A stretch of 41,932 nucleotides of DNA. Origin: Halorubrum sp. Boch-26 (GTDB lineage: Archaea > Halobacteriota > Halobacteria > Halobacteriales > Haloferacaceae). Shown piece by piece: positions 1-41,932 of this stretch. The position numbers and the translations under genes were made by a program. A model generated the notes under the pieces. The model saw nothing but the letters and a program-made list of their open reading frames with translations. It was not told the DNA's origin and made no database searches. Each line of letters begins with the position of its first letter. Within the stretch, counting starts at the first letter, position 1. The DNA is taken from the NCBI RefSeq assembly GCF_029889805.1, contig NZ_JARANT010000014.1:1-41932 (forward strand), in the 5' to 3' direction.

Positions 1-1
1 C

Positions 2-1120
2 CTAAGCCGGCTCCCTTCCCCCGCCGTAGTCTCGCGGTCTCGGAGATGTGTTTTAGAGTCTGCGGACGGGTCTGACGGTTCGGACGGTTCGGACGGATCT
101 GATGGTTCGGACGGGTCTGACGGTTCGGACGGTTCGGACGGGTCTGACGGTGAGAGCGGCCCGGCGGCGAACATCGGGATGGTCTACGCGACCGGCGGTC
201 TCGGCGACGGGTCGTTCAACGACCAGGCTCAGCAGGGAGCGATACGGGCGGAAGAGGAGCTGGACATCTCGTTCCGGGAGGCCCAGCCCGACGAGGTGTC
301 GCAGTTCAGCACGTTCCAGCAGCAGTTCGCGGAGTCGAGCGACCCGGACTACGACTTGGTGTCGTGTATCGGCTTCCTTCAGGCGGACTCGCTCTCGGAT
401 ACGGCCGAGTCGTACCCCGACCAGGACTTCATGATCGTCGACTCGGTCGTGGACGCGGACAACGTCGCGAGCTACACGTTCCAAGAACACGAGGGATCGT
501 ACCTCGCGGGCCTGATGTCGAGCCTGCTCACCACACGAGACTTCTCGGCGGGCGCGGGATCGACCGCGGGCGACTCCACGAGCGTCGGCTTCGTCGGCGG
601 CGTCGAGTCCGACCTGATCCAGAAGTTCCAAGCCGGCTTCGAGGCGGGCGTCGCCGCCGGGAGCGACGACGTCGACGTCAGCGTCAACTACACCGGTAGC
701 TTCAACGACCCCGCGGCGGGCCGCGAGGCGGCGACCGCGATGTACAACGACGGCGCCGACATCGTCTACCACGCCGCGGGTAACACCGGGACCGGCGTCT
801 TCCAGGCCGCGCAGGAGCAGGAGGGGTTCGCGATCGGCGTCGACCGCGACCAGTCGATCACGCGGCCCGACTACGCCGACGTCATCCTCGGGAGCATGGT
901 CAAGCGAGTCGACACGGCCGTCTACAACGCGATCGACGCGACCGTCGACGGGGAGTTCCCCGGCGGATCGGTCGTCGCGCTCGGCCTCGACAACGAGGGC
1001 GTCGCGCTCGTCTACGGCGACCAGCTCGGCTCCGAGATTCCCGACGACGTCAGAGACGAGGTCTCGACCGCGCGCGAGGACATCATCGCCGGGGACATCT
1101 CCGTCCCCTCGGAAGTCTAG
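2..1120 (+). CDS. BMP-family substrate-binding lipoprotein (nucleoside-type ABC importer), 5' partial
   Basis: Binding protein of the basic membrane protein (BMP/PnrA) family, expected to be anchored outside the cell and to deliver a nucleoside or related ligand to the transporter encoded just downstream. The frame is open from base 2, so the true start lies upstream of the window. After a Ser-Gly-Asp repeat linker (codons at 65-151) the mature domain begins near NIGMVYATGG, and shows BMP hallmarks: DGSFND, HEGSYLAG, GFVGG and a C-terminal region that counts ligand-bound states. An internal ATG at 179 lies inside the first beta strand and is not a believable start. Residues before the linker are Arg/Ser-rich and do not look like a lipobox signal; see findings. 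The ATPase follows after 151 bases, the usual gene order for this importer class. Confidence 0.85.
   Translation, partial: LSRLPSPAVVSRSRRCVLESADGSDGSDGSDGSDGSDGSDGSDGSDGSDGESGPAANIGMVYATGGLGDGSFNDQAQQGAIRAEEELDISFREAQPDEVSQFSTFQQQFAESSDPDYDLVSCIGFLQADSLSDTAESYPDQDFMIVDSVVDADNVASYTFQEHEGSYLAGLMSSLLTTRDFSAGAGSTAGDSTSVGFVGGVESDLIQKFQAGFEAGVAAGSDDVDVSVNYTGSFNDPAAGREAATAMYNDGADIVYHAAGNTGTGVFQAAQEQEGFAIGVDRDQSITRPDYADVILGSMVKRVDTAVYNAIDATVDGEFPGGSVVALGLDNEGVALVYGDQLGSEIPDDVRDEVSTAREDIIAGDISVPSEV
65..151 (+). repeat. 9-bp tandem repeat encoding Gly-Ser-Asp linker
   Basis: About nine imperfect copies of a 9-base unit (GGTTCGGAC and variants with TCT or GAT) encode consecutive Gly-Ser-Asp triplets. 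Such acidic flexible linkers commonly separate the lipid anchor from the folded domain in haloarchaeal lipoproteins. Near-identical units make the copy number prone to slippage. Confidence 0.85.
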
Positions 1121-1164
1121 CGTAGCGTCTCACGGACCGACGCCACCGACGGGTGCTCCGCGAA

Positions 1165-1188
1165 CCGACCGTCCCGCGCTTCGGTCGG
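1165..1188 (+). other. Stem-loop between binding-protein gene and ATPase gene
   Basis: A perfect 7-bp inverted repeat, CCGACCG at 1165-1171 and CGGTCGG at 1182-1188, with a 10-base loop. It has no T-run after it, so it is not a typical terminator. It could stabilise the upstream mRNA end or be a chance GC-rich hairpin. Confidence 0.3.
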
Positions 1189-1271
1189 GGGGTCGGGCGT
1201 TCGTCGCGCTGCTCGGGCCGAACCATATCCAAACATATTCAGCCGCTCTCAAAACAGAGGGTACTAGACCA

Positions 1272-2900
1272 ATGGCCTCAGCCGTCCACCTCGACGGGAT
1301 CACGAAGCGGTTTCCCGGGGTCGTGGCGAACGACGACGTCGATCTCGAAGTCGAACGCGGCACCGTTCACGCCCTCCTCGGCGAGAACGGTGCCGGCAAG
1401 ACGACGCTGATGAACGTTCTCTACGGCCTCTACGAACCGACGTCGGGGGAGGTTCGGCTCGACGGCGAGCCGCGCGCGTTCGGCTCGCCGCGGGACGCGA
1501 TCGACGCCGGGATCGGGATGATCCACCAGCACTTCATGCTCGTGGACCCGATGACCGTCACCGAGAACATCACGCTCGGCAACGAGCCGCGGAAGTGGGG
1601 CGGGATCGCCGTCGACCGGGCGGGATCGCGCGAGGCCGTCGTCGACCTCGCCGACCGCTACGGGTTCGACGTCGATCCCGACGCGCGGATCGAGGACGTC
1701 TCCGTCGGCGAGCAACAGCGCGTCGAGATCCTGAAGGCGCTGTACCGCGGCGCAGACACGCTGATCCTCGACGAACCGACCGCCGTGCTGACTCCCCAAG
1801 AGGTCGACGAGCTGTTCGAGGTGCTCGACGAGCTCACCGCCCAGGGGAAGACGATCATCTTCATCACCCACAAGCTCGGCGAGGCGATGCGCGCGGCCGA
1901 CGAGATTTCCGTCCTCCGAGACGGACGGAAGGTCGGAGCCGTCGACGCGGACGCGACCACTCAAGAGGAGCTCGCGGAGCTGATGGTCGGCCGCGAGGTC
2001 CTCTTGGACGTCGACCACGGGACCGCGGAGACGGGCGAGGTCGTCGCATCGGTCTCGGACGTCGTCGTCGAAGACGACCGCGGGGTTCGGGCGGTCGACG
2101 GCGTCTCCTTCGATGTCCGGGGCGGCGAGGTGTTCGGGATCGCCGGCGTGGACGGCAACGGCCAGTCCGAACTCGTCGAGGCGGTGACCGGTCTCCAGAC
2201 CCCCGACGCGGGCGAGATCCGGTTCCGCGGCGAGGACGTCACGACCGCCTCGCGGCGACAGCGGATAGATGACGGGATGGCGTACGTCCCCGAGGACCGC
2301 CAGGAACGCGGACTGGTGATGGAGTTCGGACTGGTCGAGAACGGGCTGTTAGGCAGTCAACACGGTCCCGAACTCGCCTCCAACGGTCGGATCGACTGGT
2401 CGAAGACGCGAGGGCACGCCGAGGCGATCATCGACGAGTACGACGTTCGGCCGCCGGACGCCGACGCCGACGCGGAGTCGCTCTCCGGCGGCAACCAGCA
2501 GAAGTTCATCGTCGGCAGAGAGTTCGAGCGCGACCCGGAACTGGTCGTCGCCTCGCACCCGACGCGGGGCGTCGACGTCGGGTCGATCGAGTTCATTCAC
2601 GAGCGGCTCTTAGAGCTCCGAAAGCAGGGCGTGGCGATCCTCCTCGTCTCCTCGAAGCTGGAGGAGGTACAGGGGCTCTCGGACCGGCTGGCCGTCGTCT
2701 ACGAGGGAGAGTTCATCGACGTGGTCGACCCGGACGAGACGACCGAAGAGGAACTCGGGCTCCTGATGGCCGGGGAGCGGCCGGGAGAGGACGACGGAGA
2801 CGGGGGCGAACCTGAGGCGACGGGCGGCGGGGACGCGGACGGGACGGAACGAGAGACACCGACGGACCTCACGGACGCCGCGGACGGTGAGCGAGCGTGA
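1272..2900 (+). CDS. ABC transporter ATP-binding protein with two nucleotide-binding domains (nucleoside/BMP type)
   Basis: Energises the BMP-type importer. The 542-residue protein holds two fused ABC domains. Domain 1 has Walker A GENGAGKTT (residues 37-45), a Q-loop region near HQHFMLVDPMTV, signature VSVGEQQR and Walker B LILDEPT. Domain 2 has a Walker A-like GVDGNGQSE without the lysine, signature LSGGNQQK and ASHPTRGVD in place of Walker B. A degenerate second site is normal for RbsA/MglA/NupO-type double ATPases, so only the first site is likely to hydrolyse ATP. The C-terminal 40 residues are an acidic Gly/Asp-rich tail. ATG at 1272 is preceded by AT-rich sequence (1222-1240) that could be a promoter. 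Its stop overlaps the GTG start of the first permease by 4 bases, so the genes are co-transcribed. Confidence 0.93.
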   Translation: MASAVHLDGITKRFPGVVANDDVDLEVERGTVHALLGENGAGKTTLMNVLYGLYEPTSGEVRLDGEPRAFGSPRDAIDAGIGMIHQHFMLVDPMTVTENITLGNEPRKWGGIAVDRAGSREAVVDLADRYGFDVDPDARIEDVSVGEQQRVEILKALYRGADTLILDEPTAVLTPQEVDELFEVLDELTAQGKTIIFITHKLGEAMRAADEISVLRDGRKVGAVDADATTQEELAELMVGREVLLDVDHGTAETGEVVASVSDVVVEDDRGVRAVDGVSFDVRGGEVFGIAGVDGNGQSELVEAVTGLQTPDAGEIRFRGEDVTTASRRQRIDDGMAYVPEDRQERGLVMEFGLVENGLLGSQHGPELASNGRIDWSKTRGHAEAIIDEYDVRPPDADADAESLSGGNQQKFIVGREFERDPELVVASHPTRGVDVGSIEFIHERLLELRKQGVAILLVSSKLEEVQGLSDRLAVVYEGEFIDVVDPDETTEEELGLLMAGERPGEDDGDGGEPEATGGGDADGTERETPTDLTDAADGERA

Positions 2901-4144
2901 GCGTCACCGACCGCGCGCGAAGCGCGCTCTCCCGACTCGTCGACGCGTCCGCGACCGAGCGGATCCTGATCAGCACCGCGGCGCTCGTCCTCTCGATCCT
3001 CATCGGCGCGGTGCTGGTGCTCGTTGCCGGTCGGATGACGACGTGTACCGCCGGCGAGGCGGTGTACTACTTCGGCACCGGGTTCTGTTACGACCCCGTC
3101 GTCGTCTTCGACCGCCTCTTCCTCGGGGCGCTCGGCGACCCGCTCAGCGGCGGCTGGTCGCCGAACGGGCAGTTCGCGGTCACCCTGCGAGAGACGACGC
3201 TGCTGCTGTTCACCGGGCTCTCCGTCGCGCTGGCGTTCCGCGCCGGGATCTTCAACATCGGGACGCAGGGGCAGATGGTCGTCGGCGCGCTGGCGACCGC
3301 CCTCGGCGTCCTCTGGGCGTCGTCGCTCGTGTCGGGGGTCGTCGGCACCGTCGTGTTGATCCCGTTCGGGCTCCTCGTCGGTGCGGTGTTCGGCGGACTT
3401 TACGGCGCGGTTCCGGGCCTACTGAAGGCGTACGCCGACGCCAACGAAGTGATAACGACGATCATGCTCAACTTCATCGCCACCGGGGTCGCGCTGTATC
3501 TGGTCAGCGGGATCTTCAAGGACCCCGAAAGCGCCGCGAACCAGACCGTGCCGCTCCCCGAGTTCGCGCAGTTCCCGGCCCTGCTGTTCGGCGGCCGTCA
3601 GGACTTCTCGATCGTCGCGCTCGGCTTCGGGCTCCTCGCCGTCGCCGCGCTGTACTACGCCCTCGAACACACGGCGTTCGGGTACGACGTCCGCACGAGC
3701 GGCGTCCAACCCGAGGCGGCCGAGTACGGGGGCGTCGACGCCAAACGCACCGTCGTCGCGAGCCTGACGCTCTCCGGCGCGCTCGGCGGCATCGCCGGCG
3801 CGATGTACGTGATGATGGTGCTCGGGACGTTCCAGACGGGGATCCCCGCCTACGGCTTCGACGGGATCACCGTCTCGATCCTCGCCGGCAACAACCCGCT
3901 GGGCGTCGGTGTCGCCGCGCTGCTGTTCGGCGTGCTGAAGAGCGGGACCACGGTCGTCCAGTTCGCGACCGACGTCCCGCCGCAGCTCGTGGGCGTCCTC
4001 CGCGGACTCATCATCCTGTTCGTGGCGATGCCGGAGTTCTTCCGGCTACTGGCCCGCGGACTGCCGGGAACGGGATCGAGACCGGAGGCGGTCGCGACCG
4101 ACGGCGGCACCGCGGGCGACGGGAGAGGTGAGACCGATGAGTGA
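2897..4144 (+). CDS. ABC transporter permease 1 (nucleoside/BMP type)
   Basis: Membrane subunit of the BMP-type importer, family of branched-chain amino acid/ribose type permeases (BPD_transp_2). The 415-residue protein has a first hydrophobic segment near residues 25-45, an extracytoplasmic loop with two cysteines, then about eight more membrane segments. The conserved motif FNIGTQGQM is visible in the core. The C-terminal tail is polar and acidic. The GTG start at 2897 overlaps the ATPase stop (GTGA), and its own stop at 4142-4144 overlaps the next gene. Together with the following permease it should form a heterodimeric pore. Confidence 0.92.
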   Translation: MSVTDRARSALSRLVDASATERILISTAALVLSILIGAVLVLVAGRMTTCTAGEAVYYFGTGFCYDPVVVFDRLFLGALGDPLSGGWSPNGQFAVTLRETTLLLFTGLSVALAFRAGIFNIGTQGQMVVGALATALGVLWASSLVSGVVGTVVLIPFGLLVGAVFGGLYGAVPGLLKAYADANEVITTIMLNFIATGVALYLVSGIFKDPESAANQTVPLPEFAQFPALLFGGRQDFSIVALGFGLLAVAALYYALEHTAFGYDVRTSGVQPEAAEYGGVDAKRTVVASLTLSGALGGIAGAMYVMMVLGTFQTGIPAYGFDGITVSILAGNNPLGVGVAALLFGVLKSGTTVVQFATDVPPQLVGVLRGLIILFVAMPEFFRLLARGLPGTGSRPEAVATDGGTAGDGRGETDE

Positions 4145-5237
4145 CGCGCCCGCGGACCGAGCCGACGCCGATAGCGCCGCCCGGAACGCCGAGGGAGATG
4201 GATTCTTCGAGCGGTACACGACTCGCGCGCTCGTCGCCGGCGTGACGGTCGCCGTCGTCGTCACGCTGCTTCTCGCCGGCCTGCTGTTCCCGGACTCGCT
4301 CGCCGGGACGCTCGCGGACGCGCTCACGAGCCGGAACACGCTCGCGGCGGCGCTGCGGCTGTCCGTGCCGATCGCCTTCGCCGCCCTCGGCGGGATCTTC
4401 GCGGAGAAGTCTGGCGTGATCAACATCGGGCTGGAGGGGCTCCTGATCATCTCGGCGTTCAGCGCCATCTACGTCGCCGACGTCACCGGTGGCGTCTGGA
4501 TCGGCTTCGCCGGCGGAGTGGTCGCGAGCACGCTGCTCGCGGCGCTGTTCGCCGTCGTGACGATCGGGTTCCGCGCGGACCAGATCATCGCCGGGCTCGC
4601 GGTCTGGCTCATCGCCCTCGGGCTCGCGCCGTTCGCCTCGCAGGTGATCTACTCGAGCCCGAACACCCCGACCGTCGCGACGACGGGGACGATCACGGTG
4701 CCGGTGCTCGCCGACCTCCCGTTCTTCGGCGCGCTCTTCTCGGCGTCGCCGTCGGTGTATCTGCTGTTCGCCGCCGTCTTCGGGTCGTGGTACGTCTTCG
4801 AGCGGACGGCGTTCGGCCGGTGGATCCGCGCCAGCGGCGAGAACCCGAAGGCCCTCGACACCGCCGGCGTGAGCGTCACCCACGTTCGGTACGCGGCGGT
4901 GCTGATCTCGGGCGTGCTCGCGGGGATGGGCGGTGCGGCGCTGTCGCTCGATCTGGGTCAGTTCACCGGTAACGGTCCGACGATGGTCAACGGGAAGGGG
5001 TTCATCGCCATCGTGGCGTACCTGTTCGGCAACTACAACCCGGTCGGGGCGTTCCTCTCGACGATGCTGTTCGCGGGACTGGACGCGGTTCAGACCGTGC
5101 TCCAGCTACAGGGGATCGGGATCCCCCGCCAGCTCATCCGGATCACGCCGTTCGTCGTGGTCATCCTCGTCCTCGCGCTGGTCGGCCGGACGCGGCTTCC
5201 GGAAGCGGCCGGGGAGAACTACGAGACCGAAGACTGA
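4137..5237 (+). CDS. ABC transporter permease 2 (nucleoside/BMP type)
   Basis: Second pore subunit of the BMP-type importer, 366 residues, similar in type to permease 1 but shorter. Motif SGVINIGLEG is the counterpart of the FNIGTQGQM motif in its partner. About eight membrane segments follow a 25-residue acidic N-terminus. I chose ATG at 4137, which overlaps the upstream stop by 8 bases; an in-frame GTG at 4128 is an alternative that adds three residues. It is the last gene of the four-gene importer operon; a 274-base gap follows. The real substrate (guanosine, other nucleosides, or another BMP ligand) cannot be told from sequence. Confidence 0.92.
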   Translation: MSDAPADRADADSAARNAEGDGFFERYTTRALVAGVTVAVVVTLLLAGLLFPDSLAGTLADALTSRNTLAAALRLSVPIAFAALGGIFAEKSGVINIGLEGLLIISAFSAIYVADVTGGVWIGFAGGVVASTLLAALFAVVTIGFRADQIIAGLAVWLIALGLAPFASQVIYSSPNTPTVATTGTITVPVLADLPFFGALFSASPSVYLLFAAVFGSWYVFERTAFGRWIRASGENPKALDTAGVSVTHVRYAAVLISGVLAGMGGAALSLDLGQFTGNGPTMVNGKGFIAIVAYLFGNYNPVGAFLSTMLFAGLDAVQTVLQLQGIGIPRQLIRITPFVVVILVLALVGRTRLPEAAGENYETED

Positions 5238-5511
5238 GCCGAAACCGGTGGTCGGTCGGGGGGCGCGTCCCGCCGCCTCGGAGACGGGGCGGACCGACAG
5301 CCCGGCGGACTCGACCCCGACCGACTCGACCGACTCGGTCGACCGGTCGTCCCACGATGCCGGTTCGATCGCACCGATCCCCTCGTCGCACGCGACCGCG
5401 ACGGCGTCGCCCGTAGGGCCGCGATCCGGCGACCGCCGCCGCTCGTGTCGGTCCGGAGGCGACCGAATCGGGAACAAAGAGTTTTGCCACCGGGGGAACG
5501 ACCCACGTGAC

Positions 5512-6882
5512 ATGACCATCGACGAGTACGACGTCGTCGTGGCCGGCGCCGGGACCGCCGGCTGTTACGCCGCCGCGACGATCGCGAACGAGGGCCTCGA
5601 CGTCGTCATCGTCGAGCGAAAAGACGAGACGGAGGCGGGCCACATCGCCTGCGGCGACGCGCTGAAGGGCGCCGACGCCTTCCCGGAGGCCATCCCGAAG
5701 GAGCGGCTCGAACCGGCGTTCACGAACACCGGCGTCGACCACGGCCGGTTCGAGATCCCGCAAGAGGACACGGTCCTCGAGATCCCCGTCCCGGGCGAAC
5801 TCGCCGTCATCGACCGTTGGGAGTACGGTCGCCGGATCATCGCGGGCGCCGAGGACGCCGGAGTCGACTTCCACTACGACACCGTGATCAACGACGTGGT
5901 CCAGACCGTCGACGGGCGGGTCACTGGGCTCCGCGCGAAGCGGAAGGGAGAGCCGGTCACGTACGAGAGCGACCTCGTCATCGACGGCGCCGGGTCGCTG
6001 TCGCTGCTGCAGGACAAGGCGGACTTCGAGGGGACGACGTTCGACACCAACGTCCGCTACTCGCAGTTCTGCTCGGCGTACCGCGAGATCGTCGAGGTCC
6101 CCGAGCCGGTCGAGTGGGACGACGCCCTCGTGTTCAAGGCCACCGACCGCGCCGCCGGCTACCTCTGGTACTTCCCGCGGACGAGCACGGAGATCAACGT
6201 CGGGCTCGGCTTCCAGATGAACGAGGAGCCGATGCAGCTCGTCGAGGCGCTGAAACGCGACCTCCGGAACCGCCCCGAGTTCGAGGGCGCGGAGGTCACG
6301 GACAAGCTCGGCGCCGCGCTCCCGACTCGCCGCCCGTACGACTCGGCGGTCGCGCCGGGATACATGGCGGTCGGCGACGCGGCGGGCCACGTGAATCCCA
6401 CGACCGGCGGCGGTATCGCCGGCGCGGCGTACGCGGGCAAGTACGCCGGCGAACAGGCCGTGAAGGCGGTCTCCGACGGCGACGTCAGCGAGGAGAACCT
6501 CTGGCGGTACAACACCCGCGTGATGGACCACTTCGGCGGGCGCTACGCCGGGCTCGACGTGTACAACGTGCTCTCGACCGCGGTCGACGTGGACGACCTG
6601 ATGGGGCTGCTCGCCGCGCTCCCGGGCGAGAAGCTCGCGGAGGCGCTGTACGAGGGGTCGACGTCGATGTCGTTCGGGCTGAAGCTGAAGGCCGCGATCA
6701 AGAGCTTCGGCTACTGGGGGACGATCCGGAACTTCTACCAGACGAAGTCGCTCGCGGACGAGCTGCTGGCCCACTACGAGTCGTACCCGACCAGTCCGGT
6801 CGCGATGGCGAACTGGACCGGCGAGCGCGACGAGATTATGGACCGGATCTACGAGACGACCGGCGCGGACGCGAAGTACTGA
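5512..6882 (+). CDS. Geranylgeranyl reductase family FAD-dependent oxidoreductase
   Basis: Likely reduces geranylgeranyl chains, for example in digeranylgeranylglycerophospholipids, giving the saturated phytanyl chains of archaeal membranes; some paralogues act on menaquinone side chains or other isoprenoids. The 456-residue protein starts with a dinucleotide-binding Rossmann motif (VVVAGAGTAGCYAA), has the family CGDALKG segment after the first cysteine, the FWYFPR-like segment YLWYFPRTS, and the second FAD motif GDAAGHVNPTTGGGIAGA. ATG at 5512 fits: it lies right before the Rossmann strand and about 26 bases after a weak AT-rich box near 5480-5488. The reading frame is open further upstream, but that part has no conserved sequence. 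It is transcribed alone and converges on the next gene. Confidence 0.88.
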   Translation: MTIDEYDVVVAGAGTAGCYAAATIANEGLDVVIVERKDETEAGHIACGDALKGADAFPEAIPKERLEPAFTNTGVDHGRFEIPQEDTVLEIPVPGELAVIDRWEYGRRIIAGAEDAGVDFHYDTVINDVVQTVDGRVTGLRAKRKGEPVTYESDLVIDGAGSLSLLQDKADFEGTTFDTNVRYSQFCSAYREIVEVPEPVEWDDALVFKATDRAAGYLWYFPRTSTEINVGLGFQMNEEPMQLVEALKRDLRNRPEFEGAEVTDKLGAALPTRRPYDSAVAPGYMAVGDAAGHVNPTTGGGIAGAAYAGKYAGEQAVKAVSDGDVSEENLWRYNTRVMDHFGGRYAGLDVYNVLSTAVDVDDLMGLLAALPGEKLAEALYEGSTSMSFGLKLKAAIKSFGYWGTIRNFYQTKSLADELLAHYESYPTSPVAMANWTGERDEIMDRIYETTGADAKY

Positions 6883-6884
6883 GT

Positions 6885-6900
6885 CTGTTTTCCCGTTCTC
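6885..6900 (+). terminator. Possible T-rich terminator after the reductase gene
   Basis: Directly after the stop codon the coding strand reads CTGTTTTCCCGTTCTCCCG, a short pyrimidine run with four consecutive T residues. Archaeal terminators are often short T-runs without a hairpin. The position in a 49-base convergent gap fits, but the run is short. Confidence 0.3.
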
Positions 6901-6931
6901 CCGTGGTGCCCGGTTCGATCGCTCATCCGCG

Positions 6932-8212
6932 TCAGGGCCGTGTCTCGGCTACTCGCCGGATCGCCCCGCTCAGCACGTCGATCCCGACCGCGATGTCGCC
7001 CTCGACCACGTCGAAGGTGCTCGTGTGATGACCGCCCGGGTGGTCGGTGCCGACGCCGACGTAGCAGGCGAGGCCGCCGCGGTCCTGGACCGCCTGCATC
7101 AGATAGGTGGCGTCCTCGGAGCCACCTAACTCGTCGCTGTCGACGATATCGGTGACGCCCGCGGTCTCGCCGGCGATGTCGCCGACGATCCCGGCGAGGG
7201 CGTCGTCGCTGGTCGCGCTGGGCGCCTCGCCTTTCGTCGCCACGTCGACCTCGCAGTCGTGCATCGCGGCGGCGGACTCAAGGACGCGGTCGGCGTGCTC
7301 GGACATGTACGCGGCCAGCTCCGTCGTCGCGCCCCGGAGCTCCCCCTCGATGTACGACTCTTCGGGGATGATGTTCGTCGCCGTGCCGCCGCCGACGAGC
7401 CCCGCGTTCACCCGGGTCGGGCCGTCGGCGTGGCGGGGGATCGCGTAGAGGTTCTGGACCGCGCCCGCCATCGCCTGGACGGCGTTGCGCCCCTGCTCGG
7501 GCCGCGCGCCGGCGTGGGCCGGCGCGCCCGTGAACTCCGCGAGGAAGTGCCGGACCGCGAGGAACCCCTCGACGCCGCAGACGACCTCGCCGGAGGGGTG
7601 ATCTAAGCCGACGTGGACGGCGTAGAGGTAGTCGACGTCGTCGAGGTGCCCCGACTCCGCCATCGGCTTCCCGCCCGCCACCTGCTCTTCGCCCGGCTGG
7701 AAGAACACCTTCAGGGTGCCCGCGAAATCGGAGTCGAGCACCGCGTCGAGGGTGCCGAGACCCATCGTCGCGTGGGCGTCGTGGCCGCAGGCGTGCATGA
7801 ACCCCTCGTGCTCCGACCGGAACCCCTCGGCGACGGGGACGTGGTCGCCGTCCTCGGACTCGCGGATCGGCAGCGCGTCGATGTCGACGCGGAGCCCGAT
7901 CACCGGGCCGTCGCCGCGCTCGACCACGGCGACGCAGCCGGTGTAGCCGCCGGAGAGCTCGTCGACGATTTCCGGGTCCGCGCCCGCGTCGCGGGCACGT
8001 CGCTCCCACTCGACCAGCTCCTCGTCGGCCGGGACGTTCATCCGGTCGTCGGTCGCGAGGGCGTCGCGGCCGACGTACAGCTCGCTCAGCTCGCGTTCCC
8101 GGAGCTCGTCGACGATTCGCGCGGTGGTGTAGAACTCGCGCCACGCGGGCTCGGGGTGGCGGTGGAGGTCGCGGCGGAGCTGTCGGTACGCGTCGCGTTC
8201 GAGCGTGCTCAT
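6932..8212 (-). CDS. M20 family metallopeptidase / N-acyl amino acid amidohydrolase
   Basis: Zinc-dependent hydrolase of the M20D type (AbgA/IAA-amino acid hydrolase/aminoacylase relatives), probably removing an acyl or aryl group from an N-substituted amino acid in the cytoplasm. The 426-residue protein shows RRDLHRHPEPAWREF at the N-terminus, the metal-ligand cluster HACGHDAHATMG, FFQPGEEQVAGGKPM with the catalytic glutamate, YAVHVG, a dimerisation domain starting near AEFTGAPAHAG, and the C-terminal ligand region DHPGGHHTSTFDV. All expected ligands look present. An insertion of charged sequence near residues 45-85 is longer than in the shortest family members. A box reading CTTTTAAG on the minus strand at 8236-8243 lies about 26 bases before the ATG. 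Confidence 0.88.
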   Translation of the reverse strand: MSTLERDAYRQLRRDLHRHPEPAWREFYTTARIVDELRERELSELYVGRDALATDDRMNVPADEELVEWERRARDAGADPEIVDELSGGYTGCVAVVERGDGPVIGLRVDIDALPIRESEDGDHVPVAEGFRSEHEGFMHACGHDAHATMGLGTLDAVLDSDFAGTLKVFFQPGEEQVAGGKPMAESGHLDDVDYLYAVHVGLDHPSGEVVCGVEGFLAVRHFLAEFTGAPAHAGARPEQGRNAVQAMAGAVQNLYAIPRHADGPTRVNAGLVGGGTATNIIPEESYIEGELRGATTELAAYMSEHADRVLESAAAMHDCEVDVATKGEAPSATSDDALAGIVGDIAGETAGVTDIVDSDELGGSEDATYLMQAVQDRGGLACYVGVGTDHPGGHHTSTFDVVEGDIAVGIDVLSGAIRRVAETRP

Positions 8213-8315
8213 AGGCCTCGGTGACCTCGCACGGGCTTAAAAGATCGCGTGACTGGGAGGTCGGCGGTGCGTGGTCCGTGACCAGAATCAGACCGGTCGA
8301 AATCGGCCGTTCCGC

Positions 8316-8648
8316 TCAGTCTCGCCGGTGTCCGAGCGGCTTCTTCTGGTCGACCTCGACCTCGACGTGGATCGAGTCGGGGAAGTCGCGGCCGACGACC
8401 TCGCGAGCGATGTCGTCGGCGCCGTGGATCTCCATCGAGCGCTTGTAGACGGAGTAACTCCACGGCGAGAACTCGTCGCCGGCGCGGAGCTGTTTATAAA
8501 GCGGGACGCGGGCGGTCTCGGCGGGCGTGGCGTGCGGGCCCTTACACTCCGCGCCCTTCCGTTCGAGCGTCGACTTGAGCTCTTTGACGGTTTCGGCGAG
8601 CACGTCGCGGTCGCCGGAGGCGAAGGAGAGTTTCGTGACGAAGGTCAT
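8316..8648 (-). CDS. uS10-like ribosomal protein paralogue
   Basis: A 110-residue protein that resembles ribosomal protein uS10 (uS10/mL48 family): MTFVTKLSFASGDRDVL, then the segment TARVPLYKQ that matches the uS10 loop usually reading 'PTKTLEVPTRK', then YSVYKRSMEIHG and a final beta strand VEVEV. It stands alone, not in the ribosomal or tufA operon, so it is probably a second copy with a specialised role rather than the main uS10. I chose ATG at 8648; an earlier in-frame start at 8777 would add 43 poorly conserved basic residues and cross the region of the divergent Nudix promoter. Confidence 0.7.
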   Translation of the reverse strand: MTFVTKLSFASGDRDVLAETVKELKSTLERKGAECKGPHATPAETARVPLYKQLRAGDEFSPWSYSVYKRSMEIHGADDIAREVVGRDFPDSIHVEVEVDQKKPLGHRRD

Positions 8649-8780
8649 AGCTGGGGGTCGTCCGTGCATGGTCGCCCGAGGAGTAAAAACGCATCTACCC
8701 GCGACTCCGCCCGATCGGCGGCGATTCGCCCCGATCGGCGACGCCGACGGCTGCCGCGACGTTCGGAAGTCCGACACGCT

Positions 8781-8788
8781 CTTTAAGG
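8781..8788 (+). promoter_or_regulatory. TATA box of the Nudix gene
   Basis: CTTTAAGG lies about 26 bases before the ATG at 8810. This spacing fits a leaderless haloarchaeal transcript and decides the start at 8810 over an in-frame TTG/ATG start further upstream. Confidence 0.65.
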
Positions 8789-8809
8789 GTGCTCGCTTAC
8801 CTGACGCTA

Positions 8810-9256
8810 ATGACGGTCGAAGCGACCAGTGCCGGAGCCATCCTCTTCCGCGACACCCGCGGCGAACGGGAGTACCTCCTCCTGAAGAGCCGACCGGGGG
8901 ACTGGGAGTTCCCCAAAGGTGGGGTCGAGGGGGACGAGGAGCTCCAGCAGACGGCGATCAGGGAGGTGTCGGAGGAGGCCGGAATCGAGGATTTCCGGCT
9001 GATCGACGGCTTCCGCAAGGAGTACGACTACGTGTTCGAGGCGAACGGCGAGACCATCCACAAGACGGTTCACCTGTTCATCGCGCGCTCGTTCGAAGCG
9101 AGCGCCGAGATCTCGAACGAACACCGCGACCTGCAGTGGCGCGACTACGACCAGGCGCTCAACACGATCACCCAGAACGGGCCCCGGGACATCCTCGAAG
9201 ACGCTCACGAGTACCTCGACGAGCGGAAAGACGAGGAGACCGGCGACTACGTCTAA
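8810..9256 (+). CDS. Nudix hydrolase, Ap4A hydrolase type
   Basis: Hydrolyses a nucleoside diphosphate linked to another moiety; the overall sequence is closest to bis(5'-nucleosyl)-tetraphosphatases (Ap4A hydrolases). The 148-residue protein contains a full Nudix box, GGVEGDEELQQTAIREVSEE followed by AGI, with the catalytic REVSEE core intact at about residues 40-62. The N-terminal strand ends in WEFPKGG, typical of the Ap4A subgroup. The start at 8810 follows a TATA box with leaderless spacing. An upstream in-frame ATG at 8789 would lie within a few bases of that box and is unlikely. Downstream sits a 20-bp direct repeat. Confidence 0.85.
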   Translation: MTVEATSAGAILFRDTRGEREYLLLKSRPGDWEFPKGGVEGDEELQQTAIREVSEEAGIEDFRLIDGFRKEYDYVFEANGETIHKTVHLFIARSFEASAEISNEHRDLQWRDYDQALNTITQNGPRDILEDAHEYLDERKDEETGDYV

Positions 9257-9270
9257 GCGGTTCCGCCGCA

Positions 9271-9317
9271 CCGAGGCTGTCGACCCCGTACCGAGGCTGT
9301 CGACCCCGTACCGAGGC
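9271..9317 (+). repeat. 20-bp tandem repeat, 2.4 copies
   Basis: Two exact copies of a 20-base unit beginning CCGAGGCTGTCGACC (9271-9290 and 9291-9310), then a partial third copy CCGAGGC at 9311-9317. It lies between the Nudix stop and the next promoter and codes for nothing obvious. Confidence 0.9.
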
Positions 9318-9341
9318 CCGAGCGATCACGCGGGCGGTTCG

Positions 9342-9350
9342 TTTTTAAAC
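9342..9350 (+). promoter_or_regulatory. TATA box of the DUF5787-type gene
   Basis: TTTTTAAAC centred about 25 bases before the GTG at 9371, the classic haloarchaeal leaderless arrangement. It supports the GTG start. Confidence 0.75.
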
Positions 9351-9370
9351 GATCCCGTACTACCGAAGCC

Positions 9371-10411
9371 GTGACTCCGGACGCCGAGTTCGGCTACGAG
9401 CTCTTGGTCTGTCGGTACGCCGAGCTGGCGTGGCACCCGAGCGACGGCCCGCGCCCCGCGGTCGTCGCCCGCCAGCTCGGCACGAAGGAGCGCCGCTGGG
9501 ACACGGTCGTGATCGAAGTCGACCCCGCCGCGTTCGCGGTTCGGCGCGCCTTCGGCGAGCGGGCCATCGACTCCGACCTCCTCCACGTCGTCCGCCACGC
9601 GCCGGCGGAGTGGTCGTGGTACCGCGACGCGCTCCCGCACCCCGGCTACCCGTGGCGCTACGTCCGGCAGGCGGTCCACCGCGCCGCGGGCCGGGACCTG
9701 ATAGAGAAGCGCCGGCGGAACAACCGGATCCAGCTCCGCCGAAAGCGACCGTACCCCGACTGGGTCGAGCGGATCGTCGCGGTCGAGAACAAGCCGGACT
9801 TGGACCGCTCCGCGGCCGACCGGCTCGCCGAGCAGCTGACCCACGACGTCGACACCGCCCTCGCCGACGAGGCGTGGCTCGCGACCGAGACGACCGGGGA
9901 GCGCGTCGAGCCCGCGCTGCTCCGCGAGATGCCGATCGAGGCCGGAATCCTCGCGACCGACTTCTCCGAGGGCGTCCACCCCGACGCGGCCGACGTGGCG
10001 TGGCACCCGAGCGACCTCTCGGGCGGGGCCGGCGCGACGGACGAACCTGAAGGCGGCGACGACCCGTCAGAGCGCACCGGTTCGCGCGATCCCGAGACCG
10101 AGACCCTCCGGCTCGAAATCGCCGAGCGCGCCTACGGGAAGGGGTGGCGCTCGTACCACGAGACGATGCGCCCGGACTGCCGGCACTTCGAGCTCCGCCG
10201 CGAGGGGCGGTCGCTCGTTCCGCGCTGCGCGGCGAAGGAGAAGGTTCCGACCGCGCGGGAGTGTTCGGGCTCCTGCCCGGATTTCTCGCCCGAACCGCCC
10301 CAGTGGCGGACGAAGGGATGGCCGATCGAGGGGGGTCCCGGGAAGGGGTTCAAGCGGGTGTTGGCCCGGCGGCGAGAGCGAGAGCACGAGACGGCCGATG
10401 CGTTTGAGTGA
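9371..10411 (+). CDS. DUF5787-type protein with PD-(D/E)XK-like nuclease signature and cysteine cluster
   Basis: A 346-residue haloarchaeal protein that I recall as DUF5787; no function is established to my knowledge. In the middle, YPD (128-130) is followed nine residues later by E139-N-K141 at the end of a hydrophobic strand (RIVAVENK). This matches the PD-x(n)-(D/E)-x-K active site of the restriction-like nuclease fold. A helix with Q155 and the strand EAWLATE follow, as in RecB-like nucleases. The C-terminal domain has C270, C286, C298 and C302, and there is one N-terminal cysteine (C14), a layout that could bind zinc or an Fe-S cluster. The hexapeptide AWHPSD occurs twice (20-25 and 210-215). 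The GTG start is fixed by a TATA box. A small membrane protein gene follows after 21 bases. Confidence 0.7.
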   Translation: MTPDAEFGYELLVCRYAELAWHPSDGPRPAVVARQLGTKERRWDTVVIEVDPAAFAVRRAFGERAIDSDLLHVVRHAPAEWSWYRDALPHPGYPWRYVRQAVHRAAGRDLIEKRRRNNRIQLRRKRPYPDWVERIVAVENKPDLDRSAADRLAEQLTHDVDTALADEAWLATETTGERVEPALLREMPIEAGILATDFSEGVHPDAADVAWHPSDLSGGAGATDEPEGGDDPSERTGSRDPETETLRLEIAERAYGKGWRSYHETMRPDCRHFELRREGRSLVPRCAAKEKVPTARECSGSCPDFSPEPPQWRTKGWPIEGGPGKGFKRVLARRREREHETADAFE

Positions 10412-10432
10412 CCGCGGCCCGCAAGGACGCGC

Positions 10433-10642
10433 GTGAAGCTCCCGAACCCCTCCCCGTTCGAGTACGCGGCGCGGACGGCCCTCGTGGTTCTCACCGTCGC
10501 CGTCGTTCGGTACACCGGCGTCTTCCTCGACGATCCCGGCGGGATCGACCCGGTGTTCCTCGCCCTGGTCGCCGTGACGTATCCGGCCTTCTCGTACCTC
10601 CTCGCGGTCCTCGCCGCGAACGCGGACCGAGGTCCCGAGTGA
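10433..10642 (+). CDS. Small membrane protein, function unknown
   Basis: A 69-residue protein with a short basic N-terminus and two predicted membrane segments, TALVVLTVAVVRYTGVF and VFLALVAVTYPAFSYLLAVL, ending in a short acidic tail. The GTG start lies 21 bases after the preceding stop with no promoter visible between, so it is probably co-transcribed with the DUF5787-type gene. I do not recognise the family. Confidence 0.6.
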   Translation: MKLPNPSPFEYAARTALVVLTVAVVRYTGVFLDDPGGIDPVFLALVAVTYPAFSYLLAVLAANADRGPE

Positions 10643-10702
10643 GGAGCGCGCCGGGGTCAGCGGACCGGTGACTCGCCGTCGGGTCCTCGATAGCGCCTGC
10701 GC

Positions 10703-13700
10703 TTACGTCAGCGCGGCCGCGAGCTTCTCGACCGGATGCGGCGGCTCCGGCGCGGCGCCGTCGCGCTCCTTCAGCTGCGTCCGGCACGAGGCGCCGGGGG
10801 CGACGACCTCGTCGCCGTCGCTCGCAGCGACCTGATCGAAGAGGGTCCGGCCGATCGCCTTGCTCATCGAGTAGTGCTCGGCCTCGTAGCCGAACGAGCC
10901 CGCCATCCCGCAACAGGAGGAGTCCAAGGGATCGACGCCGTAGCCCGCGCGGCGGAGCACGCCGACCGCGTGGTGGTCCTTCTTCGTCGCCTTCTGGTGG
11001 CAGTGGCCGTGGTACGTGAGCGACTCGGTGGGGGCGTCGAGCGCGATCTCCTCGTCGAGCCGGTGGGCGTCGACGTACTCCATGACGCCGTAGGTGTTCC
11101 CCGAGACGGTCGCCACGTCGGCGTCGGGCACGTCGCTGGCGTCGCCGTCGAGAAGGTCGTGATAATCGGTCTGGAGCATCACGGCGTCGGTCGGCTCCAC
11201 GACGACCACGTCCCAGCCGTCCGCGGCGTCGGGCGCGAGCGTCTCCACGGCGTCTGCCGCAGCCGCGCGCGACTCGTCGAGCATCCCCTTCGAGTGCGGC
11301 GGGCGCCCGCTCCCGTCCACGTCGGGAATCCGGACGTGACAGTTCGCGGCCTCCAACACCCGGACCGCGGCCTTCCCGGCGCCGGGGTTCGTGTAGGTTG
11401 TGTACACGTCGGGGAACAGGAGGACCTCGCGGTCGGCCTCGGCGCGCGGGACGCCGGCGCCGCCGCGGGCCTCGAACCAGTCCGTCAGCGTCTCCGAGCG
11501 GAAGGTCGGCAGGTCGCGCTCCTTCGCGATTCCCAGGGCCTTCTCCATGACGAACCCGGCGCCGGGGATCTTCCCCGGGAGGTTCGAGAGCGGCGCGAGC
11601 TTCGAGCCGAGCGGCGCGAGCGACTCGAAGTTCCCGAGCAACCGGGTCCGGAGGTCGATCCCGTGTTCCTCGTGGTGGGCGTGTTCGACCTCGGCCTTCA
11701 GCTTCGCCATGTCGACGCCGCTCGGGCAGTCCACCTTACAGCCCTTACAGCCGACGCACAGGTCCATCACCTCCGTGACGAACTCGTCGTCGGTCGGATC
11801 GTCGGGTAGATCGCCCGAGATGGCGCCCCTGAGCATGTTCGCGCGGCCGCGGGTCGCCTGGATCTCCTCCTCGGATGCGCGGTAGGTCGGGCACATCACG
11901 CCGCCGGTCGTCTCCTGTGGCCCCCGGCAGCCGCCGCAGCCGTGACAGAGCTCGACCATCCCCTGCATCCCGTTGTCGACGGCCCACTCCATCGCGGGGT
12001 CGAAGCCGGCGTCGTACTCGTACTCCGCGTCGAACCGGAGGTGCTCGCTCATGTCGTGGTCGCCGCAGACGTTCCCGGGGTTGAGCAGCCAGTCGGGGTC
12101 GAAGGCGGTCTTGAGCTCGCGGAACGACTCCCAGAGCTCGTCGCCGTACAGCTTCCGGTTCCACTGGGTCCGCGCGCGCCCGTCCCCGTGCTCGCCGGAG
12201 ACCGACCCGCCGAGCCGGACCACGGCGTCGGTGACGCGGTCGGCGATGTCGACCATCGCCTCGACGTCGTCGACCTCCTTCGTGTTGATCAGCGGCCGGA
12301 TGTGGAGCACGCCGGGGCCGGCGTGCGCGTAGAACGTCGCGAACGTGTCGTTGTCCTCCAGAATGTCCTGGAACTCGCGGGTGTACTCCGGGAGGTGTTC
12401 CGGCGGGATCGCGCAGTCCTCGATGAAGGAGATGTGCTTCTCGTCGGTGGTCCGCGAGAGGAGGATCGGGAGCCCGGCCTTCCGCATCTTCCAGAACCGA
12501 TCGCGCTTCTCGGGGTCGTGCGCCTCCATCGCGTGGACCGCGCGGCGCGGCTGGCTCGTCACGTCGGCCGCGCCCTCGCTCGGGTCCGCCTCCGTCTCGG
12601 GGCGGGGACGGTCGTCGGTCGCGCCGACCCGGTCGGCGACGAGGTCCGCGACCTTCCGTTTCCCCTCCGCGTCGCTGTCGGCGTAGAACTCGACGAGGAG
12701 CACGGAGTCGGTCCCGTCGGGCAGCATCCCGACGACGTCGGCGAACTCGGGGGTGTCGGCGGCGAGCCCCAGCAGGACATCGTCCATCACCTCGACGGCG
12801 GCGGGGTCGTGGTCGAGGATCGGCGCCACGTCCTCCATCGCGTCGAGGAGGTCGTCGTACGTTAACAGCGCGACCGCCTTCGTGTCGGGGATCGCGACCA
12901 GCGAGACGGTCGCCTCCGTCACCGTCGCGAGGGTCCCCTCGCTGCCGGCCATGAGCCGGGCGAGGTTGACGACGCCGGCCTCGCCGTACTCGCCGCGGTG
13001 CTCGGCGAGCAGCCGGTCGAGGTTGTAGCCGGAGACGTTCCGCTTCATCTCCGGGAAGCGCTCGTCGATCTCGTCGGCCGCGTCGTCGAGGATCCGGACG
13101 ACCTCGGCGTGGATCCGCGGGAGGAGTCCGTCGGCGTCGGGGTCGGCCGACTCGCGGAGGTCATCGACGGCGACCTCGCCGAACGTGGTCACCGTCCCGT
13201 CCGCGAGCACGACCTCCGCCTGCTCGACGTAGTGGTCCGTCTTCCCGTACTTCAGCGAGTGCGAGCCGGTGGAGTTGTTGCCGATCGCGCCGCCGACCGC
13301 GGACTTGTCGCGCCACGCCGGATCGGGCGCGAATTTCAGTCCGTCGGACTCGACCGCCGCGTTGAGGTCGCCGACGTACGCGCCGGCCTGCACGCGAGCG
13401 GTCCTCGCGTCCGGGTCGGTCGAGAGGACCGAGTCCATCGAGTCCGAGAGATCGAGGACGACGGCCTCGTTGACCGTCTGTCCGGCGAGGGAGGTGCCGC
13501 CGCCCCGAGGAAGCACGGGAATTTCCTCCGCGAAGCAGTACTCCTGGACCGCCGCCACGTCAGCGGTCGACTCCGGCATCACGACCCCGATTGGCGTGGC
13601 CTCGTACGCCGAGGCGTCGGTCGCGTAGAGCCGCTTCGAGTAGTCGTCGAACCGCACCTCTCCCTCGACCCGGCGGTCGAGCGCGTCCACGAGCGCCGGC

Positions 13701-13774
13701 CGCTCGACGTCACCCCCGGTGTAATCGAAGTCGCCCCCGTCCCGCGGGTCCGGGTCCGATCTGTTGGTCGCCAT
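10703..13774 (-). CDS. FAD- and Fe-S-containing dehydrogenase (YdiJ / D-2-hydroxyacid dehydrogenase type)
   Basis: Large flavoprotein expected to oxidise a D-2-hydroxyacid such as D-lactate or D-2-hydroxyglutarate and pass electrons to the respiratory chain. The 1023-residue length is close to E. coli YdiJ. Domains in order: an FAD-binding domain of the PCMH type with LPRGGGTSLAGQ and GGAIGNNSTGSHS; an FAD-linked oxidase C-terminal domain with GEHGDGRAR; a ferredoxin-like pair of clusters (CHGCGGC with a later CP, then CVGCKGCKVDCP); and a C-terminal CCG domain with YHGHCHQK and SSCCGMAGSFGYE. An ATG at 13774 is preceded by an AT-rich minus-strand box TTTTCATAG near 13795-13804. The Fe-S/CCG half closely parallels the fusion protein at 21996-24230. 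Confidence 0.9.
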   Translation of the reverse strand: MATNRSDPDPRDGGDFDYTGGDVERPALVDALDRRVEGEVRFDDYSKRLYATDASAYEATPIGVVMPESTADVAAVQEYCFAEEIPVLPRGGGTSLAGQTVNEAVVLDLSDSMDSVLSTDPDARTARVQAGAYVGDLNAAVESDGLKFAPDPAWRDKSAVGGAIGNNSTGSHSLKYGKTDHYVEQAEVVLADGTVTTFGEVAVDDLRESADPDADGLLPRIHAEVVRILDDAADEIDERFPEMKRNVSGYNLDRLLAEHRGEYGEAGVVNLARLMAGSEGTLATVTEATVSLVAIPDTKAVALLTYDDLLDAMEDVAPILDHDPAAVEVMDDVLLGLAADTPEFADVVGMLPDGTDSVLLVEFYADSDAEGKRKVADLVADRVGATDDRPRPETEADPSEGAADVTSQPRRAVHAMEAHDPEKRDRFWKMRKAGLPILLSRTTDEKHISFIEDCAIPPEHLPEYTREFQDILEDNDTFATFYAHAGPGVLHIRPLINTKEVDDVEAMVDIADRVTDAVVRLGGSVSGEHGDGRARTQWNRKLYGDELWESFRELKTAFDPDWLLNPGNVCGDHDMSEHLRFDAEYEYDAGFDPAMEWAVDNGMQGMVELCHGCGGCRGPQETTGGVMCPTYRASEEEIQATRGRANMLRGAISGDLPDDPTDDEFVTEVMDLCVGCKGCKVDCPSGVDMAKLKAEVEHAHHEEHGIDLRTRLLGNFESLAPLGSKLAPLSNLPGKIPGAGFVMEKALGIAKERDLPTFRSETLTDWFEARGGAGVPRAEADREVLLFPDVYTTYTNPGAGKAAVRVLEAANCHVRIPDVDGSGRPPHSKGMLDESRAAAADAVETLAPDAADGWDVVVVEPTDAVMLQTDYHDLLDGDASDVPDADVATVSGNTYGVMEYVDAHRLDEEIALDAPTESLTYHGHCHQKATKKDHHAVGVLRRAGYGVDPLDSSCCGMAGSFGYEAEHYSMSKAIGRTLFDQVAASDGDEVVAPGASCRTQLKERDGAAPEPPHPVEKLAAALT

Positions 13775-14155
13775 GTGGATCTCTCACGGTCGAACTATGA
13801 AAAATCCCCTGACCCCGCCGAGCGACCGGGAATTCGAGGCGACCGGGGGCCGGGCGGGTCGAAAGCCGGGAGTCCGGTGGGTCGAAAGCCGGGTGTCGGG
13901 TGGGTCGAAAGCCGGGAGTCCGGTGGGTCGAAAGCCGGGAGTCCGGTGGGTCGAAAGCCGGGAGTCCGGTGGCGACGAATGCTGATGCGGCCGACTGGAC
14001 CACGATCGACGCTTGGACAGCACACGGCGGCCGTCCGACGACGACCGCTGGTAGCGAAGGCGAGGGGCTGACCGCTACCGAGGCGTATCGTCGGGTATAG
14101 ACCGTTCCGGATCCCACATACCAGCGACTATTCCGGACTCGTCGAAAGCGAGTGC
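13775..14155. other. Divergent intergenic region between dehydrogenase and phosphodiesterase genes
   Basis: 381 bases without a convincing gene. It contains the dehydrogenase promoter box near 13795-13804 (minus), the 23-bp tandem repeats at 13856-13970, and a 7-bp inverted repeat GGTAGCG/CGCTACC at 14050-14056 and 14073-14079. AT-rich stretches near 14090-14097 (GGGTATAG) and 14113-14122 (CACATACC) may serve the plus-strand gene. The open frames over the repeat just read the 23-base unit in all three phases and are not genes. Confidence 0.6.
13856..13970 (+). repeat. 23-bp tandem repeat, five copies
   Basis: Five head-to-tail copies of a 23-base unit that begins GGGTCGAAAGCCGGGAGTCC and ends GGT. 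Copies 1, 3, 4 and 5 are identical; copy 2 (13879-13901) differs at a few bases. The unit length is not a multiple of three, so it is not coding. Each unit contains CCGG-GAGT-CCGG, a small self-complementary element. The array lies about 80-195 bases upstream of the dehydrogenase start. Confidence 0.95.
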
Positions 14156-15241
14156 ATGACCGGACCCGACGACGAGCGGTTCGCGAGCACGGACCGATCG
14201 GCCGCACGACGGCGGACGCTACTGAGATCCACCGCCGGTGTCGCGGCCACGGGGGTGTTGGGTGCCGCCTACGCGGACGGCGGGACGCGGTCGGCGGACG
14301 CCGACGCGAGACGCGACGCCGTCGCCACCCGGACACGAGACGGCGCGGACGGGGCGATCGACGCCCGCCCGCCTGGCGAGCTCACGCTCATCGCGCATCG
14401 TGGGTTCGCCGGTGAGAACCCGGAAAATACGGTCGCAGCCGCCGAGGCGGCCACGAGCGTGGGCGGATCGGCTGGAGACGATACACCGGCTGGCCGGGGG
14501 GCAGACATCATCGAGCTCGATGTCGTTCCGACGGCCGACGGCGACATCGTCGTGTTTCACGACGACGCCCTGTCCGGCCGCGACGGGGGGAGACGCGGAC
14601 TCACCGACACGGAGGGGGTCGTCTGGGAGACCGACACGGCGACCGTCACGAGCGCGGAGGTCCTCGACAGCGGCGAAACGGTCCCGCGCCTGTCGAGGTT
14701 CCTCGACGCCGTGCCCGGTGACGTCGGCGTGAACGTCGAACTGAAAAATCCGGGACGAGCGGACCTCCGATTCGCCGAGAAGCTCTCAGAGGCGGAGCTC
14801 GCCGACCGCACGGCGGTCTGGCTGCCGTTCGTCGAGCGCGTCGTTGACGTGCTCGTCGATCACGACAACGAGTTCCTCTGTTCGTCGTTCTGCGAGGGGG
14901 CGCTGGCAGCGATACGCGAGGTGTCCTCGTACGCGGTCGCCCCGATCCTGTGGGAGTCGATCGGCGACGGGCTCGCTATCGCTCGGGAACACGACGCCGC
15001 CGCGGTCCACGCGCCGATGCAGCTGATCGACCGGACACCGTTCCACGACCCGGCACTGACCGCCGGCGTCGACCTAGTGGCGCTGGCTCACGCTGAAGGG
15101 CGCGACGTGAACGTGTGGACGGTGGACACGTGGTACCAGGCGGAGCGGCTCGCCGAGGCCGGTGTCGACGGTATCGCGGCTGACTACTCGAATCTGCTTT
15201 CGCGAGCGACCGGCGCCTCGACCGCGGGGAGCCGATCCTGA
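14156..15241 (+). CDS. Glycerophosphodiester phosphodiesterase, Tat-exported
   Basis: Splits glycerophosphodiesters into glycerol phosphate and an alcohol, outside the cell. The 361-residue protein has an N-terminal twin-arginine signal (ARRRTLLRS then a short hydrophobic stretch GVAATGVLGAAYA, residues about 17-40) without a lipobox cysteine. The GDPD fold starts with LIAHRGFAGENPENT; IIELDVVPTADGDIVVFHD carries the metal-binding Glu and Asp and the second catalytic histidine. C-terminal VNVWTVDT and GVDGIAADYS are typical of the family. Export suggests a GlpQ-like role rather than cytosolic UgpQ. It lies 199 bases upstream of the ugp operon on the same strand, so product uptake by that transporter is likely. 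Confidence 0.88.
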   Translation: MTGPDDERFASTDRSAARRRTLLRSTAGVAATGVLGAAYADGGTRSADADARRDAVATRTRDGADGAIDARPPGELTLIAHRGFAGENPENTVAAAEAATSVGGSAGDDTPAGRGADIIELDVVPTADGDIVVFHDDALSGRDGGRRGLTDTEGVVWETDTATVTSAEVLDSGETVPRLSRFLDAVPGDVGVNVELKNPGRADLRFAEKLSEAELADRTAVWLPFVERVVDVLVDHDNEFLCSSFCEGALAAIREVSSYAVAPILWESIGDGLAIAREHDAAAVHAPMQLIDRTPFHDPALTAGVDLVALAHAEGRDVNVWTVDTWYQAERLAEAGVDGIAADYSNLLSRATGASTAGSRS

Positions 15242-15317
15242 CGCCGGAGCGAAAGCCGGACCGAGACGGCTGTGGCCGGAGCGGATCACCGCGAGACCGA
15301 GCCGCGCGACTCCCGAG

Positions 15318-15326
15318 CTATATATC
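15318..15326 (+). promoter_or_regulatory. Possible upstream TATA box for the ugp operon
   Basis: CTATATATC in the 199-base gap before ugpB. If used, it would give a leader of about 90 bases. A second AT-rich box lies closer to the gene at 15425-15434; which one is active cannot be decided by eye. Confidence 0.35.
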
Positions 15327-15424
15327 TCACAATACGTTTCGGTGTCGTCGTACCGCTCCATACCGGTACGGAGTTGAATGGGCCGAAACGGACGTCCTCC
15401 CACTGGCTCATAGCAATCATTTCA

Positions 15425-15434
15425 AATATTATAA
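15425..15434 (+). promoter_or_regulatory. TATA box close to ugpB
   Basis: AATATTATAA, the most AT-rich stretch in the gap. It ends only six bases before the ATG at 15441, so transcripts from it would start near 15455 and could not use that ATG. It would instead favour the in-frame GTG at 15468. Confidence 0.5.
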
Positions 15435-15440
15435 GAGTTT

Positions 15441-16889
15441 ATGTCCGGAAATCTCCGTCTCATCGGTGTGGTCAACCCGAACGACTCAGACGAGAGGCGG
15501 CGTCGATTCCTGCAAACGACCGGAGCGGCCGTGGTCGGCCTCGTATCCGCCGGTTGTCTCGGAGCGACATCCAGTAATTCGGACGGCGCCGAGGCGTCGA
15601 GCGGTTCGGCGAGTTCGGCCGACGGCTCCGACTCGGGGAACGGCGGCGAGACGACGATCAACTGGTGGCACGCCATGGGCGGGAACCTCGGCGAAACGGT
15701 CGACCGGCTCGCGGCCGACTTCAACGAGCAATCCTCCGGCGTGACGGTCGAGACGAGCTACAAGGGGAGCTACGACGAGACGCTCAACGCGGTCACGTCG
15801 GCTATCGGGGCCGGCGAAGCGCCGGAACTGGCACAGATCGTCGACCTCGGCAGCCGACTCGCCATCGACAGCGGGGCGTTCGAACCGATGGAGGAGGCGC
15901 TTCCGAGCGACCGGATCGACTGGTCGGACTTCCAGGACCCGGTCATCGATTACTACTCGTTCGACGACACGGTGTACTCGATGCCGTTCAACTCCTCGAA
16001 TCCGATCTTCTACTACAACAAGGACATGTTCGAGGCGGCCGGGTTAGATCCCGAGTCGCCGCCCGAGACGCTGGCGGAGATCCGGCGGGCGAGCGAGGCC
16101 ATCGTCGACCAGGGGATCGCGGAACAGGGGATCACCTTCGCTAACGTCTCGTGGTTCCCCGAGCAATGGTTCGCGGAGGCGAACGTCCCGCTCGTCAACG
16201 AGGCGAACGGTCGCGAGACCGACCCGACCGAGATCAACTTGGACACCGACACGGCCGACCGGATCTTCACGTGGTGGGCCGACATGCACGCGGACGGGCT
16301 GTACAACCACGCCGGCGTCGGCAACTGGGGCGCCGCACAGCAGGCGTTTCTCAACGGACAGACGGCCATGTGGATCTCCTCTACGGCCGGCGTCGCCTCG
16401 GCCACCGAGGGCGCCGAGGAGAACGGTTTCGAGCTCGGCACGGCGTACTACCCGACGGCGGGCGACACTCGGACGGGGGTCGTCATCGGCGGCGCGTCGC
16501 TGTGGATGACCCGCGGTCTGTCCGATCGGAAGAAGCAGGGACTCACCGACTTCCTGCTGTGGCTGGCTGAGGCGGAACAACAGGCGTTCTGGCACCAGAA
16601 CACCGGCTACTTCCCGGTCAGCGACAGCGCGGTCGAGTATCTCGAGGAGGACGGTTGGTTCGACGAGAACCCGAACTTCCAGACCGCCTTCGACCAGCTG
16701 CGGGAGACGGAGACGACGGTCGCGACGCAGGGGTGGCAGGCCGGGCCGGCGTCGGAGGTCCGGACGATCATCCAAGACGGGTACGTCGGCATGATCAACT
16801 CCGACGTCACCGTCGACGAGAAGCTCGCCGAAATGAAGTCGGAGGCCGACGACGCCCTGCAGAGCTACATCGAAAGCAAAGGGAACTGA
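15441..16889 (+). CDS. ugpB: Glycerol-3-phosphate-type ABC transporter substrate-binding lipoprotein UgpB
   Basis: Captures glycerol phosphate or glycerophosphodiesters outside the cell. Many segments match E. coli UgpB as I remember it: WWHAMGGNLGETVDRLA, PFNSSNPIFYYNKDMFEAAG, GLDPESPPETL, GGASLWMTRG and WHQNTGYFPV. The N-terminus is a Tat lipoprotein signal: RRRRFLQ at residues 18-25, hydrophobic core, lipobox SAGC with C39, then a Ser/Asp/Gly linker. The start may be ATG at 15441 or, more consistent with the nearby TATA box, GTG at 15468 (MVNPNDSDERRRR), which leaves a normal Tat signal. First gene of a tight six-gene operon; ugpA starts one base after its stop. Ugp and GlpQ genes are known phosphate-starvation genes in other organisms. 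Confidence 0.9.
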   Translation: MSGNLRLIGVVNPNDSDERRRRFLQTTGAAVVGLVSAGCLGATSSNSDGAEASSGSASSADGSDSGNGGETTINWWHAMGGNLGETVDRLAADFNEQSSGVTVETSYKGSYDETLNAVTSAIGAGEAPELAQIVDLGSRLAIDSGAFEPMEEALPSDRIDWSDFQDPVIDYYSFDDTVYSMPFNSSNPIFYYNKDMFEAAGLDPESPPETLAEIRRASEAIVDQGIAEQGITFANVSWFPEQWFAEANVPLVNEANGRETDPTEINLDTDTADRIFTWWADMHADGLYNHAGVGNWGAAQQAFLNGQTAMWISSTAGVASATEGAEENGFELGTAYYPTAGDTRTGVVIGGASLWMTRGLSDRKKQGLTDFLLWLAEAEQQAFWHQNTGYFPVSDSAVEYLEEDGWFDENPNFQTAFDQLRETETTVATQGWQAGPASEVRTIIQDGYVGMINSDVTVDEKLAEMKSEADDALQSYIESKGN

Positions 16890-16890
16890 C

Positions 16891-17778
16891 ATGGGCGTTC
16901 ACGAGAACACGTACGACAGCACGGTGGGGGCGTACCTCCTCCTGCTGCCGACGCTGGTCGCGATCGTCGCGTTCCTGTACTACCCGTCGCTACAGACGCT
17001 CAGGTTTAGCTTCTTTCAGACGTTCCTGTTCGGCCAGAACACGCGGTTCGTGGGCCTGGCGAACTTCACCGAGCTGCTGAGCTCACAAGTGTACCTCACC
17101 AGCGTCGGGCTGACGATCGCGTTCGCGGCGATCGTCGTCGTCGGGTCGCTCGCCGTCGGACTCGCCGTCGCGTTCCTGTTGTACGAGGTCAGCGACGGGA
17201 AGGCCGCGTACCTGATCGCGGCGATCTGGCCGTACGCGCTTCCGACGGCGGTCGCGGGGACGGTCCTGCTGTTCCTCGCTCACCCGAGCGTCGGTATTTA
17301 CACGCACTACATGGAGGCGTGGTTCGGCGTCGAACTCGACTGGTTCACCGTCGGCTGGCAGGGGTTCGCCGTCGTCGCGGTGGCAGCGATCTGGAAACAG
17401 ATCGGGTACAACGTGATCTTCATGCTCGCGGCCCTGAACAACGTGCCCGAATCCCTCAACGAGGCCTGTCGGCTCGACGGGATCGAGACGTGGCGACGGC
17501 TCGTCCGCGTGTACATCCCGCTCATGTCTCCCACGTTGGTGTTCCTCGTCGTGATCAACACCATATACGCGTTCTTCGGGAGCTTCGCGCTGATCGACCT
17601 GATGACGCAGGGCGGACCGACGAACGCCACCAACCTGATGATCTATCAGCTGTACCGTGACGCCTTCCAATTCAACAACCTCGGACTCGCCTCCGCGCAG
17701 TCTGTGATCCTGTTCGTGCTCGTCGCCGGGCTCACGTTCGTCCAGCTGCGGGTGTCCGACCGCTACGCACACTACTAA
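16891..17778 (+). CDS. ugpA: Glycerol-3-phosphate-type ABC transporter permease UgpA
   Basis: First pore subunit of the ugp importer, 295 residues, with about six membrane segments. The cytoplasmic EAA loop that docks on the ATPase is visible as EACRLDGIETWRRLVRVYIP (about residues 191-210). Order B-A-E-C and strong UgpB similarity of the binding protein justify the name over a generic sugar permease. Its stop overlaps the start of ugpE (TAATG). Confidence 0.9.
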   Translation: MGVHENTYDSTVGAYLLLLPTLVAIVAFLYYPSLQTLRFSFFQTFLFGQNTRFVGLANFTELLSSQVYLTSVGLTIAFAAIVVVGSLAVGLAVAFLLYEVSDGKAAYLIAAIWPYALPTAVAGTVLLFLAHPSVGIYTHYMEAWFGVELDWFTVGWQGFAVVAVAAIWKQIGYNVIFMLAALNNVPESLNEACRLDGIETWRRLVRVYIPLMSPTLVFLVVINTIYAFFGSFALIDLMTQGGPTNATNLMIYQLYRDAFQFNNLGLASAQSVILFVLVAGLTFVQLRVSDRYAHY

Positions 17779-18661
17779 TGTCACTAGATACCGAAGACAC
17801 CGCGGTCGGCGCCCGAGAGAACGAACCGCTATCGGTGATCTCCGACACCCGGCTGGTCCCGGGGCAGTGGCGCGTCCACCTCGGGCTCATCGGGTCGATT
17901 CTGTTGATGGCGTCCCCGCTCCTGCTGGCGTTCGTGATGAGCACCCAGACCGTTCCGGAGGTGTACGACATCACGAACGTCGGGATCGGGAGCGACGGGG
18001 TCGCGAACTACGTGGAGGTGTTCACGACGTACGGCATGGCCTCGTACATGTTCAACTCGCTGGTGATGTCGATCGTCGTCACCGTCGCGAAGATCGCTGT
18101 GAGCCTGCTCGCCGCGGTCGCGCTCGTCTTCTACGATTTCCGGTTTAAGAACGCGATCTTCTTTCTCATCCTGTTCACGCTGATGTTCCCGGTCCCGGTG
18201 CGCATCGTCCCGCTGTACGAGATGATGGCCGCGTTGGGATGGACGAACACGCTGTTAGCGCTCACCGGGCCGTACGTCGCGAGCGCGACGGCCGTGTTCC
18301 TCCTCCGACAGCACTTCATGTCCATCCCGGACTCGCTCGTCGAGTCGGCCAAGGTCGACGGGGTCGGTCCACTGCGCTTCCTCTGGGACGTGTTGATCCC
18401 GATGTCGCGGGGCATGATAAGCGGGCTCAGCGTGATCACGTTCATCTACGCGTGGAACCAGTACCTCTGGCCGCTGATCGTCGTCTCCGACCAGAACAAA
18501 CAGGTCGTACAGGTCGGGATGAAATACCTCCAGTCCGTCGGCAACGCCGGCCAGACCGATTGGGGGCTCATCATGGCGGGCGCGGTGTTGACGCTACTGC
18601 CGCCGCTGCTGGCGCTCGTCGCCTTCCGCGGCCCGCTGTTAGAAACGTTCGGACTCTCAGA

Positions 18662-18665
<4 letters not shown>
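17778..18665 (+). CDS. ugpE: Glycerol-3-phosphate-type ABC transporter permease UgpE
   Basis: Second pore subunit, 295 residues, about six membrane segments after a 30-residue polar N-terminus. EAA-loop equivalent: VESAKVDGVGPLRFLWDVLIP. The start ATG at 17778 shares a base with the ugpA stop and its own stop overlaps the ugpC start (ATGA), so translation is coupled along the operon. Note YAWNQYLWPL near the C-terminus, typical of the MalG/UgpE type. Confidence 0.9.
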
Positions 18666-19803
<1,138 letters not shown>

Positions 19804-19807
<4 letters not shown>

Positions 19808-20502
19808 CGAACGTCGAATCGCGATACGACGCCGTCGTCTTCGATAACGACGGCGTGCTCACTCACCCGACGAGCGAATCCCTCCTCCGAGAGGCGTCGC
19901 GAAACGCCTTCGAGGCCTTCGGCGTCGATCCGACGCCGAACGACCTCCGCGCGCTCGTGGCTGACCTCTCGACAGAAACGGTCCGGTCGCTCGCCGACCG
20001 CTACGGGCTCGACGCGGCCGAGTTCTGGTCCCGTCACGAGACGGAGCGTACCGCCGTTCAGTTGACGGCGATCCGAAACGGCGACAAGCCGCTGTACGAC
20101 GACGTCGAGGTCGTCACCGATCTCGCGGTCCCGGCGGCGATCGTGAGCAACAACCAGCACGCAACGATCGAACACATCGTCACTGAGTTCGGTCTCGAAG
20201 CGTCCTTCGAGGCGTGTTACGGGCGAAAACCAACGCTTCGAGGACTCGACCGACGAAAGCCGAACCCGTCGTATCTCGAGACTGCGCTGGCGGCGTTAGA
20301 CACCGAGTCGGTGCTGTACGTCGGTGACAGCCGCGTCGACGTCGCCGCGGCACGTGCCGCTGGCGTCGACTCCGCGTTCATCGCTCGTCCTCACCGACGG
20401 GAGTACCGTCTCGACGCCGAACCGACGTATCGGATCGAGAGCCTCGCAGACCTGTCTCGCTTACCGACGCGGTCGCTGGACGCCACCGGACACCACCCAT
20501 GA
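19804..20502 (+). CDS. HAD-family phosphatase in the ugp operon
   Basis: A 232-residue haloacid dehalogenase hydrolase with all four motifs: VFDNDGVLTHP (nucleophile D14 and D16), IVSNNQ (S115), RKPNPSYL (K152) and YVGDSRVDVAAA (D175, D179). The helical cap between residues 25 and 95 is of the C1 type, as in phosphoglycolate and glycerol phosphate phosphatases. Because it overlaps ugpC by 4 bases and the next gene by 4 bases, its substrate is probably the imported compound: dephosphorylation of glycerol phosphate to glycerol and phosphate is the simplest reading. Automatic pipelines would likely call it phosphoglycolate phosphatase-like. Substrate is inference. Confidence 0.82.
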
Positions 20503-21275
20503 ATCCCCGAATCGGTTTCGTCACGTCGGTCGTATCGGACCTCGAACGGCAGCTGCGCTTCGCCGGAGCGGGCGATTTCGACTACGTCGAGGTGCTCATG
20601 GACGGCGAGCACAACCACGAGCGCCTCGCGTCACAGGCGTCGACGATCAGGGGCGTCCTCGACGAGTACGGGCTCGATCTGGCCGTTCACCTCCCGTTTC
20701 CGACGGACATCGGATCGCCGTACGAGCGGGTCCGTGCCGGGGCCGTCGAAACGCAGCAGACCTGTATCGACGTTGCGACGGATCTCGGCGCCGAAAAGGG
20801 CGTCCTCCATCCGGAGTCGTCCGCGTGGACGGTCGCTTGGGAGGACGCGACGCTCCGAGATCACATCGATGAGTCCACGGCCGCGCTGACCGCCTACGGA
20901 GCCGCGCGCGACTTCGAAATCTGCGCGGAGAACATCTTCGGCAGCCCCTACACCGTCGAACACATCCCCCGGTTGCTCGACGAGACGGACGCGTCGATGA
21001 CGCTCGACACCGGTCACGCTCGGGTGACCGGATACGACGAGACGGAGACGGCCGCGTTCGTCGCCGAGCACGCCGACCGGATCTCGCACGTTCACCTGAA
21101 CGACACGCGCCGTCCGGCGGACGAGCATCTCCCGTTCGGCGCGGGGAACCTCGACTTTGAGCCGATCTTCGACGCCTTCCCCTCCGGGTGGAGCGGGACG
21201 TTCTCCCTCGAGGTCGGGACGCAGTCGCTCGACTATCTGGAGGAGTCGCGCTCGCAGTTGGCCCGGTACCTGTAA
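20499..21275 (+). CDS. TIM-barrel sugar phosphate isomerase/epimerase-like protein
   Basis: A 258-residue xylose-isomerase-like TIM-barrel protein (AP endonuclease 2 family). Candidate metal ligands in the usual order: ICAENIFG (Glu), MTLDTGHA (Asp, His), HVHLNDTRR (His, Asp) and FSLEVG (Glu). The family includes isomerases, epimerases, endonuclease IV and inosose dehydratases, so the reaction is open. It is the last gene of the ugp operon, ATGA overlap with the HAD gene, so it may act on a less common head group or sugar released from a glycerophosphodiester. An endonuclease IV role is less likely because of the operon context. Confidence 0.75.
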   Translation: MNPRIGFVTSVVSDLERQLRFAGAGDFDYVEVLMDGEHNHERLASQASTIRGVLDEYGLDLAVHLPFPTDIGSPYERVRAGAVETQQTCIDVATDLGAEKGVLHPESSAWTVAWEDATLRDHIDESTAALTAYGAARDFEICAENIFGSPYTVEHIPRLLDETDASMTLDTGHARVTGYDETETAAFVAEHADRISHVHLNDTRRPADEHLPFGAGNLDFEPIFDAFPSGWSGTFSLEVGTQSLDYLEESRSQLARYL

Positions 21276-21337
21276 CGTCCACCGCCGGCGCGAGAGAGCG
21301 GTCGGGATCGCCGCCGGTCGGGAGCCGGCACAACACC

Positions 21338-21345
21338 CATATATG
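21338..21345 (+). promoter_or_regulatory. TATA box of the lutC gene
   Basis: CATATATG, centred about 24 bases before the ATG at 21365, consistent with a leaderless transcript and with a new transcription unit after the ugp operon. Confidence 0.65.
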
Positions 21346-21364
21346 TCCATTCGGATGATAGCGT

Positions 21365-22003
21365 ATGTCAGTCGCTGACCGCTCGACGTTCAAGCGTCGA
21401 CTCGATTCTCTCGGCGTGACCGTCACGGAGGGGTCCGAGAGCGCGTGTGCGGAACTTATCGACGAGGCCGCCGGCGACCCGGCGGTCGGCGTCGCGCTCG
21501 CCGACGAGGGCGCCGGTTCGGCCGACCCGGCGCTCCGGCTTCCGGACCGGGTCGAGACCGACCCGACCACGGCCGAGCTCCGCGCTGCCCACACCGGCGT
21601 CACCGACGCGGAGCTCGGGGTCGCCGCGTACGGGAGCGTCGCGATCGAGGCCGACGCCGCCGGCACGGAGCCGGTGAGCCTCTTCGTCGACCGCCACGTC
21701 GTCGTCCTCCGCGAGGCCGACATCGTCCCGGACATGCCCGACGCGTTCGACTGGCTCGGCCCGAAGGCGCGCGACGAGTCGGTCGACGTGGTGTTCGCGA
21801 CCGGCCCGAGCGCGACCGCCGACATGGGCGGGCTCGTCCACGGCGCGCACGGTCCGAAGGAGGTGCACGTGGTGCTGTTGCGGGAAGACGACGCGGACGG
21901 TGCGGCTTCGGGGGACATCGCGGACGGTGCGGCTGCTGGGGATGACGCGGACGGTGCGGCTTCGGGGGACGACGCGGAATCCGAGGTGGGCTCCGATGAG
22001 TAG
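21365..22003 (+). CDS. lutC: LUD-domain protein LutC (lactate utilisation)
   Basis: A 212-residue protein with a LUD domain, like LutC/YkgG, a subunit of the iron-sulfur L-lactate (or related hydroxyacid) oxidation complex. Visible family segments: LGVAAYGSVAIEADAAGTEP, DRHVVVLREADIVPDMPDAF and the glycine-rich ATGPSATADMGGLVHGAHGP near the end of the domain. The last 35 residues are an acidic Ala/Gly/Asp tail encoded by three 27-base repeats. Its stop overlaps the start of the LutB-LutA fusion by 8 bases, so both make one complex. Confidence 0.85.
   Translation: MSVADRSTFKRRLDSLGVTVTEGSESACAELIDEAAGDPAVGVALADEGAGSADPALRLPDRVETDPTTAELRAAHTGVTDAELGVAAYGSVAIEADAAGTEPVSLFVDRHVVVLREADIVPDMPDAFDWLGPKARDESVDVVFATGPSATADMGGLVHGAHGPKEVHVVLLREDDADGAASGDIADGAAAGDDADGAASGDDAESEVGSDE
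21893..21973 (+). repeat. 27-bp in-frame tandem repeat in lutC, three copies
   Basis: Three copies of a 27-base unit starting GCGGACGGTGCGGCT (21893, 21920 and 21947) encode an acidic Ala-Asp-Gly tail. Copies differ at a few bases; the reading frame is kept. Confidence 0.9.
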
Positions 22004-24230
22004 CGACGCGTCGAAAGGGGACCGGATCCGCGAGCTGCTGGCGACCGAGGGCGACGCGGTCGCCGAGAACACCCGCGGGTTCAATCGAGGGCGGATCGAG
22101 TCGACCGAGCGGCTCGACGACTACGAGGCGCTGAAAGACGACGCCCGCGAGATCAAAGAGGACGCGATCGCTCGTCTCCCGGAGCTCATCGAACGGGTCC
22201 GAGAGTCGGTCGAGGCCAACGGGGGCACCGTCTACGTCGCCGACGACGCGGCCGACGCGAACCGGTACGTCACCGAGCTGACCGCGGAGGAGCGCGATGC
22301 CGACCGCCTCGTGAAGTCGAAGTCGATGACCTCCGAGGAGATCGAGGTGAACGAGGCGCTGGAGGCCGAGGGCGTCGAGGTGGTCGAGACGGACTTAGGC
22401 GAGTGGGTGCTCCAGATCGCGGACGAGGCGCCCTCTCACATCGTCGCCCCGGCGATCCACAAGTCTCGCGAGGGCATCTCGGAGCTGTTCGCGGAGCGGT
22501 TCGACCTCGACGACCCGCCGGAGACCGCCGAGGAGCTCACCATGTTCGCCCGCGAGCGGCTCGGCGAGCTGATCGAGGACGCCGACGTGGGGATGACCGG
22601 CGCGAACTTCATCGCGGCCGACTCCGGTACCATGCTGCTGGTCACCAGCGAGGGCAACGCCCGGAAGACGGTGACCGCGACGGACACCCACGTCGCGGTC
22701 GCGGGCGTCGAGAAGATCGTGCCGACCGTCGAGGAGTTCGCCCCGTTCGTCGAGCTGATCGGGCGCTCCGGGACGGGCCAAGACGTGACCTCCTACATCT
22801 CGACGCTGACCCCGCCCGTCGAGTCGCCGGTGCCGGACTTCCAAGACGACGCCGACCCCCTCGCCGACGGCTCGGGCGACGACCGCGACTTCCACCTGGT
22901 CCTCATCGACAACGGCCGGATGGCGATGCGCGAGGACGAGCAGCTGAAGGAGACGCTGTACTGCATCCGGTGTTCGGCCTGCTCGAACGCCTGCGGGAAC
23001 TTCCAGAGCGTCGGCGGCCACGCGTTCGGCGGCGAGACGTACTCCGGCGGGATCGCGACCGGCTGGGAGGCCGGCATCGAGGGGCTCGACGTCGCCGCCG
23101 AGTTCAACGACCTCTGTACCGGCTGCTCGCGCTGCGTCCCGGCGTGCCCGGTCGGGATCGACATCCCGTGGATCAACACGGTCGTCCGCGACCGAGTCAA
23201 CCGCGGCGAGGTCGAATCCCGACAGACCGACTGGCTGTTCGAGGAGCTGGCCCCCGACGAGGAGCCCGCCGGACTCGACCTGAGCACCCGGATAGTCGGC
23301 AACTACGAGACGCTTGCGAAGCTGGGGAGCCTGACCGCGCCGGCCGCGAACCGGCTCGCCGACGCGGGACCGGTACGCGCGATCGCGGAGCGCGTCGCCG
23401 GGATCGACCGCCGGCGCGACCTCCCCGAGTTCGCGAGCGAGTCCCTCGTCGACTGGTTCGAGTCCCGCGGCGGCGCCCGGATATCCGCCGACGCGGCCGA
23501 ACGCGAGGCCGTGCTCTACCCCGATACCGCGACGAACTACGTCGACGTCGACCGGGGGAAGGCGGCCGTGCGCGCGCTGGAGGCGCTCGACGTTCACGTG
23601 ACGGTGCCGGACCTCCCTGGAAGCGGCCGCCCGCCGCTCTCGCAGGGGATGATCGCGACGGCGGAGTCAGCCGCGGAGGACGTGTACGCCGGGCTCGCGA
23701 CCCACGTCGACGCCGGCCGCGACGTGGTCGTGATCGAGCCGAGCGACCTCGCGATGTTCCGGAGCGAGTACGAGCGGTTCCTCCCCGAGGCCTCGCACGA
23801 GCGGCTCGCCGCGGCCAGTTACGACGTGATGGAGTACTGCTTCGGCCTGCTGGAGAACGGCGGGGACCCGGCCGCGCTCCGTGCGCCGGCCGAGGGCACC
23901 GGGCCGGTGGCGGCCGGAAAACGCGTCGCCTACCACCCGCACTGTCAGGGGCGGACGATCGGCGTCGGCGAGCACGCGACCGCCGTGATGGAGACGCTCG
24001 GATACGACGTGCGCGTCTCCGACACCGAGTGCTGCGGGATGGCTGGCTCGTTCGGGTACAAGCACGACTACTACGAACTGAGCATGGACGTGGGAGAGCC
24101 CATACGGGAGCAGTTCGGCGACACCGATCGGACCGTCGTCGCCGCCGGAACCTCCTGTACCGAGCAGATCGACGCGCTCCTCGGGGACGCACCGATGCAC
24201 CCCGTCGAGCTGGTCGCGCCGCGGGAGTGA
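21996..24230 (+). CDS. LutB-LutA-type fusion: LUD domain, two 4Fe-4S clusters and CCG domain
   Basis: A 744-residue protein that joins functions usually split between LutB and LutA. Residues about 1-310 are a LUD domain with the LutB hallmarks SKSMTSEEIEVNEALEAEG and GANFIAADSGTM. Cysteines C323, C326, C329, C333 and C374, C377, C380, C384 form a dicluster ferredoxin. From about 520 a CCG (LutA/GlpC-like) domain follows, with YHPHCQGRTIG and ECCGMAGSFGYKHDYY. Expected role: membrane-associated oxidation of L-lactate or another 2-hydroxyacid. ATG at 21996 overlaps the lutC stop; the longer frame from 21900 is the shadow of lutC. The CCG half resembles the C-terminus of the dehydrogenase at 10703-13774. 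Confidence 0.88.
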   Translation: MSSDASKGDRIRELLATEGDAVAENTRGFNRGRIESTERLDDYEALKDDAREIKEDAIARLPELIERVRESVEANGGTVYVADDAADANRYVTELTAEERDADRLVKSKSMTSEEIEVNEALEAEGVEVVETDLGEWVLQIADEAPSHIVAPAIHKSREGISELFAERFDLDDPPETAEELTMFARERLGELIEDADVGMTGANFIAADSGTMLLVTSEGNARKTVTATDTHVAVAGVEKIVPTVEEFAPFVELIGRSGTGQDVTSYISTLTPPVESPVPDFQDDADPLADGSGDDRDFHLVLIDNGRMAMREDEQLKETLYCIRCSACSNACGNFQSVGGHAFGGETYSGGIATGWEAGIEGLDVAAEFNDLCTGCSRCVPACPVGIDIPWINTVVRDRVNRGEVESRQTDWLFEELAPDEEPAGLDLSTRIVGNYETLAKLGSLTAPAANRLADAGPVRAIAERVAGIDRRRDLPEFASESLVDWFESRGGARISADAAEREAVLYPDTATNYVDVDRGKAAVRALEALDVHVTVPDLPGSGRPPLSQGMIATAESAAEDVYAGLATHVDAGRDVVVIEPSDLAMFRSEYERFLPEASHERLAAASYDVMEYCFGLLENGGDPAALRAPAEGTGPVAAGKRVAYHPHCQGRTIGVGEHATAVMETLGYDVRVSDTECCGMAGSFGYKHDYYELSMDVGEPIREQFGDTDRTVVAAGTSCTEQIDALLGDAPMHPVELVAPRE

Positions 24231-24308
24231 CGTGAGGGGGCGGCGGTCCCGCCGCGGGCTGCCGTCGGCCTCTGACTCCGTCTGACGGGCGTCGTTCGAC
24301 AACGAACG

Positions 24309-24316
24309 CTTAATAC
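24309..24316 (+). promoter_or_regulatory. TATA box of the PRC-barrel gene
   Basis: CTTAATAC centred about 27 bases before the ATG at 24340, typical leaderless spacing. Confidence 0.6.
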
Positions 24317-24339
24317 GCGCGCTCGTCACCGTATGCCAT

Positions 24340-24651
24340 ATGAAAGCGGCTCCACAGGAGATCACGTCGCTCGTCGGCCGTGAGGTGTACTCGAACAACG
24401 GCGTCTTCGTCGGGGAGATCGAGGACGTGCGCCTCGATCTCGACGCCCGGGCGGTGACCGGGCTCGCGCTCGCGGAGCTCAACCACGAACTGTTCGCCGG
24501 ACGCGTCGCCGGGAACACCGGCGTCATCGTCCCGTACCGCTGGGTGCGGGCCGTCGGCGATGTCGTGCTGATCAACGACGTCATCGAACGCATCGACGCC
24601 GGGAGCGAGGAGGGCGAGGCCGAGGTCGGCCAGTCCGCGCAGTCGACCTAA
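24340..24651 (+). CDS. PRC-barrel domain protein (CdpB-like)
   Basis: A 103-residue protein, almost entirely one PRC barrel: ITSLVGREVYSNNGVFVGEI, then the hydrophobic strand VTGLALAEL, IVPYRWVRAVGDVVLI and a short acidic tail. Small stand-alone PRC-barrel proteins of this kind include the haloarchaeal CdpB proteins, which work with SepF and FtsZ in cell division; the overall pattern fits from memory but I cannot say which paralogue. Start set by a TATA box 27 bases upstream. Its stop codon overlaps the stop of the convergent gene on the other strand (CTAA). Confidence 0.75.
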   Translation: MKAAPQEITSLVGREVYSNNGVFVGEIEDVRLDLDARAVTGLALAELNHELFAGRVAGNTGVIVPYRWVRAVGDVVLINDVIERIDAGSEEGEAEVGQSAQST

Positions 24652-24974
24652 AAGGGGAGCGCGTCGCGAAGGCTGGTCAGGAAGCCGCTGCCCTCCCGTC
24701 GCTTGCGGTCGAACACGGGGTACAGCGCGTCGAGAAACTCAGTCTCGTTTTCGAACGTGGTCTGTGGCACCTGCGCTAACGCCTCGGAGAGGCGGATCGT
24801 TCGCCCCTTGGCATCGTAGGGGATCGCGCCGTCGTCGAGCGCGTCGACGATCTCCTCGCCGGTCGCGGGAAACGAGACGCCGGCCTCGTCGATCCGCTCG
24901 TCGAGCACGGCGATACCGAACTCGATCGCGTCGGGCTCGGCGGAGCCGCCGCCGCCGGGTGGGCGTGCTGCCAT
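24648..24974 (-). CDS. Small haloarchaeal protein, DUF5789-like
   Basis: A 108-residue soluble protein. After a Gly/Pro-rich start comes VSFPATGEEIVDALDDGAIPY and later FENETEFLDALYPVF. The 'YPAT-EELV-AL' pattern reminds me of haloarchaeal DUF5789 proteins, but I am not sure. Function unknown. A clear minus-strand TATA box (TTTAAAAA, 24999-25006) sits about 27 bases before the ATG. The gene converges with the PRC-barrel gene, their stops overlapping by three bases. Confidence 0.65.
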   Translation of the reverse strand: MAARPPGGGGSAEPDAIEFGIAVLDERIDEAGVSFPATGEEIVDALDDGAIPYDAKGRTIRLSEALAQVPQTTFENETEFLDALYPVFDRKRREGSGFLTSLRDALPF

Positions 24975-24998
24975 TGAGTCGATCTACTCGCTCGCTCC

Positions 24999-25006
24999 TT
25001 TTTAAA
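24999..25006 (-). promoter_or_regulatory. TATA box of the DUF5789-like gene
   Basis: TTTAAAAA on the minus strand, 25-32 bases upstream of the ATG at 24974; leaderless spacing. Confidence 0.65.
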
Positions 25007-25065
25007 CCCATGCTCGCGCGGCGACCCGCGAGCGGCTCGCTTCGATATCGCCTCCGCCGAACGAC

Positions 25066-25479
25066 TCACTCCGGGACCGACTCTTCGGGCGGGGCCGCGT
25101 CGAGGGCGGCGAGCCCCATCCCGTCGCCGGAGCGGTCGAACGCGGCGACGCTCTCGTCGTCGTACGGCGGGACGGCGACGAGCACGACCGCGGCGAGGTC
25201 GTCCGTCTTCGACACGCCGAGGAACCCGTCCGGGTGCGAGAGGAACCGCGCCCCGCCGTGGCCCGCCGGCGTGCCGAGGTCGACGCCGAACACCGCGTTC
25301 ACCGACCCCCCGACGTCGGGCGTGAAGTGGGTCAACACGGGCGTCTCGGGGTCGAGTCCGGTGTCGCTCTCGAAGTCGCCGGCGCGCGTGGCCGACAGGC
25401 GGAGATTCGTCTCGCCGGGGTCGCGCTCGGCGGCGCGTTCGAGCAGCACCGTCAACAGGTCGCGGGTGACGTGGATCAC
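25066..25479 (-). CDS. Conserved-looking haloarchaeal protein, function unknown
   Basis: A 137-residue acidic protein that I do not recognise. It has a helical N-terminus (LLTVLLERAAERDPG), then alternating beta-like stretches THFTPDVGGSVNAVFGVDLG, ARFLSHPDGFLGVSK and LAAVVLVAVPPYDD. There is no signal peptide or membrane segment. The GTG start lies two bases after the stop of the next upstream gene (25482-26180), so the two are an operon. The SHP triplet recalls JAB-domain proteins, but the other JAMM residues are missing. Confidence 0.65.
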   Translation of the reverse strand: MIHVTRDLLTVLLERAAERDPGETNLRLSATRAGDFESDTGLDPETPVLTHFTPDVGGSVNAVFGVDLGTPAGHGGARFLSHPDGFLGVSKTDDLAAVVLVAVPPYDDESVAAFDRSGDGMGLAALDAAPPEESVPE

Positions 25480-25481
25480 GC

Positions 25482-26180
25482 TCAGATTCCGATGACGGAG
25501 CGGAGCGTCTTCGCGTAGAGCCCCGGCGCCTTCCCCCGCGAGTTCGAGAGCGCGTCCTCGACCGCGATCGCCGCGTCATCGAGCACGCCGACGCCGTGTC
25601 CGACCAGCACGCGGTCCGGGTTCAGCCCGGAGAGAACCGTCGTCGGCGGCGTCAGCCTGAGCATCGGGTGGACGCCGATCCGCTCGCGGTCCCCGCGGAA
25701 GTACGACGAGGAGCCGAGCGACTCCGGCACGATCAGTGTCTCCCCGTCGAAGAACCCGGCCTCCTGCCACGGCGGCAGCGAGGAGTCGCGGATCCGAAAC
25801 GCCTCGAAGCCGGTGTCGGCCAGCCGGTCGCCGAACCGCTCGACCGGCGCGTCGAGCTCAGCGGCGACGCCGGTCATCCACTCCGGGACCCACACCGCGA
25901 CGTCGTGGCGGGTCGCGATCGCGGCGCTGTCGCGCTTGTGACGGTCGAGACCGACGACGACGCCGGTGACCGACCCGAGCTCCGCGAGCAGCTCGTCGAG
26001 CTCGGGAGCGTCGACCGGGTCGAACACCCAGACGTCGTCGGTCTCGCTCTCCTCGTTCGGGACCGCCACCGCGTGGCTCGCGCGCTCCATCGTCTCGTCG
26101 GGGTACGCGATCCATCCGACGCCGCCGTCGAACCGGTCGATCTCGTGGAGGTCCGCGTCGCCGTCGCTTTTCATTCCCAT
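25482..26180 (-). CDS. Degenerate metallo-beta-lactamase-fold-like protein
   Basis: A 232-residue protein whose layout follows small metallo-beta-lactamase-fold hydrolases: an N-terminal strand pair, VWVFDPVDA, a strand-loop GVVVGLDRHKRDSAAIA at the place of the HxHxDH motif, ETLIVPESLG in place of the bridging-Asp strand, GVHPMLRL, and VLVGHGVGV near the C-terminus. Only one His and one Asp remain at the metal site (H81, D84), so a normal two-zinc centre is unlikely. ATG at 26180 or 26174 are both possible; upstream frame to 26408 is Arg-rich and unlikely. A weak AT-rich box (TTGAAAG, minus strand, 26203-26212) sits at the right distance. Followed after two bases by the 137-residue protein gene. 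Confidence 0.65.
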   Translation of the reverse strand: MGMKSDGDADLHEIDRFDGGVGWIAYPDETMERASHAVAVPNEESETDDVWVFDPVDAPELDELLAELGSVTGVVVGLDRHKRDSAAIATRHDVAVWVPEWMTGVAAELDAPVERFGDRLADTGFEAFRIRDSSLPPWQEAGFFDGETLIVPESLGSSSYFRGDRERIGVHPMLRLTPPTTVLSGLNPDRVLVGHGVGVLDDAAIAVEDALSNSRGKAPGLYAKTLRSVIGI

Positions 26181-26242
26181 ACGGACGCCTTCGGTCCGGA
26201 TCCCTTTCAACCCGTCTCCGGCGGCGAGGGGGTCGACGACGC

Positions 26243-26803
26243 TTACGCCTCCGGCCACTTGATCGAGCAGCCGCGGGACGGTCTGTCGGGGACCTCGACC
26301 GACTCGCCCGCGAGCACCGACTCCACGGCCTCCCGAACGTAGAGCTCGGTCGGCTCGTCGTCGGGGTTCAAGGCGTCGTCGAGCCGACCGTGATAGCGGA
26401 GCCGCCACGCGTCGCCGTTGCGGCCGAACAGGAACGGGTCGGGCGTACAGACCGCTCCGTACGCCTCGGCGACCGCGCCGGTCTCGTCGCGGAGGTACGC
26501 GTCGTAGGCGATCGTGCCGTCGTCGACGCGGTCGCGCATCGCCTCGAACGAGTCGTCGGGGTACTCGTCGCCGTCGTTGGGGTTGATCCCGACGACAGCG
26601 AGGTCGTCGTACTCGGCCACGAGTCCGTTGAGGAGGTCGAATTTCGCCTGCGCGTACGGGCAGTGGTTACAGGTGAAGACGACGAGCAGCGCGTCCTCCT
26701 CGAAGGAGTCGAGCGGGTGCGTCTCGCCGTCGACGCCGAGCAGTTCGAAGTCGGGGGCCGCGTCGCCGCGGTCGAGCGCCGAGTCGGACTCTTTCAACAC
26801 CAT
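26243..26803 (-). CDS. Thioredoxin-like / peroxiredoxin-family redox protein
   Basis: A 186-residue protein of the AhpC/TSA-thioredoxin superfamily, probably a thiol-disulfide reductase or peroxidase. It reads APDFELLGVDG, LLVVFTCNHCPYAQAKF with a CNHC redox pair (C45, C48), AVVGINPND, and later VCTPDPFLFGRNG with the cis-proline of the fold. This matches the haloarchaeal 'thioredoxin family' proteins with a CxxCPY core. ATG at 26803 is preferred: a minus-strand GTTTTAC box at 26828-26834 lies at leaderless spacing. A longer in-frame start at 26857 would cross that box. Confidence 0.85.
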   Translation of the reverse strand: MVLKESDSALDRGDAAPDFELLGVDGETHPLDSFEEDALLVVFTCNHCPYAQAKFDLLNGLVAEYDDLAVVGINPNDGDEYPDDSFEAMRDRVDDGTIAYDAYLRDETGAVAEAYGAVCTPDPFLFGRNGDAWRLRYHGRLDDALNPDDEPTELYVREAVESVLAGESVEVPDRPSRGCSIKWPEA

Positions 26804-26827
26804 GCGAGGCGCTACCGTCGGCGGGAG

Positions 26828-26885
26828 TAAAACGGTTCCGCGGCAACCGGCGGCCACTAAAACGGTTCCACGGCTACCGGCGGCC
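26828..26885. repeat. 28-bp direct repeat carrying a promoter box
   Basis: Two copies of a 28-base unit beginning TAAAACGGTTCC (26828-26855 and 26858-26885), 26 of 28 bases identical. On the minus strand the first copy contains the TATA-like GTTTTA of the thioredoxin-like gene; the second copy overlaps the last codons of the upstream membrane protein gene. Confidence 0.9.
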
Positions 26886-27191
26886 GAACCATCGCGCGAG
26901 CGCGTGTGCCGCGCCGATCGCGGCCAGCCAGCACGCCGCGAACGCGAGCGCGGCGCCGGCGACGGGAGCCCAGTTCGGGACCGCGAACGCGGCGCCTGGG
27001 ACGGGGCAGGAACCCGCAGTCGTGGGAATCGTCTCCCGTCTGGCCCACCGGATCGCCACGGTACGGGACGACGCCGCGGGCGCGATCTCGGCGAGCGCTG
27101 CGACGAGTCCGGCCGCGACCGCGCCGAGCGCGACGGTCACCCAGAGGGCGCCGACGGCGACGGCGGCGCCGGAGAGCCGGCGGGGCTTCAT
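26874..27191 (-). CDS. Small membrane protein, function unknown
   Basis: From ATG at 27191, a 105-residue protein with two membrane segments: VAVGALWVTVALGAVAAGLVAAL and GAALAFAACWLAAIGAAHALA, separated by a short loop with one cysteine, and a basic tail. An in-frame GTG at 27326 would add 45 Arg-rich residues; a minus-strand TATA-like box GGTTAAGG at 27351-27358 lies 25-32 bases before it. So either the longer form is made or the mRNA has a 135-base leader. I prefer the shorter protein because Arg-rich extensions are untypical here. Confidence 0.55.
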   Translation of the reverse strand: MKPRRLSGAAVAVGALWVTVALGAVAAGLVAALAEIAPAASSRTVAIRWARRETIPTTAGSCPVPGAAFAVPNWAPVAGAALAFAACWLAAIGAAHALARWFGRR

Positions 27192-27422
27192 CGCCGCGTT
27201 TCGGTGCCGCGTCCGCGTCGCCGAAGCGCCCTCCTCGCGCCGCCCGCACGCTTCACCGTCGTCCGGACCGCTCCCGCGGCGTCGGGGCGGACGGGCCCGA
27301 CTCGGTCTGCGCTTGCTCTGTCGCACGGCTCCGCTGGCCGCGGCATCCCTCCTTAACCTCCGGGCGGCCGAACGACTGCCGCCGACTCATGGCTTTTTGT
27401 CCCATGCACGCGAACGCGCGGT

Positions 27423-27608
27423 ATGAGTTCCCGCGAACCGACCTACCGGACGCTCCGACTGCTGTGCGCGAACGCGGTCGGCATGGCCGGGTTCCTGCTC
27501 GCGCTCGCGCTCTCTCGGGAGTTCGCGGTCGCGCTCGTCGCGGCCGTCGTGCTGGCGGGGATCGGGTACACCGCGTCCAACGCCGTGGTCGCGTACGCCT
27601 CGGCCTGA
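27423..27608 (+). CDS. Small two-helix membrane protein
   Basis: A 61-residue protein with two hydrophobic segments, ANAVGMAGFLLALALS and FAVALVAAVVLAGIGYTASNAVVAYA. ATG at 27423 lies about 28 bases after a T-rich box (GGCTTTTTGTC, 27390-27400), fitting a leaderless transcript. It is too short to assign. Codon use is normal for the window, which supports it being a real gene. Confidence 0.6.
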   Translation: MSSREPTYRTLRLLCANAVGMAGFLLALALSREFAVALVAAVVLAGIGYTASNAVVAYASA

Positions 27609-27671
27609 CGAACGACTGCAGACATGTGAAATGAGAACAGTTAGTATCTCGGAGTGTCGATACCTGGACAT

Positions 27672-30239
27672 ATGACAACACGGGACGAACGCGGCTCGGA
27701 CGCGATCGCGGTAGATTCGCGCTCCGAGCCGGCGAGAGTACTCCTCGTTGTCGATCAACCGGAGATCGAGGATCGAGCGGCAGCGGCCATCGAGTCCCGA
27801 ACCGACCGGTTCGAGGTGAGGCCAGCGGCGGACGCGGCCGAGGCCCTCGACCTCGTCAGGGGCGAACCGGTCGACTGTGTCGTCAGCGGCTACGACCTCC
27901 CCGGAATGGACGGCGTCGAGTTCCTCCGCGCCGTCCGCGACCGCGACGAGGACCTCCCCTTCGTGTTGTTTACGGCCCGCGGGTCGGAGTCGATCGCGAG
28001 CGAGGCGATCGCCGCGGGCGTCGACGAGTACCTCCCGGCAACCGGAGACGACTCCTTCGCGGCGCTCGCGTCTTGCGTCGACTGCGCCGTCTCTCGGTCC
28101 GAGGCCGAACGACGAGTGACGGAGCACCTCGACCGGATGACGGACGCGTTCTGCGGCATCGACGAGTCGTGGCGGCTCACGTACCTCAACGAGCGGGCGG
28201 CGGAGCTGCTCGACCGTGACGCCGAAGACCTGCTCGGCGATCGTATCTGGGACCTGTTTCCGACGCTCCGCGGGACGGCGATCGAATCGGAGTTCCGCGG
28301 CGCGATGGAGACCGGTACGCAGACCACGTTCGAGTACCGCTTCGACGGCCTCGGATACGATTTCTCTATCGACGCGTACCCTTCCGACACCGGACTCTCC
28401 GTGTACTTCCGAGATGTCACCGAGGAGAACAGGCGCCAACGAAGGCTCGAAGAGCTCGCCGAGCGGTTCCGACTCGCGGTGGAGGGCGCGGACGTTGGCA
28501 TCTGGGACTGGGACCTCACCACGGACGAGGTGCAGTTCGACGAGCGGTGGGCCGACATGCTGGGGTACGACCGGTCCGAGATCGCCTTCGAGCTCGCCGA
28601 GTGGGAAGACCGCGTCCACCCCGACGACATCGGTGCCGCGTGGTCGGCGCTGGAGGCGCATTTCGCCGGTGAAACGGAGTACTACCGGTGCGACTACCGT
28701 ATGGAGACGAAGGCGGGCGACTGGACGTGGGTCCGCGACCGCGGCCGCGTCGTCGAGCGCACCGACGAGGGGGACCCCGTCCGGGCCGTCGGGATCCACA
28801 TCGACGTGACCGAGGAGAAAGAGCGCGAGCGCGACTTAGAGCGCCACCGGCGGCTCGTCGACGAGCTCCCGAACGCCGTGGCGCTGTACGACGCCGACGA
28901 GCGGTTCTCCGTCGTCAACGATCGGCTCGCAGAGGTGTACGAGACGACCCCGGAGGAGCTTACCGGTCGGGAGAGTCCCCTGTTACAGCGGCTTCGAGAG
29001 ACCCGCGAGGACGACCCGTTCGCGGCGCTCGTCGCCGGCGACCGCGAGCGGCTGTCCGAGACGATCGAACTCGATCTCCCCGCTCGGGCCGACGCTATCA
29101 TCGACATCAGCTTACAGCGGCTCGTCATCGACGGCGAGTTCGACGGGGTGATCGGTATCTCTCGCGACGTGACCGAGAAGCGTCGCCGGCAGCGGGAGCT
29201 CGAACGCACCTCGGCCCGGCTGGAGGCCCTCTACGAGGACTCGCCGGACATGGTCGACATCCACGACGAGTCGGGCGAGATCGTGGACGCGAACTCCGTG
29301 ATAGCGTCCCAGCTCGGCTACGACCGCGAGGAGATCGTGGGGATGAACGTCTGGGAGATCGACGACGAGCTCGACCGCGAAGACGGTATGGACCTCTGGC
29401 AGAGCCTAGAGGTGGGCGAAACGCGCCGGCTGGAGACGACGTTCAGGCGGGCCGACGGCACGACGTTCCCCGTCGAAGTGCAGGTTCGGCGGGTCGACGT
29501 GCGGGGGGACGACCGGTACCTCGCCACGAGCCGCGATATCTCGGAGCGGAAGGCCTACGAGCGTCGGCTCGAACGCGAGAACGAGCGGCTCGACGAGTTC
29601 GCCTCTATGGTTTCACACGATCTCCGGAACCCGCTCACCGTGCTTTCCGGCTACCTCCGTCTCGCCCGTGAGACCGGTAACGAGTCGTATTTCGAGCGCT
29701 GCGAGACCGCGGTCGACGAAATGGATCGGCTGATCGACGACGTGCTGTCCCTCGCCCGGCAGGGCGACGCCGTGGACTCGGTGGGTCCCGTCCCGCTCGA
29801 CGGGCTGGCGACCCGGTACGCGACCGACACGTTCGGCTCCACCGAAAGCGACGGAGGCGTCGAAGCGGGCGGCTCCGAAGACGGATCTGGCGAGTCCGTC
29901 GAGGTCGCCGTCGAGACCGAGAGCGACGTGCTCGCGGACCCCGGCCGGCTCAAGCGACTGCTCCAGAACCTCTTCCGGAACGCGGCCGAACACGGGGGGA
30001 ACCGCGTCGTCGTCGGCGACCTCTCGGACGGCTTCTACGTCGAAGACAACGGCCCCGGGATCCCCGAAGACCGGCGCGACGAGGTGTTCGAGAGCGGGCA
30101 CACGACCTCCGAGTCGGGGACCGGGTTCGGGCTCGCCATCGTCGAGCGCATCGCGGAGGCCCACGGCTGGGAGGTGACGGTGACGGAAGGCGAAGACGGC
30201 GGCGCCCGGTTCGAGTTCACGGGCGTCGGGCGGCCCTGA
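27672..30239 (+). CDS. Multi-PAS sensor histidine kinase with degenerate receiver domain
   Basis: An 855-residue soluble sensor kinase. Domains in order: receiver-like domain (about 22-140), PAS (150-255), PAS with PAC (262-382), PAS (392-502), PAS (512-625), HisKA with VSHDLRNPL (H649), HATPase with N770, DNGPGIP (792-798) and GTGFGLAIV (816-824). The receiver lacks its phosphoacceptor: the expected Asp is Gly73 (VSGYDLPG), the conserved Lys is Arg (FTARGS) and one of the two N-terminal acidic residues is Gln. It therefore probably senses or docks rather than being phosphorylated. ATG at 27672 is preferred over 27654 because of the GTTAGTATC box 28 bases upstream. No partner regulator is adjacent. 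Confidence 0.85.
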   Translation: MTTRDERGSDAIAVDSRSEPARVLLVVDQPEIEDRAAAAIESRTDRFEVRPAADAAEALDLVRGEPVDCVVSGYDLPGMDGVEFLRAVRDRDEDLPFVLFTARGSESIASEAIAAGVDEYLPATGDDSFAALASCVDCAVSRSEAERRVTEHLDRMTDAFCGIDESWRLTYLNERAAELLDRDAEDLLGDRIWDLFPTLRGTAIESEFRGAMETGTQTTFEYRFDGLGYDFSIDAYPSDTGLSVYFRDVTEENRRQRRLEELAERFRLAVEGADVGIWDWDLTTDEVQFDERWADMLGYDRSEIAFELAEWEDRVHPDDIGAAWSALEAHFAGETEYYRCDYRMETKAGDWTWVRDRGRVVERTDEGDPVRAVGIHIDVTEEKERERDLERHRRLVDELPNAVALYDADERFSVVNDRLAEVYETTPEELTGRESPLLQRLRETREDDPFAALVAGDRERLSETIELDLPARADAIIDISLQRLVIDGEFDGVIGISRDVTEKRRRQRELERTSARLEALYEDSPDMVDIHDESGEIVDANSVIASQLGYDREEIVGMNVWEIDDELDREDGMDLWQSLEVGETRRLETTFRRADGTTFPVEVQVRRVDVRGDDRYLATSRDISERKAYERRLERENERLDEFASMVSHDLRNPLTVLSGYLRLARETGNESYFERCETAVDEMDRLIDDVLSLARQGDAVDSVGPVPLDGLATRYATDTFGSTESDGGVEAGGSEDGSGESVEVAVETESDVLADPGRLKRLLQNLFRNAAEHGGNRVVVGDLSDGFYVEDNGPGIPEDRRDEVFESGHTTSESGTGFGLAIVERIAEAHGWEVTVTEGEDGGARFEFTGVGRP

Positions 30240-30324
30240 GTCGCCGACGGTGACCCCGTGAGCCGCGCGGCTGGAATCAGACAACGATTCCGGGAAAACC
30301 GGTCGGACCGACTGAGTCGCCGGC

Positions 30325-30723
30325 TTAGAACGCGTCCGGGTAGACGCTGATGTCAGCGTGCAGCTCGTCGCGAAGCGCGGTGTGGACGTGACAGATGCCC
30401 TCGGCGCGCTCGGCGATCTCCGACGCGGTCTCGTCGTCGAGGTCGGCCCCGACGTGGACGTCGAAGGCGATGGCCGTCAGGTCGTCGTCCTCGTCGAGCT
30501 CCGCGCTCGCGTCGATCTGAATCTTGCCGAGGTCCTCTTCGCCGCGCTGATTCCCGCCGACGCGGAAGGCGGGGAGGTAACAGGAGGCGTACGTCGCGAC
30601 GAGTGCGGCGTTCGGGTTCGGGCCCGTCTCGTCGGTCGCGTCGATCTGGAGATCGAAGTCGCCGACTTGGCTCGTGCAGGCGTATCCTTCCTCGGAGACG
30701 GTGGAGGTCTCGATGTCTGACAT
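30325..30723 (-). CDS. OsmC-family thiol peroxidase-like protein
   Basis: A 132-residue OsmC/Ohr-fold protein. The two redox cysteines of the family are present: C48 in LVATYASCYLPAF and C111 in AEGICHVHTAL. It should reduce organic peroxides or act in thiol stress, in the cytoplasm. The acidic central segment (ELDEDDD) is a halophilic feature. A minus-strand CTTTAG box near 30750-30756 lies about 27 bases upstream of the ATG. It stands alone. Confidence 0.85.
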   Translation of the reverse strand: MSDIETSTVSEEGYACTSQVGDFDLQIDATDETGPNPNAALVATYASCYLPAFRVGGNQRGEEDLGKIQIDASAELDEDDDLTAIAFDVHVGADLDDETASEIAERAEGICHVHTALRDELHADISVYPDAF

Positions 30724-30825
30724 ACGCGTTGATAGACGACTCGCGGCGGCCTAAAGGTTGCCATCACGGACCCCGCGACGGAGCGTCGGCGGTGAAAGAG
30801 ACGCGGACCGGCGATGAGGCGCGCG

Positions 30826-31551
30826 CTACGGCTCCAGCGTGTACGTCTCGTCGCCCCCGAGGACGACGGGTTCGGCCGCGGCGCCCGCCGCCTTCACCTC
30901 GTTAACGAACTCCCGCGTCTCGATCTCGATCGGCGGGAACGAGTCGTAATGCATCGGGAACACCACGTCGGCGCCCACCCAGTCGGCGGCGATGCCGGCG
31001 CCGGCGGGCCCCATCGTGAAGTGGTCGCCCGTGGGGAGCGCGGCGGCGTCGGGTTCGAGGTACGGCGCGATCACGTCGACCATCTCGGACATCAGTCCGG
31101 TGTCGCCGGCGTGGTAGAACGTCGTGCAGTCGGGATCGGACTCCTGGGTCGGCTTCTTGTCGCCGACCACGAAGCCCGCGGGCATCCCGGCGGAGTAGTC
31201 CGGGTCGTTTTCGATACCGTTCGAGTGGTCCGCGCGGACCATCGTCACCCACGCGTCGCCGCACTCTACGGTGCCGCCGATGTTCATGCCGCCGGCCGGA
31301 AGCGTGTGCTCCAGGCCGAACTCCTCCTCGACGTAGGCCGTCAGCTCCGGCGTGGCGACCACGGTCGCGTCGGGGAACGCCGCGGCGTGAGCGATGTGGT
31401 CGCCGTGGCCGTGGGTCAACAGGAGGTAGTCCGGGTCGAGCTCCTCCGGGTCGACGTCGGTCTTCGGGTTGTCGAAGAACGGATCGATCAGCAGCTCCGT
31501 GTCGTCGACGACGACGTGCCACGTCGAGTGGCCGTGCCAAGTGAGTTCCAT
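30826..31551 (-). CDS. UPF0173 metal-dependent hydrolase (metallo-beta-lactamase fold)
   Basis: A 241-residue protein of the UPF0173/YtkL type, an uncharacterised two-metal hydrolase. It starts with [11 protein letters not shown], has the metal motif THGHGDH (H47, H49, D51, H52), [13 protein letters not shown] with the bridging Asp, TGDHFTMGP and [10 protein letters not shown]. All ligands appear intact, in contrast to the degenerate relative at 25482-26180. A minus-strand TTTTTATTA box at 31580-31589 supplies the promoter. Substrate unknown. Confidence 0.85.
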
Positions 31552-31695
31552 GATACGTTCGGATCGTCTCGGCGAACCGTAATAAAAACCGACGCCGCGG
31601 ATCCGCGTTCCCCGATCCGTCCGACCGTCTTCGCCGGGCCGATCCGTCGCGCGCCGGGAGAGGAGTTAACAGCGCCCCGCTCCAAGCCGGCCACG

Positions 31696-32772
31696 ATGCC
31701 CTCCGAGCGGACCGAGAGACCTCCCCCGACCGACGCGTGTCGCGAGTGCGGACGGGCCCTCCCGTCCGAAGCCAACTTCTGTCCCGGCTGTGGGACGGAG
31801 GTGCGCGCCGAGCGCGACGCCGTCTACTGCGCCGACTGCGGCGAGCCCCTCGCTCCCGCCGACGAGTTCTGTGTCGGCTGCGGGGCGCCGCGGCCCAAGA
31901 CACCGCGGTCCGAGGGGTCCGGACGAGCGAGCGAACGGGACGACAGAACGGCTGACGCCGAGGCGCGCCGAGCGTTCCGCCGGCGGGTGCAGGACCACCT
32001 CGACCACGGCTGGGAGCTCACCGAGGACCGCGGCGACCGCGTCGTCCTCGTCGACAGGGACGTGGGATCGATCCCCGTCCACGTCCTCCTGCTCCTGACC
32101 ACCGGCGGCGTGGGGAACCTGCTGTACGGCTGGTACCACTACGCCGAACTGGCCGAGACGCGCCGGGTTAGCGTCTCCGACGGCCCGCTCCCCGACGGCG
32201 AACTGACCGCACCGGGAGGAGACGACGACCCGCTCGTCGAGCTCTCCGGCTACCTGTTGGGCGGGCTCCTCCTCCTGATCGGGCTCGGGATCGCCGCCGT
32301 CTCCGCGGGACAGGGATCGATCCCCGGCGCGGCGTTCGGCGTCGCGTTCGCGCTCGTCGGGCTCGCGCTGACGCCGCCGGCGGAGCGCAGACTGAGCCGG
32401 CGGCACGGCCTCTTCCGATTCGGCCGAATCCGGACCGTCGACCACCGGGTCACGCCCGCGACGGAGCGGACCGAGTCGCCCTGCGTCGTCTGCGGCGACG
32501 CCTTCGAGCGCGGGGTCGTCCGCCGCCGCCGCGACGAGACGGTCGTCGCGGGCGTCCCGGTGCGGACCCACGCGTCGGAGCGCAACCGCTACTGCGCGGA
32601 CTGCGCCCGCGCGGAGCTGTTCGGCGGGTCCGGGGGAGACGGAACCGATCCGGACGGGGTCGACGCCGATATCGGCGGGACCGGAACCCGCCTCGACGCG
32701 ACCGAAACCGATTCCGCCGCCGGAGAGCCCGTCAGGGAACGCTCCGGATCGGCGGACCGAGAGGGGGAGTAA
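31696..32772 (+). CDS. Zinc-ribbon membrane protein, function unknown
   Basis: A 358-residue protein. The N-terminus holds two double-CxxC zinc ribbons: C15/C18/C29/C32 and C45/C48/C59/C62. Residues about 95-125 look like a short 'superinfection/YcxB-like' amphipathic segment (HLDHGWELTEDRGDRVVL), then membrane segments near VHVLLLLTTGGVGNLLYG and LSGYLLGGLLLLIGLGIAAV with AFGVAFALVGLAL. A third ribbon follows after the membrane part: CVVCGDAF and RYCADCAR. The tail is acidic and disordered. ATG at 31696 lies 28 bases after GTTAAC, giving a leaderless start; the frame upstream (to 30814) is a shadow of the hydrolase gene. Family not recognised beyond haloarchaeal zinc-ribbon membrane proteins. 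Confidence 0.7.
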   Translation: MPSERTERPPPTDACRECGRALPSEANFCPGCGTEVRAERDAVYCADCGEPLAPADEFCVGCGAPRPKTPRSEGSGRASERDDRTADAEARRAFRRRVQDHLDHGWELTEDRGDRVVLVDRDVGSIPVHVLLLLTTGGVGNLLYGWYHYAELAETRRVSVSDGPLPDGELTAPGGDDDPLVELSGYLLGGLLLLIGLGIAAVSAGQGSIPGAAFGVAFALVGLALTPPAERRLSRRHGLFRFGRIRTVDHRVTPATERTESPCVVCGDAFERGVVRRRRDETVVAGVPVRTHASERNRYCADCARAELFGGSGGDGTDPDGVDADIGGTGTRLDATETDSAAGEPVRERSGSADREGE

Positions 32773-32795
32773 CGCCGCCGACGTAGTCCGGCAAC

Positions 32796-32805
32796 CCTTT
32801 TTAAG
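32796..32805 (+). promoter_or_regulatory. TATA box of the fumarylacetoacetase-family gene
   Basis: CCTTTTTAAG, 22-31 bases before the ATG at 32827; strong haloarchaeal leaderless promoter. Confidence 0.75.
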
Positions 32806-32826
32806 ACCCCGCCCGATCACACGGAC

Positions 32827-33570
32827 ATGCACCACGCACGGTTCCGCGATCCGGCCGGCTCGATCCGGGAGGGAACGTACGACCCCGAAAGCGACGCCGT
32901 CGCGTTCGGCGGCGACGAGTACGCGCTCGACGACCCGGAGATCGACGTGCTCCCGCCGACGGACCCGACGAAGATCGTCTGTATCGGGCGCAACTACGCC
33001 GACCACGCGGCCGAGCTCGGCAACGACGTGCCGGACCGCCCGCTCCTCTTCTTGAAGCCGCCGAACGCGCTGGCGAGCCACGGCGACACGGTCACCGTCC
33101 CCGAGGGGAAAGACCGGATCGACTGGGAGGCCGAGCTGGCGGTCGTGATCGGCGAGCAGTGTAAGGCGGTGGACGCGGACGACGCGATGGACGTCGTCGC
33201 CGGCTTCACCTGCATGAACGACGTCTCGAACCGCGACGACCAGAACCGCGAACAGAACTGGGTTCGCGGCAAGGCGTTCGACAACGCGGCGCCCCTCGGC
33301 CCGGTGATGGCGACGCCGGACGAGGTCCCCGCCGATGCGAGCGTCGAGCTCCGGGTGAACGGCGAGACGAAGCAGTCGAGCGACCGCGGGCACCTCATCT
33401 TCGACGTGCCGACCCTGATCGAGGAGATCACGACGTACCTCACTTTGGAGGCGGGTGACGTGATCGCGACCGGGACGCCGGAGGGGGTCGGCGCGCTCGC
33501 CGACGGCGACAGCGTCGAGGTCGACATCGAGGGCGTCGGCACGCTCGAACACGACGTGCGCGTGCCCTGA
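32827..33570 (+). CDS. Fumarylacetoacetate hydrolase family protein
   Basis: A 247-residue enzyme of the FAH superfamily, which cleaves or decarboxylates 3-oxo acids (fumarylpyruvate, acylpyruvate, oxaloacetate and related). N-terminal about 55 residues form the small domain; then VCIGRNYADHAAELG, LFLKPPNAL, the metal-binding IDWEAELAVVIG, FTCMNDVSNRDDQN, KAFDNAAPLGP, and the C-terminal TGTPEGVGAL. The Glu/Asp metal ligands are all present. Most likely an acylpyruvate hydrolase or oxaloacetate decarboxylase-like enzyme; automatic annotation would be 'fumarylacetoacetate hydrolase family'. It has its own promoter. Confidence 0.88.
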   Translation: MHHARFRDPAGSIREGTYDPESDAVAFGGDEYALDDPEIDVLPPTDPTKIVCIGRNYADHAAELGNDVPDRPLLFLKPPNALASHGDTVTVPEGKDRIDWEAELAVVIGEQCKAVDADDAMDVVAGFTCMNDVSNRDDQNREQNWVRGKAFDNAAPLGPVMATPDEVPADASVELRVNGETKQSSDRGHLIFDVPTLIEEITTYLTLEAGDVIATGTPEGVGALADGDSVEVDIEGVGTLEHDVRVP

Positions 33571-33637
33571 ACGAGACGAAACAGCCGCCATTCGACGCTC
33601 CCTGTGGCTCGGTCGCACACCGCGTTTCCGGTGAACG

Positions 33638-33646
33638 CTTATATAC
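33638..33646 (+). promoter_or_regulatory. TATA box upstream of the hflX leader
   Basis: CTTATATAC, the only AT-rich box in the gap. It predicts transcription starting near 33667-33669, exactly at a GTG codon, and a leader of about 235 bases before hflX. Confidence 0.6.
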
Positions 33647-33667
33647 CGGGCGTTCGAACTGAGTGTC

Positions 33668-33694
33668 GTGAAGTCCCGCTCGTTCTCGCGTTGA
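33668..33694 (+). CDS. Possible 8-codon leader peptide ahead of hflX
   Basis: GTG-AAG-TCC-CGC-TCG-TTC-TCG-CGT-TGA would encode MKSRSFSR. Its GTG sits at the predicted transcription start, 26 bases after the TATA box centre, as in leaderless haloarchaeal genes. The stop codon (33692-33694) lies in the 5' arm of a long stem, so a ribosome here would block stem folding. It may be chance; no evidence of translation beyond position. Confidence 0.3.
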   Translation: MKSRSFSR

Positions 33695-33754
33695 CCCCGG
33701 CCGCGCGACGGCTCCGTGCGTTCTGCCGCTCCTCGCGGAGGGCCCCGGTCAACG
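33689..33754 (+). ncRNA. Candidate structured RNA / regulatory leader of hflX
   Basis: CGTTGACCCCGGCC (33689-33702) pairs with GGCCCCGGTCAACG (33741-33754): 8 perfect base pairs, a 2x2 mismatch, then 4 more pairs. Inside, CCGC-TCCTC-GCGG (33727-33739) can form a 4-bp hairpin and ACGG/CCGT complementarity lies at 33708-33717. No box C/D or H/ACA elements are visible, so a guide RNA is unlikely. Either a small stable RNA or a folded 5' leader of hflX. Confidence 0.4.
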
Positions 33755-33902
33755 ACCGATCGGCGCGACCGTGACCTTCTCGGTCCCGCCGCGCACCGCT
33801 CTCGATTTCGGTCCGTCATCCCCACTGCGCGCCGGTCGTCGCGAGGCCGTGGTCCCCGGTGACGAACCCCTCCCCGGGCCGATGTGAGCGCCCGACGAAA
33901 CG

Positions 33903-35327
33903 ATGTCACGAGACGAGCGATCCGACGACGAGACACGAACGGGAAGCGATCCCGACGACGACCGGACGCACCGCTCCGACGACAACCGAAGACGCCAGCA
34001 AAACGACAGCCGAACGCACTGTTCCGACGCCGGCCGCGCGCTGATCGCCGCTCGCGACGCCGATACCCGCCCGGACACGGACGAGATCCGCGGGCTCGCT
34101 CGCGCGGCGGGCTACGAGGTCGTCGACGAGGTGACCCAGCGGCGCCGCGAGGACCCGACGTACGGACTCGGACGCGGTAAGGCCGAGGACCTGATGCGCC
34201 GGGCGTCGACCGAGGACGTCGACGCCGTGGTCTACGACGGCGAACTCTCTCCGGGCCAGACGGCGTCGCTCTCGGACCTGCTCCCGGACGAGGTCGAACC
34301 GATCGACCGCACGCGGCTGGTCCTCGGCCTGTTCGCCGAGGGGGCCGGCTCCCGCGCCGCCGAGCTCCAGGTCGAACTCGCCCGCCTCCGGTACCTGAAG
34401 CCGCGGCTCCGGGAGCTCATCGCCCGGGACTACGCGACCGACCTCCGGTACCACAACGAGGACGACCGGCGGGTCCTCGACGCGGAACGCCGGATCGACG
34501 ATGTGAGACGCGCCCTCGACGACGTGACCGAGACCCGGAGCGAGCGCCGCGAGCAGCGCCGGCGGGAGGGGTTCGACGCGGTCGCGTTGGCCGGCTACAC
34601 CAACGCCGGCAAGTCGACGCTGCTCCGGCGGCTCGCCGCCGATATCGACGAGTCTGTCACCGCCGCCGACATCGACGAGTCCGTCACCGCCGCCGACCGC
34701 CTCTTCGAGACGCTCGACGTGACCACCCGGCGGGTGACTCTCGGGGGGCGGCGCGCGCTCGTCACCGACACCGTCGGGTTCGTGGACGCGCTCCCGCACC
34801 GAAGCGTCCGATCGTTCCGGGCGACGCTCGACGCGATCCGCGACGCCGACGTGGCCCTGCTCGTTATCGACGCCGACGACGATCCCGAGGCGGTCCGCGA
34901 CCGGGTCCGGACGACCCTCTCGGCGGTCGAAGAGACCGACGGTCCGGTGGTACCGGTGCTCAACAAGGCCGACCTGCTCGACGACCGCGGGCTGCGGGCC
35001 CGCCGCGAGGCGCTCGCGTCGGCGACGGACGACCTCGCCGCGGACGGACACGCCGTCGCCGACGCCCTCGCCGCGCCCGTCCACGCGAGCGCGCGCTCCG
35101 GCGAGGGAGTCGACGCGGTTCGAACCGCGGTCCGCGAGGCGTTACCGACCGCGGAGACGACGCTGCGACTGCCGAACTCGGGCGAGACGCAGTCGCTGCT
35201 GTCGTGGGCGTACGACCGCGGCGAGGTCCGCGAGGTCGACTACGGGCCGGACGGCGTGGCGGTCGACTTCGTCGGCCGCCCGTCCGTCGTCGCGGAGGCG
35301 GAGCGCCGGGCGACTGAGGTCAACTGA
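33903..35327 (+). CDS. hflX: GTPase HflX
   Basis: Ribosome-associated GTPase; bacterial HflX splits stalled or stressed ribosomes. The 474-residue protein has an N-terminal HflX domain (about 43-170: EVTQRR, YGLGRGKAEDL, YDGELSPGQ), a coiled-coil-like segment with RLRYLKPRLRELI and a long Arg/Glu helix (170-222), and the G domain: GYTNAGKST (231-239), DTVGF (289-293), NKAD (354-357) and SARSGEG (396-402). A 9-residue unit ADIDESVTA is exactly duplicated in the loop after G1 (246-263). The first 42 residues are hydrophilic and not conserved, so a later start is possible, but ATG at 33903 is the only good candidate. No TATA box lies close by; transcription probably begins far upstream at 33667. 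Confidence 0.9.
   Translation: MSRDERSDDETRTGSDPDDDRTHRSDDNRRRQQNDSRTHCSDAGRALIAARDADTRPDTDEIRGLARAAGYEVVDEVTQRRREDPTYGLGRGKAEDLMRRASTEDVDAVVYDGELSPGQTASLSDLLPDEVEPIDRTRLVLGLFAEGAGSRAAELQVELARLRYLKPRLRELIARDYATDLRYHNEDDRRVLDAERRIDDVRRALDDVTETRSERREQRRREGFDAVALAGYTNAGKSTLLRRLAADIDESVTAADIDESVTAADRLFETLDVTTRRVTLGGRRALVTDTVGFVDALPHRSVRSFRATLDAIRDADVALLVIDADDDPEAVRDRVRTTLSAVEETDGPVVPVLNKADLLDDRGLRARREALASATDDLAADGHAVADALAAPVHASARSGEGVDAVRTAVREALPTAETTLRLPNSGETQSLLSWAYDRGEVREVDYGPDGVAVDFVGRPSVVAEAERRATEVN
34638..34691 (+). repeat. 27-bp in-frame duplication inside hflX
   Basis: Two adjacent 27-base copies (34638-34664 and 34665-34691), differing at two third-codon positions, encode ADIDESVTA twice. 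The site is the loop between the P-loop helix and switch I. Confidence 0.9.
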
Positions 35328-35376
35328 GGCGCCGCGAGCGTCGGCGACCCGGTCCGTCCGTGGCCCCGTTCGGCCA

Positions 35377-35384
35377 CCCTTAAG
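35377..35384 (+). promoter_or_regulatory. TATA box of hisC
   Basis: CCCTTAAG, 25-32 bases before the ATG at 35409; leaderless spacing. Confidence 0.6.
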
Positions 35385-35408
35385 ACCGCCCGTCCCGGAC
35401 GAACGGGC

Positions 35409-36503
35409 ATGCACCCACGCGATCTCTCTGACCACTCTCAGTACGTTCCGGGCCGGGGCGTCGAGGAGGTCGCCCGCGACCGCGGGCTCGACCCCGACGA
35501 CCTCATCAAGCTCTCTTCGAACGAGAACCCGCACGGCCCGAGTCCCGCGGCCGTCGAGGCGATCCGCGAGCACGCCGACCGGGTCCACCAGTACCCGAAG
35601 TCGTCGCACACGGACCTCACCGCGAAGATCGCCGAGAAATGGGGCGTGGCGACCGAGCAGGTGTGGGTCTCGCCCGGCGCCGACGGCTCGATCGACTACC
35701 TCGCGCGGGCCGCGTTGGAGCCCGGCGACGAGGTTCTCGTGCCGAGCCCCGGCTTCGCTTACTACGGGATGTCGGCCCGATACCACCACGGCGGGGTGAC
35801 GGAGTACGCCCTCGACCCGGCCGACGGCTTCGCGCAGGACGCGGAGACGGTTCTGAGCGCCTACGGCGGCGAGCGGATCGTCTACGTCACCTCTCCGCAC
35901 AACCCCTCGGGGTCGACGATGCCGCTCGACGAGGTGAAGGCGATCGCGGACGCGACCGCGGAGGACACGCTCGTCGTCGTCGACGAGGCGTACGGCGAGT
36001 TCGCCGACGTCGACAGCGCGATCCCGCTGGTCGACGAGCGCGACGACGTGGCGGTGCTCCGCACGTTCTCGAAGGCGTACGGCCTCGCGGGGCTCCGTAT
36101 CGGGTACAGCGTCGTCCCGGAGGCGTGGGGCGAGGCGTACGCCCGGGTGAACACCCCGTTCGCGGCGAACGAGCTGGCGTGCCGGGCCGCGCTCGCGGCC
36201 CTCGACGACGAAGCGCACGTCACCGAGTCGGTCGAGACGGCGCAGTGGGCCCGCGAGTACATCGCAGACGAGCTCGACGCGCCCACGGTCGAGTCGGCCG
36301 GGAACTTCGTGCTCGCCGAGGTCGGCGACGCGGAGCGGGCCGCCGACGCGGCACAGGAGCGCGGCGTCATTATTCGGGACTGCACCTCGTTCGGCCTCCC
36401 GAACCACGTCCGGATCTCGACCGGGACCCGTGAGGAGACGCGGGAGGCGGTCGAGCGGCTCAACGAGACCCTCGCCGACCTCGGGCTCGGTGTTCGAGCG
36501 TGA
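35409..36503 (+). CDS. hisC: Histidinol-phosphate aminotransferase
   Basis: PLP enzyme of histidine biosynthesis that converts imidazole acetol phosphate and glutamate to histidinol phosphate. The 364-residue protein has the HisC features KLSSNENPHGPSP, YPKSSH, VSPGADGSIDYL, PSPGFAYY, VTSPHNPSGSTM, VVDEAYGEF, and the PLP lysine in RTFSKAYGLAGLRIGY, followed by RISTGTREE. In haloarchaea his genes are scattered, so a stand-alone hisC is normal. The stop overlaps the GTG start of the next gene. Confidence 0.9.
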   Translation: MHPRDLSDHSQYVPGRGVEEVARDRGLDPDDLIKLSSNENPHGPSPAAVEAIREHADRVHQYPKSSHTDLTAKIAEKWGVATEQVWVSPGADGSIDYLARAALEPGDEVLVPSPGFAYYGMSARYHHGGVTEYALDPADGFAQDAETVLSAYGGERIVYVTSPHNPSGSTMPLDEVKAIADATAEDTLVVVDEAYGEFADVDSAIPLVDERDDVAVLRTFSKAYGLAGLRIGYSVVPEAWGEAYARVNTPFAANELACRAALAALDDEAHVTESVETAQWAREYIADELDAPTVESAGNFVLAEVGDAERAADAAQERGVIIRDCTSFGLPNHVRISTGTREETREAVERLNETLADLGLGVRA

Positions 36504-37057
36504 GCGGGAGCGAGCGAGGCGAGGACGGCACCGGCGCCGACGGCGCCCCCGCCCGCGTCGCCGTCACCGGCACCCCGGGGACCGGGAAGTCGACCGCGAC
36601 GGACCTGCTCGCCGACGAGCACGACGTGATCCACCTCAACGACCGCATCAAGGGGGACGAGGACCTCTGGACCGAGCGCGACGCCGACCGCGACACCCTC
36701 GTCGCCGACCTCGACGCGGTCCGCGAGCACCTCGGCGAATGGTCCGGCGTGCTCGACTCGCACCTCGCTCACCGGTTCGACGTCGACCGCGTGGTCGTCC
36801 TGCGGTGTCACCCCGAAACGATCGAGACGCGGCTCAGCGAGCGCGGGGAGCCGGACGCGACCGCCGCGGAAAATGCAGAGAGCGAGGCCCTCGACGTGAT
36901 CCTCTCGGAGGCGATCGCCGAACACGGCGTCGAGAACGTCTACGAGATCGATACAACCGACCGCGACCCGGCCGCCGTGGCCGACGATATCCGGGAGGCG
37001 ATCGAGGGCGAGCGCGAGCCCAGCGCGGGGACCGTCGACTTCATCGATTATATATGA
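36500..37057 (+). CDS. Adenylate kinase of the AK6/Fap7 family
   Basis: A 185-residue NTP-binding protein: after an acidic N-terminus comes VAVTGTPGTGKSTATDLLAD (P-loop GTPGTGKST at 24-32), HLNDRI, then a lid-like helix and SGVLDSHLAHRF, VVVLRCHPETIETRLSERG, NVYEIDTTDRDP. This matches the archaeal adenylate kinase 6 family (Fap7-like), which has adenylate kinase/ATPase activity and acts in small-subunit ribosome maturation in eukaryotes. GTG at 36500 overlaps the hisC stop (GTGA), so it is co-transcribed with hisC. Confidence 0.88.
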   Translation: MSGSERGEDGTGADGAPARVAVTGTPGTGKSTATDLLADEHDVIHLNDRIKGDEDLWTERDADRDTLVADLDAVREHLGEWSGVLDSHLAHRFDVDRVVVLRCHPETIETRLSERGEPDATAAENAESEALDVILSEAIAEHGVENVYEIDTTDRDPAAVADDIREAIEGEREPSAGTVDFIDYI

Positions 37058-37083
37058 GCCCGCCGCGACGGTCGGATCGATAG

Positions 37084-37686
37084 ATGACCCTCGACCAGTA
37101 CCGCTCCGTGGCGGACCGCCTGCTCGGGCCGTGGGTCCGCGCGGCGGCGCGGCTCGGCCTCTCTCCCGATCAGGTGAGCGTCATCGCGTTCGGAGTCGCC
37201 GTCGCGGCCGCCGGCGCCTTCGCGGTCGGCGAGGCCGTCTTTTATTTCGCCGGAGCGGTCTGCGTCCTGCTCAACGGCTGGCTCGACCTCGTCGACGGCG
37301 CGCTCGCCCGCCACTTGGAAGTCTCCTCAGACGGCGGCGACCTCCTCGACCACGTCCTCGACCGCTACGCCGACATCGCGGTGATCGCCGGGTTCACGGT
37401 CGGGATCGAGGCGTACGCCCTCGGCTTCGCCGCGGTGACCGGCGTGCTGATGACCTCGTACATGGGCACTCAGATCCAGGCGGTCGGCATCGGCCGCGAG
37501 TACGGCGGCCTCCTCGGTCGCGCCGACCGGCTCGCGCTGATGGGGATCGTCGGCGTCGCCGCCGCGGCGTACGCCGCCCCGATCGTCGCCGGCCTGAACG
37601 TCGTCGGGCTCCTGCTCGCGCTGTTCGCGGCAGTCGGACACCTGACCGCGGTCCAGCGGTTCCTCGGCGCCTGGAGCGATTTATAA
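37084..37686 (+). CDS. CDP-alcohol phosphatidyltransferase family membrane enzyme
   Basis: Transfers a lipid-phosphate group from a CDP-activated archaeol to a polar alcohol, making a phospholipid head group such as archaetidylinositol phosphate or archaetidylglycerol phosphate. The full motif D-x2-D-G-x2-A-R-x8-G-x3-D-x3-D is present (D68 to D93: DLVDGALARHLEV onward to DHVLD). Six hydrophobic segments fill the 200 residues. The ATG at 37084 is 26 bases after the AK6 stop; a TTATATAT box inside the end of the AK6 gene (37047-37054) may give its own transcript. Head group cannot be assigned. Confidence 0.85.
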   Translation: MTLDQYRSVADRLLGPWVRAAARLGLSPDQVSVIAFGVAVAAAGAFAVGEAVFYFAGAVCVLLNGWLDLVDGALARHLEVSSDGGDLLDHVLDRYADIAVIAGFTVGIEAYALGFAAVTGVLMTSYMGTQIQAVGIGREYGGLLGRADRLALMGIVGVAAAAYAAPIVAGLNVVGLLLALFAAVGHLTAVQRFLGAWSDL

Positions 37687-37855
37687 GGGCTCGACCGGTA
37701 CGTCGCGACCGCCCGGTCCGCTCCGATCAGACGGTCCTCCCCTGTTACGTCTTGCCGGGTTCCGGCCGGTCATGGCCCGATCCGCGGGATACAGAGTCGC
37801 CCAATCGAGAGTCGGTGATCCGTCTTGACCCGGTTACACCGCGCGACGCTCGCGC

Positions 37856-39169
37856 TTACGATTCAATCGGCGTCGACACCGCACAGATGCCGCGTAGGTC
37901 ACCCTCATGGTCGTAGAACGGTGACTTGCGCGTCAGATTGATCTGGACTCCCTCGGGCGTTGGTATCTCCTCTTCTAACTCGATCGTTTCCTCCTTCTCG
38001 AGAACACGCTGGTCATCCATCTGTATCTGAGCGGCGACCTCGTCAGGGAAGAAGTCAAAATCGGTCCGACCAACGATATCCGTCTCGGGACCGATCCCGA
38101 GAAGCTCTCGGCACTCCTGATTCATGAGCTGGTAGCGTTCCTCCGTGTCCTTGATAAAAATCGCCGCTTCGACGGTTTCGAGGACCGCTTGTAACCGCTC
38201 GCTGGTTTCCCGAAGCGACTGTTCGCGCTCGTTCCGTTTCCGGTTTCGCAGTGCCCGGTGGATGATGTCGGCGACGTCGCTCGCGAAAGCGATCTGATCG
38301 TCGGTCCACTCGCGGGGCCCACCGACATGTTCGTGACACAGCACCCCGATACTCTCTCCCTCTGACCGGAGGGTAGCGTCCAGTACCGCGCCGATATCGT
38401 TGGCTTCCAGATAGTCCGTCAACTCGGTCGTGCGCGGGTCGTCGCGGGCGTCCGTCGCGTCGATCGCTCGGTGGGTTTGGAGCGCCTCGAAATACGCCGG
38501 ATGTTCCTGAGTCAGCAGCTGCATCCCGTCAGAATGGTTTCCGGTCGCCCGGACGTAATGATCGACGCAAGTGAGCACCGTCTCACCCGCATCGTCCTCG
38601 GCTAACCAGACGTTGACACGATGGACCTCCAAGACGTCCGCTGCGGTTTCCGTGATTCGGCGGACGGCGGTCTCGAAGTCGCCAGTCGTGACGGCCTCGT
38701 CCATCGACAGTTCGACGAGCGCCTCGCGGTAGCGCTCCTGGCGCTCCCGCGTGTGCTCAATTCGCTGGCTGGCACGCGCCTGCGCCACGCTATTCGAAAT
38801 CCGGTTGGCTAAAACCGTATACTGCCCCGTGCTACTCTCCTTCTGGAGGTAATCGGTCACTCCGGCGGAAATGGCTTCGCTGGCGATCTCCTCCGTACCT
38901 TTCCCGGTGTAGAGAATGAACGGGAGGTTCGGGTGGCGTTCGCGGACGGCTTTGAGAAAGTCGATCCCGTCCTGGCCGGGCATGTCGAAGTCCGAGACGA
39001 TACAGTCGTAGTCGCCGTCAGCGAGAAAATCGAGTCCGTCGCTCACACTCGTGGCCGTTTCGACGGCCAATCGGTCGTCCTCGCGTTCGAGACATTCGGC
39101 CGTAAGATCTGCGATAGCAGGCTCGTCATCCACATGAAGAACGTGAATGGACCCTGGCGCAGTGATCAT
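37856..39169 (-). CDS. Receiver-GAF-PAS protein without a kinase domain
   Basis: A 437-residue two-component-type protein. Receiver domain 1-130 is intact: HVDDEP acidic pair (D14, D15), phosphoacceptor D60 in VSDFDMPG, and K90 in YTGKGTEE. A GAF domain follows (about 146-310) and a PAS domain (about 320-435); then the protein ends directly after SPFYDHEGDLRGICAVSTP. Typical haloarchaeal relatives continue into HisKA and HATPase domains. The neighbouring downstream DNA does not contain the missing part. It could be a signal-transfer or anti-kinase protein, or a truncated hybrid kinase. ATG at 39169 is favoured over 39196 because the AT-rich promoter overlaps the longer start. Several AT-rich third codon positions suggest a different history from neighbours. 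Confidence 0.8.
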   Translation of the reverse strand: MITAPGSIHVLHVDDEPAIADLTAECLEREDDRLAVETATSVSDGLDFLADGDYDCIVSDFDMPGQDGIDFLKAVRERHPNLPFILYTGKGTEEIASEAISAGVTDYLQKESSTGQYTVLANRISNSVAQARASQRIEHTRERQERYREALVELSMDEAVTTGDFETAVRRITETAADVLEVHRVNVWLAEDDAGETVLTCVDHYVRATGNHSDGMQLLTQEHPAYFEALQTHRAIDATDARDDPRTTELTDYLEANDIGAVLDATLRSEGESIGVLCHEHVGGPREWTDDQIAFASDVADIIHRALRNRKRNEREQSLRETSERLQAVLETVEAAIFIKDTEERYQLMNQECRELLGIGPETDIVGRTDFDFFPDEVAAQIQMDDQRVLEKEETIELEEEIPTPEGVQINLTRKSPFYDHEGDLRGICAVSTPIES

Positions 39170-39196
39170 TATACTAATATATGTATAGTTAAACAA
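39170..39196 (-). promoter_or_regulatory. AT-rich promoter/operator of the receiver-GAF-PAS gene
   Basis: The most AT-rich stretch of this end of the window. Minus strand reads TTTAACTATAC then ATATATTAGTATA just before the ATG. TATAC (39170-39174) and GTATA (39183-39187) form an inverted repeat next to the start, operator-like. A 6-bp hairpin AAATGT/ACATTT lies beyond at 39197-39215. Confidence 0.5.
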
Positions 39197-39325
39197 AAAT
39201 GTGATGCCAACATTTGCGCGAACAGGGCGTTTGAGCCACGTTCTCGAGAGGACTTCGATTCTGCGAGCGGATCGATCGGAATCGGCGAGATGATAACGCC
39301 GCCTCTAAGAGAGTTTACAACCGGA

Positions 39326-40681
39326 TCACGGCCGCGTCGCTCGCGCGAACCACGTCTCCGGATTCTGTCGTTTGACGCGGAAGCTCGGGAGCGCGTCGGC
39401 GCCGATCAGGTCGAGTAGGAACCCCCGGACGGGCGCCGGGTCGCGGTCGCTCACGATGAAACACTCCTCGCCCGAGCCGAGCTCGCGGAACCGCTTCTCG
39501 ACGCGCTCTTTGCGCGTCTCCGGGTCGAGTCCGCGCAGGTCGACGGCGTCCGCCGGCGGGTCGATCGACCACACCGCCTCGTACCGCTCGTCGATCGCAG
39601 CGGCTAGCTCGGTCGCGTACTCGGGGAGCGCGTCGGCGCTCGGCGCCGGCGTCGACTGCAGCTCCGGGTCGAAGGGGAGCTCCGCGAGGACGGGTAACTC
39701 GAGCGCCTCGATCGGGTCGTCACCGCCGAACAGGTCGTGGGGCGTTCCGCACTCGTCGCAGACGAACTCGCCCATGTTCGAGACGACGCCGAGCACGGGC
39801 ACGTCGTTCTCCTCGAACAGCTCCAGCGCCCGGGCGGTGTCGGAGACGGCGGCGTGGAACGGCGTCGTGACGAGGACGACGCCGTCGACCGGGACCTCCT
39901 GCAGGGTCGTCAGCGTCACGTCCCCCGTTCCCGGTGGCATGTCGACGACGACGCTGTCCGGGTCGCTCCACGCGGTCGTCTCGAACAGGTCCGAGAGCGC
40001 GTCGTGGGCCATCGCGCCCCGCCACGCGAGCGGGCCGTCGTCAGAGAGCAGCGCCATGCTCATCACCTCCAGCCCGCCGGCGTCGACCGGGACCGGGTTG
40101 CCGTCGTCGTCGCTGTACACTGGGCCGCTCGCGCCGATCACCTCGGGGACGTTCGGGCCGTAGATGTCGGCGTCGAAGAGTCCGACAGCGGGGGTAGCCT
40201 GACTATCGCTGTTACCCGCCGCGAGCGCGCACGCCAGCGTCGTCGCGACCGTCGTCTTCCCGACGCCGCCCTTCGTGCTCGCGACCGCGATCACCCGGTC
40301 CGCGGTCTCTATCCCAGACGATCGCCCGTCGAGGTCCGGGCTCGGATCGGCCTGTTCGACGCGCGCGTTCGAGACGCCCCGCGCGTCAGAGACCGCCTGC
40401 ACCATGGCGGCCGACACCCGCTCGGCGGCGTCCCGCGGGAACTCCCGCAGGTCTGCGGTGATCGTCGCGGTGCCGTCGGCGACCACGACGTCCTCGATCA
40501 CCCCGGCCTCGAACACGCTGACGCCGGCGTCCGGGTCTCGGACCTTCCGGAGCGCGGCCTCCGCGGCGTCGGCGGGCGATTCCTGAGCGAGCGGTTCGTC
40601 GGTGTCGTCGGCGCCGTCGGCGTTGTCGGCGTTGTCGGCGCCGTCGGCGTCGTCGGCGGTATCAACGGTGGGATCTGTCAT
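39326..40681 (-). CDS. mrp: Mrp/NBP35-type Fe-S carrier ATPase fused to a DUF2249-like domain
   Basis: A 451-residue protein. After an Ala-Asp-Asn repeat (residues 8-28) comes a MIP18/DUF59-like domain (about 36-110: EAALRKVRDPDAGVSVFEAG). The P-loop ATPase has AVASTKGGVGKTT (deviant Walker A), FDADIYGPNVPEV, DMPPGTGD and the CxxC pair C308/C311 (VCDECGTPHDLFGG) used to carry an Fe-S cluster. After residue 375 a further domain begins DLRGLDPETRKERVEKRF, ending near PETWFARAT, which resembles DUF2249. Expected to load Fe-S or metal cofactors into target enzymes. ATG at 40681; the frame continues far upstream but as a shadow of the HEAT gene. Last gene of a three-gene operon. Confidence 0.85.
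   Translation of the reverse strand: MTDPTVDTADDADGADNADNADGADDTDEPLAQESPADAAEAALRKVRDPDAGVSVFEAGVIEDVVVADGTATITADLREFPRDAAERVSAAMVQAVSDARGVSNARVEQADPSPDLDGRSSGIETADRVIAVASTKGGVGKTTVATTLACALAAGNSDSQATPAVGLFDADIYGPNVPEVIGASGPVYSDDDGNPVPVDAGGLEVMSMALLSDDGPLAWRGAMAHDALSDLFETTAWSDPDSVVVDMPPGTGDVTLTTLQEVPVDGVVLVTTPFHAAVSDTARALELFEENDVPVLGVVSNMGEFVCDECGTPHDLFGGDDPIEALELPVLAELPFDPELQSTPAPSADALPEYATELAAAIDERYEAVWSIDPPADAVDLRGLDPETRKERVEKRFRELGSGEECFIVSDRDPAPVRGFLLDLIGADALPSFRVKRQNPETWFARATRP
40608..40660 (-). repeat. Short 9-bp repeats encoding an Ala-Asp/Asn N-terminal stretch
   Basis: On the plus strand, GTCGGCGTT, GTCGGCGCC and GTCGGCGTC units follow one another. They encode the low-complexity acidic N-terminus of the Mrp-type protein and are typical slippage-prone halophile linker DNA. 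Confidence 0.75.
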
Positions 40682-40751
40682 TGGTGTCGGTGTGGTTTGG
40701 ATCGGTGGGGTGTCGGCGCGGCTGCGATCGACGGCTCCGGACCCGAACGGG

Positions 40752-41588
40752 TCACAGGTCCGGCCGGCGGTTGAGCGTGCTCTCGCCGGGCAGGTCGGCG
40801 CTGTCGTTCTCGGTGCCGCCGCTGAACTGCCGCCGGAACTTCCCCGGGTCGGCGTCGAGCGCGCGGACGGCGGTGCTCCGGACGACCTTCGACTGCGTCT
40901 CGTCGTTCGCGACCGCGTCGAGGCGGGCCGCGGCGCGCTCGGCGTCGACGCCCGCGAGCAGGTGGACCGCCCACTCTCGAAGCCGCTCGCTGTCAGCGTG
41001 CGACAGCTCCAGCAGGACGGGGCACAGCGCCTCGCCGCGCAGCTTGAACAGCGAGACCATCGCGTTCCTAACGACCGCGTGGTGCTCGTCGTCGAGCGCC
41101 GCCTCGATCGTCGACGCGTACTCGCTCCGGCCGGTCCGGTCGAGCGCGACGACCGCCTCGGCGCGGACCCACGGGTCGGGATCGTCACACGCCGCGACCG
41201 CGGCCTCGCCGGCCCGTTCACCGCCGAGTTCACCGAGCGCCTCGACGGCGAACTGGCGCACGTCGGCGTCGTCGTCCGCGAGGCCGTGCTCGATCAGCGC
41301 GTCGACTGCGGCCTCGGTGGGCCGCCCCTCGCCGAGCGCCAGCGCGGCTCGTCGGCGCTCGACGGGGTCGCCGTCGACGAGGTCCGCGACCTTCTCGGCG
41401 GCGTCGGTCCCCCGGAGCGGCGCCGTGTCCGTCGCCTGAAGCTCTCGGGGGGTCGCGTCGCCGATCGTCACGTCGCGGCTCACCTCGATGTCTTCGAGCC
41501 CGTCGGGCTCCTCGCCGAACCCCGGGCTCTCCTCGGGGTGGACCCGGGGATCGGTGGGGCCGTCCGTCGCCTCGTCGGGGTCTCTCAT
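40752..41588 (-). CDS. HEAT-repeat protein
   Basis: A 278-residue protein with an acidic, disordered N-terminus (about 1-65) and then about six PBS-lyase-type HEAT repeats, for example DPVERRRAALALGEG, DADVRQFAVEALGELGG, DPWVRAEAVVALDRTG, HHAVVRNAMVSLFKL, SERLREWAVHLLAG and SKVVRSTAVRALD. Such repeats form scaffolds for protein binding. It overlaps the upstream membrane protein gene by 4 bases (ATGA) and lies 70 bases before the Mrp-type gene, so it may hold a target protein during cofactor insertion. That role is inference. Confidence 0.82.
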   Translation of the reverse strand: MRDPDEATDGPTDPRVHPEESPGFGEEPDGLEDIEVSRDVTIGDATPRELQATDTAPLRGTDAAEKVADLVDGDPVERRRAALALGEGRPTEAAVDALIEHGLADDDADVRQFAVEALGELGGERAGEAAVAACDDPDPWVRAEAVVALDRTGRSEYASTIEAALDDEHHAVVRNAMVSLFKLRGEALCPVLLELSHADSERLREWAVHLLAGVDAERAAARLDAVANDETQSKVVRSTAVRALDADPGKFRRQFSGGTENDSADLPGESTLNRRPDL

Positions 41589-41926
41589 CGGGCGCTCACC
41601 TCCCTCGAATCCGTCGAGTCTGGCGCGTTCCCCGCTGGCGCGCCGAACGGCTCGTCGGCATCGAGCGCCACGAGCGCGGCGCCGAGACAGACGGCGGTCG
41701 CGGCCCCCGGCGTCGCCGGGACGCCCGCGGCAAGCAGGAGGACCGCACCGATCGCGAGCCGCGCGTCACCGTCGCGGAGCCCGGCGACTGCGGCGGCGAC
41801 ACCGCCGAACGCCGCGGTCGCGACGAGCAGGGACGGGCTCCCGACGACGGCGAACCCGACGAGCAGCGCGCTCCCGGTGACGAACGGGGCGGCGGCGCTC
41901 GCGGCGACGCAGACTCTTGTCCACAT
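41585..41926 (-). CDS. Small Ala-rich membrane protein
   Basis: A 113-residue protein with three or four hydrophobic segments (VCVAASAAAPFVTGSALLVG, LLVATAAFGGVAAAVAG, LAIGAVLLLAAGVPATPG) and a polar C-terminal tail. Its stop overlaps the HEAT gene start. The start at 41926 is six bases from the window edge, so it may belong to a longer operon coming from outside. I do not recognise the family. Confidence 0.6.
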   Translation of the reverse strand: MWTRVCVAASAAAPFVTGSALLVGFAVVGSPSLLVATAAFGGVAAAVAGLRDGDARLAIGAVLLLAAGVPATPGAATAVCLGAALVALDADEPFGAPAGNAPDSTDSREVSAR

Positions 41927-41932
41927 CTGACG

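Follow-up and report, generated by a model that had tools for sequence, protein, structure and literature searches.

The analysed window comprises 41,932 nt of contig NZ_JARANT010000014.1 of Halorubrum sp. Boch-26 and carries at 33903..35327 a second HflX paralog (hflX2), whose GTPase motifs are intact and whose HD-loop has diverged. The gene and all features upstream of it lie on the forward strand. A TATA box (CTTATATA, 33638..33645) adjoins a 20-bp element (CACCGCGTTTCCGGTGAACG, 33618..33637), and the transcription start predicted from it lies at or near 33668, the first position of a leaderless micro-ORF encoding MKSRSFSR (33668..33694; GTG AAG TCC CGC TCG TTC TCG CGT TGA), which starts with GTG and stops with TGA. 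The stop codon is located inside the 5' arm (33689..33702) of a stem whose 3' arm (GGCCCCGGTCAACG) spans 33741..33754. The remaining leader (33695..33902) lacks a second promoter, and a block that is kept across Halorubrum covers the hflX2 start (CTCCCCGGGC...GCGCCCGAC...ATGTCACGA, 33870..33911). Two close Halorubrum loci were matched by the window hflX2 locus, and Halorubrum kocurii and Halorubrum sp. Hd13 are the closest named records.

HflX is a ribosome-splitting GTPase. It was matched in all 52 genomes of the genus, the canonical copy of the window genome being located on another contig (G000:C167). The hflX2 gene represents a second type, which is patchily distributed and fast-evolving and in Halorussus and Haladaptatus occurs on plasmid records. 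When 54 proteins were placed in a tree, the 14 canonical HflX sequences grouped in one clade (100/100), and none of them is accompanied by a micro-ORF. The hflX2-type sequences lie outside this clade on longer branches; since the tree was rooted at the midpoint, they are not claimed to form one clade themselves. The GTPase motifs are kept in both types, while the HD-loop is near-invariant in canonical HflX and diverged, variable and mostly not longer in HflX2. A longer HD-loop is found in bacterial HflXr, and according to a review hflX duplications do occur in archaea (PMC12493154). As a separate observation, several canonical hflX genes in Halorubrum and one other genus (L139, L138, L064, L065, L070, and L142) have a GTG mini-ORF of their own upstream (MQAAHHAAYAARDLLL and relatives, 14-16 codons). 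Its TGA overlaps the hflX ATG as ATGA, which suggests that canonical hflX is translationally coupled to this mini-ORF.

The original prediction had placed the transcript start exactly at GTG 33668 on the basis of the only TATA box, and had noted that no such box lies near hflX. Both points were borne out by the sequence, as the spacing fits a leaderless start and the 42 nt before ATG 33903 contain no A/T-rich octamer (A/T octamer score of 3/8, versus 7/8 before GTG 33668). A start just before 33903, which the prediction had set against its own reading, finds no promoter in front of hflX2. Across the homologous leaders, the predicted promoter is likewise positioned for the micro-ORF and not for hflX2, with mean A/T-box values of 5.97 at the micro-ORF, 3.45 at hflX2 and 3.43 at random leader positions. 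The ATG or GTG in Halorubrum is found 29-30 nt past the 20-bp element that adjoins the TATA box. In family f17 the TATA box lies somewhat farther from the micro-ORF than elsewhere, and a few untranslated nucleotides are therefore likely to precede the frame.

To what extent the micro-ORF is conserved was assessed in 78 homologous leaders traced in six Halobacteriales families. A micro-ORF of 4-10 codons was present in 74 of the 78, a count that is biased upward since micro-ORFs were chosen by eye from listed candidates; the unbiased figures are those of a blind detector and of the covariance model described below. The detector, which required an A/T-rich octamer together with a frame of 4-10 codons opened by ATG at 60-420 nt upstream, identified 44 of 87 hflX2 loci, compared with 2.9 expected, and none of 12 canonical hflX loci. 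An in-frame stop within 10 codons was found in 74/78 leaders, the counts for the two other frames being 1 and 4 and that for shuffled sequence 7.4. The Halorubrum peptides (given here up to the stop codon) are METSSFVAxx, the MKSxSFSR type and MKTVFASF; other genera of the same family have METSSPSR, MKTLFSTRR, MELDFY, METLSFPR, MTLD and similar frames, and other families METSSSSR, METLSRPR, MKTSLLRR, MIISPRS, MLLDY and similar ones. The MKSRSFSR of the window is homologous to METSSFVAxx, METSSPSR, MKTSLLRR and others, and L148, read by eye, has MPNPVC.

It is the start, the stop and the shortness of the frame that are conserved across the leaders, and not the peptide. Close pairs of micro-ORFs differ by 27 nonsynonymous and 17 synonymous changes, and no third-position excess was observed in the micro-ORFs. 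As nonsynonymous changes are no rarer than synonymous ones, selection at the peptide level was rejected.

Exceptions to this arrangement were also found. The micro-ORF stop is mutated in four Halorubrum leaders (L010, L014, L018, and L030), which lengthens the frame to 48-54 codons and carries it across the hflX2 start in a different reading frame. Two further Halorubrum leaders lack both the start codon and the TATA box, and in two Halorubrum hflX2 follows the 20-bp element after ∼40 nt without a leader. No micro-ORF was found in group g22 (L032 and L033), L061, L062 or L075, and several loci retain hflX2 though the micro-ORF or its promoter is absent. One Halorubrum hflX2 (G038:C1:1316836-1318221) is interrupted by an in-frame TGA and its leader is degraded, which suggests that this gene is decaying.

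We then turn to the stem, which had been described as a stable 12-bp structure enclosing the stop of the short frame. The position of the stop within the 5' arm was correct, and 12 pairs are present; they are, however, interrupted, with 8 contiguous Watson-Crick pairs (CGTTGACC/GGTCAACG) and 4 further pairs around a CC/CC internal loop. For a perfect stem of at least 8 bp containing the stop codon, 2% of shuffles reach the window value. Stability could not be demonstrated from the window alone, as the folded leader is no more stable than its shuffles (z -1.2 for 235 nt and -0.1 for 93 nt). The arm is kept in the two nearest relatives (L003 and L004), with one U-A/U-G/C-G series and one broken pair, while in Halorubrum L026 this position is taken by another stem (UGAUCCCG/CGGGAUCA). 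In the main Halorubrum subclade (METSSFVAxx) the micro-ORF is present and no clear stop-codon stem was found. The signal for RNA structure is weak in the clade of the window itself.

A structured leader RNA was found in the sister genus g6, where 16 pairs show double changes, compared with 5.6 in shuffled alignments and 2-4 in slid controls, and 95% of the alignment cells are paired. Compensatory changes back the helices H1 and H2 as well as a hairpin in two parts upstream of hflX2. H1 begins at the micro-ORF stop codon, and its loop GGCGAG is invariant. Folding of the L047 leader gave a z of -4.69. The original prediction had named missing conservation of stem and short frame as a refutation, and it withstood this: the micro-ORF occurs in six families and a covarying stop-proximal hairpin in the sister genus, but the stem is not universal.

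A covariance model built from the first part of eight g6 leaders was applied to 170 genomes from the family. Sense-strand matches at E ≤ 3.5e-5 came from 16 genomes, and every one of these has its match at an hflX2 leader, save G073, where it falls at a contig end. The matches new to the survey are leaders in G063, G067, and G071 plus the one in G073, with the micro-ORFs MEPTSLSR, METSSPSR, MKTHIASE, and METSSSAR. A g6-type leader in front of other genes was rejected, since hflX2 leaders account for all strong sense-strand matches; the next matches read (G018 and G085) have no hflX gene and seem to be due to chance. An Rfam covariance search of the leader gave no match, apart from one at chance level outside the leader. 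In a comparison of 15 groups, the stretch between the stop codon and +60 folds more stably than its shuffles (mean z -1.08, t -4.5; promoter control 0.05), while no local hairpin signal was found in group f17. Mutually exclusive structures involving the micro-ORF were seen by eye in g6, g23, L073, and L074. Pairing of the micro-ORF with the post-stop segment is not significant over all groups (t -1.0), and a universal switch between two structures, built from the micro-ORF, the post-stop segment and the downstream arm, was rejected on these grounds.

Which output such a leader might control was considered as well. No homologous leader contains a T-run of more than 4, so that a U-run terminator was not found and an intrinsic terminator in the leader was rejected; as no terminator was seen, control at the level of translation is likelier. 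General sequestration of the hflX2 start was not found either, though the leader may have some different kind of output. Pairing of the micro-ORF with this start is strong in Halorubrum, equally strong at loci without a micro-ORF and missing in the other families, and was rejected as a general output element.

Taken together, our results suggest that hflX2 very probably possesses a conserved cis-acting leader. We assign a probability of about 0.58 to the reading that this leader acts as a ribosome-dependent attenuator of hflX2. A single transcript would begin at the micro-ORF, and a ribosome would load on the leaderless start codon and meet the stop within 4-10 codons; in most clades the 5' arm of a hairpin contains or adjoins this stop. 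Should a drug, a stall or slow recycling at UGA detain a ribosome on the micro-ORF, the segment would stay unpaired, while termination and departure of the ribosomes would allow the hairpin to form. The leader could thereby signal ribosome trouble and tune the synthesis of HflX2 as a stress-type ribosome-splitting GTPase. Since start, stop and shortness are kept and the peptide is not, the presence of a ribosome rather than the peptide would be sensed. We infer that the micro-ORF is translated and that stalling provides the signal, as well as which way the leader switches and that it affects translation of hflX2 rather than its transcription. Induction of hflX2 by stalled or unrecycled ribosomes is possible, if somewhat doubtful. 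Of the archaeal attenuator originally proposed, the conserved cis-regulatory leader stands, but neither a terminator nor a generally sequestered start was found downstream for a stalled ribosome to relieve.

Conservation of start, stop and shortness without the peptide, with lengths ranging from 4 to 10 codons, would also fit a constitutive damper, in which the micro-ORF traps ribosomes at the 5' end and simply reduces translation of hflX2, with no sensing involved. We regard this as unlikely, as it leaves the covarying structured RNA and the stop-codon hairpins unexplained. These structures, above all the multi-helix covarying RNA of g6 with its invariant loop, could instead serve HflX2 or a ribosomal protein that binds the leader for feedback, the micro-ORF being secondary; such an explanation is less probable again, because the micro-ORF is conserved more widely than any single structure and several clades are little structured. 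That the peptide has a function in trans, or arrests ribosomes in a sequence-specific manner, appears very improbable: M-[E/K]-T-S-like starts do recur and a C-terminal Arg is frequent (36/74), yet the substitution pattern and the length of 4-10 codons argue against it, and no RLR arrest motif was found in the micro-ORF peptides of the homologous leaders. GC-rich DNA commonly contains short frames and stems, and the folding energy of the window alone is unexceptional, but mere chance can hardly be credited, as it is contradicted by the conservation across families, the g6 covariation, the blind detector, the A/T-box values and the covariance-model controls.

The attenuator reading has a bacterial counterpart in Listeria monocytogenes, where a second HflX, hflXr (lmo0762)/rli80, is under uORF attenuation beside a canonical copy (PMC6310831). 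As the hflX of the window is a second paralog too, a point that the original prediction had missed, it is closer to Listeria hflXr, and both have a short ORF in a long leader. The Listeria ORF has 14 codons and an RLR motif, its leader ends transcription at an intrinsic terminator, and drug induction was shown (PMC6310831), whereas the archaeal frames have 4-10 codons, are leaderless or nearly so, and lack RLR and a U-run terminator. Translational attenuators of the ermC type resemble the proposed mechanism in combining a leader ORF with competing hairpins, but sequestration of the hflX2 start is inconsistent and there is no arrest peptide. In Haloferax volcanii, uORFs of 15-31 amino acids were reported for 16 transcripts (PMC4983044); these small haloarchaeal ORFs, too, lie in leaders of about 150-250 nt. 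The conserved hflX2 frames are shorter than those in the uORF list consulted (at least 15 amino acids) and are tied to one gene type over six families. No archaeal ribosome-mediated attenuator was found in the part of the literature searched. Tentatively, at a little under even odds, we propose a Halobacteriales-wide archaeal attenuator in which a leaderless micro-ORF would report stalled or unrecycled ribosomes by being occupied, without a specific arrest peptide, and would switch on a dedicated ribosome-splitting HflX paralog, convergent with Listeria hflXr but lacking its terminator and arrest motif. If true, archaea too would sense ribosome trouble via micro-ORFs, and a second HflX would be under such control in archaea as in bacteria. 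Since haloarchaeal genetics is workable, the idea is directly testable.

Finally, the 20-bp element next to the TATA box was found in seven other genomic copies with 2-3 mismatches. Pfam Cdc6 models match the product of the gene that three of these (L158-L160, G000:C145) surround, and for this reason the element looks like an origin recognition box (ORB), similar to the repeats beside an orc1/cdc6 gene of this genome. In Halorubrum without hflX2, the element is located before the hisC promoter.
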